From Gluconobacter vitians (GTDB lineage Bacteria; Pseudomonadota; Alphaproteobacteria; Acetobacterales; Acetobacteraceae), in contig NZ_JABCQG010000017.1 in NCBI RefSeq assembly GCF_015244565.1, positions 1-61,195 of the forward strand: a DNA stretch of 61,195 nt, written 5' to 3'. The stretch's first letter is position 1. Every line of letters starts with the position of its first letter. Shown here piece after piece: positions 1 to 61,195 of this stretch. Under the pieces are notes generated by a model. That model ran no database searches. It was not told the DNA's origin and saw only the letters and a list, made by a program, of their open reading frames with translations. The translations under genes were made by a program, and so were the position numbers.

Positions 1-2
1 TC

Positions 3-95
3 GGCGCCGGATGGCAGGGCAAAGCCCTCACCGACACCAGACTCCCCGTCGAAGTCAAACAGCAGAACGCTTTCGTCAGAGCCTTTACACGCTAA
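3..95 (+). CDS. C-terminal fragment of an unidentified protein (truncated by window edge)
   Basis: An open frame enters from the left edge and ends at TAA 93-95, giving about 30 residues that finish in ...AFVRAFTR. Codon third positions are mostly G or C, as in real genes here, and the stop lies 36 bases before the next start. I do not recognise the family from so short a tail. It could also be chance open frame, since GC-rich DNA keeps frames open. Confidence 0.4.
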   Translation, partial: GAGWQGKALTDTRLPVEVKQQNAFVRAFTR

Positions 96-131
96 GGCGG
101 AAGCGCTGGACACCTGAACAGGAGACGCAGA

Positions 132-1079
132 ATGAAGCCGGCAGTGTTTCGTTTCCTCTTGTTCCTGTCGGGTCTCTACGGACTGCCGTCCCATGCGTTT
201 GCGGCTCAAAGCTCGGCCATTGAAGCGCCCGGTCCTCTGGGGCCTCTGGCAGGGACCTTCGTGAATGCGGGAGCTGGTGCGCCCGTTGTCCTGATGATTC
301 CGGGATCCGGGCCGACGGATCGGGACGGGAACTCGGCTCTGGGCCCGAAGCCTGCGACACTGCGGCAGATTGCGGACGGGCTGGCGAAACGCGGCATTTC
401 TTCCGTCCGGATCGACAAGCGGGGCATGTTCGGCAGCAAACAGGCCGTAGCGGATGGTAATCACGTTACGATCGCAGACTATGCCACCGATGTGCGGAAC
501 TGGATTTCCGTTATTCGAGGCAAGGTCGGGGTGCGCTGTGTCTGGCTCGCAGGACATAGCGAGGGTGGACTTGTCGCCCTGGCGGCCGTGCAGGGACAGG
601 CCGATATCTGCGGACTGATCCTTCTGTCCACTCCCGGTCGGCCTCTGGGCGAAGTTCTGCGGGGCCAGCTTCATGCCATGCCTTCCGCACAGACCGTGCT
701 GCCGCAGATCGACAGTGCGATCGGTGCGCTCGAAGCCGGGCATCATGTGGATGTCCAGACGCTTCATCCCGGTCTGCGCCAGCTGTTTCATCCAGCCATT
801 CAGGATTTCATGATCGATCTTTTTCATCATGATCCTGCGGCTCTGCTCAGGGCGTATCACGGTCCGGTCCTGATCATTCAGGGAGCGGCGGATCGTCAGG
901 TCAGCGCAACTGAAGATCTGCCCCTGCTGAAGGCAGCTGATCCGAAGGCGCAGGTCGTTCTGCTGCCCAATGTGATCCATCCTCTTGCAGATCTGGGTGT
1001 GGCTCCGGCTGCGGATGGATCACTGCCGCTGGATGGTGCAGTAGTGTCTGATATTGCAGAGTTTGTCCTGAAACATTGA
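132..1079 (+). CDS. Exported alpha/beta hydrolase
   Basis: This 315-residue protein starts with a signal peptide (basic MKPAVFR, hydrophobic stretch, cleavage near HAFA-A at about 24), so it should act in the periplasm. It has the alpha/beta hydrolase layout: an oxyanion-type loop IPGSGPTDRDGN near 56-67, nucleophile elbow GHSEGG at 141-146 (Ser143), Asp254 in QGAADRQV and His283 in NVIHPLAD. The family covers esterases, lipases and peptidases; the substrate cannot be read from sequence. The start has a good ribosome site (AGGAGA, about 6 bases upstream). Confidence 0.85.
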   Translation: MKPAVFRFLLFLSGLYGLPSHAFAAQSSAIEAPGPLGPLAGTFVNAGAGAPVVLMIPGSGPTDRDGNSALGPKPATLRQIADGLAKRGISSVRIDKRGMFGSKQAVADGNHVTIADYATDVRNWISVIRGKVGVRCVWLAGHSEGGLVALAAVQGQADICGLILLSTPGRPLGEVLRGQLHAMPSAQTVLPQIDSAIGALEAGHHVDVQTLHPGLRQLFHPAIQDFMIDLFHHDPAALLRAYHGPVLIIQGAADRQVSATEDLPLLKAADPKAQVVLLPNVIHPLADLGVAPAADGSLPLDGAVVSDIAEFVLKH

Positions 1080-1126
1080 CCCCAGCCCCGTGCGATCACA
1101 CATCTGGGAATAACGGAGGATCAGAA

Positions 1127-1285
1127 ATGGCAGACGACGGACATCCCGCAGAGGATTATCTTCGACCAAAACTGCAGGCTCTGATCTCAGACGGTGTGCG
1201 GGCCGGGTTCCCGCAGGATGAAGTCATTGCGGTCCTGATTTCCTTGCTGGATGAGGGGCCTGAAGAAGACGGGGAGATGAGATGA
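1127..1285 (+). CDS. Small acidic protein of unknown function (52 aa), coupled to the J protein
   Basis: I place the start at ATG 1127 because it follows a strong GGAGG ribosome site and because the longer frame from 1076 would overlap the hydrolase end. The product begins MADDGHPAEDYLRPKL and is acidic, soluble and without signal peptide or membrane segment. Its stop overlaps the start of the downstream J-protein gene (ATGA at 1282-1285), which implies translational coupling. I do not recognise the family. A link to the chaperone is only inferred from coupling. Confidence 0.7.
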   Translation: MADDGHPAEDYLRPKLQALISDGVRAGFPQDEVIAVLISLLDEGPEEDGEMR

Positions 1286-2208
1286 GCGACCCATATTCGG
1301 TACTGGGCGTTTCGAAAACGGCAACGGACAAGGAAATCCGCAGCGCGTATCGGAAACTGGCCAAGCAGTACCATCCGGACCACAATCCGGACGACAAGAA
1401 GGCCGAGGAACGGTTCAAGGCGGTCGGACAGGCCTATAACATCGTCGGCGACAAGGAAAAGCGCGCGCGTTTCGATCGTGGCGAGATCGATGCCGAAGGT
1501 CAGGAGCGTGGTCCGTTTGGCGGTGGCTTTGGCGGCGGCGGATATGGTCCGGGCGCGGGCGGTCCGCGTGGTGGCGCACAGGGCTTTCAGGGGGGCTTCA
1601 GTCAGGAAGACCTTGGGTCCTTCTTTTCAGACATGTTTGGTGGCGGCTTCAGCGGCGATTTCCAGCCCGGCGGTTCGGCCGGACGGCGTGCGTCCAAGGG
1701 ATCTGATCGCCGTTATGCCGTGACAATCTCGTTCCAGCAGGCCGTTCTGGGAACGTCGCTTGATTTGGCGCTGGGTGAGGGTGGCCATACGGAGGTCCGT
1801 ATTCCGCCTGGTGTGGAAGATGGCCAGACCCTGCGCGTGCGTGGCAAGGGCTCGCCCGGGCGTCCGGGAATGGATGGTCAGCCGGGTGTGCCCGGTGACG
1901 CGCTCCTGACAATCACGGTCACGCCTGACAGCCGGTATGTCCGTGAGGGACGGAACCTGCGGATGACGCAGGATGTGGATCTCAAGACGGCCATTCTGGG
2001 CGGCAAGATCGCGGTCCCGACGCCAAAAGGCGATGTCTCGGTCAAGATTCCGAAGCATTCTGACAGCGGCAAGGTCCTGCGTCTGTCCGGTCGTGGCATT
2101 GGTGCGGATAAAAAGCATCCGGCCGGTGATCTGCTGGTGACGTTGCAGGTTCATATCGGTACTGTCTCCCCCGAGCTGGAGGCCTTCTTCAGCCAGCAGG
2201 AGAGCTGA
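1282..2208 (+). CDS. CbpA-type DnaJ homologue (J domain plus C-terminal substrate-binding domains)
   Basis: A 308-residue Hsp40 co-chaperone for DnaK. Residues 1-65 form the J domain with HPD at 31-33, followed by a glycine/phenylalanine-rich linker (about 76-125) and two C-terminal beta domains (about 145-300, with repeated V.IP.GV..G..LR.RGKG-type strands). The cysteine-rich zinc domain (four CxxCxGxG) of true DnaJ is absent, which makes this a class B, CbpA-like protein. The start ATG overlaps the preceding stop. No cbpM gene is recognised next to it. Confidence 0.93.
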   Translation: MSDPYSVLGVSKTATDKEIRSAYRKLAKQYHPDHNPDDKKAEERFKAVGQAYNIVGDKEKRARFDRGEIDAEGQERGPFGGGFGGGGYGPGAGGPRGGAQGFQGGFSQEDLGSFFSDMFGGGFSGDFQPGGSAGRRASKGSDRRYAVTISFQQAVLGTSLDLALGEGGHTEVRIPPGVEDGQTLRVRGKGSPGRPGMDGQPGVPGDALLTITVTPDSRYVREGRNLRMTQDVDLKTAILGGKIAVPTPKGDVSVKIPKHSDSGKVLRLSGRGIGADKKHPAGDLLVTLQVHIGTVSPELEAFFSQQES

Positions 2209-2212
2209 AGAC

Positions 2213-2362
2213 ATGGGGATGGTGCGTCGCGTCCGGTCGAGACTGCCGGAATGGCCGTGGAGTGACATCATCGGCGGCATCGTGGCGCTGATCTTCGTAC
2301 TGGTTCTCTGCCTCATCAGTACGCACGCACTGATCCTCGCCGGGGAGTGGCATTTGCCGTAA
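2213..2362 (+). CDS. Single-pass membrane miniprotein (49 aa), unknown function
   Basis: The frame starts at ATG 2213, four bases after the J-protein stop, and ends at TAA 2360-2362. The N-terminus is basic (MGMVRRVRSRLPEWPW), followed by one hydrophobic helix (IIGGIVALIFVLVLCLIS) and a short tail, so an N-in single-span inner-membrane protein is expected. Tight spacing suggests it belongs to the same transcript as the J protein. There is no recognised family. An alternative start is the ATG two codons later. Confidence 0.6.
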   Translation: MGMVRRVRSRLPEWPWSDIIGGIVALIFVLVLCLISTHALILAGEWHLP

Positions 2363-2398
2363 GATGCGGCCCGTCTTCTGGTTTCTGACGGGTTCTGC

Positions 2399-3898
2399 AT
2401 GACCGCTTCCTCCTTTTCTCCGGCCGGGGCTTCCGCTCCGGGGCTGCGCCGCAAGGCTTTTACGGTTGTTCTGGCCATCGAGCTGTGGGAGCGGTTCGGA
2501 TATTACGGCATGCAGGCCGTCCTGACGCTGTTTATGGTCGAACAGCTCCGGATGACCGATGCCGCTGCCAATCTCATGATGGGCGCCTTCGGGGCGCTGA
2601 CCTACATTACGCCCCTTATTGGTGGCTTTATCGGCGACCGTGTTCTGGGTGCGCGGCGGACGACGGTCATGGGGGCTCTGCTGCTGACCTGTGGCTATGC
2701 TTTTCTGGCCGCAGCCTTGCAGTCCCATACGCTGCTTCTGGTGGCGATGGCCCTGATTTCCACGGGAAACGGGCTGTTCAAACCCAATGCCGGCAATCTG
2801 GTCCGCCGGATCTACAAGGGCGATGATGCCGCGCTCGATGCGGCATTCACGCTTTACTACATGTCCGTTAATGTCGGTTCGGCTGTTTCCATGATGCTGA
2901 CGCCCTGGCTTCAGATTCACTACGGCGCGCCGGTGGCTTTCGCGACCTGTGCGGTCGGTCTGGGGATCGGGCTGGTCTATTACATGCTGCGTTCCAGCTG
3001 GCTTGAATCGTCCACACCCGCGACCGAAAAACAGCCGGTGAAGCTGTCGCGCTTCGGATTGGTCGGGGCTGGTCTTGTCCTTCTGACAGTCTTCAATGCC
3101 TGGGTTCTGGGCAGTGATACACTGGCACGGCTCTGCGTGATTGCAGCCGGAGCGGGCTTGGCTGCACTCTGGGTCGCTCTTTATGTAAAGGCGCCACAGG
3201 CAGAGCGTCCCGGATTGCGGCTGACCTATCTGCTGGGCCTTCAGGGCACGATTTATCTCGTGTTCTACCAGCAGATGATGACGTCCCTGACGCTGTTTGC
3301 GCTCCGAGGCGTTTCCGGTGACTACCGGATCGGCGGCATCACGCTCTTTCACATGTCGGCGGGACAGTTCCAGGTTCTCAATTCTGTCTGGATCATGATT
3401 CTCAGCCCGGTTCTGGCCTTTCTGTACAAGCGCGCAGGGGGGCAGCAGAAACAGATGTCCCACGCCCGGAAGATGCTTGTTGGTTACGCCATGGTAGCGA
3501 TCGCGTTTGGTGTGTGGTGGATGGCCGCTGCCCATTCGGATGGACTGGTGTCACCCTGGGTCATGGTCGTGGGATATGGCTGCCTGTCTCTGGGCGAGCT
3601 TCTGACAATCGGATTGGGACTGGCGGTTGTGGCCTGTTATTCGCCGGCGCGGCTAAGTGGTTTCATGATGGGTGCGCTGTACCTGATGTGGGGGATTGCC
3701 ATGTATGGAGGCAGCCTCATTGCCAATCAGGCGGCGCTGCCACCGGAACTTGCGGCCGGAGGTGGAGGGGCCATTCTCTATGCCGGGCTTTTCCGGACGC
3801 TGTGTGAAGTCGCAGCCGGGGTCGTGGTCATTCTGGCATTTCTGGAGCCTCTGACTCGGCGCTGGGATCAGGAACACGTAAGTGTGATCGGAAAATAG
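2399..3898 (+). CDS. POT/PTR family proton-dependent oligopeptide transporter
   Basis: A 499-residue polytopic MFS protein. The POT signature ELWERFGYYGMQA is at about 28-40 (the ExxERFxYY proton-coupling motif), and the second family motif FKPNAGNLVRRIY follows in the early membrane segments. Twelve to fourteen hydrophobic segments are evident, consistent with DtpA/YdgR-type di- and tripeptide symporters of the inner membrane. The ribosome site before ATG 2399 is weak. The next gene is a porin with its own leader, so this is probably the end of the transcript. Confidence 0.93.
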   Translation: MTASSFSPAGASAPGLRRKAFTVVLAIELWERFGYYGMQAVLTLFMVEQLRMTDAAANLMMGAFGALTYITPLIGGFIGDRVLGARRTTVMGALLLTCGYAFLAAALQSHTLLLVAMALISTGNGLFKPNAGNLVRRIYKGDDAALDAAFTLYYMSVNVGSAVSMMLTPWLQIHYGAPVAFATCAVGLGIGLVYYMLRSSWLESSTPATEKQPVKLSRFGLVGAGLVLLTVFNAWVLGSDTLARLCVIAAGAGLAALWVALYVKAPQAERPGLRLTYLLGLQGTIYLVFYQQMMTSLTLFALRGVSGDYRIGGITLFHMSAGQFQVLNSVWIMILSPVLAFLYKRAGGQQKQMSHARKMLVGYAMVAIAFGVWWMAAAHSDGLVSPWVMVVGYGCLSLGELLTIGLGLAVVACYSPARLSGFMMGALYLMWGIAMYGGSLIANQAALPPELAAGGGGAILYAGLFRTLCEVAAGVVVILAFLEPLTRRWDQEHVSVIGK

Positions 3899-3932
3899 GC
3901 CAGAAATACTGTAGCGTTAAACTTTTGTAATC

Positions 3933-3948
3933 CGGGAGAAATCTCCCG
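3933..3948 (+). terminator. Possible weak terminator hairpin after the POT transporter
   Basis: A short inverted repeat CGGGAGA-AA-TCTCCCG lies 35 bases after the transporter stop. It is followed by an AT-rich stretch but not a true U-run, so it may instead be a 5' leader element of the downstream porin transcript. Confidence 0.35.
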
Positions 3949-3996
3949 ATTAAATCTGTCTCCGGTTTTCACAAACTGTGTTGCCGGAGACATATT

Positions 3997-4071
3997 ATGA
4001 AAACAGACATCTTCGTCCCTCTATTCTGGACCGTTTTCGGTCTGTATGACATTGGCCCGCCGCCGGACTGA
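3997..4071 (+). CDS. Possible 24-codon leader peptide upstream of oprB
   Basis: ATG 3997 follows GGAGA by about seven bases and opens a 24-residue frame (MKTDIFVPLFWTVFGLY..., ending in IGPPPD) that stops 43 bases before the porin start. The good ribosome site and the Pro-Pro-Pro-Asp-stop end, which is slow to translate, make a regulatory leader plausible. No sequence family is recognised. It could be a chance frame. Confidence 0.35.
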   Translation: MKTDIFVPLFWTVFGLYDIGPPPD

Positions 4072-4114
4072 AGGTCGGCAGCTGCCATGGTGCCACGGGG
4101 AGACAGTTTCGAAG

Positions 4115-5677
4115 ATGGGGAAGTTCGGACAGGATTGGACCAAAGGTTTACTGACCGCCTGTGCCATGACGGTGGCGCTTCCCAGCGTTGCATCTGTGGG
4201 CCATGCACAAACCACGCCCGCCGGTGTCGTGGACGGACACCAGAAAGCTGCGGCTGCCACCAGCACCGCAACCATGGGCACCCCACAGACCCAGACGAAA
4301 TCCATCACGCCCGTGCCACTGCTCGTGAAGCCGGCCCCTACGAAAACAGGTGTGGAGACGGCTGCGAAGACGTCCGATTCAACGGAAAACCGCTTCTTTC
4401 CGGCATCATTTCATGACTGGCTGACCCAGAGCACCATGACGGGTGACTGGGGTGGCTGGCGCACCTGGCTGACCGACAAGGGCATCAATATCGGCGGGCA
4501 CTATCTTGAGGACAGTGCGGGCAATCCGATGGGCGGCAGGACCAAGGCCGTGCGCTATGCGGATGAATTCGGCATCAATGTCGATTTCAACCTCAAGAAG
4601 CTGACCGGCCTGAATCTGGGTATGTTCCACACGCTGATCACGGCGCGTCAGGGTCTGGGCATCGGTGCCACGCTGCCGGCGATGGACAGCCCGCAGCAGA
4701 TTTTCGGTTCGGGTGAGACGGTGCGTCTGACCCGTCTGTCCTGGGAAATGCCCTGGAACAAATACGTCACGACCGAGGTCGGTGAGATCAACACCGAAAA
4801 CGATTTCGAGCAGTCCTCGGTTTACTGGGGCATGAGCCAGTACTGCCAGTTCGAATCGAATGCGATCTGCGGCATGCCGCAGTCCATTGCAATGAACTCG
4901 GGTTATGGCTGGTATCCGACGGCCCATCCGGGTGCCTGGGTGAAGTTCTATCCGGCCGGGAATGACCATTATCTGGTGCAGTTCGGTGCGTATTCGGTCG
5001 ATCCGGTGATCTCGAATACGCATAACGGCTGGAAAATGAACCTCCACGATGCGACCGGCACCTATCTGCCGTTCCAGCTCGGCTGGCATCAGGGCGGCAA
5101 GGACGATTACAGCGGCCCGCTGCAGACCAACATCAAGATTGGTGGCTACTGGGATACGTCTGAAGTCAGCGACGTCTATTCCCATCTCGGAAGTTTTGGC
5201 GTGCCGGCGCAGTACCTGATTTCGGCTCCGAGCGAAAAGGTCCGCGGACGGTTCGGTGGCTGGTTCCAGTTCGACCGGATGCTCCAGCGCGACCAGGGCG
5301 ATCCGAACCGCGGCACGACACTGTTCACGTCCTTTACTTGGGGTGATCCGCGCACGTCCGTTGCACCGTATTTCATCACCTGGGGTATCACCCGCAAGGG
5401 CACGTTCCGTGACCGTCCGAACGATACGATCAGCATCGGCATGAAGATGCTGTGGGTAAATCCGAAGCTGACGATCTGGGCCCGTCAGATGCAGGCGGCC
5501 GGCGCCGAAGGCATCAACAAGCCGTCCGGCGAGCATGCGCTTGAACTGAACTATGGCTGGCGCCCGACGCCGTGGCTCGTGATCCGTCCGGGTGCACAGT
5601 ATATCTGGAGCACGGGCGGCACGAACCGCTACAAGAACCCGCTGCTTCTGGATTTCGAGACGGGTATTACCTTCTGA
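4115..5677 (+). CDS. oprB: OprB-family carbohydrate-selective outer-membrane porin
   Basis: The start is placed at ATG 4115 (GGGGAGA 11 bases upstream), because it yields a proper signal peptide (MGKFGQDWTKGLLTACAMTV... cleavage after GHA) and a 520-residue protein; the frame is open back to 4046. After a Thr/Pro-rich linker comes the OprB hallmark TGDWGGWRTWL.DKGI, then alternating beta strands ending in an aromatic C-terminus (LDFETGITF), as for outer-membrane barrels. OprB porins pass glucose and other sugars into the periplasm, fitting the periplasmic oxidations of acetic acid bacteria. Confidence 0.92.
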   Translation: MGKFGQDWTKGLLTACAMTVALPSVASVGHAQTTPAGVVDGHQKAAAATSTATMGTPQTQTKSITPVPLLVKPAPTKTGVETAAKTSDSTENRFFPASFHDWLTQSTMTGDWGGWRTWLTDKGINIGGHYLEDSAGNPMGGRTKAVRYADEFGINVDFNLKKLTGLNLGMFHTLITARQGLGIGATLPAMDSPQQIFGSGETVRLTRLSWEMPWNKYVTTEVGEINTENDFEQSSVYWGMSQYCQFESNAICGMPQSIAMNSGYGWYPTAHPGAWVKFYPAGNDHYLVQFGAYSVDPVISNTHNGWKMNLHDATGTYLPFQLGWHQGGKDDYSGPLQTNIKIGGYWDTSEVSDVYSHLGSFGVPAQYLISAPSEKVRGRFGGWFQFDRMLQRDQGDPNRGTTLFTSFTWGDPRTSVAPYFITWGITRKGTFRDRPNDTISIGMKMLWVNPKLTIWARQMQAAGAEGINKPSGEHALELNYGWRPTPWLVIRPGAQYIWSTGGTNRYKNPLLLDFETGITF

Positions 5678-5704
5678 TCTTTGCCGATCGGAAGAGAGGA
5701 CATG

Positions 5705-5741
5705 AAAAACGCGCCGCTCCTGCAGGGGAGAGCGCGTTTTT
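5705..5741. terminator. Bidirectional intrinsic terminator between oprB and the TonB receptor
   Basis: A perfect ten-base stem (AAAAACGCGC / GCGCGTTTTT) has an A-run on one side and a T-run on the other. It sits between two convergent genes and can serve both. Confidence 0.88.
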
Positions 5742-5764
5742 CGTTTTCAGCAGTCTGAGGCGGA

Positions 5765-8029
5765 TTACAGATCTGTCGTGAAGGAAAACTTGAAGGTGCG
5801 GGGCATGCCCTGCATCAGATAGCCGTTGAAAGCCGAGGACCAGTAGCGCGTGTTGGCAAGGTTATCGACGCCGAAGCGGAACGTGATGGGCTTGTGATGC
5901 GTCACGAAAGTATAGCGCCCTGCAAGATCAAATCGTGTCCAGACCGGGATGTGCAGCGTGTTGGCCGTGTTGACCCACTGCTTGCCCGTATTGACCACGC
6001 GGCCCACGACCGTGGCCCCCTTGAGGAACGGCAGATCGTATTCGAGATTTCCGTTGATCGTGTAGTTCGGCACGCCGATGGCTGTGTTGCCGTCCTGAAG
6101 GCCGCCTGCTGTATGGTGCAGATCCGCCTGAATGACCGTGCCGCCACCGTTGAAGCGCAGGCCGGGAAGGATCTCACCGTTCACGCTCAGTTCGATGCCG
6201 CGGTTGCGCTGTAATCCGTCTTCGCGGAAGGCATATTTCCCTGAATCGCCAACGGCTACTGAGTAGGCATTCGGCTGTGAAATTTCATAGACGGCGAGAG
6301 CGGCGCTGAAACGGCCCGTGTCGTATTTGGCACCGACTTCGTACTGGGTGGATTTGTAGGGCGGGAAAATCTCGCCAAGATTGACCACGTTGCCGGTTGC
6401 GGTTGGTCCCTGCGAGAGCCCTTCGATACGGTTGAAATACAGCGAAGTCCGGCGTGTCGGGTGGATGACCAGACCGACGACCGGCGTGATGGCGTCCTGA
6501 TCGTAGTGACTGTACATCGCGCCCTGACCGGTCGTGCTGTAATTATAGCCGTTGATGCGCATGTTCTGGTAACGGAAGCCGCCCGTCAGGGCCACGCGGT
6601 CATGGAAGAAGGACATCGTGTCCGAAAAGAACAGGCTGTACAGGCGCGTGCGGTTGATCGTCTGCGGATCGTTGACGACACCGCCGGTGAAGGTCTCGGC
6701 CGGGGACGCGAATTGCGGCGTATTGTAGATGTTGGTCGCGCCGGGCGTAAGGGCCATCGCATAGGCGGCGGCGCTGTCTTCCCATAGGCCGGAGCCGCCG
6801 GCATTGATTTCGTGGCGGACGGGGCCGGTGCGGAAATGGGCGCGGACACCCGCGCGGGTGCTTTCGTTGGTCTGATCGTACGGCACATACATGGCACCGG
6901 CAGTTCCGGCGCCGGTTATGCCATTGGTCACGGTCGGGTTGGAGTAGTTACCCTTCTCGTTGCTGGTCAGGGCTCCGAAGGCGCCATAGAGCGTGATGTT
7001 TTTCGTCAGGTCATGCTCGACGTTCAGCATGCCGAAGACATAGTTCAGGTCATTATAGACCCAGCGCTGCCCGAAATTGTGCGAGGGCGCAGCAGGGCGC
7101 GGAACGGATGTGACGTCGCTGCCCAGAAAGATCGCGGGCCGGCCACCGTTCACGCCCTGGTTTTCATAATCGATATCCATGGTGACGCGGGTGCGGTTGT
7201 CGCGGTCATGCCAGTCGAAATCCGCGCCCAGCGTTGTGGAATGGCGGTATTCGTCCGTCACGGCATCTTCGCCGCTCTTGCCTGCGACGTTCAGGCGCAC
7301 ACCAAAGGCTTTGTCCTCGCCAAAACGACGGCCGACGTCGATGCTGCCACCGCCCATGGCGCTGCTAGTGTAGTCGCCCGTGATGCGGGTGAGGGGGGCG
7401 TTCGTCGCATGCTTGAACAGCAGGTTGATATTGCCGCCAATCGCCGAGCCACTCGGTGCTGCGCCGTTGAGGAATGCACTGGCGCCGTTGAGAACCTGCA
7501 CCTGATCATACAGTTCGGGCGAGACAAGCTGGCGGGGCGTGATGCCGTACAGGCCGTTGATCGACACGTCGTCGCCGTCCACGGCGAATCCACGAATGAC
7601 GAACATTTCCGAGAAATTGCCATAGCCGAAAGTCGTGCGGACGGATGGGTCGTTTTCCAGCACTTCACCCAGCGTCTGGGACTGCTGGTTGAGGATCAGG
7701 CTGGAATTATAGCTGCGGATGTTGAACGGAACGTCCAGACCTTTCTTGTTGCCCAGCGCCCCAAGTTGCCCACCGCTGCTGACTTCCATCTGATCCCGCC
7801 GCCGGGCCCGGACGATGATTTCCTCGTCCCTAGAGCTCTGCTGAGCCGTAGTGTCAGGCTTTTTGGCAGGCTCTGCCGCCTTGGCTTTTGATGGGGCAGG
7901 CGCCGAAGTTGCAGGCGCAGGGACAGGATCGGCGGCAAGGGCGGAAAAGGCTGTTCCTGCCAGAAGGAGGCAGGACAGGCGCGCAGCCCACAGGGGCTTT
8001 GAAACAGGTGCAGAAAACGATGCGCGCAC
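5765..8029 (-). CDS. TonB-dependent outer-membrane receptor, siderophore type
   Basis: A 754-residue receptor. A signal peptide ends near residue 33, followed by an Ala/Pro/Lys-rich spacer, a likely TonB box region (EEIIVRARRR), and a plug domain with PFNIRSYNSSLI, LENDPSVR, FVIRGFAVDG and a GGNINL-type end at about 85-205. The rest is a 22-strand barrel ending in an aromatic strand (FKFSFTTDL). The plug resembles FhuA/FecA/FoxA-type ferric-siderophore receptors and lacks the extra N-terminal signalling domain. A Fur-like palindrome lies just upstream, supporting iron control. The ligand is unknown. Confidence 0.92.
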   Translation of the reverse strand: MRASFSAPVSKPLWAARLSCLLLAGTAFSALAADPVPAPATSAPAPSKAKAAEPAKKPDTTAQQSSRDEEIIVRARRRDQMEVSSGGQLGALGNKKGLDVPFNIRSYNSSLILNQQSQTLGEVLENDPSVRTTFGYGNFSEMFVIRGFAVDGDDVSINGLYGITPRQLVSPELYDQVQVLNGASAFLNGAAPSGSAIGGNINLLFKHATNAPLTRITGDYTSSAMGGGSIDVGRRFGEDKAFGVRLNVAGKSGEDAVTDEYRHSTTLGADFDWHDRDNRTRVTMDIDYENQGVNGGRPAIFLGSDVTSVPRPAAPSHNFGQRWVYNDLNYVFGMLNVEHDLTKNITLYGAFGALTSNEKGNYSNPTVTNGITGAGTAGAMYVPYDQTNESTRAGVRAHFRTGPVRHEINAGGSGLWEDSAAAYAMALTPGATNIYNTPQFASPAETFTGGVVNDPQTINRTRLYSLFFSDTMSFFHDRVALTGGFRYQNMRINGYNYSTTGQGAMYSHYDQDAITPVVGLVIHPTRRTSLYFNRIEGLSQGPTATGNVVNLGEIFPPYKSTQYEVGAKYDTGRFSAALAVYEISQPNAYSVAVGDSGKYAFREDGLQRNRGIELSVNGEILPGLRFNGGGTVIQADLHHTAGGLQDGNTAIGVPNYTINGNLEYDLPFLKGATVVGRVVNTGKQWVNTANTLHIPVWTRFDLAGRYTFVTHHKPITFRFGVDNLANTRYWSSAFNGYLMQGMPRTFKFSFTTDL

Positions 8030-8072
8030 GAAAACCTCGGAACAATGAACAGTCGGACCGGTTTTACGATAA

Positions 8073-8087
8073 TGCGATTTATTCGCA
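8073..8087. promoter_or_regulatory. Candidate Fur-type operator upstream of the TonB receptor
   Basis: The 15-mer TGCGATTTATTCGCA is an inverted repeat (TGCGA-N5-TCGCA) with the TGC-N9-GCA framework and AT-rich core of alphaproteobacterial Fur sites. It lies 44 bases upstream of the receptor start, where it would cover the promoter. The match is by eye. Confidence 0.5.
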
Positions 8088-8120
8088 ATTAAATTGTGAT
8101 GGCTGAGTGTAACCGGATAC

Positions 8121-8150
8121 GAAAAAGCGGGACCCAGCCGGGCCCCGCTT
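8121..8150 (-). terminator. Intrinsic terminator of the second oprB gene
   Basis: Read on the minus strand the site is AAGCGGG, a loop, CCCGCTT and a run of T. It lies 29 bases after the porin stop and before the receptor promoter. Confidence 0.82.
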
Positions 8151-8178
8151 CGAAAAAAGTCGGTCTGTTTCGCGTGCT

Positions 8179-9738
8179 TCAGAGGACGACGGTAAACTGA
8201 ACGCCGAGCACGGCTGCGTCATGGAATGTCGTCGTTGCACTCGGGCGCTGGATGTACTGGAAGTCCGGCTGGAGTGCCATCGCGCGGGCGATATGGGCGG
8301 AATAGAACAGTTCGTACACGTTCTCATGGCTCTGCGGGCCATAGACCGCGCCCCACTGGTTATCCTGATAGGGCAGGCCGAGAGCCAGGGACGATTCCTG
8401 CTGCAGGGCCGCCGTATGGCTCATATCGAAATGCTGGTACATCGCACCGACCGTATCAAGCGGACGGCCCCATGCGGACCCGGTATCCACCACACCGGCC
8501 CATTCATGATCACGCATCGCAACGGTCTGGCCATCGCTGTACATCGCACCGGCCAGGGCAATCAGGCCATTCGTGTTGCCGGGGCCATTGCGCATCAGCA
8601 TCTGGTCAATCATGAGCCAGGCGCTGTTACGGCCTGCTTCGTAGCGACGGGGCAGGCCCGTGGCCTGCCAGGAATTGCCATGGATGTCCTCATACAGATT
8701 CGCGTAACGCGAATTGTCGTAGGAATAGCCGATGACATAATGGCCCTGAAGCTGGTTGTGGCCAAAGCGCGGGGTCCAGCCGATTTCAACCGGGGTCGAG
8801 AACTTGCCAAGGCCCGACTGCGCCCAGGACCAGCCCGAGATACCGCCGTTATAGGAATGCGGGCTGACAGCGAAAAGACCCGCCATGATATAGGTGTCCA
8901 TGGTCGGCATCACGCGGACTACCGCACCCAGATTGCCCGACGGCCAGTCACGGTTGCCTTCGGTGTATTTGTTCGGGGCGGGATTGCCGCACATGGCGAC
9001 GTTCATGAAGTCGCAGAACAGCGGGGAGGCGGCAAAGAAGCTGCCGACCGGAATCCAGCCTGCGCTGACGTCGATACGGTTATGAACGAAGGACATCTCG
9101 CCATACATCGCGACCATATGGGCCACCACGTTGCCTCGGGCGCCGTAGATCTGCTGCACGCCTGCAATGGAATCGCCGAAATTGCGCGAAACGCTCTGAC
9201 CGTGACCGTTCACGACCAGGGCATGGGTCCAGAAGTTCCGGATCCCTGCGAGCTTGTCCCAGTCAATATCCAGTTCAATGCCAGCCTGTCCGGCATCGGA
9301 ATAGGCGAGCTGCTTGCCACCCGTGAAGTTGCCGGCAAATTCTTCGTTGATGGCGGCCATGAGATGGATGCCATGCTTGAGAAGCCAGGGCTGCACGCCG
9401 CCCCAGTCACCAAGGAAATGCTGCGAGCCCATGGGAGCAGAGAAGTAGGGGCCCGGATCACCCGCCGTCTGGTTGAAGCCGGAAACGGTGTTCTGCATGA
9501 TTGGCGTGTTGCTGCCACCATTGGCAGGTGTCTCGCTGTTCTGGGGCGCGGGCGAGGACAGCGCAGCTTCGCGGGAAACGCGGTTGCGGGCGCTGTTGGG
9601 ATCAGGCGCGGACTGGGCCTGAGCGCTCTCGACGGTGACGGCCAGAACGGAAACGGAAAAGAGCCCCATCAGGACAGACCGCAGGTGTTCGGAACGGATT
9701 CGGGAAGAAGTCCGGGCGAAAGAAGCGAGTACAGTCAT
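8179..9738 (-). CDS. oprB: Second OprB-family carbohydrate porin
   Basis: I use ATG 9738 as the start because it gives a 519-residue protein with a usable signal peptide (MTVLASFARTSSRIR... ending SAQA-QS); a TTG at 9795 would extend it by 19 residues. The mature part begins with a Ser/Pro/Asn-rich linker, then the OprB hallmark LGDWGGVQPWLLKHGI and barrel strands to the C-terminal aromatic FTVVL. It is a clearly diverged paralogue of the porin at 4115. The ribosome site is weak. Downstream is its own terminator. Confidence 0.9.
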   Translation of the reverse strand: MTVLASFARTSSRIRSEHLRSVLMGLFSVSVLAVTVESAQAQSAPDPNSARNRVSREAALSSPAPQNSETPANGGSNTPIMQNTVSGFNQTAGDPGPYFSAPMGSQHFLGDWGGVQPWLLKHGIHLMAAINEEFAGNFTGGKQLAYSDAGQAGIELDIDWDKLAGIRNFWTHALVVNGHGQSVSRNFGDSIAGVQQIYGARGNVVAHMVAMYGEMSFVHNRIDVSAGWIPVGSFFAASPLFCDFMNVAMCGNPAPNKYTEGNRDWPSGNLGAVVRVMPTMDTYIMAGLFAVSPHSYNGGISGWSWAQSGLGKFSTPVEIGWTPRFGHNQLQGHYVIGYSYDNSRYANLYEDIHGNSWQATGLPRRYEAGRNSAWLMIDQMLMRNGPGNTNGLIALAGAMYSDGQTVAMRDHEWAGVVDTGSAWGRPLDTVGAMYQHFDMSHTAALQQESSLALGLPYQDNQWGAVYGPQSHENVYELFYSAHIARAMALQPDFQYIQRPSATTTFHDAAVLGVQFTVVL

Positions 9739-10035
9739 GAAGCGGGCTTGGCCTTTCAGTGGAATTGAGGAAACGGAAAACTGGCGGTCGTCCAACTTTC
9801 CGGAACGCTGTGAGGCCCCGGAAAGACTGCTGGTATCGGTACGTGTCTCGTACGCGCAGACGAACCCGTGGCGCCAGGGTCGAACGAGGAGGCGCGCCAG
9901 AGTTTGGAAATACTGAACGCATGGAGCCGGAGATGTTTCTCCGACATGGCCTTGGCGTAATTTGCCAAAGCCGGGAAGTCCTGTAGCGTAAAAATCAGAG
10001 ATTTTCTCTTTTTTTTCATTACAGGAGATTGCCAG
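9739..10035. other. Divergent intergenic region between oprB and the POTRA-repeat gene
   Basis: No gene is seen in these 297 bases. They must hold the promoters of both divergent genes. Visible structure includes an inverted repeat at 9948-9972, a hairpin CGGAGA-TGTT-TCTCCG near 9928-9943, a copy of CTGTAGCGT at 9981-9989 that also occurs before the first porin (3909-3917), and a T-rich tract just before the plus-strand ribosome site. Confidence 0.6.
9948..9972. repeat. Inverted repeat in divergent promoter region
   Basis: GGC-C-TTGGC, seven bases, GCCAA-A-GCC forms a near-perfect nine-base palindrome with one mismatch. It may be an operator or an RNA hairpin in the leader of the plus-strand gene. 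Confidence 0.45.
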
Positions 10036-10668
10036 ATGTTCCTTCGCTCCCTGTTGGCCCCGGGTTTCCTTGGCGTTTCGCTCGCTGCGGCGACCCTTCC
10101 CGGAATGATTACCACCGAGCAGGCTTCTGCCGCCATCCCGGCTGCGACTGTTCCGCTAAAGTTGATGACTGTGGCTGTTCAGGGCAACCAGCAGGTCTCG
10201 ACTGCGGATATTCTTCAGGCGTTCGGATATCATGCCGGTGATACTGTCACGCGCAATGATCTGGCCGCCGCGCAGAAGCGGGTGGGAACCCTGTATTCGT
10301 CGCGCAATGTCGGGGCGAGCCTGGGAGAGCAGATGAAGATTTCCGGCAAGGGTGTCTCCGTCAAGCTGATCCTTGAAGAACAGGCCGCCGGTGCTGCGGC
10401 ACAGCCAACCGCTCTGGTGCTGGATAAGGTGGAGTTCCACGGAAACAAAAAGGTCTCGACCGCAGATCTGGAAGCGGCAACGAAGCTCCGCGTTGGTGGC
10501 TCTGTCTCGAATGAACAGCTTTTGTCCGACCAGCAGGCCATTCAGGCTCTGTACAAGAGCAAGAATGTCGGGGCGTCGTTCCAGCCGCAGGCGACCTATC
10601 CCAACCATGACCAGCATGTGGTGCTGATCTGGGAGATCCACGAGCAGGACGGCAAGTCCGCGAACTGA
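10036..10668 (+). CDS. Exported stand-alone protein with two POTRA-like repeats
   Basis: A 210-residue protein with signal peptide (MFLRSLLAPGFLGVSLAAAT..., cleavage near residue 33) and two copies of the BamA-type POTRA/surface-antigen repeat, at about 42-116 and 127-203. The copies share V...GN..VSTAD near their starts and LYxSxNVGAS near the middle. In BamA and TamA such repeats precede a 16-strand barrel; here the protein ends after the second repeat, so it is a soluble periplasmic module. It may assist outer-membrane assembly, but that is inference. Ribosome site AGGAGA is strong. Confidence 0.8.
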   Translation: MFLRSLLAPGFLGVSLAAATLPGMITTEQASAAIPAATVPLKLMTVAVQGNQQVSTADILQAFGYHAGDTVTRNDLAAAQKRVGTLYSSRNVGASLGEQMKISGKGVSVKLILEEQAAGAAAQPTALVLDKVEFHGNKKVSTADLEAATKLRVGGSVSNEQLLSDQQAIQALYKSKNVGASFQPQATYPNHDQHVVLIWEIHEQDGKSAN

Positions 10669-10698
10669 CGGCACGGCCACCACTGCCCGCAGCTTCGC

Positions 10699-11286
10699 TC
10701 AGTCCAGCAAATTCGGATCGAGCGGCTGCGGTGTGAGGGCGGAGGGTAGATAGAGCGGATGCTCTGGGCGTCCGCTCTTGCTCAGGCGCAGCGCCGTGAC
10801 CTTGATGCCGTGATGTGCCAGCATCCGGGCGACTTCGGTCCCGCGGGCGCGCAGACCCTTGGCCTGCGGGGACCCGTAAGCCAGGACAACCAGATCGGCC
10901 TGTCGGGCCATGTCCAGCAGATGGGCATCGTTTTCCGGACCGACGGGATCAGTGACCTCAAGCAGCCGTTTCTGGTCGGTGCACCGATAGGCAAAGCTGT
11001 TGCCGACGAATATGCCGCCATAGCCCCAGGCGCGTGCATAACGCTGGCATTTGGCAACCGTCCGGTCATCGCCGAACTCTGTCGCCACGGACGGATTCAT
11101 CATCAGCCACATGATCATGGGGCGGCTGTCGTCCCAGACGCGGCGCAGGGTGTAACGGTAACAGTCCTGCGGACCGCCATAGATCGCGGTGCTGGTGACG
11201 TCGCCAGCCAGTTTCAGCGGATTTGAATCGCCGACATGATGCTGTCCGAACAGGTCCGGACTGGTGGACCGGGAACGTGTGCTCAC
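10699..11286 (-). CDS. DUF1643 family protein
   Basis: The open frame extends to 11493 but overlaps the peroxiredoxin gene. The likely start is GTG 11286, whose GTGA overlaps the peroxiredoxin stop, giving 195 residues. The core YRYTLRRVWD....MIMWLMMNPSVAT...DRTVAKCQRYARAWGY followed by GNSFAYR and a Rossmann-like half (DLVVLAYG) is the DUF1643 pattern. The biochemical role of this family is not established. Translational coupling to a periplasmic peroxiredoxin is curious, because this protein has no signal peptide and should be cytoplasmic. Confidence 0.8.
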   Translation of the reverse strand: MSTRSRSTSPDLFGQHHVGDSNPLKLAGDVTSTAIYGGPQDCYRYTLRRVWDDSRPMIMWLMMNPSVATEFGDDRTVAKCQRYARAWGYGGIFVGNSFAYRCTDQKRLLEVTDPVGPENDAHLLDMARQADLVVLAYGSPQAKGLRARGTEVARMLAHHGIKVTALRLSKSGRPEHPLYLPSALTPQPLDPNLLD

Positions 11287-11831
11287 GGAGTTTTCTTCAG
11301 GGCCTTCACTGCGGCCAGGGCGCGCGAGACGTGTTCGTCCGGAGACATCGAGGCATAGCTCATGGCGATATGGCCGTCCTGCGCAATGACATAGGACGTA
11401 CGGCTGGCCATGTGCAGCAGGGGCATCTTGGCGGCATAGCTGCGGGTGATCTTGCCGGTGGGATCGGCTGCGACGGCAAAGGTGCTGCGGCATTCGCTGA
11501 CTGAAAAGCGGTCCAGCTTGTCGATCGGATCCATGGACACGCCGATAACGGTGGCACCCTGCGCCTTGAACTCCGGGACTGCATCCGCAAATTCGTGGGC
11601 TTCAATCGTGCAGCCCTTCGTGAAGGCTGCCGGATAGAAATACAGCACGACCGGGCCGGTCTTGAGAGCATCGGCCAGATGATAGGTGAACTCGTGCCCT
11701 CCAAGGCTGGCAGGAGCCGAGAAATCCGGGGCATGTGTGCCGGTTTCAAGTGCAGCATGCGCCGGAGAGATCGTCAGGGCGCCGGAAAGGGCGACGGCGC
11801 AGAAAGCGGTCGTTGCAAGGAAGCGGCGCAT
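11283..11831 (-). CDS. Periplasmic peroxiredoxin (AhpC/TSA, Bcp-like)
   Basis: A 182-residue thiol peroxidase with a clear signal peptide (MRRFLATTAFCAVALSGALTISPAHA). The peroxidatic site reads YPAAFTKGCT with Cys74 as peroxidatic cysteine; a further cysteine at 114 could resolve it. Related Bcp proteins are usually cytoplasmic, so an exported copy fits a cell whose respiratory oxidations take place at the outer face of the inner membrane. The stop overlaps the GTG start of the DUF1643 gene. Confidence 0.9.
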   Translation of the reverse strand: MRRFLATTAFCAVALSGALTISPAHAALETGTHAPDFSAPASLGGHEFTYHLADALKTGPVVLYFYPAAFTKGCTIEAHEFADAVPEFKAQGATVIGVSMDPIDKLDRFSVSECRSTFAVAADPTGKITRSYAAKMPLLHMASRTSYVIAQDGHIAMSYASMSPDEHVSRALAAVKALKKTP

Positions 11832-11851
11832 CGGGGTTTGTATCCCTGTCT

Positions 11852-11877
11852 AAAAAAAGTGGGCCTGAAACAGGCCC
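11852..11877 (-). terminator. Intrinsic terminator after the lytic transglycosylase gene
   Basis: On the minus strand GGGCCTG-TTT-CAGGCCC is followed by A, C and seven T. It separates the transglycosylase gene from the downstream peroxiredoxin gene. Confidence 0.88.
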
Positions 11878-11890
11878 GGAAATAAAGCAG

Positions 11891-13270
11891 TCAGTGTGCG
11901 CCGGGCGGAACCACGACACACGGAGAACCGTGCGACAGACGGCGGCATGCTGCAACTGCATTTTCATGCGTCAGCCCTGTCAGACGGGCACGATACAGAT
12001 TCGAACGGCCATTCCGAACGCTTTCCACCTGTGATCGGGCAGAGGCGACCATAATGCCGCCCTTGCTGTGCGCTGCGGAGGTTGCGATGCCTGCCTGTCT
12101 TGCATTGGCGAAGGCGCCGACCTGAATGGCCCAGTTTCCCGTCGCTGCGGTGCTACGGGACGACGAGGACGTTGCCGGAAGGGACATGTGATATTGCGGC
12201 CGTGTTGCCGGCATGACCGCCATGATCGGCTGGGGCTGCAGGTGATGGCCGATCGGGATTTCCTGAGCTGTCACGCGGCTGTCCGCAACGTCATCCGCAG
12301 GCACGGAAGCCTCCTGAACCGCGGGGCGAGCGGGTGTCGGAGCATAGCCTCGTGCGGCCCAGGCTGCGCTGATGCTGGTTGGAGCTGCGGCGGCGCTTGC
12401 GGATGCGACCTGAACCGGCGCGGCCTGTGTTGAAGCCGTGCTCGTGCTTGCAGACGTATCAGGCTCGGCTGAGTCGTCGGAGGATGTTTCGGCAGCTTCC
12501 CGATGGCTCCAGGCTGCACTGACGGCCTGCCGCTCGGACGGTGCGGTGATCGGAGCTATGTCAGCAGACTGCGTGTTCTGGGCCAGCATGACCTGCGAAT
12601 TGGGGTCGTGCTGCGCCACCAGAAGGTCAGCGGCAGAGCGGTTATGCGGTGTAATACCGGCAATATGCGGCCCGATGGCCGCAACATAGCGCCGCGTCTC
12701 ACGGGGCAGGGCGCGCCCGCGACGGAGATAACGGTCCAGACTGCCCGGCCCATCGTTATAGGCTGCGAGGAACCCCGGAGAGCCGTAAATATCGTACATC
12801 TGGCGCAGATAGGCCGTGCCCGCGAGGATGTTGTCATGCGGATCGAAAGGATCTTCGCCCAGCCCGTATTGCTGGCGCATGTCATCATAAGTCGGCGGCA
12901 TGAGCTGGAGCAGGCCCATGGCGCCGGGAACCGAAGTGATGAAATTGCCGTTATGATCGAAAAGATGGCCGCCGGATTCCTGCTGCATGACAGCCCGGAT
13001 CCAGGCTTCAGGCACATCGAAGCGGCTGGACGCTTCTTGGATATACGGCCCCCAGGGATCCTCTGGCGGTCCGGGAGGGGCATAATAGGACTTCGCATGA
13101 GCGCGGTAATTGGCCGCTTCCTGCGAGACCGGAAGTTCCGAGGACGACCCCATATCGGCATTGGTGCTGGCGCAGGCCGCGAGCAGTCCGATCAGACCGA
13201 GGGCAGCACCCGCACGGATGAGAGACAGCGCGCGGGCGGTGGACTGGGTCGGAAAGACGGGTCTGGGCAT
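11891..13270 (-). CDS. Lytic murein transglycosylase lipoprotein with C-terminal SPOR domain
   Basis: Starting at ATG 13270 the product has 459 residues and a lipoprotein signal (LIGLLAAC, lipid Cys33). An SLT (family 1) domain follows, with AWIRAVMQQESGG (catalytic Glu about 98), GAMGLLQLMPPTY and AYNDGPGSLDRYL, then a long Ala/Ser/Pro-rich linker. The C-terminus (NWAIQVGAFANARQA...VESVRNGRSNLYRARL) is a SPOR domain that binds denuded septal peptidoglycan. It therefore cleaves glycan strands, probably near the division site. An upstream ATG at 13315 would add 15 residues before the signal and is less likely. Confidence 0.9.
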   Translation of the reverse strand: MPRPVFPTQSTARALSLIRAGAALGLIGLLAACASTNADMGSSSELPVSQEAANYRAHAKSYYAPPGPPEDPWGPYIQEASSRFDVPEAWIRAVMQQESGGHLFDHNGNFITSVPGAMGLLQLMPPTYDDMRQQYGLGEDPFDPHDNILAGTAYLRQMYDIYGSPGFLAAYNDGPGSLDRYLRRGRALPRETRRYVAAIGPHIAGITPHNRSAADLLVAQHDPNSQVMLAQNTQSADIAPITAPSERQAVSAAWSHREAAETSSDDSAEPDTSASTSTASTQAAPVQVASASAAAAPTSISAAWAARGYAPTPARPAVQEASVPADDVADSRVTAQEIPIGHHLQPQPIMAVMPATRPQYHMSLPATSSSSRSTAATGNWAIQVGAFANARQAGIATSAAHSKGGIMVASARSQVESVRNGRSNLYRARLTGLTHENAVAACRRLSHGSPCVVVPPGAH

Positions 13271-13477
13271 CGGGTCTGGGCACCTGAGGAAAACTTGTCT
13301 CAATAGGTCAAGCATACACGGGGATTACGGCGAAACTAGGAAAAAGGGCTCTGGAGGGCAGATTTTCTGACGAAGAATTGTTCACGCCAAGCAGCGTAGC
13401 GAAGATTCATTTCCCGAATATGAACTTCACTGTCGCGCCTTCTTGCCGGAGCCGGGGGGATCGGGTAGGCGGACGAT

Positions 13478-14347
13478 ATGAGTGTACCTTCTCCAGCTTC
13501 AGATGTCGCACGGGATGACGCACCGCGCAGACATACCAGTCGTGACACTCCCCGCGGAAGTCCCGCTGCACGGGCCTGGGCTGACTGGAAGGAAACGCGG
13601 CGTCTGTGGCGGCTGGGCGTGCGGCTCGGATGGCTCGATATCCGCCTCCGCTACCGGGGATCTGCGCTCGGGCCATTCTGGCTGACGATCACATCGGCGC
13701 TGATGGTCGCCTCCATGGGCGTGCTCTACAGCCGGCTGTTCCATATGCAGCTTGTGACCTATCTGCCCTTCCTGTCACTGTCGCTCACCCTGTGGGCGGC
13801 GGGGCTTTCAAGCCTGATCCAGGAATCCTGCACCTGCTTTTTGGATGCCGAAGACATGGTGCGGTCCGTTCAGCTGCCGCTCCTGCTGTATGCGGTGCGG
13901 GTTGTGGTGCGGAACGCAATTGTCTTTGCACATAATATCGTCGTGCCGCTTGGCGTTTTCGTCATCTATCATCTCTGGCCGGGCGTGAATGCCCTGCTGG
14001 CCATCCCGGCGCTTTTGCTCTGGGCTCTGGACGGGTTTGCAGCCTGCATGCTGTTCGGATCCCTCTGCGCGCGTTTCAGGGATATTTCCCCGATCATCGG
14101 GGCACTTCTTCAGATCGTGTTCTATGTGACCCCGATCATCTGGATGCCGCAGCAGCTCGGAGCAAAAGCGTCCTATCTGCTGTACAACCCGTTCTATCCT
14201 CTTCTGGAAATCGTGCGTGCACCCCTGCTGGGGCATATTCCGGCCCTGTCTCTGTGGGGTATTGCGCTGGCAACGAGCGCCCTCTTCTGGGTCGTCGCCG
14301 TACGGTCCTTTATCCGGACGCGCGCACGCCTGGTTTTCTGGATCTGA
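13478..14347 (+). CDS. ABC-2 type polysaccharide export permease (Wzm/KpsM-like)
   Basis: A 289-residue inner-membrane protein with a hydrophilic N-terminus of about 50 residues and six membrane segments. It carries the family entry motif LGWLDIRLRYRGSALGPFWLT (in two parts here: IRLRYRGS and LGPFW) seen in O-antigen and capsule exporters, and PIIWMPQQL near the fifth segment. It pairs with the ATPase four bases downstream. No glycosyltransferase cluster is next to it, so the exported glycan cannot be named. Confidence 0.88.
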   Translation: MSVPSPASDVARDDAPRRHTSRDTPRGSPAARAWADWKETRRLWRLGVRLGWLDIRLRYRGSALGPFWLTITSALMVASMGVLYSRLFHMQLVTYLPFLSLSLTLWAAGLSSLIQESCTCFLDAEDMVRSVQLPLLLYAVRVVVRNAIVFAHNIVVPLGVFVIYHLWPGVNALLAIPALLLWALDGFAACMLFGSLCARFRDISPIIGALLQIVFYVTPIIWMPQQLGAKASYLLYNPFYPLLEIVRAPLLGHIPALSLWGIALATSALFWVVAVRSFIRTRARLVFWI

Positions 14348-14351
14348 CGTC

Positions 14352-15149
14352 ATGGCCCATATCCGTCTTGAAGATATTTCCCTGTCTTTCCCGGTCCTTC
14401 ATGGCAGCTCACGCTCCCTGAAAAAGACGCTTCTGGCCCGCGCCAAAAGCACGGTGACGGCCAGGACAGGAGCTGTGGGCGGCCGGATGCGGGTGAGTGG
14501 CAATTCATCCGACGTCGTGGAAGTGCAGGCCCTGTCCAATGTGAGCTTCTCGATCTCGGAAGGAGAGAGGGTCGGTCTCGTCGGACATAACGGCGCAGGA
14601 AAATCGACGCTGCTGCGTGTTCTGGCCGGAATCTACGAAACGGGAGAGGGTACGCTGGACATTGAGGGCGACACTCATGCCCTCATTGATCCGAATGCAG
14701 GCATGAACGGCGAACTGACAGGGCGGGAGAACATCCAGCTTTTTGCCTGCCGCATGGGCATGGGGAAGGCTGCAACGCAGGAACTGGAAAAGGACGTGGA
14801 GACGTTCTCCGATCTGGGAGCGTTCTTTGATCTCCCGGTGCGGCTCTATTCCTCGGGCATGTCTGTCCGGCTGGGCTTCGCGCTGGCCACGGTGCCACGC
14901 CCCCGTATTCTGCTGATGGACGAATGGTTCATGGCGGGCGACCAGAAGTTCCAGGACAAGGCGAGGGCACGGCTGGAAGGCATGGTCGATGCCGCGGAAA
15001 TCCTGATCGTCACCTCCCATGCACTGTCAGTCCTGCGGGAGTGGTGCACGCGCATCATCTGGATGGAGAGCGGAGAAGTGCGGATGGATGGGCCGACCGA
15101 CGAGGTGCTGGATGCCTATGAGGCCGCGGTAGCCGTCATTCCGGCCTAG
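14352..15149 (+). CDS. ABC transporter ATP-binding protein for polysaccharide export (Wzt/KpsT-like)
   Basis: The start is ATG 14352, four bases after the permease stop; upstream extension to 14217 would overlap the permease. The 265-residue product has Walker A GHNGAGKST (78-86), signature YSSGMSVRL (166-174) and Walker B ILLMDEW (186-192). It lacks the long C-terminal carbohydrate-recognition domain of O9a-type Wzt, so it resembles KpsT or short Wzt forms that do not read a terminal cap. It energises export through the preceding permease. Confidence 0.9.
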   Translation: MAHIRLEDISLSFPVLHGSSRSLKKTLLARAKSTVTARTGAVGGRMRVSGNSSDVVEVQALSNVSFSISEGERVGLVGHNGAGKSTLLRVLAGIYETGEGTLDIEGDTHALIDPNAGMNGELTGRENIQLFACRMGMGKAATQELEKDVETFSDLGAFFDLPVRLYSSGMSVRLGFALATVPRPRILLMDEWFMAGDQKFQDKARARLEGMVDAAEILIVTSHALSVLREWCTRIIWMESGEVRMDGPTDEVLDAYEAAVAVIPA

Positions 15150-15233
15150 AGCAGAACCGGGTGCGGCGGAGTTGGTATCCCGGCAGGCGTAGGGTAGGCT
15201 TCCTCCCGGTTTTTACATTCAGGGAGACAGTTC

Positions 15234-15452
15234 ATGTCTTATGCCGCCATTGACGCCGCGCGCGTTGCCAAAGCATCCGAGTCTGCTCTGCAGACGTTGT
15301 CGACCGTAAAGGAAACGTCCGAGGCGCATCAGCGCAAGACGATCATGATCGAACGCATTCATGCCCTCGCCAAGGCTGCTGCCGAGACGAAAGACTGCAA
15401 CGCCATCACGCTGACTTCCGAAGAGTTCTGGCTGATTTCCAAGAACTGGTGA
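15234..15452 (+). CDS. Conserved-looking small protein of unknown function (72 aa)
   Basis: A soluble, mostly helical 72-residue protein (MSYAAIDAARVAKASESAL...) preceded by a strong GGGAGA ribosome site. It has no signal peptide, membrane segment or motif I recognise. It lies 84 bases after the ABC exporter genes and ends at a hairpin shared with the convergent VOC gene. A separate transcript is likely. Confidence 0.65.
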   Translation: MSYAAIDAARVAKASESALQTLSTVKETSEAHQRKTIMIERIHALAKAAAETKDCNAITLTSEEFWLISKNW

Positions 15453-15462
15453 CGGAACTGAT

Positions 15463-15486
15463 GCGGCGGAGCCTCTGCCCCGCCGC
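15463..15486. terminator. Hairpin between convergent genes
   Basis: A GCGGCGG stem pairs with CCGCCGC across a ten-base loop, between two convergent stops. There is no long T-run, so it is a probable rather than certain terminator. Confidence 0.5.
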
Positions 15487-15489
15487 TCT

Positions 15490-15882
15490 TCAGCCGTTAT
15501 AGGATGCGAGTTCAATCAGGTTGCCGTCAGGATCCCGGCAATAGACCGATGTGATCGGCCCGAGCGCACCCAGACGGGCCACAGGCCCCTCGACAATGGC
15601 CACACCACATTTTTCCAGATGACGGACGATCTGTTCGCTGGCAATGGCTGTCGTGAAGCACAGATCGGACGTTCCGGGCGCTGCGTCGCCAGCCGTGTCC
15701 CAGCCTTCCGAGCCTTCAGGGCGCAGATTGATCTTCTGCCCGCCAAAGCTCAGCGCCACACGATTGTTGCGGCCATATTCCTCGATATCCATGCCCAGCA
15801 CGCGCTGATACCAGGATGCAGACAGGGTTCTGTCCCGGACGGTCAGCACGATGTGGTCAAGGCGATCGACGGTAAAGCGCAT
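15490..15882 (-). CDS. VOC (glyoxalase/bleomycin resistance) family protein
   Basis: A 130-residue single VOC protein made of two beta-alpha-beta-beta-beta modules. The first begins LDHIVLTVRD with metal-type ligand His10 and continues WYQRVLGMDIEEY; the second has SDLCFTT and ends YCRDPDGNLIELASY with Glu125. These are the usual metal-site positions of dioxygenase and lyase members. The substrate is not deducible. It lies about 90 bases downstream of sspB in the same direction and may share its transcript. Confidence 0.85.
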   Translation of the reverse strand: MRFTVDRLDHIVLTVRDRTLSASWYQRVLGMDIEEYGRNNRVALSFGGQKINLRPEGSEGWDTAGDAAPGTSDLCFTTAIASEQIVRHLEKCGVAIVEGPVARLGALGPITSVYCRDPDGNLIELASYNG

Positions 15883-15975
15883 GGGGATCCCTCATGAGAG
15901 CGACATTGCAGTCAGTATAGGCCGGAAAAATCCGGTCTGGCCAATCCGTTTTGCAAAATCCCCCGAGGACGGATC

Positions 15976-16551
15976 TCAGTTCTGGGGGCGTTTGCGGAAC
16001 GCGGCCAGGCTGACGACTTCCGCGTCCTTCTTTCCATCCTCGCTGGCAGCCGCTTCAGGCTGGACATCCGGATGGTGGGCCGGGTCGATGTCATCGGGTT
16101 CCACGGCACCTTCAGGGATCTCGATGTCTTCCTCGTCCTCAAGCGGCGTGTGGCTGAAGCGCAGGGCCATGCGGATATGGGGGTCGGCAAAGGCCGTGAT
16201 GGCATTCACGGGAATGCAGAGAATGCTGCCCACCCCGCCGAAAGACAGACCTACGGAGATCACGCCCTTGTCGCGGTCCAGTGCCAGATCCCAGAACTGG
16301 TGCTGCAGGACGATGGTCATCTCTTCCGGATACTGCGCGCGCAGACGGGCGGGGATGATGACATCCGGGCGGTTCGTGCGGAACGTCAGATAGAAATGGT
16401 GGGCACCGGGCAGACCTTCGGCGGCAACATGCTCGATCGCACGCAGCATGACTTCGCGATAGGCGTCTTCCACCCAGTCGTCATAGGGAAGAAGGCTCTC
16501 GGGAAGGTCGTGCTCGAAGCCGTCCTGGCCGTTGTGATCGTCGTCGCTCAT
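15976..16551 (-). CDS. sspB: SspB, ClpXP adaptor for ssrA-tagged proteins (alphaproteobacterial type)
   Basis: ATG 16551 gives 191 residues, and the longer frame to 16644 runs into the tmRNA. The conserved core LPYDDWVEDAYREVMLRAIEHV, HHFYLTFRTNRPDV, YPEEMTIVLQHQFWDL and ISVGLSFGG matches the alpha-type SspB fold. An acidic flexible linker follows, ending in VVSLAAFRKRPQN, the likely ClpX-docking tail. The adaptor binds the tag on tmRNA-rescued proteins and hands them to ClpXP. It sits immediately downstream of the tmRNA gene on the same strand. Confidence 0.92.
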   Translation of the reverse strand: MSDDDHNGQDGFEHDLPESLLPYDDWVEDAYREVMLRAIEHVAAEGLPGAHHFYLTFRTNRPDVIIPARLRAQYPEEMTIVLQHQFWDLALDRDKGVISVGLSFGGVGSILCIPVNAITAFADPHIRMALRFSHTPLEDEEDIEIPEGAVEPDDIDPAHHPDVQPEAAASEDGKKDAEVVSLAAFRKRPQN

Positions 16552-16649
16552 GGTCGCAAGCCTGATGTTTCGGTCAACTTGCATCAGGGATGCGACAGAC
16601 GGGCGCGGATGGCAAGCCGTCTTTGCTGTGAATGTCGGAGACATGATGA

Positions 16650-16935
16650 GGTGGGAGGGCTTCTGTTGCCCGGTGCCCTCCCGAACCGCGCTTATCGCTT
16701 ATGCAGCGACAGCGAGCACCTCTGAGTTATCGTTGGCACTTGTAAGTTTAGCCCGATGACGGTGGTACAATGCCGGGCAAAAGGTAAGTCTTTACCATGC
16801 GTGTCGAGCCTGTTTCGTCCCCACAGACCCCTTTTGCGAGGGGTTTTTCATGGTGGAGACGCCGGGCACTGCCCCCGGGTCCACAACACTTATTTCACTT
16901 ACCGTTTATCGCCATAGCTGGGGACGAACCCCTTG
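16650..16935 (-). ncRNA. ssrA: Two-piece (circularly permuted) tmRNA
   Basis: On the minus strand an acceptor piece ending CGTCTCCACCA (CCA at 16851-16853) is followed by a 28-base spacer with its own hairpin, then the coding piece starting GGGGACGAAAC at 16822. GGGGACG pairs with CGTCTCC as a seven-base acceptor stem with G-U at the third pair, the alanine identity element. ACTTACC in the coding piece (16783-16789) pairs with GGTAAGT in the acceptor piece (16897-16903). The tag frame at 16699-16737 reads ANDNSEVLAVAA-stop. An eight-base stem (GGGAGGGC/GCCCTCCC) closes the 3' pseudoknot region. Outer ends are approximate. Confidence 0.95.
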
Positions 16936-16989
16936 CATTGCTGAACATAGGAGTGCGCGTGCCCCGTCGCAAGGGAAAAGGCGGGGATG

Positions 16990-17019
16990 AAAAAAATTAA
17001 GCCTCCGGAATCGTGTCAA
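16990..17019 (-). promoter_or_regulatory. Candidate promoter of the tmRNA gene
   Basis: A perfect TTGACA lies at 17014-17019 on the minus strand, followed after about 15-17 bases by an A/T-only stretch that can act as -10. It is about 55-80 bases upstream of the likely acceptor piece, leaving room for a processed 5' leader. Confidence 0.45.
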
Positions 17020-17070
17020 TCCGATTCATTCGGATGACGCCGGGTAAAAGCCCATGCTAAAGCCGCCGCC

Positions 17071-17982
17071 ATGGCACTGACATCCGAACAGCGCGCTGAA
17101 ATCGAAGCGCAGCGCAGCGAACCCCAGCTGACCTCCCGTCCGACCGTGGCGGCGATGGAAAACCTGCTTTTCACACCTTTCGAGGTGCTGGATCATGGCT
17201 TCCTGCGCGTCGTCGACTATATGGGTGATGATGGTGCGGTCGTTCAGGCGGCCCGGGTGTCTTACGGCCGCGGGACGAAGAAGGTGTCCGAGGATGCGGG
17301 ACTGATCCGCTATCTGATGCGTCACCGTCATTCGACACCGTTCGAGATGTGCGAGATCAAGTTCCATGTGAAGCTGCCCGTGTTCGTGGCGCGTCAATGG
17401 ATCCGTCATCGTATGGCGAGTGTGAACGAATATTCCGCGCGTTATTCCATTCTGGACCGGGAATTTTATCTGCCGGCGCTGGATCAGGTTGCCGCACAGA
17501 GCAGCTCGAACCGGCAGGGGCGGAGTGAGGCGCTTGATCCTGAAACGGCGCATCAGGTTCTGGAGATCCTGCGCCGCGATGCCAGCCAGTGCTATGACGA
17601 TTACGAAAGCCTCCTGAACCCGGAAGGAACAGGTATGGCCCGCGAACTGGCTCGGATGAACCTGACTCTGAACACCTATACCCAGTGGTACTGGAAGATC
17701 GATCTGCACAATCTGATGCACTTCCTTGCCCTGCGGGCCGATCCGCACGCGCAGTATGAAATCCGCGTCTATGCAGAAAAGATGATCGAGATCCTCAAGG
17801 CCTGGGTTCCGGCCACGGCAACTGCTTTTGAAGAATATCGTCTCGGCGCCTTTACGCTGTCCGCCGGGATGCTGAAGGTGGTGCGTCGGCGTCTGGCCGG
17901 AGAGACCGTAACGCAGGAAAATTCCGGACTGACCAAACGTGAGTGGTTCGAGATGACGGCGGTTCTGGATGGCGCATCCTGA
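17071..17982 (+). CDS. thyX: Flavin-dependent thymidylate synthase
   Basis: A 303-residue ThyX that makes dTMP from dUMP with methylene-THF and FAD/NADPH. The ThyX signature [13 protein letters not shown] is at 112-124 (RHRxxSxNExSxR). [14 protein letters not shown] and the C-terminal [20 protein letters not shown] are also typical. A 30-residue N-terminal extension precedes the fold, common in alphaproteobacterial members. No clear ribosome site precedes the ATG, so the start is somewhat uncertain. Confidence 0.95.
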
Positions 17983-18166
17983 ATCCGACCCCGGATCAGC
18001 CGGAAGTGACCTTGAGCGTCTGATGCTCAAGGCGCGGGAAGCACAGGCCGCCAATCCCATTGAAGATGAACCTGTAAAGTCACCGAGTTTATTGGTGTTG
18101 GGTGTCGTGGCGATTGTTCTTGTTCTGACGTCTCTTACAATTCATTTTTTCTGGCCGGTCTCGTAA
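17969..18166 (+). CDS. Small C-tail membrane protein (65 aa), unknown function
   Basis: The frame overlaps the end of thyX by 14 bases and encodes an acidic soluble region followed by one hydrophobic segment ([21 protein letters not shown]) ending in WPVS. It is thus tail-anchored in the inner membrane. The family is not recognised. Overlap with thyX and a terminator just after it suggest a two-gene transcript. Confidence 0.7.
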
Positions 18167-18192
18167 AATATTCAGTTCTGTAAACGATAGGT

Positions 18193-18222
18193 AAAGGCAG
18201 GATTTCCTGTCTTTATTTATTT
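18193..18222 (+). terminator. Intrinsic terminator of the thyX transcript
   Basis: AAAGGCAGGA pairs with TCCTGTCTTT (one G-U) around a two-base loop, followed by an AT-rich run (ATTTATTTAT). Confidence 0.75.
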
Positions 18223-18665
18223 ATCCAGTCGTTGTAAGAGATTCAGAGCGATTCCGTGTGAATTTCGTCACATCTGCCTCAGAACTTTTTACGAACAGAG
18301 TTATCCACAGGGTTGCATTGCCCGCGCGGCATCGCCCGATTCGCACGAGCGATGGCTTCTGGTGATCTAACTAGATGATTTAATTGGGAAAAATAAGCAG
18401 AGCATGTTGGCGCCCTTGCTGATTGCGCTGCAGGGCTGTCAAGAAAATTCTTGGAATACCCACATTCCACCGTCTCCGGATGCAATACTTGTGCATTACT
18501 GATCCCGGAGAGCCTTTTCCCCCGCAGGGGGCGGAGATTTTTGGAAGATTTTGCGTGCAAGCCCCGGTTTGGGCAGCATTTTCCCATCGTCCATCAGCAG
18601 CGCTGACCGATGATGAAGAAAATCTGCGCCTGATAGTCAGGGCCGTGGTGTTTTCTGGAAAAAGC
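18223..18665. other. Long intergenic stretch without a convincing gene
   Basis: No frame here has a ribosome site or a recognisable product. It contains one perfect DnaA-box 9-mer (18301-18309), an AT-rich patch near 18365-18400, and a structured segment at 18473-18541 listed separately. The tRNA-Thr gene follows on the opposite strand. Confidence 0.6.
18473..18541 (+). other. Structured intergenic segment, candidate small RNA with terminator
   Basis: TCTCCGG (18473-18479) pairs with CCGGAGA (18505-18511), enclosing an inner TGCA/TGCA pairing. It is followed by a CCCCC-GCA-GGGGG hairpin and, five bases later, a run of T. The two-stem-plus-terminator layout resembles small RNAs, but no promoter is obvious. 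Confidence 0.35.
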
Positions 18666-18740
18666 TGGTGCCGGGTGAGGGATTTGAACCCCCGGCCTTC
18701 GGTTTACAAAACCGCTGCACTACCACTGTGCTAACCCGGC
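18666..18740 (-). tRNA. tRNA-Thr (anticodon TGT)
   Basis: Read on the minus strand, a GCCGGGT acceptor arm pairs with ACCCGGC, followed by A and an encoded CCA. The D-loop region AGCACAGTGGTAGTGC, anticodon loop TTTGTAA with anticodon TGT, and T-arm GGGGGTTCAAATCCC(T) are all present. The outermost anticodon-stem pair is a mismatch. Threonine ACA codons are read. Confidence 0.95.
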
Positions 18741-18818
18741 ATCAGCAGTGCGGCTTTTTCCATGCCGGGGCCTGTCAGGTCAAGACGCGGAGAACGATTC
18801 TCTGTCTTGAGCAGGATT

Positions 18819-18974
18819 TTAGTGCGGTATGGGAGTGGTCAGGTCTGCTGGCGGCGGAAGATGCTGCGAATCCTGCGTAAAGCCGTAACCGTCCTCGGAA
18901 AGGCCGCGATGCGTGACGGTGTGGGAGCAGCCTGCCAATATCAGGCAGGCACCAATCAAAAGAATGCGGATCAT
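18819..18974 (-). CDS. Small lipoprotein (51 aa), coupled to mrp
   Basis: ATG 18974 overlaps the mrp stop (ATGA) and opens a 51-residue frame with a textbook lipobox (MIRILLIGACLILAGC-S, lipid Cys16). The mature part is about 35 residues, ending in a Pro/Thr-rich tail (PPPADLTTPIPH). It should be anchored in the inner or outer membrane. The family is not recognised. Translational coupling to the cytoplasmic Fe-S carrier Mrp is notable, though it may only reflect shared expression. Confidence 0.7.
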   Translation of the reverse strand: MIRILLIGACLILAGCSHTVTHRGLSEDGYGFTQDSQHLPPPADLTTPIPH

Positions 18975-20167
18975 GACGGCTCTTTCGGGCTGTGTTCGGA
19001 AGACAGAGCGCGCGCAACGGCCTGTGCAAACCTCGTATAGGCATGGGCGGCTTCACTGTCCGGGGCAGAGAGGATGATTGGGGTGCCTTCGTCCCCGCTG
19101 GCGCGGATATCGGCCAGCAAGGGGATTTCAGCGAGGAAGGGCACCCCCATCTTTTCCGCTTCGGCTTTGGCACCACCATGCCCGAACAGTTCCGTGCGGT
19201 GGTTGCAGTTGGGGCAGCAGAAATAGGACATGTTCTCGACGACGCCGAGGATGGGCGTTTCCATCCGTTCGAACATGGCCACGCCGCGACGTGCATCCAG
19301 CAGCGCGATATCCTGAGGTGTGGAGACGATGACCGCGCCACCGGCCGCCAGCTTGGGGCCGAGCTTCTGGGCCAGCGTCAACTGGGCATCTCCGGTGCCG
19401 GGCGGCATGTCGATCACGAGCACGTCGAGCTCACCCCACTCAACTTCACCCAGAAACTGCGTCAGCGCGCCCATGACCATGGGGCCACGCCAGATCATCG
19501 CCTGGTTTTCATCCACCAGATAGCCGATGGACATGCTTTTCAGGCCCCAGGCTTCGATCGGCAGGATCGTGCCGTCCACAACCTCAGGGCGTGTATTGCG
19601 TCCCAGCATCCGGGGCAGGGACGGGCCATAGATGTCAGCATCCAGAAGTCCGGTTTTTAGACCTTCTTTTGCGAGACCAACCGCCAGATTGACGGCCGTG
19701 GTGGACTTGCCGACACCGCCCTTGCCCGATGCAACGGCAATGACAGCCTTAACGCCGGGAAGTAGCGTCTCAGGCGCATGTCTGCTGGCAGCATTGCGGC
19801 GTTTGTCCCCCAGATTGAAAGGACGGTGACCCCCGCCCTGAGGCGGTGCATTGGCTGCGGCGGGCGGGGCGGGGCGGTGAGACGTGAAGGATAAAGTAGC
19901 GCCCGTGATGCCCGGCAGGCTCGCAATGGCGGCTTCGACGCGTGGACGCAAGGGCTCCACGCGGGAGGCGTTGTCGCGTGACGTGGCCAGAGAGACATGC
20001 GCATGACCGTTGCGCACCGACACACTTTCGAGTGCTGCAAAAAACAGGACGTTCGAGCCTTGCCCGTCCTGTTCGGATTTCAGGATGTCGGTAATGCGGG
20101 TTTCGGCGCTGGAGGCGGTCTCTGCAGAGCCAGGCGGCATGTCATTCGGGGGCGTGGTGTCAGTCAT
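18971..20167 (-). CDS. apbC: Mrp/ApbC-type iron-sulfur carrier P-loop ATPase
   Basis: A 398-residue protein with an N-terminal MIP18/DUF59-like domain (about 22-95), a Gly/Pro-rich linker and the Mrp/NBP35 ATPase domain. The deviant Walker A GKGGVGKST is at 148-156, DMPPGTGD at 253-260, and the cluster-binding CPNC motif at 318-321. Homologues assemble or transfer [4Fe-4S] clusters to apo-enzymes in the cytosol. Several Fe-S enzymes are encoded nearby (QueG, MtaB). It is divergent from the DegP gene. Confidence 0.95.
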   Translation of the reverse strand: MTDTTPPNDMPPGSAETASSAETRITDILKSEQDGQGSNVLFFAALESVSVRNGHAHVSLATSRDNASRVEPLRPRVEAAIASLPGITGATLSFTSHRPAPPAAANAPPQGGGHRPFNLGDKRRNAASRHAPETLLPGVKAVIAVASGKGGVGKSTTAVNLAVGLAKEGLKTGLLDADIYGPSLPRMLGRNTRPEVVDGTILPIEAWGLKSMSIGYLVDENQAMIWRGPMVMGALTQFLGEVEWGELDVLVIDMPPGTGDAQLTLAQKLGPKLAAGGAVIVSTPQDIALLDARRGVAMFERMETPILGVVENMSYFCCPNCNHRTELFGHGGAKAEAEKMGVPFLAEIPLLADIRASGDEGTPIILSAPDSEAAHAYTRFAQAVARALSSEHSPKEPS

Positions 20168-20292
20168 GCCGGGTTCTCATCAGGGAAAATGTCATGTCGG
20201 AAAGGACTCTGATCCTAGCATGGCCGGCCCGAAAGCGCATCCTGAACGGCAGGATGGTGACGAAGGGCCACGTTCTGCGTTAGCGTGCGGGT

Positions 20293-21879
20293 ATGAAAAA
20301 CCTGTTCGTCCGTTCCAGTGCCCGTCGCACGGCCTGTCTTGCTGTTTCCGGTCTGGCTGTCACCCTGGCAGCGGGATGGGGTGTGAGTGCCGTCCCGGCC
20401 TTTGCACAGACTGTACCGCCTGTTTCGAGCCAGCCGTCTTCTGTGCCCACGCCTACGCCACGCTCGGTGCCGTCGAGCTTTGCGGATCTGGCGAACAGGC
20501 TGCTGCCGTCCGTGGTCAATGTCTCCACCTCGGCCGTGCTCAAACCTGCGAAGAATGACGACAAGGGGCCCGATTCCAGTAATCCGGACGGCCCGCAGGT
20601 GCCTCCCTTTCAGCCGGGCTCTCCGCTGGAAAAGTTCTTCCATGATTACCTAAAGCACAAACCCGCGCCGAACCAGCCGCCGCGCCGTCAGCAGGCTCTG
20701 GGCTCGGGCTTCATTATTGATGCGTCTGGCATCATCGTGACGAACAACCACGTGATCGAAGACGCGGATCAGGTCAGCGTCACGCTGCAGGACGGAACGG
20801 AGATGCCGGCGCGGATCGTAGGCCGGGACAGCCAGGTCGATCTGGCCGTGCTGGAGGTCAAGCCGAAACACCCGCTCCCGACGGTCCCGCTTGGCCGGAG
20901 CGACAAGGCACGGATCGGGGACTGGGTTCTGGCGATCGGTAATCCGTTCGGCCTGAACGGGACCGTGACGGCAGGCATCATTTCCTCGCGCGGACGCAAT
21001 GTCGAACACGGCCTGTATGACGACTACATCCAGACGGATGCCGCCATCAATCGCGGCAATTCGGGTGGGCCGCTCTTCAATCTGTCCGGCGAAGTCATTG
21101 GCATCAATACACTGATCTATGGTGGCGCGGGCGGCGATTCCATCGGCATCGGTTTCGCCATTCCGGCCGATGATGCGCGCGGGATCATCGACCAGCTTCG
21201 GCGCACGGGACATGTCTCCCGCGGCTGGATGGGGTTAAAATTCCAGGACGTAACGAACGACATTGCCGAGACGCTCGATTTCCACAAGGCGGATGGTTCC
21301 AACGGCAAGGGCACGCTGATTTCGGAAATCGATCCGAAAGGCCCTGCCGCGAAGGCGGGACTTGAGGTCGGCGACATCATTACCCGTGTCGGCGATCAGG
21401 ACGTGACCGGCCAGACCATGCCGCGCATCATCGCGTCCATCCTGCCGGGGACGCAGGCCCAGCTGACGGTATGGCACAAGGGCGCGCTCAAGACTCTGCC
21501 CATCACGCTGGGGCAGTCGCCCACGGCGCCGGACATGCCTCCTTCGGACACGCATCAGCCGGAGCACCGCCACGCGGCACTGGGTGAGCTTGGGGTGACG
21601 GTCAGTTCAATCGATGCCGATGCCCGCACGCAATATGCCCTGACCGACGATCAGCGCGGCGTTCTCGTCTCGCGTGTCGAGGCGGGAAGCCCCGCTGCGT
21701 CCCGCGGGATCGCGGAAGGGAACGTGATCACGCAGGTCGGACAGGACCAGATCAATACGCCGGATGATTTCGCCAAGGCCGTGCAGCGGCTGCATGACCA
21801 CAAGAAGACGGAAGTCCTGCTGCTGGTTCAGGATGATGACGGGTTGCGCTGGGTGCCGGTGCCCTTCCTTGGGAACTGA
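20293..21879 (+). CDS. degP: DegP/HtrA (Do-type) periplasmic serine protease
   Basis: A 528-residue protease and chaperone of envelope stress. A signal peptide ends near PAFA-Q (38), followed by a Pro/Ser-rich linker. The trypsin-like triad is His153 (TNNHVIED), Asp183 (SQVDLAVLEV) and Ser257 (RGNSGGPLFN). Two PDZ domains follow at about 300-395 and 430-520. The LA loop region is long and polar, as in DegP/DegQ. The FUSC-type gene starts 27 bases downstream, so the two are probably cotranscribed. Confidence 0.95.
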   Translation: MKNLFVRSSARRTACLAVSGLAVTLAAGWGVSAVPAFAQTVPPVSSQPSSVPTPTPRSVPSSFADLANRLLPSVVNVSTSAVLKPAKNDDKGPDSSNPDGPQVPPFQPGSPLEKFFHDYLKHKPAPNQPPRRQQALGSGFIIDASGIIVTNNHVIEDADQVSVTLQDGTEMPARIVGRDSQVDLAVLEVKPKHPLPTVPLGRSDKARIGDWVLAIGNPFGLNGTVTAGIISSRGRNVEHGLYDDYIQTDAAINRGNSGGPLFNLSGEVIGINTLIYGGAGGDSIGIGFAIPADDARGIIDQLRRTGHVSRGWMGLKFQDVTNDIAETLDFHKADGSNGKGTLISEIDPKGPAAKAGLEVGDIITRVGDQDVTGQTMPRIIASILPGTQAQLTVWHKGALKTLPITLGQSPTAPDMPPSDTHQPEHRHAALGELGVTVSSIDADARTQYALTDDQRGVLVSRVEAGSPAASRGIAEGNVITQVGQDQINTPDDFAKAVQRLHDHKKTEVLLLVQDDDGLRWVPVPFLGN

Positions 21880-21906
21880 CGTTGCGTCTTTGCGCTGAAA
21901 CCTGCC

Positions 21907-22974
21907 ATGAACTTTCTGACACGTCTGAGCCGGAAATGGCTGTCCGTGCCGCCCCGAAACAGCAGATGGCGCGAAGTGATGCGCCCTGCCACACGCCAGA
22001 CCATCCGCGTTCTGGTGTCGGTGGTGGTGGCGTGGATCGTCGGCTCCCTCATGCATCTGCAGGAAACGATCTGGGCCTTGGTGACAGCCCTGATCGTCAC
22101 GCAGTCCAGCATCAGCCAGACCATGACAACGGCACGGGACCAGATCAGCGGTACGCTGATCGGTGCGCTGGCGGGGGTCTGCGCCGTGGTGCTGGAAATC
22201 ACGACGGGCCTGCGCTGGGTTCCGTTCTGGCTCATGCTGGCGCCGCTGGTTTTCCTCACAGCCATCCAGCCGACGCTGCGTTTTGCATGCATTACGCTGA
22301 TGATCGTGTATCTGTTTCCCAGCCAGGGAAGCCCGTTCCTGCCCATGATCACGCGGCTTCTGGCCATAGTGGTCGGTGTGACGGTGTCGATCGTGGTGTC
22401 GTTCTTCATCCTGCATAGCAGTGCGCGCAAACAGGCTTTCCATACCGCTGCGCGACTGTTGCGGCGCATGGATCAGCTTCTCAAAAGTGCGCTTGACCAG
22501 GACACCGGATGGGCGGCGATCGAACGTCAGAACGATGACTGCGTAGCCCTGCTGACCGAGCTTGAAGATGCCGTGACCGAAGCCCGGCGTGAGCGTCTGA
22601 AGGAACTGGAAAAGCGCGATCCGGTCCTGGCCGCCCTGCCACGCCTCATGCGGCGCCTGCTGAATGATACGATGCTGGTGGCGCGCGCCATCGCAACAGG
22701 ACGCGCGGCTGGAAATACGGGCCTGCTCCCGCTCTACAAGGGACTGAGCCACGCCCTTCGTGCGCTGGCACATAGTTGTGAAGAGCAACTGCGCATGAAG
22801 CAGAACCAGCACGAACAGAAGTCGGAAGACGAGGAAATCCTGGAGCTCCTGCCACGTCTGGAAGAACAGACCCGGCCGGAAATGCGCTTTGTAATGTCCC
22901 TGTTCCGCGAGGATCTGCAGCGTGCCGTTGGCGTCATCATGCGTGAGGATGCCAGCGCCGTAAAAGGGCTCTGA
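21907..22974 (+). CDS. FUSC / aromatic acid exporter-like membrane protein
   Basis: A 355-residue protein with an N-terminal block of about five to six hydrophobic segments (RVLVSVVVAWIVGSLMH, TIWALVTALIVTQSSI, ISGTLIGALAGVCAVVLEI, and more) followed by a charged helical cytoplasmic half. This is the half-size FUSC (ArAE/DUF939-like) architecture of efflux proteins such as AaeB relatives. No membrane-fusion partner gene lies nearby, and the substrate is unknown. Confidence 0.82.
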   Translation: MNFLTRLSRKWLSVPPRNSRWREVMRPATRQTIRVLVSVVVAWIVGSLMHLQETIWALVTALIVTQSSISQTMTTARDQISGTLIGALAGVCAVVLEITTGLRWVPFWLMLAPLVFLTAIQPTLRFACITLMIVYLFPSQGSPFLPMITRLLAIVVGVTVSIVVSFFILHSSARKQAFHTAARLLRRMDQLLKSALDQDTGWAAIERQNDDCVALLTELEDAVTEARRERLKELEKRDPVLAALPRLMRRLLNDTMLVARAIATGRAAGNTGLLPLYKGLSHALRALAHSCEEQLRMKQNQHEQKSEDEEILELLPRLEEQTRPEMRFVMSLFREDLQRAVGVIMREDASAVKGL

Positions 22975-23020
22975 GACATCCGTTCAGGAGCGGCCACGAA
23001 GGACGCAGACAGGCCGCTAC

Positions 23021-23042
23021 TGAAACCGTCATTCGGTTTTTA
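23021..23042 (+). terminator. Intrinsic terminator after the FUSC gene
   Basis: AAACCG-TCATT-CGGTTT is followed by T-runs. A second inverted repeat (AGCGGCC/GGCCGCT) lies directly upstream. Confidence 0.72.
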
Positions 23043-23122
23043 CGTTGTTCCGGGGCTATGATGGCACATGCCCGGCCTTGTCGGTCCCCGTCAGAGACCG
23101 GCCCGAAACCACGGAGAATTCC

Positions 23123-24580
23123 ATGATTACGCGCGAAACCCTCAAGTCTCTTCCTTCCAATGTCCAGGCTCCCCCCTATGACATCGACGGGATCAAGCCG
23201 GGGATCGTGCATTTCGGTGTGGGCAACTTTTTCCGGGCGCATGAAGCGTTCTATGTCGAGCACATCCTCAAGCACGCGCCAGACTGGGCGATCGTGGGTG
23301 TCGGCCTGACCAACAGCGACCACTCGAAGAAGAAAGCTGAAGAGTTCAAAAAGCAGGACTGCCTGTATTCCCTGACCGAGACGGCGCCGTCCGGTAAGAG
23401 CACGGTGCGCGTCATGGGCGCTCTGCGTGATTACCTGCTGGCCCCGGCTGATCCGGAAGCCGTACTGAAGCATCTGGCCGATCCGGCTATTCGCATCGTT
23501 TCCATGACGATCACGGAGGGCGGCTACAACATCAACGAAACGACCGGCGCATTCGATCTGGAAAACGCGGCTGTAAAGGCTGACCTTCAGAATCCGGAAA
23601 AGCCGTCGACCGTGTTCGGTTATGTCGTCGAGGGTCTGCGCCGTCGCCGGGACGCGGGCGGCAAGGCCTTTACGGTCATGTCCTGCGATAACCTGCGCCA
23701 TAATGGCAATGTCGCGCGCAAGGCTTTCCTGGGCTACGCGAAGGCCCGCGATCCGGAACTGGCCAAGTGGATCGAGGAAAACGCGACCTTCCCGAATGGG
23801 ATGGTCGATCGCATCACGCCGACTGTCTCTCCTGAAATCGCGAAGAAGCTGAACGCAGCCAGCGGGCTGGACGATGATCTGCCGCTGGTGGCGGAGGATT
23901 TCCATCAGTGGGTGTTGGAAGACCGGTTCGCCAACGGACGCCCGCCGCTGGAAAAGGCTGGCGTGCAACTTGTGGACGACGTGACGGACTGGGAGCATGT
24001 GAAGATCCGGATGCTTAATGCCGGCCACATCACGCTCTGTTTCCCGGGGATCCTGCTTGGATACGAGAACGTGGACGATGCCATTGAAGACAGCGACCTG
24101 CTTGGCAATCTGAAGAACTATCTCAACAAGGACGTTATCCCGACGCTGAAGGCGCCGCCGGGCATGACGCTTGAGGGGTATCGGGATAGCGTCATCAGCC
24201 GCTTTTCCAACAAGGCGATGTCTGACCAGACGCTGCGGATCGCGAGTGATGGCTGCTCCAAGATCCAGGTGTTCTGGACGGAAACCGTGCGCCGGGCGAT
24301 CGAGGGCAAGCGCGATCTGTCGCGTATTGCGTTTGGGATTGCGTCCTATCTCGAAATGCTTCGTGGTCGCGACGAAAAGGGCGGGACGTATGAGTCGTCC
24401 GAGCCGACCTATGGCGAGGCCGAAAAAAAGCTGGCCAAGGTCGATGATTTTGAAAGTGCCCTCAAGCTCCCGGCATTCGATGGCTGGCGCGATCTGGATA
24501 CGTCAGAGCTGGATCAGAAGGTCATCGCACTGCGCAAGGTGATCCGTGAGAAGGGTGTGAAGGCCGCCATTCCGGCCTGA
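23123..24580 (+). CDS. Mannitol 2-dehydrogenase-family polyol dehydrogenase, long chain, NAD(P)-dependent
   Basis: ATG 23123 follows ACGGAGA and gives 485 residues, the size of cytosolic D-mannitol 2-dehydrogenase. The nucleotide-binding start HFGVGNFFRAH is at 31-40, and the family catalytic pattern KxxxxNxxH appears as K294-N299-H302 (KIRMLNAGH). The reaction interconverts fructose and mannitol; in Gluconobacter such an enzyme is known to prefer NADP. Coenzyme and substrate here are inferred, since fructuronate and arabinitol enzymes share the fold. It forms a single-gene unit with a terminator after it. Confidence 0.92.
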   Translation: MITRETLKSLPSNVQAPPYDIDGIKPGIVHFGVGNFFRAHEAFYVEHILKHAPDWAIVGVGLTNSDHSKKKAEEFKKQDCLYSLTETAPSGKSTVRVMGALRDYLLAPADPEAVLKHLADPAIRIVSMTITEGGYNINETTGAFDLENAAVKADLQNPEKPSTVFGYVVEGLRRRRDAGGKAFTVMSCDNLRHNGNVARKAFLGYAKARDPELAKWIEENATFPNGMVDRITPTVSPEIAKKLNAASGLDDDLPLVAEDFHQWVLEDRFANGRPPLEKAGVQLVDDVTDWEHVKIRMLNAGHITLCFPGILLGYENVDDAIEDSDLLGNLKNYLNKDVIPTLKAPPGMTLEGYRDSVISRFSNKAMSDQTLRIASDGCSKIQVFWTETVRRAIEGKRDLSRIAFGIASYLEMLRGRDEKGGTYESSEPTYGEAEKKLAKVDDFESALKLPAFDGWRDLDTSELDQKVIALRKVIREKGVKAAIPA

Positions 24581-24600
24581 TCACGTCTTACCGGCACATG

Positions 24601-24640
24601 AAAAAAACACCGCGTCCTGTGAGGGGCGCGGTGTTTTTTT
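24601..24640. terminator. Bidirectional intrinsic terminator
   Basis: AAAAAACACCGCG pairs perfectly with CGCGGTGTTTTTT. It serves the dehydrogenase gene and the convergent DUF3309 gene. Confidence 0.9.
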
Positions 24641-24664
24641 ATGAAAACATCTTTGGGTAGTGGC

Positions 24665-24817
24665 TCAGATCTGTCCCATCAGGACAAGGATCACGACGAT
24701 GACCACAATCAGGCCAAGGCCGCCGGATGGGTAGTAACCCCAGTTTGAACTGTACGGCCAGGACGGCAGCGCACCGATCAGCAGGAGGATCAGGATCACA
24801 AGAAGAATCAGTCCCAT
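24665..24817 (-). CDS. DUF3309 family small membrane protein (50 aa)
   Basis: The 50-residue frame MGLILLVILILLLIGALPSW... followed by a WGYYPSGG turn and a second hydrophobic helix ending in MGQI is the DUF3309 pattern: two membrane segments around a Trp/Tyr/Gly-rich loop. These proteins are widespread in alphaproteobacteria and uncharacterised. GAGAGA upstream serves as ribosome site. Confidence 0.85.
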   Translation of the reverse strand: MGLILLVILILLLIGALPSWPYSSNWGYYPSGGLGLIVVIVVILVLMGQI

Positions 24818-24891
24818 GGCATATCTCTCTTGCCGGTTGAGACTGTTCTACGCTTCCGGATGTCAGAAAGTTTCCGCAGGAGTGTATGAGG

Positions 24892-25722
24892 TCAAAGCTG
24901 CCGGTCGCGCTTGATCCGGTCCCAGGCGGCATTGATGCGGGCCACCCGGTCCTGCGCGCGGCGGCGCTCGGCTTCCGACATGGGTTTCTGTGCCAGCACG
25001 TCCGGATGATGTTCCCGGATCAGCGTCCGCCAGCGGATACGGATCTCCGTGTCAGTCGCGCTGCGGGTGATACCCAGAATGCGATAGGCATCGGGCTCAC
25101 CCGTACTGGCGGCGCGGCTGTTCCCGCTTTCCGCCCGGTCCCAGGCACCCGGTGGCAGGCCGAAGGCCCGGTGCACGCGCTTGAGGAAATCAGTTTCCTT
25201 CGGATGCAGTTCGCGGCTTGGTCCGGCATCGGCGCGGGCAATGCGGAACAGCGCCGTCATGAGATTTTCGAGCGGCGCCGTATTATCGGCATAGGCCTTG
25301 CCCATTTCGCGGGCATACATCTCGAAATCGTCCGTCCGGTCGCGTGCGCGATCAAACAGCATGCCGACTTCCTTGACGTTGTCGGGAGGAAACTGGAAGC
25401 AGGTCTTGAAAGCGTTGATTTCCTGCCGGTTCACCGGCCCGTCGATCTTCGCCATTTTCGCGCACAGGGCGACGAGTCCGATGGCATAAAGCTGGTCACG
25501 CTTGCCAAGGGCCGCCGCGATCTTCGCCGCGCCGAAAAAGGCCGCGCTGTTGGGATCGGGTCTGCCACGCGCGGGAAAGCGCTCGCTCCATCCACCTGTG
25601 GACGGATTGAGAAGTGATCCGTTATCGGCAGCATGCCCCAGCGCTGCGCCCATCAGTGCTCCGAAAGGACCACCAACCGCGAAGCCCGCGACACCACCGA
25701 ACATCTTGCCCCAGATAGCCAT
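24892..25722 (-). CDS. DjlA-like TerB plus J-domain protein
   Basis: A 276-residue protein with a glycine-rich hydrophobic N-terminus (GGVAGFAVGGPFGALMGAALG, about 9-29) that can insert in the inner membrane. A TerB-like helical domain follows (about 70-185, with ALCAKMAKIDGPVNRQEI), and a C-terminal J domain with HPD at 239-241. This order is that of DjlA, a membrane-anchored DnaK co-chaperone. It is the second Hsp40 in the window. Confidence 0.9.
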   Translation of the reverse strand: MAIWGKMFGGVAGFAVGGPFGALMGAALGHAADNGSLLNPSTGGWSERFPARGRPDPNSAAFFGAAKIAAALGKRDQLYAIGLVALCAKMAKIDGPVNRQEINAFKTCFQFPPDNVKEVGMLFDRARDRTDDFEMYAREMGKAYADNTAPLENLMTALFRIARADAGPSRELHPKETDFLKRVHRAFGLPPGAWDRAESGNSRAASTGEPDAYRILGITRSATDTEIRIRWRTLIREHHPDVLAQKPMSEAERRRAQDRVARINAAWDRIKRDRQL

Positions 25723-25882
25723 ATCCTCAATCTAGCACGCCCGCCAACAGCGGCAAATGACAGATCGGACAGACAGGCCTCCTGATACGCAAATCATGCA
25801 GCACTGCATGTGATAAAGTATGGGAATTGCAAACTGATGACTGTTTCATGCTTTTGTATCGCAGGTTCATCAGACAGTTTTC

Positions 25883-26236
25883 ATGACGGATATTTTCATG
25901 CCTTCGCAAATCACGCCTTCTGCTTCCACACCCCGTACCGATGATGAACTGATGGATCTTCTCATCAAGCGTCTGCCCGAGCGTCTGCAGAAAGTGCTGA
26001 ACTGGTTGCGGGAGCCGGACCGGAAATGGGTGCGGATTCCGGCCGGCGTCCTGTTCATGCTGGGGGGCGTTCTGTCGATCCTGCCGGTTCTGGGGCTGTG
26101 GATGCTGCCAATCGGCGTGATGCTGCTCTCGCAGGACATCCCGTTCTTCCGTCGCATTCAGGGACGTGTCCTGCGCTGGATCGAGCACAAACACCCGGAC
26201 TGGCTGGGTCTGCCGGCCAATGGCGCCGCAGGTTAA
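25883..26236 (+). CDS. Conserved-type membrane protein of unknown function (117 aa)
   Basis: Residues 20-50 are helical and charged (LMDLLIKRLPERLQKVLNWL), followed by two hydrophobic segments separated by Pro-Gly turns (WVRIPAGVLFMLGGVLSILP and LGLWMLPIGVMLLSQDIPF) and a basic tail. The pattern recalls small membrane proteins of alphaproteobacteria sometimes mislabelled tryptophan synthase beta-like. No enzymatic motif is present. A second ATG at 25898 is an alternative start. Confidence 0.7.
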   Translation: MTDIFMPSQITPSASTPRTDDELMDLLIKRLPERLQKVLNWLREPDRKWVRIPAGVLFMLGGVLSILPVLGLWMLPIGVMLLSQDIPFFRRIQGRVLRWIEHKHPDWLGLPANGAAG

Positions 26237-26463
26237 TCCGAAGCTTTGACGGTTTTCTGAAGATGCACCAGGGCCGCGACCCGCAGGGCCGACGCCAGGG
26301 GGCGCTCAGGGTTCCGCGTGGCATCCAGAGACGCGACCAGCGAAGCAAAGCTCTGCTGGCGTGTTGCGGCCATCGCATCCAGAACCGCCCAGAACTCGGG
26401 TTCCAGTGCAACCGAGGTACGATGGCCTGACAGGGACAGGCTGCGCTTGATCAAATCGCTCAT
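26233..26463 (-). CDS. Ribbon-helix-helix (RHH_4-type) DNA-binding-like protein
   Basis: A 76-residue protein with KRSLSLSGHRTSVALEPEFWAVLDAMAATRQQSFASLVASLDATR, the usual strand-helix-helix of the RHH_4 family common in alphaproteobacteria. Its start overlaps the queG stop (ATGA at 26460-26463), so it is translated from the queG message. The target is unknown. Its stop abuts the convergent membrane-protein gene. Confidence 0.82.
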   Translation of the reverse strand: MSDLIKRSLSLSGHRTSVALEPEFWAVLDAMAATRQQSFASLVASLDATRNPERPLASALRVAALVHLQKTVKASD

Positions 26464-27518
26464 GCGGACAATTCCTCAAGCCGGTTTATGGCCCATTGTG
26501 CTGTTTCGGAAACATCCGGATCGGGATCATTCAGCAGGTTCCGCGCCGCGGTAACAAGCGATGGATCAGCTGAATTGCCGATCGCGATCAGGACATTGCG
26601 CACAAACCGGTTGCGTCCGATCCGCTTGACCGGAGAGCCGGAAAAGAACGTCCGGAACGTCGCATCATCCAGCCGGGCCAGTTCGTCAAGCTTTGGGGCG
26701 ATGAGCTCCGACCGGGCCTGAAGCTTGATGTGGCGCGCGCTTTCCGCAAAGCGGTTCCATGGACAGACGGCCAGACAGTCATCACAGCCATAGATGTGAT
26801 TGCCGATTTTTGGCCGTAGTTCATGCGGGATCGGGCCTTTATGCTCAATCGTCAGATACGAGATGCAGCGCCGCGCATCCATCTTTCCGGGGCCGGTGAA
26901 GGCCTCTGTCGGGCAGGCGGTCAGACAGCGCGTGCAGGAGCCGCAGCTTCCGCCAGTGGGCTCGGACGGTATCAGCTTCAGCGTGGTATAGATTTCGCCC
27001 AGAAGCAGCCATGACCCGTGCTCACGCGAGACGAGGCAGGTGTGCTTCCCCTTCCAGCCAAGATGCGCTTTCTCCGCCAGTGCGCGTTCCGAGACGGGAG
27101 CTGTATCGACGAAAACCTTCACCTGCGTTTCCGGACCACCCAGCTTCACGACGAACTGCGCCAGATGCTTGAGCATGCCCTTGATGACGTCGTGATAGTC
27201 CCGGTTGCGGGCATAGACGGAAATATTGCCGCATTCGGGATCGGTCGTCGGTCCTTCGGCGGGAGCATAGGACAGGCCGAGTGAAATCACGCTCCGGACT
27301 TCGGGCCACAGGGCTTGTGGATGGGCGCGTTCGTCGAGACGCGTTTCCATCCACTCCATCGTGCCGTGATGGCCCTGCGCGACAAACTCCCGCAGGCCCT
27401 TCGCCACCTTCGGCCCAAGCTCGGCCCTGCAGAACCCGACCGCATCGAAACCCAGATGGCGGGCATGGTCCGCAATCCGGGTTTCGATCGCTATGTCGGA
27501 TCTGGCAGAAGCGGACAT
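26460..27518 (-). CDS. queG: Epoxyqueuosine reductase
   Basis: A 352-residue cobalamin and Fe-S enzyme for the last step of queuosine synthesis in tRNA. The first cluster uses Cys192, 195, 198 and 202 (CGSCTRCLTAC), the second Cys245, 248 and 252 (CDDCLAVC). The likely catalytic Asp138 lies in VFVDTAPVSER, and a C-terminal HEAT-like repeat follows. tgt and queA lie about 5-6 kb away on the same strand, so three of the pathway genes are in this window. It is divergent from the secreted deaminase gene. Confidence 0.95.
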   Translation of the reverse strand: MSASARSDIAIETRIADHARHLGFDAVGFCRAELGPKVAKGLREFVAQGHHGTMEWMETRLDERAHPQALWPEVRSVISLGLSYAPAEGPTTDPECGNISVYARNRDYHDVIKGMLKHLAQFVVKLGGPETQVKVFVDTAPVSERALAEKAHLGWKGKHTCLVSREHGSWLLLGEIYTTLKLIPSEPTGGSCGSCTRCLTACPTEAFTGPGKMDARRCISYLTIEHKGPIPHELRPKIGNHIYGCDDCLAVCPWNRFAESARHIKLQARSELIAPKLDELARLDDATFRTFFSGSPVKRIGRNRFVRNVLIAIGNSADPSLVTAARNLLNDPDPDVSETAQWAINRLEELSA

Positions 27519-27686
27519 GAAAAGGAACAGCCCTCTCTGGTGAATGGGTGGTGACAGGGGCGGGTTATGCCATCAGGGTCCGGAACGGGCCAGCTTTTCC
27601 GGTGGTTTCAGACGGTCAGGCAGACAGGATTTGTCACGATATGAAAATGGCTTGCCACGCCCGGGGCAGGGCGGCATCGTCTGGCC

Positions 27687-29225
27687 ATGCGACATTCCTT
27701 CCTTCGCAGTTTGCCCTGTCTTGTTCTGGGTGCTGCAACTCTTCTGTTAGTTTCCGGTACCCATGCCGCCACATCGTCCGTTTCTGAAGTCTACGGCAAC
27801 GTTCGGAATGATCCCGTCCGGCTGAACATGTTTCTGCGCGCCTTTCCGAAAGGCGCGGATCTGCACAACCATATGGTCGGGGCGGTCTACGCCGAAAACA
27901 TGCTGGACTGGGCGGCCAGAGACAATCTGTGCGTGTCGCTGAAGGAAAAACGCATCCTCGATCATGCCTGCACGCATCCGGGAGATGAGGAAGTTCCGGC
28001 CGCCGAACTGTCGCATCATGCGGATGCGGAGAATGTCCTGATCGATGCGCTGTCCATGCGCGACTTCGTGCCTGCGCCCGGGGATGATTCAGGGCATGAC
28101 CATTTCTTTGCCACCTTCGCCCGTTTCGGTGCCATTGAAGATGCGCATGCCGGAGACATGTTAGCTGAAGCGCGCGACCGTGCGGCCCGAGACCATGTGA
28201 CCTATCTGGAATTGATGATCTCACCCGGCATTGGCCCGATGATCGGGGCCGGATTCCATCATTCTCTGAAGGGCGATGACCTGCCTGCCGTGCATCAGGC
28301 GCTCATGCCGGAAATTCCAGCGTTGGTGCAGAAAGCCCGTGCCGAGACGGACCAAATGGAAGCGCAGGCAAAGGATGTCCTGAAATGCGGAACCCCACAG
28401 GCCCATCCGGGATGCGCCGTGACGGTGCGCTATCTTTTCCAGACCCTGCGCACACTACCAGCGCAGGCGGTCTATGCGCAGCTTGATGCCGGTTATGCGA
28501 CCGTGAAAGCCGATCCGCGCTTTGTCGGGCTCAACATCGTGGCGCCCGAGGATGATCCAACCGCCATGCGCGATTATGATCTGCACATGCGGATGTTCCA
28601 TTTCCTGAACGGCGTTTATCCGGGTGTAAAACTAAGCCTGCATGCTGGCGAACTGACGACCGGTCTTGTTCCCACGGACGGTCTGCGTCACCACATCCGC
28701 GCAGCCATTGACGTGGCAGGAGCCAGCCGGATCGGGCATGGCGTGGACGTGGCGCTTGAGGACGATCCGGCATCGCTTCTGGCTGAGATGGCGCGGCGTC
28801 ACGTAATGGTGGAAATCAACCTGACCAGCAATGACGAGATCCTTGGCATCAAAGGCGCGGCCCATCCGTTCGGGCTTTATCGGCGGGCAGGCGTACCCAT
28901 GGCGCTGTCCACAGACGATGAGGGCGTCTCGCGCGGCGACCTGACGCAGGAATATGTCCGCGCGGCCCAGACCTATGATCTGTCTTATGCCGATCTGAAA
29001 ACCCTGTCCCGCACCGGACTGGAATATGCGTTCGTGCCGGGGGAAAGTCTGTGGTCGGATCATCAGCCGGGACAATTCGTGCCCGCCTGCCGGACGTTGC
29101 CTGTCGTATCCGGCACCTGCACGACTTTCCTGAAATCCAGCGAGAAAGCCCGTCTGCAATGGGCGCTCGAACAGCGGTTCGGCACGTTTGAAGCCACTGT
29201 CACACATGAGGGCCTCTACCAGTGA
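27687..29225 (+). CDS. Exported adenosine deaminase-like enzyme
   Basis: A 512-residue amidohydrolase with a signal peptide (MRHSFLRSLPCLVLGAATLLLVSGTHA). Metal and catalytic motifs of adenosine deaminases are present: KGADLHNH (His60, His62), LSLHAGEL, RIGHGVD and STDDEGVSRGDL. At 512 residues and exported, it resembles ADGF/ADA2-like proteins more than cytosolic Add (about 340 residues). It should turn adenosine to inosine in the periplasm. The NUP gene overlaps its stop (GTGA), so the two act together. Confidence 0.88.
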   Translation: MRHSFLRSLPCLVLGAATLLLVSGTHAATSSVSEVYGNVRNDPVRLNMFLRAFPKGADLHNHMVGAVYAENMLDWAARDNLCVSLKEKRILDHACTHPGDEEVPAAELSHHADAENVLIDALSMRDFVPAPGDDSGHDHFFATFARFGAIEDAHAGDMLAEARDRAARDHVTYLELMISPGIGPMIGAGFHHSLKGDDLPAVHQALMPEIPALVQKARAETDQMEAQAKDVLKCGTPQAHPGCAVTVRYLFQTLRTLPAQAVYAQLDAGYATVKADPRFVGLNIVAPEDDPTAMRDYDLHMRMFHFLNGVYPGVKLSLHAGELTTGLVPTDGLRHHIRAAIDVAGASRIGHGVDVALEDDPASLLAEMARRHVMVEINLTSNDEILGIKGAAHPFGLYRRAGVPMALSTDDEGVSRGDLTQEYVRAAQTYDLSYADLKTLSRTGLEYAFVPGESLWSDHQPGQFVPACRTLPVVSGTCTTFLKSSEKARLQWALEQRFGTFEATVTHEGLYQ

Positions 29226-30298
29226 AATCTGTCTCAACCGTTTTCGGGGCCGCGCTCCTGTCCCTCTGTGCACTTGGTTCGGCCTCGGCTCATGCGCCGA
29301 TCCCGGTGCGCGTGGTTGTCGTCACAACCTTCGAAATTGGCAAGGACACGGGAGACACGGCGGGTGAATACCAGAACTGGATCGAAAAACTGCCACTGCA
29401 GAAGACGATCCCGGCACCCGGCACCGATCATGACGTGATGCATTACAATCCGGACCTGCATGTTCTGGGGATCGCAAGCGGTGAGGGACCGGAGCACATG
29501 GCATCCGCCATTACGGCCCTTGTGCTCGACCCGCGTTTTGATCTGCGGCAGGCCTATTTCGTGCTGGCGGGGATCGGTGGGATCGATCCGAATTTCGGCA
29601 CGATCGGCTCGGCCGTCTGGGCGCCGCGCGTCATTAATGGTGGCTTGTCCCATCTGATCGATCCGCGCGAAATCCCTGCATCCTGGCCGGATGGCTTCAC
29701 GCCCGTGCAGGGCAGCACGCCGGATGAAAAGCCCCGTCCTTCGCTCCATTCCGGCATGGGGGACATGGAATACACGCTCGATCCGGCTCTGGTGCAGTGG
29801 GCCTATGGTCTGACGAAGGGTATTGCCTTGCCGGACAATGACGGTCTGAAGGCCTCGCGGCTGCGCTACACCGGCTTTGCCGCGGCCCAGAAGCCGCCCT
29901 CTGTGCAGCTTGGCGACACGATCTCGGGCGAGACCTTCTGGGTGGGGGCGAAAATGAACCAGTGGGCCGAGCGCTGGGTGAAATACTGGACGGACGGGCA
30001 GGGCGTCATGGCAACGACCGCCGAAGAAGACGTCGCGTTCTGTCAGGCTCTGGCGCTTCAGGGGAAGGCGGGGCGCGTTGATCCGAAGCGCGCGCTGATC
30101 CTGCGGACGGCCAGCAATTTCGACATGCAGCCACCAGGGCAGAGCGCCGCGCAGCTTCTGTCGGACGAAGCGCATGAGACCGGTTTCTCGGGTTTCCAGG
30201 CCTCGGTCGATGCCGCCTATACGGTGGGGAGTGTGGTTGTGAAAGAACTGGCGACGCACTGGGACCGGTATGAAAAGGCATTGCCGGCGGCCCGGTAA
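29222..30298 (+). CDS. Exported purine nucleoside permease (NUP) family protein
   Basis: The GTG start at 29222 overlaps the deaminase stop. The 358-residue product has a signal peptide (ending SASA-H, about 24) and the NUP-family core: VRVVVVTTFE, VLGIASGEGPEHMASAITALVLDPRFDL, YFVLAGIGGIDP..GTIGSAVWA and ILRTASNFDMQPPG. The family is named after a fungal nucleoside permease, yet there is only the signal segment and no other membrane span. The fold looks phosphorylase-like, so a periplasmic nucleoside-binding or cleaving role is plausible. Confidence 0.85.
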   Translation: MKSVSTVFGAALLSLCALGSASAHAPIPVRVVVVTTFEIGKDTGDTAGEYQNWIEKLPLQKTIPAPGTDHDVMHYNPDLHVLGIASGEGPEHMASAITALVLDPRFDLRQAYFVLAGIGGIDPNFGTIGSAVWAPRVINGGLSHLIDPREIPASWPDGFTPVQGSTPDEKPRPSLHSGMGDMEYTLDPALVQWAYGLTKGIALPDNDGLKASRLRYTGFAAAQKPPSVQLGDTISGETFWVGAKMNQWAERWVKYWTDGQGVMATTAEEDVAFCQALALQGKAGRVDPKRALILRTASNFDMQPPGQSAAQLLSDEAHETGFSGFQASVDAAYTVGSVVVKELATHWDRYEKALPAAR

Positions 30299-30310
30299 AC
30301 ACGATGGTGT

Positions 30311-31090
30311 TCAGTCATGGTCAGGGTCGATCTTCCTGACTTCATGAACACCATCAATTGCGCCCAGTCCCGTAATGAGATGGGAGACGGGCCGATTGCC
30401 ATGCACCAGCATGGTCAGCGTCACGAGGCGTGGACGCGGAGCCGCTGGGGCCGTTCCTTCGCGATCCGCCGCATCCAAAAGCTGTTCGGTGCTCCGGTTT
30501 TCCTCTTCGAGGCGCACGCCATCAATGGCAAAGCGCAGTTGCGTGCAGCTCACCAGAATGGTCCGCAGCAGACCGCGGCTGTCTTCATAGGAAATTGTCA
30601 GCTCGGTTGACTGTTTTCCCGAGCGGGGAAGCTGTTTCAGCAGTTTCGGAAACAGCACCATGACGATGAAATGGGCGGCTGTCGTAGCAATGGCGAGAAT
30701 GGGCAGCCCTGCACCACGGGCCATGCCCAGAGCCGCCGTGAACCAGATGGCCGCGGCCGTTGTCAGGCCCCGCACGGCATCGCGGCGCATGAAAATCACA
30801 CCACCCCCGATGAAGCCGATTCCCGAGACGATCTGCGCGGCCACGCGGGACGGATCCAGCACGATCCGCCCGGCATCAATGACGTCCATGAAGCCGTATT
30901 TGGAAATCAGCATGAACAGGGCGGCGGAAACACCGACAAGCGTATGCGTCCGCAGACCAGCACTTTTCTACCGGATCTCACGTTCCAGCCCCACCAAGGA
31001 GGACAGAACGAATGCGAGCGCCAGCTCTTCAAGCTGAAGCCGTCCTTCGCCCACCAGTCCCTGAGCCGTCAGTGTGATGAGATTGTGCAT
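30311..31090 (-). pseudogene. MgtC/SapB-family membrane protein interrupted by an in-frame amber codon
   Basis: From ATG 31090 the frame reads an MgtC N-terminus (MHNLITLTAQGLV...LEELALAFVLSSLVGLEREIR), then TAG at 30968-30970 where homologues have Gln, and continues in the same frame with KSAGLRTHTLVGVSAALFMLISKYG, QIVSGIGFIGGGVIF and a C-terminal ACT-like domain. A single C-to-T change in CAG explains it. Translation could restart at ATG 30913 but would lose the first membrane helices and the conserved LEREIRQ motif. MgtC proteins affect Mg2+ limitation growth and ATP synthase activity in other bacteria. Confidence 0.85.
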
Positions 31091-31190
31091 GCCGTGTCTA
31101 CTCCTTCTGCGAGGTTAACGCAGGGCGGCACGGGAATGTTGTGACAGTTTGTCGGGATCAGGCCGTAGTGCGGAGCGTGATGTGTCGTAT

Positions 31191-31233
31191 TGCAGGGCTC
31201 TGCCCTGCACCCGGAAGGGGTCTTGACCCCTTC
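31191..31233. repeat. Double-hairpin (REP-like) element
   Basis: Two perfect inverted repeats stand side by side: TGCAGGGC-TCT-GCCCTGCA (31191-31209) and GAAGGGGTC-TT-GACCCCTTC (31214-31233). There is no T-run. The look is of dispersed intergenic palindromes of alphaproteobacteria; only one copy was noticed in the window. Confidence 0.5.
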
Positions 31234-31254
31234 ACTCCAATTCATGAATCGGGA

Positions 31255-32433
31255 TTACAGGGCCAGATCCGGCATCGGCCATTCGTCTTCGGTCCAGTCG
31301 CCCTTGGCCCAGTCTTCGCGCAGTTTCACGGCCAAGGCGTCGAGCGTGCCGTCCACGATGGCGGCACGGATCTGGCGCATCAGGCGCTGGTAATAGGCCA
31401 GGTTGTGCCAGGTCAGCAGCATCGGGCCGAGCATTTCGTTGGCGCGGAAAAGATGGTGCAGATAGGCGCGGCTGTAGCGCCCGGCGACGGGTGTGTCGTC
31501 ATGGGGCGTCAGTGGGCGGGTGTCGTCGGCGAAACGGGCGTTGCGCAGGTTGATCGTGCCGCGCTCGGTATAGGCGCGGGCCGTGCGGCCGGCACGTGAG
31601 GGCATCACGCAGTCGAACATGTCCACGCCGCGCATGACGGCACCCAGAAGATCGTCCGGCGTGCCGACGCCCATAAGATACCGCGCCTTGTCCTGCGGCA
31701 ACATTGGCGTGGTGAAGTCCAGCGTCGAGAACATCAGTTCCTGACCTTCACCCACGGCCAGACCGCCGATCGCATAGCCTTCAAAGCCGATATCGGTCAG
31801 GGCCTTGATGGAATATTCGCGTAAGTCCCGCTCGGTTCCGCCCTGTACGATGCCGAACTGCCCGTATCCTTCGCGCGCCACGAAAGCCTCGCGGGAACGG
31901 GCCGCCCAGCGCATCGACATTTCCATGGATTTCCGCAGGACTTCCGGCGTGGCAGGGAGTGCGGGGCATTCGTCGAACGCCATGGTAATGGTTGCGTCGA
32001 GCTTGAACTGGATGTCGGTCGAGATCTCCGGCGTCAGGCGATGCTTGCTGCCGTCGATATGCGAACGGAACGTCACGCCATCTTCGTCGAGCTTGCGCAG
32101 CGCACCAAGGGACATGACCTGAAACCCGCCGGAATCGGTCAGGATCGGGCCGGGCCAATCCATCATTCTGTGCAGGCCGCCCAGCTTCTGCACGCGGTCC
32201 GCCGTGGGGCGCAGCATGAGATGATAGGTGTTGCCCAGAACGATGCCAGCACCCGTGGAGCGCACGGCATCCATCGTCATGCCTTTGACCGTGCCGACAG
32301 TGCCAACCGGCATGAATGTCGGGGTCGGGACTGTGCCGTGGCGGGTGTGCAGATGGCCGGCGCGCGCCATGCCGCAGGTTGCTTCTGGCACCCAGGTCAT
32401 TTTGGTGGCGTGATCGGTCTTGTGATCGCTCAT
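31255..32433 (-). CDS. tgt: tRNA-guanine transglycosylase lacking the zinc-binding cysteines
   Basis: A 392-residue enzyme that exchanges guanine 34 for preQ1 in GUN tRNAs. Pocket and catalytic parts are intact: [12 protein letters not shown] (Asp100), QGG at 197-199, GGLAVGE at 223-229 and nucleophile Asp274 in [11 protein letters not shown]. The structural zinc site is not: where E. coli has CDCxxC before NYSRAYLHH, this protein reads [17 protein letters not shown], so all three Cys positions (312, 314, 317) are Asp, Thr and Ala, while the fourth ligand His343 (TWHNL) remains. The frame is continuous. Start ATG overlaps the queA stop. Confidence 0.95.
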
Positions 32434-33473
32434 GGCGCGCGCTCCAGCAGGCAGGCATCGCCATACGAATAGAACCGCAATCCGTTGGCGATGGCGTAGG
32501 CATAGGCCTCACGCATGGTCTCGGTGCCGCTGAACGCGCAGACGAGCATGAACAGCGTCGAACGCGGCAGGTGGAAGTTGGTCATCAGCACGTCCACCGC
32601 CTTGAAGCGGTATCCGGGCTTGATGAAAATGGAAGTCTCGCCGCGCCATGGTGCCACGGTGCCGTCATCACGGGCCGCACTTTCCAGCAGGCGTAGGGAC
32701 GTGGTGCCGACGGCCACGATCCGGCCACCACGCGCACGGGTCTCGTTGATGGCAGCGGCGGTTTCCGCGTCGATCTCACCCCATTCCGCGTGCATCTTGT
32801 GCTCGGCGATGGTGGAGCGGACAGGCAGGAACGTGCCCGCACCGACGTGGAGCGTCAGTGTCCGGCGCTGGATGCCCTTTGCGTCCAAAGCCGCGAGCAG
32901 TTCAGGCGTGAAATGCAGGCCGGCCGTCGGAGCGGCCACGGCGCCGCGATACTGCGAGAAGATGGTACGGTAATCCGCATCGTCCTGCTTTGTCGGACCG
33001 AAAGGGCGCTCGATATAAGGCGGCAAGGCCAGCGCGCCCACCCGTTCGAGAAACGCGTCGAACTCGTCTCCCTCGACCGAGAAGCGGATGCTGACTGCGC
33101 CGTCGCCTTCGTTCTCGATCACGGTGGCCGTGACCGGATCATCACCGAAATGCAGGATATCCTGCGGCTTCAGCTTGCGGGAATTGCGCGCCAGGGCATG
33201 CCAGCTTCCATCCGCCAGAATACGGTCAAGCGTCAGGCCGATCTTTGCCTCGCCACGTGTGGCAGCAAGCTGGGCACGGATGACGGCCGTGTTGTTGGCA
33301 ATCAGCAGATCCCCTTCACGCAGGAAATCCGGCAGATCGCGGATTACATGCGGATCAGGCGGCAGACCGGGCCGGACATGCAGCAGCGTTGCACTGTCAC
33401 GCGGGCGGGCAGGCTCTGTCGCGATGTGGTCGCGTGGGAGTTCGAAGTCGAATGGGGCGAGATCATCCGTCAT
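32430..33473 (-). CDS. queA: S-adenosylmethionine:tRNA ribosyltransferase-isomerase
   Basis: ATG 33473 gives 347 residues ([18 protein letters not shown]...), the standard start; the frame is open to 33521 without a better ribosome site. Family blocks [43 protein letters not shown] and [18 protein letters not shown] are all present. It adds the epoxycyclopentanediol group from SAM to preQ1-tRNA, between the Tgt and QueG steps. Its stop overlaps the tgt start (ATGA), so queA-tgt form one translationally coupled unit. Confidence 0.96.
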
Positions 33474-33503
33474 GGGGATGCTCTCTAGCAGGTTCAGCTC
33501 ACA

Positions 33504-33531
33504 TGAAAACGCCGGACCCACAGGCCCGGCG
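33504..33531 (-). terminator. Intrinsic terminator of the PQQ dehydrogenase gene
   Basis: On the minus strand CGCCGGGCC and GGTCCGGCG form a nine-base stem (one G-U) followed by TTTTC, 33 bases after the dehydrogenase stop. It separates it from queA-tgt. Confidence 0.78.
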
Positions 33532-33563
33532 CATCTTTTTGGATGAAAAACGCCTTTTCGGGC

Positions 33564-35984
33564 TTATTTCGGCAACGCGAAGGCCACGACCTCATCGCTG
33601 TTCCGTGTTTTCAGCCCGCCATGTCCGCCCACGGCCAGCACGACATACTGCCTGCCGTCCTCTCCCATATAGGTCATGGGCGTGGCGTTGCCGCCGGCAT
33701 CAAGCTCGGTTCTGAACAGGGTATGCCCGTCATGACCATCCAGCACATGGAAGCTCTGGTCCGCCAGTGCGCCCATGAAAACGAGTCCGTTGGGCGTCGT
33801 CACACTGCCGCCCATGGAGAAGATGCTGGTGGGAAGGCCAACCGGCATCCGGAGCATGTTCGTCGGCCCGACATTTTTCGTGGTGCCCAGTGCGCGCTCC
33901 CAGATAACCCGGCGATGAACAAGGTCGATGGCCTGCATTTTGCCCCAGGGCGGCGCAAGGCACGGGGCACCGAACAGTCCGAGCCAGGGCTTGATGACAG
34001 CGGCATAGGGCAGGCCATGCTGTGGGTTGTTGGTGAAGACCGGCTCCGGATAGGGCTGGTTCCAGCCATGCCAGGGTTTGAACAGCCCTTCCTGCACGGC
34101 CCTGTCATGCGGCACGAGCGTCATGAGGAACGGGATGAACGTCGTGTTGATATACATGACGCCATGGACCGGATCGATCGTCCCGCCATACCAGTCCGCC
34201 ACACCATCGAAGGCGGGAAAGCCGATCGTCCCCTGCTCGCTGGGCGGTGTGTAGAGGCCCTTGAAGCGCATGGAATGGAAAGCAATCCGGCAGGCAAGCT
34301 GATCGAACGGTGTAGCGCCCCACAGATCGTCTTCCGTCAGATCGGGGCGACGCAGGTTCGGCATGTCCACTGAATAGGGCTGGGTCGGGGAATAGCGTTC
34401 ATTGGGAATATCCCCGCCCGGGACGGGTTTTTCCTGCACACGATAGAACGGCTGCCCCGTCCGCCGATCCAGAACGAAGAGTTCACCCTGCTTCGTGGTC
34501 TGGACGAGGGCCGGGGTGAGCGTGCCGCTGGCATCCGGCAGATCGACCAGAGACGGGCCGACGGGAAGATCGAAATCCCACAGATCATGACGCACCGCCT
34601 GAAAATGCCAGCGTTCTTCGCCAGTCGTCAGGTCCAGTGCGACGAGTGATGTGTCATATTTCTCGTCAAACGAACGCCGCTTGACCCCATAATAGTCCGG
34701 CGTCGCAATGCCGAGCGGCACATAGACCATGTTCAGCCCGGCATCGGCCGTATAGACGCCCCAGCCATTCGGAGTTCCGCGTGTGAAGCTTTCGTTGGGG
34801 CCAAGCGGACTGTTTGCCGGAACGTGGCCCATGTCCCACGCCCAGGCGAGTTGCCCGGTTGTGGCATTGAAAGCGCGGATGACGCCGGAAGGCTCATCAA
34901 CGGACTGGTCATCATAGACCCAGCCGCTCGTGACGATCCGGTTGTGCAGGACCATGGGCGGGGACGTGATGAAATGGAAGCCCGGCGGAATGGTGCCCAT
35001 GCCGTCGCGGAGGTCGATCTTCCCGTCATGCCCGAAGCTGTGACAGAGCTGCCCAGTCTCGGCATCAAGCGCGAAAAGCGTCGGCGGGGAGCCGGAATCC
35101 GTTGAGATGATGCGGTGGGTACAGTCCGTGGCCCCCGGAATGTCGGCGTAAGAAACACCACGGCAGGCCTGATAGATATTCGCGCCAAACTCGCCGCCGG
35201 GCCGGTAGTGCCAGACCTCCTTGCCGGTCGTGGCATCCAGCGCCACCACATCCCGGTGCGGCGTGCAGAAGAACAGACGATTGTCGATCTTGATGGGGGT
35301 GGCTTCGAAACTGAACTCGCGGCCGCGGGAGTTCTCGCCGGGTCGGGGAAGATCGCCACTGTGATAGACCCAGGCGACCTTCAGGTTATGGGCGTTCTGT
35401 GCGTTGATCTGCGTCGGGGCTGCAAAACGGTCTCCGGCCGGTGTGCCGCCATGGAACTGCCAGTCATTGGCGGCCATCTGGTCACTTCCGGACAGGCTCG
35501 CTCCCGTTGAGCCTGGGAAAGGGTTGAACTGCTGGTAGCGCTGGCCCGTGATGTACCAGCCACAGGCAAACATGAAGACGAACAGCGCCAGACAGCCTCC
35601 CATGCCTCCTAGGACAGTGCTGTTGATCCGGACATGGCTCCGGCTGTCCATCATCCGCCCGCCGACCCAAGGACCGAACACCCACAGACCGATGCCGGCA
35701 GGAAGAGCCAGCGGCGGAATGAGACGCCAGCCATCCAGCCCGACACGCCACAGTGCCCAGATCAGGGTATAGGCCAGAAGAGCGGCATAGAGTGCCAGAC
35801 CGGAACGCCGCCCCATGGTCAGCATGATGCCGGACAGGATCATGAGCAGACCGGCCACGGCATAATAGAATGAACCACCCAGTGCGATGAGCCGCAGCCC
35901 CGGCAGGAAGAGGGCCAGTCCCAGTATGGCGAGAGCAATACCGGTCAGGGTCTGCAATAACGGCCGGGCGGAAGACGGCGCCAT
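33564..35984 (-). CDS. Membrane-bound PQQ-dependent dehydrogenase, glucose/quinate/shikimate type
   Basis: An 806-residue quinoprotein with five N-terminal membrane segments (to about residue 145) and a periplasmic eight-bladed propeller. Blade motifs of the AxDxxTGKxxWxY type recur (VALDATTGKEVWHYRPG, VALDLTTGEERWHFQ). Likely active-site residues are Asp in RHDLWDFDLP and Lys in TTKQGELFVLD, as in E. coli Gcd. There is no heme c motif, so electrons go directly to ubiquinone. It oxidises a sugar, polyol or cyclic acid at the outer face of the membrane. It differs clearly in sequence from the Gluconobacter glucose dehydrogenase I recall, so the substrate is open. Confidence 0.93.
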   Translation of the reverse strand: MAPSSARPLLQTLTGIALAILGLALFLPGLRLIALGGSFYYAVAGLLMILSGIMLTMGRRSGLALYAALLAYTLIWALWRVGLDGWRLIPPLALPAGIGLWVFGPWVGGRMMDSRSHVRINSTVLGGMGGCLALFVFMFACGWYITGQRYQQFNPFPGSTGASLSGSDQMAANDWQFHGGTPAGDRFAAPTQINAQNAHNLKVAWVYHSGDLPRPGENSRGREFSFEATPIKIDNRLFFCTPHRDVVALDATTGKEVWHYRPGGEFGANIYQACRGVSYADIPGATDCTHRIISTDSGSPPTLFALDAETGQLCHSFGHDGKIDLRDGMGTIPPGFHFITSPPMVLHNRIVTSGWVYDDQSVDEPSGVIRAFNATTGQLAWAWDMGHVPANSPLGPNESFTRGTPNGWGVYTADAGLNMVYVPLGIATPDYYGVKRRSFDEKYDTSLVALDLTTGEERWHFQAVRHDLWDFDLPVGPSLVDLPDASGTLTPALVQTTKQGELFVLDRRTGQPFYRVQEKPVPGGDIPNERYSPTQPYSVDMPNLRRPDLTEDDLWGATPFDQLACRIAFHSMRFKGLYTPPSEQGTIGFPAFDGVADWYGGTIDPVHGVMYINTTFIPFLMTLVPHDRAVQEGLFKPWHGWNQPYPEPVFTNNPQHGLPYAAVIKPWLGLFGAPCLAPPWGKMQAIDLVHRRVIWERALGTTKNVGPTNMLRMPVGLPTSIFSMGGSVTTPNGLVFMGALADQSFHVLDGHDGHTLFRTELDAGGNATPMTYMGEDGRQYVVLAVGGHGGLKTRNSDEVVAFALPK

Positions 35985-36113
35985 GGATGTTTTTCCTTCG
36001 GAATGGATCTGAAGGATCTAAAGCGCAGCGTCAGAATGCAGTTTCTTTAAAATATAGAGAGCAGGAAAGCAGTTGGGCAGCGTTGAACGTCACCGGCTGC
36101 CCGCGGTCGGGAA

Positions 36114-36377
36114 TTAAGCGGAGACGCTGAGCAGGTGGCTCGTGTCGCTGCTGGAACCGGAGTTCGAGGAACCGCCGGACGTCGTTTCCGAAATGATGTT
36201 GCCCTGGGCGTCTTCGACGATGGTCGTCGTGGAGCCATCGGCGTTCAGCTTGGTCGTGGTGGTTTCCTGCGTGGAGGACGTGCCGCTCGATGACGAAGAC
36301 GAACTGGAAGACGACGCACTGCCCGAGCTGTAAAGGCTGCTCATGGCGGACGAGCCGATGGAGGAAATGCTTGTCAT
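36114..36377 (-). CDS. Serine/threonine-rich low-complexity protein (87 aa)
   Basis: The frame has a good ribosome site (GGAG, about nine bases before ATG 36377). It encodes a protein that is mostly Ser, Thr and Gly: MTSISSIGSSAMSSLYSSGS, a run of Ser, then a better-ordered patch TKLNADGSTTTIVEDAQGNIISETT and a Ser/Gly tail ending HLLSVSA. There is no signal peptide or membrane segment. The central patch looks like a beta-hairpin. No family is recognised; it is probably disordered. Confidence 0.65.
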   Translation of the reverse strand: MTSISSIGSSAMSSLYSSGSASSSSSSSSSSGTSSTQETTTTKLNADGSTTTIVEDAQGNIISETTSGGSSNSGSSSDTSHLLSVSA

Positions 36378-36558
36378 GGGGAAAAGACTCCGTGGGATAG
36401 GAACGAAGTCATTTTCGGATCAGAAGGTTAATAAAGGATAAGGGGCCATGTAACCGAGTGATACGGATTGTATAAGGCCATGAACCGTGTTGCTGTTACA
36501 TTGGGGATTGAGCGCCTGTTACATTCAGAATAGACGCCCGCACCGAAAATCCGGGGCC

Positions 36559-37341
36559 TCATTTCATGCCGGGAAGCTTCTTCGCGGCCTGCCAGAGGGC
36601 TTCCATCGTGGGCAGGTCCTGTTCGGCCATGGTCTGTCCCTTCTCGGCCAGCATGGCTTCCATGGCTTCAAAGCGACGGGTGAACTTGTCATTGCTGCGA
36701 CGCAGGGCGGCTTCAGGGTCGATATCCAGTTTGCGGGCCAAGCTTGCGACCGTGAAGAGAATATCGCCCAGTTCATCCTCGATCCGGTCACGGTCCCCGC
36801 CAATTTCGGCTTTCAGTTCGTCGATTTCTTCATGGACCTTGTCGAGGATACCGGTGGCATCGTCCCAGTCGAAACCCACGCGGGCCGCGCGGCGTGTCAG
36901 CTTGGCGGCGCGCATGAGGGCGGGAAGGGGCAGGGCGACACCCGCCAGCGTGCCATATTCCGCCCTGCGCTGGCGCTCGGCTTCCTTTTCCCGCTCCCAT
37001 GTGTCGTCATTCATCGCTGCATCACCAAAAACATGCGGATGGCGGCGCACAAGTTTGTCGGCAATGGTGCCTGCGACGGTCTCAAAGTCGAAATGCCCGG
37101 CTTCCGAGGCCATCTGGGCCTGAAAGACGACTTGGAGCAGCAAATCGCCCAGTTCATCGGGAATGGAATCGCGGTCGTCACGCGCAATGGCGTCCATGAC
37201 CTCGTAGGCTTCCTCGATCGCGAACGGCGCAATCGTGGCCGGGGTCTGTTCCACGTCCCACGGACAACCGCTCTCGGGGTCACGCAGGCGCTTCATGACA
37301 TCCAGCAGGCGGTCGATTTGCCGGGGGGAGGACTGGGTCAT
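36559..37341 (-). CDS. mazG: Nucleoside triphosphate pyrophosphohydrolase MazG
   Basis: A 260-residue tandem MazG protein that hydrolyses (d)NTPs to NMP and pyrophosphate. The first domain has CPWDVEQTPATIAPFAIEEAYEVMDAI and DELGDLLLQVVFQ (ExxE..ExxD metal sites); the second has EEIDELKAEI and IEDELGDILFTVASLAR. Length and order match E. coli MazG. It is a stand-alone minus-strand gene. Confidence 0.95.
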   Translation of the reverse strand: MTQSSPRQIDRLLDVMKRLRDPESGCPWDVEQTPATIAPFAIEEAYEVMDAIARDDRDSIPDELGDLLLQVVFQAQMASEAGHFDFETVAGTIADKLVRRHPHVFGDAAMNDDTWEREKEAERQRRAEYGTLAGVALPLPALMRAAKLTRRAARVGFDWDDATGILDKVHEEIDELKAEIGGDRDRIEDELGDILFTVASLARKLDIDPEAALRRSNDKFTRRFEAMEAMLAEKGQTMAEQDLPTMEALWQAAKKLPGMK

Positions 37342-37515
37342 GGAAACATCCTGCTGTTATGGGGCTGCAAGGTTCATACCCGCGAGGCTTCATGGATGAA
37401 AGCGCCAGGTCCAGCAGCAGCGGGTGACAGCATGACATTCCCGACGTAAAACGACTGCCGGACGTTTCAGGCATCTGCCGGGGCGGAACGGATTTGCAGA
37501 CAGGGTGGATGGCGC

Positions 37516-38415
37516 ATGGCACGCATTTTCATTGATGGGGAAGCAGGCACGACAGGTCTGGGCATCCGCCAGCGGATCGAGGCGCTTCCGGCCTCTTATG
37601 GTCTGGAAATCCTGTCCATCGACCCTACACTGCGAAAGGATATTGCGGCCCGCCGCTCCATGCTCGAACAGGCCGATATCGCCATCCTGTGCCTGCCGGA
37701 TGATGCGGCCCGGGAGACGGTAGCACTGGCGGAAGGGCTGGATGTCCGGATTCTGGATGCCAGCACGGCGCACCGGATTGCCGATGGCTGGGTCTATGGT
37801 TTCCCCGAAATGGATGCGGAACAGGCTGCCGCCATCAAGGGCGCGCGGTTTGTCGCCAATCCCGGCTGTTACCCGACGGGTGCCATTGCTCTGATGCGTC
37901 CGCTGGTCCGGGCGGGGCTGCTCCCGGCCGACCATCCCGTCTCGATCAACGCCGTCTCCGGCTATAGCGGGGCAGGGCGCGTGGCGATCGAGGAGCACGA
38001 GAAGAACGGCGGTCCGGCTTTCTTCCTGTATGGGCTGAACCTCAAGCACAAGCATCTGCCGGAGATCCGGCACTATTCGGGCCTGACGCGCCAGCCGCTG
38101 TTCGTACCGTCGGTCGGGCATTTCCCGCAGGGTATGATCGTCTCGATCCCGCTGCATCTGAAAGACCTGCCGGGGCAGCCTTCAGGCGCGGAACTCGAGG
38201 CCGTGCTTCAGGACGCTTACGCGGGATGTGCCCATGTGCGCGTCGTCCCCGCCGAAACCCGGCTTGAGGCTGACACCCTCGCCAATACCGACGATATGGA
38301 ACTGCGCGTTCATCATAATGGCGAGCAGGTCGTCCTGACGGCACGGCTGGACAATCTGGGGAAAGGGGCCTCGGGTGCAGCCATCCAGAACCTGCTTCTG
38401 ATGCTGGGGCTTTAA
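37516..38415 (+). CDS. argC: N-acetyl-gamma-glutamyl-phosphate reductase, type 2
   Basis: A 299-residue protein that reduces N-acetylglutamyl phosphate in arginine synthesis using NADPH. It opens with IFIDGEAGTTGLGIRQR and has catalytic Cys118 in NPGCYPTG, the GYSGAGR loop and VPSVGHFPQGMIVSIPL. The size below 320 residues and the shortened N-domain are those of the type 2 (AGPR2) group. It is followed by tRNA-Leu. Confidence 0.95.
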   Translation: MARIFIDGEAGTTGLGIRQRIEALPASYGLEILSIDPTLRKDIAARRSMLEQADIAILCLPDDAARETVALAEGLDVRILDASTAHRIADGWVYGFPEMDAEQAAAIKGARFVANPGCYPTGAIALMRPLVRAGLLPADHPVSINAVSGYSGAGRVAIEEHEKNGGPAFFLYGLNLKHKHLPEIRHYSGLTRQPLFVPSVGHFPQGMIVSIPLHLKDLPGQPSGAELEAVLQDAYAGCAHVRVVPAETRLEADTLANTDDMELRVHHNGEQVVLTARLDNLGKGASGAAIQNLLLMLGL

Positions 38416-38489
38416 AGCCTGCATTTTAAGGCCCGGATTTTGCGCTCTGGCACTTTTTCCGGGAATGCATTAGGGTTCGGGCCGCCCGC

Positions 38490-38573
38490 GCGAGAGTGGC
38501 GGAACGGTAGACGCAGTCGGCTCAAAATCGACCGCCGAAAGGCATAGGGGTTCGAGTCCCCTCTCTCGCACCA
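38490..38573 (+). tRNA. tRNA-Leu (anticodon CAA)
   Basis: The acceptor GCGAGAG pairs with CTCTCGC, followed by A and an encoded CCA. The anticodon loop CTCAAAA carries CAA, and a long variable arm (CGCCGAAAGGC) identifies a class II tRNA. The T-arm is AGGGGTTCGAGTCCCCT. Leu UUG codons are read. Confidence 0.96.
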
Positions 38574-38627
38574 TGAGCGGTCATTTCCTGCCGGAATGGC
38601 CTCAGGACCGATCAGCCCGGAACGAGC

Positions 38628-39785
38628 ATGTCCAAGCCGACTGTCAAACCCTCCCGCCCGTTCTTTTCCTCAGGTCCCTGCGCCAAGCGTCCCGGATGGT
38701 CGTTATCCGGCCTGGATCAGGCGCTGCTGGGCCGTTCGCACCGTGCGCCGGAAGGCCGCGCGCGCCTCAGGGAAGTCATTACCCGCTCGAAAGACGTGCT
38801 CGGCATTCCGTCGGACTGGCGCGTCGGCATCGTTCCGGCCTCCGATACGGGGGCCGTGGAAATGATCCTGTGGGCACTCGCGGGTGAGCGCGGGATTGAT
38901 GTCCTGTCTTTCGAAAGCTTTTCCGGAACCTGGGCGCAGGACCTGCGCGACATCCTGAAAATCGAAGATCTGCGTGTTCTGGATGCGCCTTATGGCAAGC
39001 TGCCGGACCTGACGAAAGTGGACTGGACCCGCGATGTCGTCCTGACATGGAACGGCACGACGTCGGGCGTCTGCATCCCGGATGCCAGCGCCATTCCGGC
39101 CGAACACGAAGGGCTGGTCATCTGCGATGCCACGTCTGCGGCCTTTGCGATGGATCTGCCCTGGGACCGGCTCGATATCGTGACCTGGTCCTGGCAGAAG
39201 GCTCTTGGTGGCGAGGCTGCGCATGGCATGGTGGCGCTGAGCCCGCGTGCTGCCGCCCGTCTGGCCCAACCATCGCCGCGTCCGCTGCCCAAGATTTTCC
39301 GTCTGGCCAACAAGAAGGGCCTGATCGAAGCCATCTTCGAAGGCGATACGATCAACACGCCGTCCATGCTCTGCGTCGAGGACGCGCTGGACGGTCTGCG
39401 CTGGGCTGAACAGATTGGCGGTCTTCCGGCTCTGAAGGCCCGTTCGCAGCAGAATCTGGCTGCCGTGACGAAGTGGATTGCGACAGCGGGCTGGGTGTCT
39501 TTCCTGTCCGCAGAGGAAGAAACGCGCTCCAGCACGTCGATCTGCCTGAAAATCACGGCCCCTTGGTTTGAAAACCTGTCCGCCGAAGCAAAAGGCAAGG
39601 CCGTCAAGCATCTGACGGGTCTCGTGGCGAAGGAGGGCGCGGGTTACGATCTTGCGTCCTATCGTGATGCTCCGGCCGGCCTGCGGATCTGGGGTGGGGC
39701 CACGGTCGAGACGGCCGATATCGAAGCGTTGCTGCCTTGGCTGGACTGGGCGTATGAGCACACCCGTGCGGAGTTTTCGGCATGA
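38628..39785 (+). CDS. serC: Phosphoserine aminotransferase
   Basis: A 385-residue PLP enzyme for serine synthesis of the alphaproteobacterial SerC type. It starts [15 protein letters not shown], has [12 protein letters not shown] and [14 protein letters not shown], and the PLP lysine Lys191 in SWQKALGGE. Its stop overlaps the hisZ start (ATGA). In many relatives serA sits between serC and hisZ; here they are directly joined. Confidence 0.95.
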
Positions 39786-40921
39786 GCCTGTATTCCGAGA
39801 CCCCGAGCGCCGCACTTCTGCCATCTGGTTTTGCCGATCTTCTTCCCGGTGAGGCCGAAGCGGAAGCCCGCGGCATCGCCAGTGTGATGGAAGCATTTTC
39901 CCGTCACGGCTATCAGCGTGTTCGCCCGCCCCTGCTGGAGTTTGAAAGCTCTCTGCTGGGTGGCTCCGGCGAATCCCTTGCGCCCCAGACCTTCCGTCTG
40001 ATGGACCCGAATTCGCATCGCATGATGGCGCTACGTCCGGACATGACGACACAGATCGCGCGCATTGCGAGCATCCGTCTTCAGGACGCGCCGCGCCCGC
40101 TGCGCCTGTCCTATTCGGGAAGCTGTATCGTTGTCGGGACGCCGGGCCGCGAAGCTGATCGTCAGGTCTCGCAGGCCGGGATCGAACTGATTGGTCCTGA
40201 CAGCGCGCAGGCGGATGCGGAAGTCATTGCCCTCGGCGCGAAGGCGCTTGCGGAACTGGGGATCGAAGGCGTGTCCTTCGATCTGTCCATGCCCGCACTG
40301 GCTCTGGGCCTGATCGAAGGCGTCATTCCCGAAGTCGATCGTGAACCCCTGCTACACGCACTGGACCGCAAGGATGCCAGCGCCGTGGCCGAGCTTGGTG
40401 GCCTGATTGCCGGAATGCTGGCGGTCATGCTGCGCGCCGCCGGACCTGCCGACCGTGCGCTGGATCTGCTGGCTTCGCTGGATTACCCCAAGGAGGTTGT
40501 TGGCCATTTCGAGCGTCTGGCGGCATCCGTGGCGGCGATCCGCGAGCGTAGCCCGGATCTGCGTTTGACGATTGATCCCGTCGATTTCCGTGGGTGGCGC
40601 TATCATACCGGACTGTGTGTGACGGTGTTCTCGACCAGTTCGCGTGAGGAACTGGGACGGGGTGGTCGCTATTTGGCCGGGCAGGAGCCTGCCTGTGGTC
40701 TGACGCTTCGTCCGCAGGCCCTTTTACGTGCGGCTCCGGTGTCTGCGTCGCGTCCGCGCTGTTACGTTCCGGTTGATCTCGATGCGGCCAGCCTTTCCGG
40801 TCTGCACAAGGCCGGTTACGCCACGGTCTCTGCTTTGTCGCACGATGAAGACGCGGCTGCTCAGGCACGCCATCTGCGCTGCACCCATGTCTGGAAGGAT
40901 GGTGCGGCCCAGCCGCTCTGA
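39782..40921 (+). CDS. hisZ: ATP phosphoribosyltransferase regulatory subunit
   Basis: A 379-residue paralogue of histidyl-tRNA synthetase that lacks the anticodon domain. HisS-like motifs include [13 protein letters not shown] at the start, [14 protein letters not shown] (motif 2 region) and YSGSCI, followed by [17 protein letters not shown] and GRGGRYLAG. HisZ associates with short HisG for the first step of histidine synthesis; no hisG lies in the window. It is coupled to serC and precedes purA. Confidence 0.93.
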
Positions 40922-40975
40922 TCCGTCGTTCCCTTTCGTTTTTCCACAGTCTCGTCAGTTCTAGGAAGTCAGCTC

Positions 40976-42265
40976 ATGTCCAACGTCACCGTGATCGGAA
41001 CCCAGTGGGGGGACGAGGGTAAAGGCAAGATCGTCGACTGGCTCGCCAGCCGCGCCGATATCGTTGTCCGCTTTCAGGGTGGTCACAACGCCGGTCACAC
41101 GCTGGTCGTGGGCGATCAGGTCTACAAGCTCTCCCTGCTGCCCTCCGGTCTGGTTCGCGGCAAGATCGGTGTGATCGGCAATGGTGTCGTCGTGGACCCG
41201 AAGGCCCTGATGACCGAGATCGACCGCGTGACGGCACAGGGTCTGGTTGTTACGCCCGAGACGCTGTGGATCGCCGAGAACGCGCCGCTGATCCTGCCGG
41301 TCCACGGTGCGCTCGACCGGGCCCGTGAAGCCGCCCGTGGCGACCACAAGATTGGCACGACGGGCCGCGGTATCGGTCCGGCCTATGAAGACAAGGTGGC
41401 CCGTCGCGCCATCCGCATCTGCGATCTGGCCGAGCCCGAGACGCTGGACTGGAAGCTGGACGAACTGCTCCTGCACCACAACACGCTGCTTGCCGGTCTG
41501 GGTGCCGAGACCTTCACCAAGGAGCAGCTCAAGGACTTCCTGGCCGAGATCACGCCGCGTCTGCTGCCGTTCTCCTGTCAGGTCTGGGATCGTCTGGACG
41601 AAGCCCGCCGTGCCGGTCGCCGCATCCTGTTCGAAGGTGCGCAGGCCGTCATGCTGGATGTCGATCACGGTACCTATCCGTTCGTCACCAGCTCCAACAC
41701 GGTTGCGGCCGTGGCAGCGTCGGGCAGCGGTGTCAGCCCGTCTTCCGTTGGCTTCGTGCTCGGGATCGCCAAGGCTTACACGACCCGCGTGGGTGAGGGG
41801 CCGTTCCCGACCGAACTGCACGATCAGACCGGCCGCACCCTCGGCGAGCGTGGCCATGAGTTCGGCACCGTCACCGGTCGTCCGCGTCGCTGCGGCTGGT
41901 TCGATGCGGTTCTGATCCGTCGTGCTGTCCGCGTCGGTGGCGTCAGCGGCATTGCCCTGACGAAGCTGGACGTGTTGGATGGTCTGGACGAAATCTCCAT
42001 CTGCGTCGGTTATGAGCTGGATGGTCAGAAGATCGAGACCTTCCCATCCGCTCCGGGTGCACAGGCCCGCGTCAAGCCGGTCTACGAGACGATGCCGGGC
42101 TGGAAAGAAACGACCGCAGGCGCCCGTTCCTGGGCTGAACTCCCGGCACAGGCCATCAAGTATGTCCGTCGCATCGAGGAACTGATCGAAGCCCCGGTAA
42201 CGTTGCTCTCCACCAGCCCGGAACGTGACGACACCATCCTGATGCGCGATCCGTTCGAGGATTGA
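40976..42265 (+). CDS. purA: Adenylosuccinate synthetase
   Basis: A 429-residue GTP-dependent enzyme joining IMP and aspartate. The P-loop [11 protein letters not shown] is at 8-18, GGHNAGHT near 38-45, and [36 protein letters not shown] (in parts) and the aspartate loop [14 protein letters not shown] are all present. The position after hisZ is conserved in alphaproteobacteria. Confidence 0.97.
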
Positions 42266-42309
42266 TTTTTCAGCTCTGGAATCGGTTCCTGCATTAACGA
42301 AGTCTCAAT

Positions 42310-42338
42310 CCCTGTCCGGCACAAAAGACCGGACAGGG
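42310..42338 (+). repeat. Perfect ten-base hairpin between purA and the pseudokinase gene
   Basis: CCCTGTCCGG, nine bases, CCGGACAGGG forms a stable stem without a U-run, ending six bases before the probable ribosome site (ACGGGA) of the next gene. It may slow read-through or shield the translation start. Confidence 0.55.
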
Positions 42339-42354
42339 GAACAACGGGATTTCG

Positions 42355-44325
42355 ATGGCCGACACGCAGGCAGATAACAGCCAGGAACTGCTCATTGCCG
42401 AGCGGTATCTGATCAGCCTGGACCGCAAACAGCCCGATCTGGGCGGCTGCGCGACTTATGGCGCGCAGGATACGACGGCAACCGGAACGTCCTATCTTGG
42501 CCTTGCGCCTTTCGCGCCGTCTGCCCGTCTTTCGGAGATCATGTTCTTTCGCCATGAAAGCGTGATCCCGATTCATACCCATGAATATGCCCAGGGCGCT
42601 CTCTGGCTGCTCTGCCCACATCCTCCCGGTCCTTCGCTTGCGGAATTTCTCGGCCTCTGGACAGAAAGCCAGCTGATCGACGGTGTCATCCGTCCGCTCG
42701 CTTCACTTCTTCAGCATCTGGAAGCGGCAAAACTGACCTGCCGCAGTATTCGGCCTGACAACCTGTTTGTCGGACAGGGACTGCACAAGGTCGTTCTCGG
42801 ACCACTGGGAGTCAGTGCGCCGGCTGAAAAACAGCCTGTTCTTTTCGAACCTCTGTCTTCAGCCGTCTGCCGTCCGTCTGCGCGGGGCGAGGGTACGATT
42901 GACGATGACATCTTTTCGCTGGGTGTCATCATCCTTGCTCTAGCTATCGGAAAGCTCCCCCTTGAAGGCCTGTCCGACGCAGACATTCTCAAGCGGCGCT
43001 TCGAAGTCGGTACTCCTGCGGCCTATATGGAGGGCCACAGCGTACCTGTTGGCCTGCGTTCTGTTCTGACGGCGATGCTGTCCGATGATCCGGTCAGCCG
43101 TCCTTCCCCACGTGATCTGGTCACGATTGCACCCAGTAAAGTTTTTACGGTTCGTCCGGTTGTGCCAGCGCGCGTTCCGCTCGTGATCGGTGGGAATACC
43201 GTTTATACGCCGCAGGCCCTGGCCTGGTATGCCGGGCGACATCCCGCAGAGTTTTCAGGATTGCTGCAGAGGAAGGTCATCAGCAACTGGTTGCATCGCG
43301 AACTCGAACTCTCTGTCATGGCGAGCCTGATCGAACAGGCCAGCGCCTCGTTTCTTCCGGCCGCCGGAAACAAGGCAGTCGATCCGGCCACGATGGTCAT
43401 CACGCATGCGATCTCCGTTCTTGATCCCGGCGCGCCGATGTTCTGGGGCGGCTTGTGGTTCTGGCCCGAGGCACTGCCCCAGATGCTGGCTCAGGCAACG
43501 GTGCAACCCGTCATCCCGGATGATGAGCGGATGGTGCGCAATATCCTGAGCTTCATGTCGGGAAATCCGGATGCGTTCATGTGGGCGCACCTGCCCCAGC
43601 GTCAGGGCCAGCAGATCACGACACTATCCGTGGCAGCACGACGCATGGGTGGAAAGGGGGGCGAACTGGTCAGACGCTTCCCCTATGACATGAACAGCTT
43701 TTTGCCATGTCTTTCGAAAAGATGTCTGGATGAGCGGATTTCCCTGCCCGAAGGGCTGCTGCAGTGGCTGAACCGGCATGTCGGCGTTGAAGATCTGCCT
43801 GATGACATACTGGGGCGGAGCGGTTTTCTGGATGACCAGATGCGTTCCTTTCTTGAAGCAAACTGTGCACGGCAGGGAATCATTCCCCTCTCGCAGTCGC
43901 AGAAAGCCGGACTGCCACCCTGGCTTGCGGATCTGACTCTGCTTGCGGCCGTACAGAGGAAGTTCGACAGGACGCCGCTCAGCTTTCTGGCGCAGCGGGC
44001 TTTGCCCCTGCTGGAAATGGAACTCCGCCAGTGGCGCAGCAAGACCTCGCGCGCCCGCCGACGCGTGAGGCTTGGCAAGGCGGCAGAAGATGGAAATCTG
44101 GGAACGTTTCTGGCGACCGTCAACGACCCGACCGGTCTTCGGCTGGACCAGCGGCAGGCTCAGGACGCAGAGGCTGAAATCAGCAATCTGATGCGCGTTC
44201 TTGACGAAGCTCCCGAAAGAAAAGCCGCCGCCGATCGTGAAGCGCGCAATTCGGGAGAATTTTTCTCACTTCTGACGGGGATCGCTGTTGCGATGGCAAG
44301 TATCTGGCTGGAGTTCTGTCGGTGA
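42355..44325 (+). CDS. Membrane-anchored pseudokinase of unknown function
   Basis: A 656-residue protein whose first 270 residues follow a Ser/Thr kinase fold: SLAEFLGLW..SQLIDGVIRPLASLLQHLE, then CRSIRPDNLFV (129-139) where active kinases have HRDxKPxN, and DDDIFSLGVIILALAIGKLPLEG (183-205), the subdomain IX pattern. The catalytic Asp is Ser, the DFG region reads LGPLG, and no VAIK lysine or Gly loop is visible, so it should be inactive. Residues 270-630 are a helical domain I cannot assign, ending in one membrane helix (about 637-653). A paired membrane-protein gene follows ten bases on. Confidence 0.8.
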   Translation: MADTQADNSQELLIAERYLISLDRKQPDLGGCATYGAQDTTATGTSYLGLAPFAPSARLSEIMFFRHESVIPIHTHEYAQGALWLLCPHPPGPSLAEFLGLWTESQLIDGVIRPLASLLQHLEAAKLTCRSIRPDNLFVGQGLHKVVLGPLGVSAPAEKQPVLFEPLSSAVCRPSARGEGTIDDDIFSLGVIILALAIGKLPLEGLSDADILKRRFEVGTPAAYMEGHSVPVGLRSVLTAMLSDDPVSRPSPRDLVTIAPSKVFTVRPVVPARVPLVIGGNTVYTPQALAWYAGRHPAEFSGLLQRKVISNWLHRELELSVMASLIEQASASFLPAAGNKAVDPATMVITHAISVLDPGAPMFWGGLWFWPEALPQMLAQATVQPVIPDDERMVRNILSFMSGNPDAFMWAHLPQRQGQQITTLSVAARRMGGKGGELVRRFPYDMNSFLPCLSKRCLDERISLPEGLLQWLNRHVGVEDLPDDILGRSGFLDDQMRSFLEANCARQGIIPLSQSQKAGLPPWLADLTLLAAVQRKFDRTPLSFLAQRALPLLEMELRQWRSKTSRARRRVRLGKAAEDGNLGTFLATVNDPTGLRLDQRQAQDAEAEISNLMRVLDEAPERKAAADREARNSGEFFSLLTGIAVAMASIWLEFCR

Positions 44326-44334
44326 GGAAAACCC

Positions 44335-44805
44335 ATGGCATCTGTTAGGCAGGCAGAACAGGGATCGCTTCGTGCTCCGGGCTTTCGCTGGTGGCACGGG
44401 ATCATAATCGGCCTGTTGCTCTCCTATGTTCCGGGGAGCCTGCTGGTTGCGGGCGTGCTGTTATTGCCGCTGGTAGCTCTGCGGCTTGTCGATCCCAATG
44501 CAGATGGCCAGCGCATCATGATCGTCCTGTTCTATGTGGGGGCTGCCATGGTTCATCCCCTGCATGAAGCCTGGGCCGCAAACGGGGACTGGGAGACCTG
44601 CATCACGCAGATCACACAGCCCGTTACCCTGGCGCTTGACTGGCTTGCGGCAGGGGCGGCCTGGCTTGTTGCGGAAGCCTCGGCCATTGGCGGCAGGCTC
44701 TGGAATACGGAAGTTGCGAGGCGCGAGCGTAAATCCATTGAAAAACGCATCGCCTACCTTCAGGGCGAGTGGATGACTGCGGACGAAGATCCTCCTGCCA
44801 GCTGA
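44335..44805 (+). CDS. Membrane protein partner of the pseudokinase (156 aa), unknown function
   Basis: Three to four hydrophobic segments are seen (GIIIGLLLSYVPGSLLVAGV, LLLPLVALRLV, IMIVLFYVGAAMV, LDWLAAGAAWLVAEA), followed by a charged helical tail (EVARRERKSIEKRIAYLQGEW) likely facing the cytoplasm. It begins ten bases after the pseudokinase stop, which indicates cotranscription. No family is recognised. A physical partnership with the pseudokinase is inference. Confidence 0.75.
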   Translation: MASVRQAEQGSLRAPGFRWWHGIIIGLLLSYVPGSLLVAGVLLLPLVALRLVDPNADGQRIMIVLFYVGAAMVHPLHEAWAANGDWETCITQITQPVTLALDWLAAGAAWLVAEASAIGGRLWNTEVARRERKSIEKRIAYLQGEWMTADEDPPAS

Positions 44806-44835
44806 AAACTCCGCCGACCGGCAGGAGGGCGCGCC

Positions 44836-45795
44836 TTACTCGGAAGCCGTATCTTCCGCTGAGCTTTCCATCAGTCTGGAGGCAAGGTCGTTGGAACCTC
44901 CCACGAGACCTTTCGCGTATTCCTGAGCCGAGAACGGGCGCAGGTCTTCGGCCTGTTCGCCGACACCAACCATGTGGACGGGCAGTTTGAACTGTTCCGC
45001 CAGCGCCACGACGATGCCGCCACGGGCCGAGCCGTCCAGTTTGGTCACGATCAGACCTGTCACATTCACTAGTTCACGGAAGACCCGAACCTGTTCGATG
45101 GCGTTCTGACCGGTCGTTGCGTCCAGAACCAGGAGCACGGAATGGGGGGCCGTCTCATCGAACTTCCGCATGACGCGGATGATCTTGGCCAGCTCCTCCA
45201 TCAGCGCGCCCTTGTTGTGCAGGCGCCCGGCAGTGTCGATCAGGAGCAGGTCGGTTCCGGCTTCGGTTGCGCGCTTGAGGCCGTCATAGGCCAGACCCGC
45301 AGCATCGGCACCATGTTTGCCGGCGATGACAGGCACGTTGGCGCGTTTACCCCAGACTTCGAGCTGTTCGACGGCAGCGGCACGAAACGTGTCGCCAGCC
45401 ACCAGCATCACGGACTTGCCTTCTTCCGTGTAATGACGGGCCATCTTGCCGATCGTGGTGGTTTTGCCGACGCCGTTGACGCCGACAACCAGAACGACAT
45501 GGGGTTTCTTCTTCGGGTCGGGCTGGAAGGGGATGGCTACGGGTTCGAGGACGCGGGCGATTTCGGTCGCGAGGGTCTCGCGGATTTCGTCGCTGGTGAC
45601 GTCCTTGCCAAAGCGCGTGCTGCGGAAGTTCTCGATGACGCGCTCGGCCACGGCCGGCCCGAGGTCAGCTGCAATCAGCTCGTCCTCGAGCTCTTCAAGA
45701 GCTGTTTCATCCAGCTTGCGATGCGTGAAGACGGCGCCGAGACGCGAGCTCGACCGCGAAAGACCCTGTTTGAGTCGTGAGAAAAATCCAGCCAT
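44836..45795 (-). CDS. ftsY: Signal recognition particle receptor FtsY
   Basis: A 319-residue SRP GTPase. The NG domain has G1 GVNGVGKTTTIGKMA, AGDTFRAAAVEQLE, DTAGRLHNK, TKLDGSARGG and GVGEQAEDLRPFSA. The long acidic A domain of E. coli FtsY is missing; only a short amphipathic, basic N-terminus (MAGFFSRLKQGLSRSSSRLG) remains to contact the membrane, as in other alphaproteobacteria. It is the last gene of the dapF-mtaB-ftsY run. Confidence 0.97.
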   Translation of the reverse strand: MAGFFSRLKQGLSRSSSRLGAVFTHRKLDETALEELEDELIAADLGPAVAERVIENFRSTRFGKDVTSDEIRETLATEIARVLEPVAIPFQPDPKKKPHVVLVVGVNGVGKTTTIGKMARHYTEEGKSVMLVAGDTFRAAAVEQLEVWGKRANVPVIAGKHGADAAGLAYDGLKRATEAGTDLLLIDTAGRLHNKGALMEELAKIIRVMRKFDETAPHSVLLVLDATTGQNAIEQVRVFRELVNVTGLIVTKLDGSARGGIVVALAEQFKLPVHMVGVGEQAEDLRPFSAQEYAKGLVGGSNDLASRLMESSAEDTASE

Positions 45796-45855
45796 GCATG
45801 GGAGTTCGGACAGGTCGGGCCGAACGTCAAGGGCATAGAAAGATCTGAGCGCGTT

Positions 45856-47058
45856 TCAGCTGCGGATTTCGGCCAGAAGTGTCCCGTTTTCCAGTCCCGT
45901 GGCGCGAACTGGTACGAAACTGCCCCGGACTGGTGCAGGCGAGGTTCCGGTCAGGCGCACGGCGGCAAATTCCGGTGAGTGGCCGCGATCCGGCGTTTCG
46001 GCCAGAATATCGAACTCGCTGCCGATGAGGCGCTGCAGGAAACGGTCACGGTTTGCCTCACCGATGTCGCGCAGACAGGCCGCGCGTTTCTGGCGTTCGG
46101 CATTGGGGACGGCCGGCATGCGGGCAGCGGGCGTTCCGGGGCGTTCGCTGTAAGGAAAGACATGCAGGAAGGGGATCTGCTGCTCTTCGATAAAAGCGCG
46201 GGTCTCTTCGAACAGGGCATCCGTTTCCGTAGGAAAGCCCGCGATCAGATCAGCGCCGACGCCTGTCTCCGGGCGTATGGACCGGACGCGGCGCAGTGTT
46301 GCGGCGACCCCGGCCGTATCGTGACGGCGCTTCATGCGCTTGAGAATGAGATCTGATCCAGCCTGCAGGGACAGGTGCAGATGCGGCATTAGGCGGGGCT
46401 CGTTTTCCAGCAGCCACCACAGATCCGCGTCCCCGGTTTGCGCATCAAGAAGGACAGGGTCGATGGACGACAGGCGCAGTCGCCGCACGCCGTCCACGCG
46501 GCGCAGCAGTTCGCGACACAACGCGCCCAGTCCCTTGCCTCCGGCCCCTTGCCATGAGGCGATGTCCACGCCGGTCAGGACGATTTCCTGATGCCCGGCT
46601 TCGACAAGCGCTTCGGCGCGCGCGATGGCGTCTTCAGCGGGCGTGGAGCGGGAGTCTCCGCGGCCATACGGGATGATGCAGAAGGTGCAGCGGTGATCGC
46701 AGCCCTGCTGGACCTGAAGGAGGGCGCGGGCATGACGGGATGGCGGCAGGCCCGCGCTGGTGTCACCCCAGATGACGGGCTTGAGCTTGTCTTCGTTGGG
46801 CACAACGCGAACAACGCCGGGCAGCTCGGCCCAGCGATCCGGTGCGATGTCGGAGGCGCAGCCCGTCACGACGATCTTTGCATCCGGATTCTCACGATGC
46901 GCACGACGAATGGCCTGCCGGGCCTGTCGCTCGGCGGTGGTCGTCACGGCGCAGGTATTGACGATGATCGTGTCGTCCTGCCCGCGCGCGTGATGGGCCA
47001 TGCCGTCGCTCTCATGGGCGTTGAGGCGGCAGCCGAATGTCAGAACGGAGGCGCTCAC
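45856..47058 (-). CDS. mtaB: tRNA t6A37 methylthiotransferase, MtaB type
   Basis: A 400-residue radical-SAM enzyme adding a methylthio group to t6A37 of tRNA. The N-terminal cluster domain has Cys10, Cys36 and Cys67; the radical-SAM cluster is CDHRCTFC (Cys120, 124, 127); a TRAM-like domain closes the protein. MtaB is favoured over MiaB or RimO by sequence feel ([18 protein letters not shown]-type spacing) and by its place between dapF and ftsY. The start codon is GTG 47058, overlapping the dapF stop (GTGA). Confidence 0.9.
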
Positions 47059-47828
47059 GCGGTTGTCCCGTGGAAGACCGTGACAGCGGGGCCTGTCATG
47101 AGAACATGCCCGTCCTCACGCCATGTAATGCGCAGGTCTCCGCCATCCATCGTAACCGTGCAGGTCCGTTCTGTCAGGCCGCGGCGGACGGCATTTACGA
47201 CGGCGGCACAGGCACCCGACCCACAGGCGAGCGTCAGTCCCGCGCCGCGCTCCCAGACGCGCAGACGCATGTGTGTCGGGGAGAGGATCTGCGCGAAACC
47301 GATATTGGCCCGTTCCGGGAAGAGGGGATCGCGTTCGAGGGCCGGTCCCAGCGTCTCCGCCCGGGAGGCGTCTCCGAATAGCGTGGCGTGCGGATTTCCC
47401 ATCGAGCAGGCTGCCGCATCATGCAGGGGCAGATGCAGCGTGTCACAGGCCTTGGACAATGGCACGTCCTGCCAGTCCAGGCGGGGTTTGCCCATATCGA
47501 CCGTGAAGAGATCGCCATCCTGTGCCGTGGGGAGAAGGCCGGCGGCTGTCTGGAGCGTCGGGGCGCCGCCGACGAACTTCGCCATGCAGCGCGATGCATT
47601 GCCGCAGGCCCCGGCTTCCGAACCGTCCGGGTTGAAGAAACGGACATGCACGTCTGCCCCTGCCAGCGTCGGCGCTGTCAGCAGGACAAGCTGGTCGCAG
47701 CCGATTCCAAAGCGTCGGTCGCACAGATGGCGGATCGTCGCGGTATCAAGGGCGGGATCGTTCTGGCGGCCGTCGATCACGACGAAATCGTTGCCCAGAC
47801 CGTGCATTTTCGTGAAGGAGAGGGTCAT
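47055..47828 (-). CDS. dapF: Diaminopimelate epimerase
   Basis: ATG 47828 gives 257 residues beginning [17 protein letters not shown], the standard start; the longer frame to 47876 is not needed. The two active-site cysteines are Cys75 in GACGNASRC and Cys202 in ACGSGACA. It converts LL- to meso-diaminopimelate for lysine and peptidoglycan. It overlaps mtaB by four bases, with ftsY further downstream. Confidence 0.95.
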
Positions 47829-47912
47829 GATGGCGCCTCTCATAAAGCATCGCGCGGGTTGACGCACGGGGAACATGCCCTCATTTCGGCTGCTGGATCA
47901 GAAGGAGTGGAC

Positions 47913-48563
47913 ATGAGCGGCCCGGAACAGCTTGAAGGAATGCACGCAGCGGCGTTCACGCGCGCCAACAGCGAGCCCGACACGATTTTCTATGCCCAGC
48001 GCGTGCCGGATTCGCTGATGGATATGGGCGCGCGGACTGCCGTGACGGCCCTGTATCAGACGGCCTTGCCGGTCGGTGGAGCGGTGCTGGATCTGATGGC
48101 AGGCGCGCTCAGCCATTATCCCGAGGAAGCGACATTCCAGCGCGTGGTCGGGCTCGGGATCTCCAAGGGCGCCCTGGATTCCAATCCCGTGCTGGGCGAG
48201 CGGGTCGTGCAGGATCTCAACGAAGTCACGACGCTGCCTTTCGAGGATGACAGCTTCGATGCCGTAACACTCTGCGACGGGCTGGCCTATCTGACGCAGC
48301 CGCTGGCCGTGCTGACGGAAGTCGTGCGTGTCCTCAAGCCCGGCGCTCCGCTGATCCTGACGTTTTCCGACCAGTTCCATGCGGTGAAAGCCGTGGCGAT
48401 CTGGCAGGCGCTTGAGCCGGCGGATCGCGTGCGTCTGGCCAGCGTGCTGGTGTCCCGCGCCGGGCTGGCCGAGCTGGATACGGGCGAGGTCGTGCCGCCC
48501 GAGGACCTCACGGCATGGCGCGATACGGTGCATGCGGTGATCGGGCGCAAGCCGAGGAGCTGA
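47913..48563 (+). CDS. SAM-dependent methyltransferase-like protein
   Basis: ATG 47913 follows a strong GAAGGAG site and gives 216 residues; frames extending upstream run antisense through dapF. The class I methyltransferase core is seen as VLDLMAGALSHYP (motif I, with an unusual Met-Ala instead of the usual Gly-x-Gly), VVGLGIS, FEDDSFDAVTLCDGLAYLTQP (motif II/III) and VLKPGAPLILTFSD. The altered motif I makes SAM binding or activity uncertain. The substrate is unknown. Confidence 0.8.
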   Translation: MSGPEQLEGMHAAAFTRANSEPDTIFYAQRVPDSLMDMGARTAVTALYQTALPVGGAVLDLMAGALSHYPEEATFQRVVGLGISKGALDSNPVLGERVVQDLNEVTTLPFEDDSFDAVTLCDGLAYLTQPLAVLTEVVRVLKPGAPLILTFSDQFHAVKAVAIWQALEPADRVRLASVLVSRAGLAELDTGEVVPPEDLTAWRDTVHAVIGRKPRS

Positions 48564-48725
48564 ACAGGGCAGGGACTGCATTACGGGTGCCGGAGGGAGC
48601 GGGAAGAACAAGAAAAAGCCTTCCATACGTTCTTTCTGGCATTTTGGAGTGGAAGTCTTTATGCAGCGGCATTCCAGCCGCCGCATCCTGTCGTCGGCGT
48701 GACGTTTGCCGAGTGTTCATAAAAT

Positions 48726-50537
48726 ATGCCTTTTCCCGATACCCATCCTGCCCTTAAGCGCGCCCTTGAGGCACGTGGCTACGAACAGCTGACTCCTGTT
48801 CAGGAAGCAGTTCTGCAGCCGGGGCTGGACGAGCGCGACCTGCTGGTTTCCGCGCAGACGGGGTCGGGCAAGACCGTCGCCTTCGGCCTGGCCATCGCTC
48901 CGACCCTGCTCGGAGACGCCGATCGCCTTCCGCCGTCCCCTCAGCCCATGGCGCTTGTGATTGCGCCGACGCGTGAGCTGGCGCTTCAGGTCCAGTCCGA
49001 ACTCAAATGGCTCTATGCCGAAACCGGCGCCCGCATCGCGAGCTGCATTGGCGGCACCGATGCCCGCAGTGAAGCCCGTGAGCTGAACCGCGGCGCCCAT
49101 ATCGTGGTCGGAACCCCCGGCCGTCTGTGCGATCACCTGTCGCGTGGCTCGCTTGACCTGTCCGCCCTGCGCTGCGTCGTGCTCGATGAAGCCGACGAAA
49201 TGCTGGACATGGGCTTCCGCGAGGAGCTGGAGCAGCTTCTCGATGCCGCCCCGGCCGAGCGCCGCACGCTGCTGTTCTCCGCAACGATCGCCCGTGAGAT
49301 TGCCTCGCTGGCACGCCGTTACCAGAAGAATGCCGAACGGATCGACACGGTGTCGGGCGCCAAGCAGCATTCCGACATCACCTATCGCTGCGTCATCACG
49401 CAGCCGCAGGAAATCGAGCGTTCGCTCGTCAACGTGCTCCGGTTCTACGAGAGCCCGACGGCCATGGTGTTCTGCAACACCCGCATGATGGTCAACCAGG
49501 TCCAGGCTGCTCTTCTGGAGCGCGGTTTCGCCTCCGTCGCTATTTCCGGCGAGATGGGCCAGAACGAGCGCAGCCGTGCGATCGAGAGCCTGCGCTCCGG
49601 TCAGGCCCGTGTCTGCGTTGCAACTGACGTGGCAGCACGCGGCATTGACGTGCCGGCGCTGAGCCTCGTGATCCATGCGAGCATCCCGACGGCTGCCGAG
49701 ACCCTGTTGCACCGTTCGGGCCGTACAGGTCGTGCGGGCCGCAAGGGCACCAGCGTGCTGATGGTTCCGCTGAACCAGCGCCGGCGTGCCGAGCGCCTGC
49801 TTCAGGTGGCGAAGATCCAGGCCGAGTGGGAAGCCGTCCCCACGGCTGACGCCATTGCCGAGCAGGACAAGACGCGCCTGATGCACGATCCGATCCTGAC
49901 GAACGCCGTGGACGACATGTCCGACGAGCTGGTCAACCAGCTGGTCGAGAAGTACGATGCCACCAAGCTCGCAGCGGCTCTGGTCGGTCTGTATCGTGCG
50001 CGTCTGCCGAAGGTCGAGCAGATCCGTCCGATGTCCGTTGAGGCTCCGCGCCGCACGGAGCGTGGCGAGCGTGCACCGCGCGAAGAGCACACCATGTCCG
50101 GTGAGTGGTTCAAAATGGGCGTTGGTCGCACCGAGCGTGCCGATCCGAAATGGCTGATCCCGCTGATCTGCCGTCTGGGTGGCGTGCAGAAGCGCGAGAT
50201 CGGCAGTATCCGCATCGATCAGGAACAGACCTATTTCCAGATCGCGGATGAGAGCGTGGCCCGCTTCAAGTCCTGCCTCGCCGGAGCGGAAGCCGACGAA
50301 GTGACGATCGAGCCGTCCGAGGCCCCTGCCGGTGGCATGGGTCCCCGTGGTCGCAACCCGGGTGAAGGCAAGCGCTTTGGCGGCGGTGGCCGTTCGGGCG
50401 GTGGCTTCAAGGGCGGTCCGCGCGGTGGTGCCGGTGGCGGTTACAAGGGCCGCGGCGGTTCGGGCTATGGTCGTCCGAAGCCCGCAGCCGGTGACGGACC
50501 GCGCGGTGACGGTTCGAGCCGCAAGCGCCGTTCCTGA
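48726..50537 (+). CDS. DEAD-box RNA helicase with DbpA-type RNA-binding domain and RGG-like tail
   Basis: A 603-residue helicase. Motif I AQTGSGKT is at 43-50, PTRELALQ at 81-88, DEAD at 154-157, then SAT and the C-lobe HRSGRTGRAGRKG. A DbpA-type RRM follows (WFKMGVGRTERADPKWLIPLICRLGGV..), and the tail is rich in Gly, Arg and Lys. The combination is that of DeaD/CsdA, which remodels structured RNA in ribosome assembly and cold adaptation. A 160-base gap upstream leaves room for a regulatory leader. Confidence 0.93.
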   Translation: MPFPDTHPALKRALEARGYEQLTPVQEAVLQPGLDERDLLVSAQTGSGKTVAFGLAIAPTLLGDADRLPPSPQPMALVIAPTRELALQVQSELKWLYAETGARIASCIGGTDARSEARELNRGAHIVVGTPGRLCDHLSRGSLDLSALRCVVLDEADEMLDMGFREELEQLLDAAPAERRTLLFSATIAREIASLARRYQKNAERIDTVSGAKQHSDITYRCVITQPQEIERSLVNVLRFYESPTAMVFCNTRMMVNQVQAALLERGFASVAISGEMGQNERSRAIESLRSGQARVCVATDVAARGIDVPALSLVIHASIPTAAETLLHRSGRTGRAGRKGTSVLMVPLNQRRRAERLLQVAKIQAEWEAVPTADAIAEQDKTRLMHDPILTNAVDDMSDELVNQLVEKYDATKLAAALVGLYRARLPKVEQIRPMSVEAPRRTERGERAPREEHTMSGEWFKMGVGRTERADPKWLIPLICRLGGVQKREIGSIRIDQEQTYFQIADESVARFKSCLAGAEADEVTIEPSEAPAGGMGPRGRNPGEGKRFGGGGRSGGGFKGGPRGGAGGGYKGRGGSGYGRPKPAAGDGPRGDGSSRKRRS

Positions 50538-50563
50538 TCCGTCTTTCCGGATCTGAGAAACAG

Positions 50564-50602
50564 AACCCCGCCGGAGCAGGTCTCCGGCGGGGTTTGTTTT
50601 TT
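50564..50602. terminator. Intrinsic terminator after the DEAD-box helicase
   Basis: AACCCCGCCGGAG pairs perfectly with CTCCGGCGGGGTT and is followed by TGTTTTTT. The convergent GT61 gene ends at its edge. Confidence 0.92.
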
Positions 50603-51705
50603 CAGGCGTCGGGCAGGAGGGCTACCAGTTCGCGGACCCGGTCGAGAATGTCTGCGACCGGGAGCGGGATGGCGGCATCGTCCGTATGGTTTTCCCGTGC
50701 CGCACCTGTCTCGAACACATCCGCCCAGTATTTCAGGCCGCCCTGAGTCGCCATGGTGGCGAAGCAGGGGTTGATATGATGGGACGGTACGAGTTCGTAA
50801 ACGAGCGTTCCCGGCTGACACCAGGCGATATTGGCCATGCCGGCTCCCAGCATTCCCATAACCATCCCGGCGTCGCTGAACAGGCGGATCTGTTCGGAGA
50901 GCGACAGCGTTTCGGGATGCACGCGCTCGAAGCCGAGTTGCTCCAGCCCCTCCGCAAATTCGGCTTCGTTGGGAACGTGCCGGTTGGCCGAACTGCCACG
51001 CTCGATATAGAGGTGCCGTCCGGCAGGTTTCGGTGTGGCACCTGCGGCCTGACGCAGCCGTGCATAGGCGTCGCGGGACAGGTCCGAGACGGCGAAATCG
51101 GCGCTGCCATTGACGAAGGTGATGTAGTCGAGGGTTTTGAAGGCGTACTGCCGCCCTTGTTGCAGACGGATATGAGTGTCATCGCTCAGGCCAAAAAGCT
51201 CCAGCGTCTCGAACTGCCACGGATGCATATGTTCGGGCAGGACAAGGCGCACCGGCCTGCCTGCCTGGGACAGGACATGCAAAGTGGGGATCGTATGGGC
51301 GACCCAGTGATAGAAGTTCGAAGCCCAGTGATCGACACAGCTTGCGATCACGCCCTTGAAAGGTGCGCAACGGACGATATCCGCAGGCCGCAGCTTCAGG
51401 TTACGCACGGCCTCCGGATCCTGGACATAGGCGGTTTCAGTGACTGGATGGCCTGCATGCAGCAGTGTCATCAGCGGCTGGTCCAGCACAACGTCACGCA
51501 GGGCGTACTGACTGACCGTGACCGGCATGCTCTCCCAGTCCCGGAACGGATTACGTTCCGGATGGCTCAGGGCAGAGGTGCAGGGCGCGGAAACCGGTCG
51601 GACGGGACAGGTTTCGAGAACAGTCGTGCTGCGTGCGATCTCCGCCAGACCGGAGGGCCCGGTCGGTAGAGAGAAGAGGCGCCTGAGACGGGAGAGAAGC
51701 GGCAT
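50602..51705 (-). CDS. Glycosyltransferase family 61 protein
   Basis: A 367-residue cytoplasmic-looking protein with GT61 (DUF563) landmarks: NFYHWVAHTIPTL, RPVRLVLPEHMHPWQ, the LYIERGSSANRHVPNEAEF block and an end part GMLGAGMANIAWCQPGTLVYELVP. Such enzymes act in capsule or lipopolysaccharide decoration. It is the last gene of an apparent SDR-PPK2-GT61 unit, starting eight bases after the PPK2 stop. The acceptor is unknown. Confidence 0.88.
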   Translation of the reverse strand: MPLLSRLRRLFSLPTGPSGLAEIARSTTVLETCPVRPVSAPCTSALSHPERNPFRDWESMPVTVSQYALRDVVLDQPLMTLLHAGHPVTETAYVQDPEAVRNLKLRPADIVRCAPFKGVIASCVDHWASNFYHWVAHTIPTLHVLSQAGRPVRLVLPEHMHPWQFETLELFGLSDDTHIRLQQGRQYAFKTLDYITFVNGSADFAVSDLSRDAYARLRQAAGATPKPAGRHLYIERGSSANRHVPNEAEFAEGLEQLGFERVHPETLSLSEQIRLFSDAGMVMGMLGAGMANIAWCQPGTLVYELVPSHHINPCFATMATQGGLKYWADVFETGAARENHTDDAAIPLPVADILDRVRELVALLPDA

Positions 51706-51713
51706 GGTCAGGA

Positions 51714-52592
51714 TCAGACGGTCTTGGCCGCGCCTTTGAGCAGGGCCTGCTGGGCGTCCTTGAGCGCATCAGACATTTTCTGTTCCGGCTCCTTGAGATG
51801 CAGGCTTTCAAGCGTGTCCAGCAGGGCTTCGGCCACGAGCACGCGGGCGAGCCATTTATGGTCCGCCGGAATGACGATCCAGGGGGCGTCCGGCGTTGCG
51901 GTCGCACGAATGGCCTCTTCATAGGCTGCGGTGTAATGCGGCCAGAATTCGCGTTCCTTCAGATCCGACGGGCTGAATTTCCAGCGTTTTTCCGGATGGT
52001 CCAGCCGTTTGAGGAGACGTTGCCGCTGTTCCTCGGGTGAAATATGCAGGAACAGCTTGAGGACGATGATGTTCTGCCGCCGCAGATAGCTCTCGAAATG
52101 CCGCAGATCGCCGAGACGATGATCCCAGAAATCCGGCAGATCGGGATTGAGACCACGGGCGCGCACCATGTCCGGATGCACGCGCTCCACGAGGACATCT
52201 TCGTAATGACTGCGGTTGAAAATGCCGATCTCACCGCGCGATGGCACGGCAAGATGGATGCGCCACAGATCATCATGCCGTGTTGAAATCCCGACAGGCG
52301 CCTTAAAGGACGTGACATGCACGCCCTGCGGATTCAGGCCGGAAAAAGCGTGGCGGATTGCGCCGTCCTTGCCAGCGGTGTCCATGCCCTGAAGCACGAC
52401 CAGAATGCCGTGGGTGGCATAGGCCGCCAGTCGCTGCTGCAGGACGGACATCCGGTCCACGCAGTCGCGGATGCGGGTGCGGGACGTGTCCTTCTGGCGG
52501 CCGAGCTTGTCGTTCGTGGCGATGGAGGACAGACGGAAGTTTTTCCCGTCCGTGATGCGAAGTTGGGAAGGAAGCCCGGTTTCAGCCGACAT
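51714..52592 (-). CDS. ppk2: PPK2-family polyphosphate kinase
   Basis: A 292-residue P-loop phosphotransferase using polyphosphate to phosphorylate nucleotides. Walker A is GMDTAGKDG at 69-77; Walker B region is IFNRSHYEDVLVERVH; the lid is arginine-rich (RWKFSPSDLKEREFW), and AAYEEAIRAT follows. The short single-domain form with extra N-terminus fits the class that works on AMP/ADP. Its start overlaps the SDR gene by 11 bases. Confidence 0.92.
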   Translation of the reverse strand: MSAETGLPSQLRITDGKNFRLSSIATNDKLGRQKDTSRTRIRDCVDRMSVLQQRLAAYATHGILVVLQGMDTAGKDGAIRHAFSGLNPQGVHVTSFKAPVGISTRHDDLWRIHLAVPSRGEIGIFNRSHYEDVLVERVHPDMVRARGLNPDLPDFWDHRLGDLRHFESYLRRQNIIVLKLFLHISPEEQRQRLLKRLDHPEKRWKFSPSDLKEREFWPHYTAAYEEAIRATATPDAPWIVIPADHKWLARVLVAEALLDTLESLHLKEPEQKMSDALKDAQQALLKGAAKTV

Positions 52593-53337
52593 GACGGTTC
52601 ACCGCAAGTCCACCCGAGGCCTGACAGACCGGCATCATTTCCAGATAATTGACGTTCACATGCCAGGGCAGGCCAATGAGCCAGGAGACGGTCCCCGCAA
52701 TATCCTCGGGCGTCAGCGGCGTCGTGTCCTTATAGACGGCAGCCGCCTTGGCATCGTCACCCAGACGCACGTTGCTGAACTCGCTGCCACCACACAGGCC
52801 GGGCTCAATATTCGTCACACGGATGCGGGTGCCGAGCAGGTCCGTGCGCAGGTTCTGGGTGAACTGGTGCACGAAGGCCTTGGTCGCGCCATAGACGTTG
52901 CCGCCCGTATAGGGATAGGTCCCGGCCGTGCTGCCCAATGCGATGATGTAGCCCGTATTGCGCTGGACCATGCCCGGCAGAAGAGCGCGCGTCAGTTCCA
53001 CAACGCCCGAAACATTGGTTGCGATCATCGATTCCCAGTTATCGGGCTCGGCGTCCTGTGCAGGTTCCATGCCGAGTGCCAGACCGGCATTGTTCACCAG
53101 CACGTCGATGTCCTGCCATTCCTCGGGCAGCGCGGCCGGCAGGGCGCGCAGAGCCTCACGGTCCGTCATGTCGAGCGTATAGGGCAGGACGCTCTCGCCC
53201 AGTTCATCCTTGAGGGCTTCCAGACGTTCCTTGCGGCGTCCGGTTGCGATGACGCGGTGACCTTCGCGCACGAGGCGCGTTGCTATGGCGTGACCGAAGC
53301 CTGCGGTAGCGCCGGTGACGAGGACGGTGAGAGGCAT
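52582..53337 (-). CDS. Short-chain dehydrogenase/reductase, YdfG-like
   Basis: ATG 53337 has a TGGAGA ribosome site and gives 251 residues; the open frame to 53484 is not needed. The coenzyme motif TGATAGFG is at 8-15, NNAG at about 82-85, and the catalytic Ser136, Tyr149 and Lys153 are in place. The sequence LVNNAGLALGMEPA and NIEPGLCGGSEFS resembles YdfG, an NADP-linked reductase of 3-hydroxy acids and serine. The exact substrate is not certain. Confidence 0.92.
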   Translation of the reverse strand: MPLTVLVTGATAGFGHAIATRLVREGHRVIATGRRKERLEALKDELGESVLPYTLDMTDREALRALPAALPEEWQDIDVLVNNAGLALGMEPAQDAEPDNWESMIATNVSGVVELTRALLPGMVQRNTGYIIALGSTAGTYPYTGGNVYGATKAFVHQFTQNLRTDLLGTRIRVTNIEPGLCGGSEFSNVRLGDDAKAAAVYKDTTPLTPEDIAGTVSWLIGLPWHVNVNYLEMMPVCQASGGLAVNRHVG

Positions 53338-53459
53338 GACAATCTCCAGACGGACAGTCCGCACCCGGCAGGGGCGGCTCGGGATACCCAGTTCAATGAC
53401 ATTGGATGTCATTAACACTCCTGAAGGCAAACGCTTGCAATACAGGAAGGGATGCACCC

Positions 53460-54086
53460 ATGTTGGCAGGCATGAAGAAAACACTCGACGGACAGAATGA
53501 CAACCTGACAGATCCCGCCTTTCCGGAACGCGGCCTTACGGGAAAACTGCTCGTGGCCGCGCCTGCACTGGCGGAGACGTTCTTTGAACGGACGGTAATC
53601 TATCTCTGCGCCCATTCGGAGCAGGACGGGGCGATGGGGCTGATCGTCAATAAGCGCCTGGCCCAGCCGGGCTTGGATGATCTGTTCGCTCAGCTTGGAA
53701 TCGAGCCCAGCCCTCCCGAGCGGCGGATCGGCGTGTGCATGGGTGGTCCGGTCGAACATTCCCGGGGCTTTGTGCTTCACTCGGCCGATTGGGCCGGTGA
53801 GGGGAGCTTGGACGTCGATGGGCACACCACCCTGACCGCCAGTCTCGATATTCTGCGCGAACTTGCCGCCGGACATGGACCAAAGCAGGCCATGATGGCG
53901 CTCGGACATGCCGCCTGGGCGCCCGGGCAGCTTGAACAGGAAATCCTGCGTGACAGTTCCTGGTTCGTGGCCCCTGCCACTGACGAGATCGTGTTCGGAA
54001 CCGATCACGCCAAAAAATGGCGTCAGGCGTTGGTGGCCATAGATATCGATCCACTTCTTCTCTCAGCGTCCGTCGGGGAAGCCTGA
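53460..54086 (+). CDS. YqgE/AlgH (UPF0301) family protein
   Basis: I prefer ATG 53460, which has AGGAAGGG about nine bases upstream, giving 209 residues; the frame opens at 53406 and also has an ATG at 53472. The UPF0301 pattern is clear: LTGKLLVAAPALAETFFERTVIYLCAHSEQDGAMGLIVNKRL, GGPVEHSRGFVLHS and MMALGHAAWAPGQLEQEI. The biochemical role is unknown, though AlgH was named in alginate control. It is divergent from the SDR gene. Confidence 0.93.
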   Translation: MLAGMKKTLDGQNDNLTDPAFPERGLTGKLLVAAPALAETFFERTVIYLCAHSEQDGAMGLIVNKRLAQPGLDDLFAQLGIEPSPPERRIGVCMGGPVEHSRGFVLHSADWAGEGSLDVDGHTTLTASLDILRELAAGHGPKQAMMALGHAAWAPGQLEQEILRDSSWFVAPATDEIVFGTDHAKKWRQALVAIDIDPLLLSASVGEA

Positions 54087-54147
54087 ACAGGCTTTCCCTC
54101 CAGAGCAGTCTTCAGGCCGATACTCCCATCACATACAGGAAGGCAGC

Positions 54148-54801
54148 ATGAGCGCACCCTATATCCTCTACATCTACGAACACTGCCCGTTCTGCACCAA
54201 AGCGCGGATGATCTTTGGCCTGAAGGACATCCCCTATGAGCGGCAGATCCTGCTCAATGATGATGTCGAAGGCCCGGTCCGCATGGTGGGACGCAAGGTC
54301 GTTCCGATCCTTGAGGAAGACGGACAATTCATGGCCGAGAGCATGGACATCGTCGCCCATATCGACGCGATTGGAAAACCTATCCTGACGGGTAAGGCAC
54401 GTCCCGAAATCACGGACTGGCTGCATAAGGCGGGCAAGCCGCTCTATCACCTGTTCCTGCCCCGCGCTGCTGCGGCCCCGCTGCCGGAGTTCGAGACGAC
54501 CTCTGCGCGTGCCGGGTTCATCCGTCGCAAGGAACCGTCCGTCGGGTCATTCAGCGCATTGCTGGAAGAGAAGACCGACGAACTGACGCAGTTGAACGCG
54601 CTGCTGAAGGAACTGGCTCCACTGATTCAGACGCCTGAAGCCGTGAACGGCGAACTGTCCACGGACGACATCCACCTGTTTGCGCATCTGCACAGCATGT
54701 CGCTGATCGGTGGCGTCGTTTATCCGCCAGAAGTCGAGGTCTATCGCCAGACCATGGCAGAGCTCTCGCGGGTGGGTCTGTTTGACGGCATTGCTGTCTG
54801 A
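54148..54801 (+). CDS. grxB: Glutaredoxin 2
   Basis: A 217-residue protein with a thioredoxin-fold N-domain, active site CPFC (Cys13 and Cys16), KVVPILEEDG cis-Pro turn and ESMDIVAHID, plus the GST-like helical C-domain of E. coli Grx2. It reduces mixed disulfides with glutathione in the cytosol. A good ribosome site (AGGAAGG) precedes it, 61 bases after the YqgE stop. Confidence 0.94.
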   Translation: MSAPYILYIYEHCPFCTKARMIFGLKDIPYERQILLNDDVEGPVRMVGRKVVPILEEDGQFMAESMDIVAHIDAIGKPILTGKARPEITDWLHKAGKPLYHLFLPRAAAAPLPEFETTSARAGFIRRKEPSVGSFSALLEEKTDELTQLNALLKELAPLIQTPEAVNGELSTDDIHLFAHLHSMSLIGGVVYPPEVEVYRQTMAELSRVGLFDGIAV

Positions 54802-54822
54802 TCACTAACCTAATCTGCAAAG

Positions 54823-54857
54823 AAAAGGGGCCGGATCACAGGATCCGGCCCCTTTTT
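54823..54857. terminator. Bidirectional intrinsic terminator
   Basis: AAAAGGGGCCGGATC pairs with GATCCGGCCCCTTTT across a short loop, between two convergent genes, with T-runs in both directions. Confidence 0.93.
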
Positions 54858-54877
54858 CACGTCCGTAGGGCGGGGGA

Positions 54878-57085
54878 TCATTTCCCCGGCTGAAGGACCG
54901 TGCTCAGGAACTGCGCGCGCCGCTCGGCGACCCGGGCACGGATGATCGGATCGGGCAGCATGTGCGTGCCGGGAAGCAGCAGAAGGTCGTAGGGCTTTCC
55001 GGCGTGCAGAAGGGCCTGCGTCAGCTTCATGGTGTTCTCGAAATAGACGTTGTCATCCGTAATGCCATGCATGAGCAGCAGAGGCTGTTTCAGCGTGTCG
55101 GCATAGGTCAGGACATTGCTCTTGCGATAGCCTTCCGGATCTTCCTGCGGCGTGCCGAGATAACGCTCGGTATAGGCCGTATCGTAATCCGCGAAATCGA
55201 CGGGGGGCGCACCTGCGACACCAACCTTGAATACATCCGGACGACGGATGGTCGCCATGGCGGTGAAATAGCCGCCGAAGGACCAGCCGTGTACGCCGAC
55301 GCGGGAGAGATCCATTTCATGGTGGCGCTTGCCGAGGGCCTGAAGTCCGTCGATCTGGTCCTGCAGCGGCAGGTCGATCAGGTTGCCCTTGATAGCACGC
55401 TCAAAATCATGATCGCGCCCCGGTGTCCCGCGTCCGTCGAGGGTGACGACGATATAGCCCTGATTGGCCAGGCACTGGTCATCAAGATAGGAGGTCGGCG
55501 TGTCATGGACCATCTTGGAGCCCGGACCAGCATAGACCGACAGCACAACCGGATAGCGCTTTGAGGCGCTGAAGTTTTCGGGGCGGATGATGGCCGCATC
55601 GAACTCACGCGGACCGGCCGTCGTGAACTCGACATGAACCGGAAGTTTCGGCGGCTGTGCTACGCTGGGCAGTGTCGCGATGACATGGCCGCTCTCATTC
55701 CGGACCAGCGTCTGGCGCGTGCCATTCGCGCTGGCGAATGTGTCCACCATGGCCGTATGCGTGCCATTCGTGACATGCACATTATGAATGCCGCGCTCCG
55801 TCACGAATGGCGTTACGGCACCGGTTGCAAGGTCGATATGCACGACCTCGTTGTCCAGCCGGTTGGTTCGGACCGTTACGGTGACCGTGTTGTGTTCGGC
55901 ATCGTAATTGTCAAAAGCGACATAGGACAGGCCAGGGGGCGTCAGGACGCGCTGGAGTTTTCCATCAGGCGCGTGCAGTTCAAGCTGCCAGTCCTTGCCC
56001 CGGTCCGCGGCCCACAGGAAGCCTGCATTATTGGCGAGAAAGACAGGCAGGTTGTGGCCACCGGAAGCGGCGCGCGGGTCCAGCTCGATCCAGGCCGGGT
56101 CGGACTGGGCGAGCAGGAGATGGGTGGCGCCAGTCGCAGGGTCGATCGTGAGAAGCTGTTCCTGCGTCTGGGCGCGGTTGAGCAGTACGACTGCGAGAGG
56201 ACCGTTCTTCCGCCAGACCACGCGACCAAGATACGGCCATGCCTCGTGATCCCAGGAAATCCAGCGGACCGGGCCGCCTTTCGCGTCCACAAGCCCGAAA
56301 CGTGTTTTCGCGTTGTTCGTCCCGGCGCGAGGATAGCGGAACGAGACGGGTTCGGCCTGCGGGGTTTCGGGATTGGTGATGTAATGCTTTTCGACGTCGC
56401 TGTTATCGGCTTCCTCGAACAGGATGGTCTTGCTGTCCGGCGACCACCAGGCGCCATCCGCGCGCTCCAGTTCTTCAGCCGCGGCAAATTCGGCGAGGCC
56501 GTGCGTCAGGGTGTCGCTGCCGCCGGTCGTCAGGCGTGTCTCGCGGTCACTGACGAGATCGACGCTGTACAGGTCATTGTCCCGCACCGCGGCAAGGGTC
56601 AGCCCGTCCGGGGAGAGGCGGGGGGCGATCCATTGGCCTTCGACCGGCGTGACACGGCCATCATCGGTGGCGATGCGTTCAAGCTGTCCGCCCTGTGAGG
56701 CCAGAAGCGTGCCGCCATCTTCACTCATCTGATAGTCGGTAATGCCGGACATGCTCTGGCGTGCCCGTTCGCGCCGGGCCTTTTCCTCGACCGACAGATG
56801 TTCCGGGCCCGAGACCGGGGCGGCCAGTTCATGCAGCGAATGATCGGGAAGGTCGTAACGGTACAGGTGCAGATGCGTGTCGAACGGTCCCGAGCGCAGG
56901 AACAGGGCGGAATGACCATCCGGCGTGATTTCGGCGTGGTTTGGCAGTCCAAGCGTGCCGTTCCGGGTCTTGGCCAGATCGACCATGCAGGTAGCGGGTT
57001 GAGCCGCATTGCCGATCCCGGTGGACAGCAGCGGAGAAAGGACGGCGCAGGCCAGAAGGGCGCGACGCAGGACATGTGACGACAT
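54878..57085 (-). CDS. Exported dipeptidyl peptidase IV (family S9B)
   Basis: A 735-residue prolyl-type peptidase with signal peptide (MSSHVLRRALLACAVLSPLLSTGIGNA), a beta-propeller N-half and an alpha/beta-hydrolase C-half. Catalytic residues are Ser602 in GWSFGG, Asp677/678 in HGITDDNV and His708 in LLPGTHML. The Glu-Glu pair that binds the peptide amino end is in FAAAEELERADGAWWSPD, as in DPP4. It removes Xaa-Pro dipeptides in the periplasm, whose products a POT transporter like that at 2.4 kb could import. Confidence 0.93.
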   Translation of the reverse strand: MSSHVLRRALLACAVLSPLLSTGIGNAAQPATCMVDLAKTRNGTLGLPNHAEITPDGHSALFLRSGPFDTHLHLYRYDLPDHSLHELAAPVSGPEHLSVEEKARRERARQSMSGITDYQMSEDGGTLLASQGGQLERIATDDGRVTPVEGQWIAPRLSPDGLTLAAVRDNDLYSVDLVSDRETRLTTGGSDTLTHGLAEFAAAEELERADGAWWSPDSKTILFEEADNSDVEKHYITNPETPQAEPVSFRYPRAGTNNAKTRFGLVDAKGGPVRWISWDHEAWPYLGRVVWRKNGPLAVVLLNRAQTQEQLLTIDPATGATHLLLAQSDPAWIELDPRAASGGHNLPVFLANNAGFLWAADRGKDWQLELHAPDGKLQRVLTPPGLSYVAFDNYDAEHNTVTVTVRTNRLDNEVVHIDLATGAVTPFVTERGIHNVHVTNGTHTAMVDTFASANGTRQTLVRNESGHVIATLPSVAQPPKLPVHVEFTTAGPREFDAAIIRPENFSASKRYPVVLSVYAGPGSKMVHDTPTSYLDDQCLANQGYIVVTLDGRGTPGRDHDFERAIKGNLIDLPLQDQIDGLQALGKRHHEMDLSRVGVHGWSFGGYFTAMATIRRPDVFKVGVAGAPPVDFADYDTAYTERYLGTPQEDPEGYRKSNVLTYADTLKQPLLLMHGITDDNVYFENTMKLTQALLHAGKPYDLLLLPGTHMLPDPIIRARVAERRAQFLSTVLQPGK

Positions 57086-57276
57086 TGCATCTCCGTAAGC
57101 ATGATGGCGGACAGGATTTTGACGTCGATCATGGACCGGCTCGCCGTTTGTGAACAGGGTTTCCGCAAGGGATGACGCAGCCGTCTCACGTTTTCGGGAG
57201 CGGGGGTGTTTTTACTGGGACCGATCCCGGGCTCGGGTGTTCTGTATCACGGTATGTCTCAGCAAGAAGGAGCCTG

Positions 57277-58362
57277 ATGGATATGCAGTATCGTCAGCTT
57301 GGTCGCTCGGGCCTCAAGATTTCAGCACTCAATTTCGGATCGGTCACGTTTGGCGGGCAGGGCAATTTTGCCGCCACCGGCAAGGTGGACGTCGCCGAAG
57401 CAACGCGGATGGTGGATATCTGCGTCGAGCATGGCGTGAACATGTTCGACACGGCCGATGCCTATTCCGGTGGTGAGGCCGAAGAAATCCTGGGGCGTGT
57501 CCTTCAGGGACGCAGCCGCGAACTGCTCGTGACCTCCAAGGTGCGTTTCCCGACGGGGAAGGGACCGAACGAGCAGGGGCTGTCACGCCATCACATCCTC
57601 AATGCCTGTGACGACAGCCTGCGTCGGCTGGGTCGTGATCATATCGACCTTTATTATCTGCATGAATGGGACGGTCTGACGCCGGTCGAGGAGACGCTTG
57701 AAGCGCTCCAGACCCTGCGCGATCAGGGCAAGATCCGCTATGCGGGGATTTCCAATTTTGCGGGCTGGCAGGCCATGAAACTGCTGGGAGCCGCCGAGCG
57801 GGACCGTCTGGTCGCGCCGGTCAGCCAGCAGCTCTATTATTCCCTTGAAGCTCGTGATGCCGAATATGAGCTTCTGCCGCTCGCCGTGGATCAGGGGCTT
57901 GGCGTTCAGGTCTGGAGTCCGCTGGCCTGTGGCCTGCTGACCGGCAAATACCGCCGCGGCAAGACGGCGCCGGAAGACTCCCGCCGGATTTCCGGCTGGC
58001 CGGAGCCGGAAGTCCGGGACCTGAAGAAGCTCTATGATACGGTCGAGGTTCTGGTGCAGATCGCGGAAGAGCATAATGTCTCTGCGGCCCGCGTGGCGCT
58101 GGCCTGGACGCTGCACAAACCGGCGATCACCTCGCTGGTTCTGGGTGCGCGAAAGGAAAGCCAGCTTCTGGACAATCTGGCCGCTGCGTCGCTCCGTCTG
58201 ACGCAGGAACAGGTTCGCCGGCTTGACGATGTGAGTGCGCCTGACCTGATCTATCCGTACTGGCATCAGAACCGGAATGCCTTTGACCGTCTCTCCAAGG
58301 CGGATCTTGTTTTGCAGGGACCGGCAAAACGTCATCGGGAGGCCCTTGAAACGAAAAAATGA
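57277..58362 (+). CDS. Aldo/keto reductase, potassium channel beta-subunit-like
   Basis: ATG 57277 follows AAGAAGGAG and yields 361 residues. The family start MQYRQLGRSGLKISALNFGS is typical. The catalytic tetrad is in MFDTADAYSGGEAEE (Asp, Tyr), VTSKVRF (Lys) and YYLHEWD (His). SPLACGLLTGKYRRG and the C-terminal coenzyme loop LGARKESQLLDNLAA indicate NADPH use. The substrate is an aldehyde or ketone of unknown identity; in this genus related enzymes reduce sugars and their keto products. Confidence 0.92.
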   Translation: MDMQYRQLGRSGLKISALNFGSVTFGGQGNFAATGKVDVAEATRMVDICVEHGVNMFDTADAYSGGEAEEILGRVLQGRSRELLVTSKVRFPTGKGPNEQGLSRHHILNACDDSLRRLGRDHIDLYYLHEWDGLTPVEETLEALQTLRDQGKIRYAGISNFAGWQAMKLLGAAERDRLVAPVSQQLYYSLEARDAEYELLPLAVDQGLGVQVWSPLACGLLTGKYRRGKTAPEDSRRISGWPEPEVRDLKKLYDTVEVLVQIAEEHNVSAARVALAWTLHKPAITSLVLGARKESQLLDNLAAASLRLTQEQVRRLDDVSAPDLIYPYWHQNRNAFDRLSKADLVLQGPAKRHREALETKK

Positions 58363-58372
58363 CTGCCTAAAT
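58345..58372 (+). promoter_or_regulatory. Possible heat-shock type promoter of clpB
   Basis: CTTGAA at 58345-58350, within the last codons of the reductase gene, is followed after 15-16 bases by CCTAAATA. The -35 matches the sigma-32 consensus core; the -10 match is poor and the spacing is longer than usual for sigma-32. Confidence 0.3.
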
Positions 58373-58451
58373 ATTAATCACAGGCCGCTGCCTCCGGGGG
58401 GGCCAAGCATATCAATGCCGCCGTAACGGGGCATGAGAGGAATTTAAGAGA

Positions 58452-61052
58452 ATGGACATTCAGAATTTTACCGAACGCAGCCAGGGCTTCCTTCAGGCCG
58501 CACAGACCATTGCGCTTCGGGACTACAACCAGCAGCTGACGCCGGAGCATCTGCTCAAGGCCCTGCTGGATGATGAACAGGGTGCTGCGTCCGGCCTGAT
58601 CCGCGCCGCAGGCGGCGATCCGAAGGTCGTTCAGACCGCCAATGACGCAGCCCTTGCAAAACTGCCCAAAGTTCAGGGTGCCGGTGCCGGCCAGCCGCAG
58701 ATGACGCCGGATCTGGCGCGTCTGCTCGATGCTGCCGAATCTGCTGCAAAGGTCGCGGGCGACAGTCATGTTGCACAGGACCGCCTGCTTGTGGCGATTG
58801 CTGCCAGCCATACGCCTGCGGGCAAGGCGCTTGTTGACGGTAAGGCCGGTGCTCCGGCTCTGGAACGCGCTGTTGCGGAAATCCGCAAAGGCCGCACCGT
58901 GACAAGTGCTTCGGCGGAAAACACGTTTGATGCCTTGAAGAAATACGCCCGTGACGTGACCGCTGTCGCGCAGGCAGGCAAGCTCGATCCGGTCATCGGT
59001 CGTGACGAGGAAATCCGCCGGACCATTCAGGTTCTGGCACGTCGCAGCAAGAACAATCCGGTCCTGATCGGTGAGCCGGGTGTGGGTAAGACGGCTATTG
59101 TCGAAGGTCTTGCGCAGCGGATCGTCAATGGCGATGTGCCTGAAGCTCTGCGCAACAAGAAGCTGATGTCGCTCGATATGGGCGCGCTGATAGCAGGTGC
59201 GAAATATCGCGGTGAGTTCGAGGAGCGTCTGAAGGCTGTTCTCAAGGAAATTGAGACCGCTGAAGGCGAGATCATCCTCTTCATCGACGAAATGCACACG
59301 CTGGTCGGTGCCGGCCGGTCCGATGGCGCGATGGATGCGTCCAACCTCATCAAGCCGGAACTGGCGCGCGGCACACTGCACTGCGTGGGCGCGACGACGC
59401 TGGACGAATACCGTAAATATATCGAGAAGGACGCGGCTCTGGCCCGTCGTTTCCAGCCGGTCTTCGTGGGTGAGCCGTCCGTTGCCGACACGATCTCGAT
59501 CCTGCGTGGCATCAAGGAAAAGTACGAGCTGCATCATGGTGTCCGCATCACGGACAACGCCATCGTTGCGGCCGCGACGCTTTCCAATCGCTACATCACG
59601 GACCGCTTCCTGCCGGACAAGGCGATTGACCTGATCGACGAGGCCGCCAGCCGACTGCGCATGCAGATCGACAGCAAGCCGGAAGCACTGGACGAACTCG
59701 ATCGTCGTATCATCCAGCTCAAGATCGAGCGTGAAGCCATCCGCAAGGAAGACGACACAGCCTCGAAAGACCGTCTGGTCGCGCTTGAGGCCGAACTGGC
59801 CGATCTTGAAGAGCAGTCCGATGCGATGGGTGCTGAATGGCATGCCGAAAAGGATCGGGTGAACGCGATCCAGAAGTTGAAGGAACAGCTCGATACGGCG
59901 CGTTCCGATATCGACGTGGCACAGCGTCAGGGTGACCTCGGCAAGGCGTCAGAGCTGAGATATGGCCTGATCCCGAACCTTGAGGCCCAGATCGCCAAGG
60001 CTCAGGAAGAAGAGGATGCCTCTTCAAAGAGCGGTCTGTTCGCCGATACCGTGACGGATCAGGGTGTGGCTTCTGTCGTCTCCCGCTGGACCGGTGTTCC
60101 GGTGGACCGGATGCTCGAAGGTGAGCGTGCCAAGCTGATCCGAATGGAAGACACGCTGCGTGAACGTGTGGTCGGGCAGGAGCAGGCCCTGGTTGCCGTG
60201 TCGAACGCTGTCCGCCGGGCACGTGCCGGTCTTCAGGATCCAAATCGTCCGATCGGCTCGTTCCTGTTCCTCGGTCCGACGGGCGTTGGCAAGACCGAGT
60301 TGACAAAGGCTCTGGCGCAGTTCCTGTTCGATGACGAAAAGGCCCTGCTGCGGATCGACATGAGCGAGTTCATGGAGAAGCACGCGGTCTCCCGTCTGAT
60401 CGGCGCGCCTCCGGGCTATGTCGGTTACGATGAAGGCGGTGTGCTGACCGAGGCTGTCCGTCGTCGTCCCTATCAGGTGATCCTGTTCGATGAAGTGGAG
60501 AAGGCCCATGAGGACATCTTCAACATCCTGCTTCAGGTTCTCGATGACGGGCGTCTGACGGACGGGCAGGGGCGTGTGGTGGATTTCCGCAACACGATCA
60601 TCGTCCTGACCAGTAACCTTGGTTCTGAGGTTCTGGCCAACTTGCCGGATGGTGAATCGGTAGATGAAGTCCGTCCGCAGGTCATGCAGGTGGTCCGCAA
60701 CCACTTCCGGCCGGAGTTCCTGAACCGTCTGGACGAGATCATTCTGTTCTCTCGTCTGCAGCGCAAGGATATGGACCGGATCGTTAAGATCCAGATCAGC
60801 CGTCTGCAGAAGCTGCTGGAAGATCGCAAGATCGATCTGGAACTGGACGACAAGGGAACCGAGTGGCTGGCCGCGGCAGGGTACGATCCTGTCTATGGTG
60901 CCCGTCCGCTCAAGAGGGTCATCCAGCGCAGCCTGCAGAACCCGCTTGCCAGCCTGCTGCTTGAAGGCAGCATCCATGATGGGGAAACGGTCAAGGTTTC
61001 GGCCAATGACAAAGACCTCACGATCGACGGGAAAGCTGTCTCGGCAGACTGA
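58452..61052 (+). CDS. clpB: ATP-dependent disaggregase ClpB
   Basis: An 866-residue Hsp100. The N-terminal Clp repeats (1-150) are followed by the first AAA domain with Walker A GEPGVGKT at about 207, the coiled-coil M domain (about 410-525) with charged heptads, and the second AAA domain with GPTGVGKTE at about 608 and the GYVGYDEGG pore loop. With DnaK and J proteins it frees proteins from aggregates. AGAGGAA is the ribosome site. A terminator follows directly. Confidence 0.97.
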
Positions 61053-61079
61053 CCCTCGTCAAAACCGGTTTCGGTTAGG

Positions 61080-61107
61080 AAAAAGCGCCTTTTTGGTGCT
61101 TTTTTCG
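61080..61107 (+). terminator. Intrinsic terminator of clpB
   Basis: AAAAAGCGCC pairs with GGTGCTTTTT (one G-U) over a short T loop, followed by TCGTC and another T-run. Confidence 0.82.
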
Positions 61108-61195
61108 TCTTTTTATTATTCCCGGATCGGAATGGGTCACGGGGATAAGTGGAATTTGTTAAGGATTTCGGGGCTTTCGGAATGTGGACAAGTGT

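Follow-up and report, generated by a model that had tools for sequence, protein, structure and literature searches.

A stretch of 61,195 nucleotides of Gluconobacter vitians DNA (the window) encodes a tRNA guanosine(34) transglycosylase, Tgt, in which the three cysteines of the CxCxxC zinc site are absent while the fourth ligand, a histidine, and the active site are in place. This protein is likely to be an active, preQ1-inserting Tgt without structural zinc, in which a contact between Asp/Glu312 and His343 probably takes the place of the metal. The features on which this reading draws are collected in Table 1.

Table 1. Positions in the window of tgt, of the codons discussed and of two further queuosine genes.
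Feature	Position	Strand	Basis
tgt, tRNA guanosine(34) transglycosylase	31255..32433	-	392 aa; profile matches
Codons 312-317 (D-D-T-P-V-A), at the place of the CxCxxC zinc ligands	31483..31500	-	alignments
His343 codon, fourth ligand position kept (E. coli His333)	31405..31407	-	alignments
Asp274 codon, catalytic nucleophile position	31612..31614	-	alignment position; role by Z. mobilis Asp280
Asp100 codon, general acid/base position	32134..32136	-	alignment position; role by Z. mobilis Asp102
Codons 223-229 (GGLAVGE), preQ1-type substrate pocket	31747..31767	-	motif
queA, directly upstream of tgt, 4-base overlap	32430..33521	-	TIGR00113, NF001140
queG, epoxyqueuosine reductase	26460..27518	-	TIGR00276 441.8 bits (cut-off 200)

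Ligand positions, active site and pathway

The tgt reading frame runs uninterrupted through its 392 codons. Its product scores 461.3 bits against the TIGR00430 equivalog (cut-off 306.75), which identifies it as a bacterial Tgt, and 483.5 bits against Pfam TGT; against the archaeal TgtA profile TIGR00432 it reaches 119.6 bits, far short of the cut-off of 350. The nearest named relatives of the protein are those of Gluconobacter cerinus and G. morbifer (93%). It is the sole Tgt match in the assembly, in which no second copy, including one of the zinc type elsewhere, was matched.

The ligand columns were taken from a phmmer alignment to Z. mobilis TGT and a MAFFT alignment with relatives. A zinc-containing Tgt carries three cysteines and one histidine at these columns, and the Gluconobacter protein has Asp312, Thr314 and Ala317 in the columns of E. 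coli Cys302, Cys304 and Cys307, with His343 in that of the fourth ligand; the E. coli numbers 302, 304, 307 and 333 agree with the chain of PDB 10fb by a hand count on the alignment. Another alignment is possible (CDC-LACS over DDSPLA-G), by which the third cysteine would be deleted and not replaced, and the three cysteines are absent either way. Among the PDB sequence matches with an alignment listed, namely the Z. mobilis entries and E. coli 10fa and 10fb, all have CxCxxC, and none of these is a solved Tgt structure without the ligands.

The motifs of the active site are all present, with DSGGFQ starting at residue 100, GGLAVGE at 223 and MFDCVMP at 272, the last of which supplies Asp274. 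In Z. mobilis TGT, Asp280 is described as the nucleophile and Asp102 as the general acid/base (PMC4425180), and the corresponding columns of Asp274 and Asp100 are invariant in an alignment of 89 rows; the catalytic pair of aspartates is complete. By the rule for telling preQ1-type from queuine-type pockets given in PMC11570991, GGLAVGE at 223-229 is of the preQ1 type (GGLAVG). The Z. mobilis and E. coli enzymes (PDB 1ozm and 10fb) thus resemble the Gluconobacter Tgt in aligning over the full length, in belonging to TIGR00430 and in sharing the catalytic aspartates and the preQ1 pocket, but differ at the zinc site, where they have CxCxxC and His and the Gluconobacter Tgt has D-x-T-x-x-A and His. 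An earlier, sequence-only reading of this DNA had described a continuous frame, the loss of the three zinc cysteines with retention of the histidine, and intact Asp274, Asp100 and GGLAVGE; both alignments bear this out, and the interval in which it had placed the altered site is exactly codons 312-317 of the minus-strand gene.

The gene is under strong purifying selection. Whole-gene dN/dS between the query and relatives that also lack the cysteines lies between 0.012 and 0.104 in eight comparisons, a ninth (with L004) being saturated, and over residues 300-350 the same clade comparisons give a pN of at most 0.106 with the same surplus of silent change. The coupling of queA to tgt and the presence of queG in the window, both pointed out by the sequence-only reading, were found as described. 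The queA product scores 327.1 bits against TIGR00113 (cut-off 267.45) and 427.1 bits against NF001140 (cut-off 324), and in all 41 Asp/Glu312 loci with both flanks queA immediately precedes tgt in the same orientation. The same genome holds queE, queC and queD consecutively at a further locus (L250), and also queF; the QueD protein passes the Pfam cut-off (74.4 vs 22.4) and lies below that of the equivalog TIGR03367 (65.2 vs 89.25). Given the purifying selection, the upstream queA and the presence of queE-queC-queD, queF and queG, the Gluconobacter Tgt is probably active.

Distribution of the loss

Ligand states are written here as the residues at 312, 314, 317 and 343, the complete zinc site being CCCH. 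All 26 same-genus genomes contain tgt, none with an internal stop, and their states are DTAH (14), DSAH (11) and DSGH (1), each without the three cysteines and with the histidine. The sequence-only reading had held that CxCxxC in a near-identical Tgt would point to an error here, and none of the 26 has it. The possibility that the loss reflects faulty sequencing or assembly of this strain is refuted by this repetition, and independent named entries of Gluconobacter, Swingsia, Bombella, Saccharibacter and Aristophania also match the loss; the chance of such an error is negligible.

Beyond the genus, the loss, together with Asp or Glu at 312, is common to entries of Swingsia, Bombella, Parasaccharibacter, Saccharibacter, Aristophania, Oecophyllibacter and Formicincola, and CCCH is found in entries of Asaia, Kozakia, Neoasaia, Acidomonas, Brytella, Acetobacter, Komagataeibacter and Gluconacetobacter. 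Examination of 57 family loci, drawn from 286 family genomes with a match, gave 34 with CCCH and 23 without the cysteines, and no intermediate state among the 57. In a 34-row tree of acetic-acid-bacterium-type Tgts, built with the zinc-site columns excluded, all 11 rows that lack the site fall into a single clade (support 98/99) inside the CCCH rows and require one state change, which indicates that the acetic acid bacteria lost it once. The question whether the loss is clade-wide is thereby answered for these rows, and the comparison supports a loss that is both clade-wide and old. Two independent losses in the acetic acid bacteria, as suggested by a split of L238 and L241 in a quick 172-row tree, were overruled by the more careful 34-row tree.

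The site is also incomplete elsewhere. Of 144 genomes sampled evenly across the Alphaproteobacteria, 134 had a match and the Tgts of 131 were examined, the other three matched genomes being the query genome and two others of its family; 27 of the 131 lack a complete ligand set, with CCCH in 78 of 100 closer loci and in 26 of 31 more distant ones. The rows of distant loci depend on the alignment, L280 being ISSH in one and ISCH in another, and one of the 27 (L256) has C-x-G-x-x-C with additional Cys close by and may still bind zinc with a shifted spacing. Outside the Alphaproteobacteria, all 25 loci recognised as such by title in one set of relatives are CCCH, and a sample of 40 Tgts, taken from 86 such genomes with a match, contains 36 with CCCH and four without. 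These four incomplete sites (L302, L326, L304 and L328; THAH twice, GVAH and CCTH) come from two families of this sample. The statement of the sequence-only reading that the zinc site is close to universal in bacterial Tgt is not upheld by these counts.

The 172-row tree, a quick build with many weak branches from which the zinc columns were likewise excluded, holds 53 incomplete rows and at least 15 state changes. The number is 14 when branches with support below 80 are collapsed and resolved most favourably, 14 again when nine rows that are long or of unusual composition are left out of the count, and 12 when a row is taken as lost only if three or four of its ligands are gone. Such counts do not separate gain from loss, and loss is the natural reading because all outgroups used are CCCH.

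Distant Tgts of about 33-43% identity to the query (L254-L285 except L277) occur in 31 of the 131 sampled alphaproteobacterial genomes, with a pocket, GG[SCT]xG, that resembles the queuine type as given in PMC11570991. One genome (G343) has, beside its main Tgt (L171), a second Tgt-like protein (L277) with no cysteine at the zinc positions and the pocket FGGWPIGD; the site of L171 is itself incomplete (FECH).

The replacement loop and alternative explanations

Residues that vary together with the lost ligands were sought in 649 aligned rows, of which 377 are not CCCH, with 105 representatives at 90% identity. Co-variation, about which the sequence-only reading had asked, is seen at positions 312 and 343: His343 accompanies Asp or Glu312 in 84 of 84 rows (14 of 14 representatives), and histidine never accompanies Ser312 with Ala317 (0 of 240 rows, 0 of 50 representatives), where Asn, Val, Ala, Thr or Ile is found instead. 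The 84 rows include 39 database proteins and some duplicate loci, and the counts within the acetic acid bacteria are not independent since they descend from one evolutionary event. The loop that replaces the zinc site in acetic acid bacteria has the form [D/E]-x-[S/T/G]-P-x-(A), and the invariance of P315 (84/84), with A317 and G318 mostly kept (75/84 each), indicates that this loop is itself constrained; D313 is found in 78 of the 84. The conserved loop and the 312-343 pattern together suggest a compensating local fold in the Gluconobacter Tgt. Since residues 312 and 343 share one zinc ion in zinc-type enzymes, a contact between Asp/Glu and His in its place would be the simplest lock.

In the proposed mechanism, the zinc-knuckle loop would have become a conserved zinc-free loop in one common ancestor of Gluconobacter, Swingsia, Bombella/Saccharibacter, Aristophania, Oecophyllibacter, Formicincola and their kin. 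The acidic residue at 312 would face His343, each of them standing where a zinc ligand used to be, and a charged hydrogen bond between them probably anchors the loop on the helix. The usual base-exchange chemistry would be kept, with Asp274 as nucleophile, Asp100 as acid/base and GGLAVGE as the pocket. A second pattern is seen in the Hyphomicrobiales, where CCSH, SCSH, SCAN/SCAV and SWTI lie on neighbouring branches of the 172-row tree and the site looks to have been dismantled step by step; many of their Tgts, including those of Bartonella, have lost the histidine too.

It is possible to read the conserved acidic residue and histidine differently, as substitute ligands by which the site still binds a metal, perhaps another metal or with weaker affinity, through Asp312, Asp313, Thr/Ser314 and His343. 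Aspartate and histidine are ordinary metal ligands, the pairing of acidic 312 with His343 has no exception in the 84 rows, and Asp313 is nearly as constant. However, this is unlikely: among the candidate ligands only 312 and 343 are constant, with 313 replaced by P, A, S or E and 314 by G in some, and in the Hyphomicrobiales the histidine is lost as well, which indicates that the metal is not needed for the Tgt fold in general. A decaying or inactive Tgt in a queuosine pathway on its way out might be expected from the disappearance of what PMC6165067 describes as a hallmark structural feature of TGTs, yet the low dN/dS, the retention of all catalytic and pocket residues, the pathway genes and the matches in 26 of 26 members of the genus without internal stops make this very unlikely. 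Since the zinc domain is described in the same source (PMC6165067) as part of the tRNA-binding scaffold, a changed loop could also shift tRNA recognition, so that another set of tRNAs or another base would be recognised. This is very unlikely, given that the unchanged GGLAVGE pocket and the neighbouring queA fit preQ1 insertion into tRNA and that the score lies so far under the archaeal TgtA cut-off. An active Tgt without structural zinc is accordingly the preferred reading. The zinc-independent Tgt proposed by the sequence-only reading stands as far as the clade-wide loss, the intact active site, the purifying selection and the pathway genes are concerned; from these we infer that the enzyme is catalytically active, that it binds no metal and that Asp/Glu312 contacts His343.

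Precedents and implications

Chong and colleagues reportedly found in 1995 that zinc-ligand mutants of E. coli Tgt are impaired. TGT is also described as needing zinc for activity (PMC9508795), and the zinc domain is named as one of the two hallmarks of TGTs (PMC6165067). The Tgts of Bartonella and other Hyphomicrobiales are like that of Gluconobacter in lacking the first and third cysteines, and queA is adjacent in L060, L061, L063, L065, L069 and L072; they differ in having S-x-C-P-A-A with Asn, Val or Ala in place of the histidine, and lie on other branches of the tree. Two possible functional precedents are known from print: the B. henselae bTGT, supplied with preQ1 at concentrations down to 10 nM, partially complemented the Q-minus phenotype of an E. 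coli queDF tgt deletion (PMC11570991, the main text of which does not contain the words zinc or cysteine), and the phenotype of an S. meliloti tgt mutant was not rescued by preQ1 (PMC3568095). Among the matches listed, Bartonella-type Tgts are SCAN in 120 of 120, thus without the first and third cysteines and the histidine, in a set that includes B. apis, B. apihabitans and B. choladocola; B. henselae is not among the names listed. The published zinc requirement, the reported impairment of the E. coli ligand mutants and the fact that the B. henselae complementation was partial count against zinc independence.

No published account of a zinc-less Tgt came up in literature searches, which covered open-licence papers. 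A parallel is offered by zinc-less bacterial glutamyl-tRNA synthetase (GluRS), likewise a tRNA enzyme, which in many bacteria has lost a structural zinc site and still functions, and in which a zinc-free domain from B. thailandensis is fully functional in E. coli GluRS (PMC4381286). GluRS differs in being an unrelated protein of another fold, and in that zinc content and activity were measured there.

Given the loss throughout one acetic-acid-bacterial group and the many similar losses, the structural zinc of Tgt is probably dispensable. If so, not every Tgt should be taken as a zinc protein in metalloproteome counts. More tentatively, the zinc might be a removable part for which Alphaproteobacteria have repeatedly swapped in a lock that needs no metal. 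Such locks would be of two designs or more, with Asp/Glu312-His343 used by acetic acid bacteria and Ser312/Ala317 with Asn/Val/Ala343 by Hyphomicrobiales, and could yield zinc-sparing Tgts resistant to oxidation or acid; the textbook zinc requirement of TGT would then cover only part of the family. Natural families without the ligands, some with a working queuosine pathway, would make zinc a replaceable structural staple, and the series CCCH, CCSH, SCSH, SCAN/SCAV and SWTI would offer a comparison in which the dismantling of a metal site can be followed in an enzyme that keeps working. The trait is common to many other alphaproteobacterial lineages and is not unique to the Gluconobacter clade.

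Several other features were observed in the window. An MgtC-family gene (30311-31090, minus strand; Pfam MgtC 76.8 bits over profile positions 39-118) has an in-frame stop, which marks either a pseudogene or a sequence error, and its frame is open in three same-genus relatives (L002, L111 and L113). Three long open reading frames near tgt (22937-24028, minus; 24886-25617, plus; 36487-37449, plus) match nothing in Pfam or NCBIfam at an E-value of 0.001 and may not be genes. A tmRNA gene of the alphaproteobacterial type is found at 16652-16976 on the minus strand (RF01849, 243.6 bits), and the permuted tmRNA family also matches.
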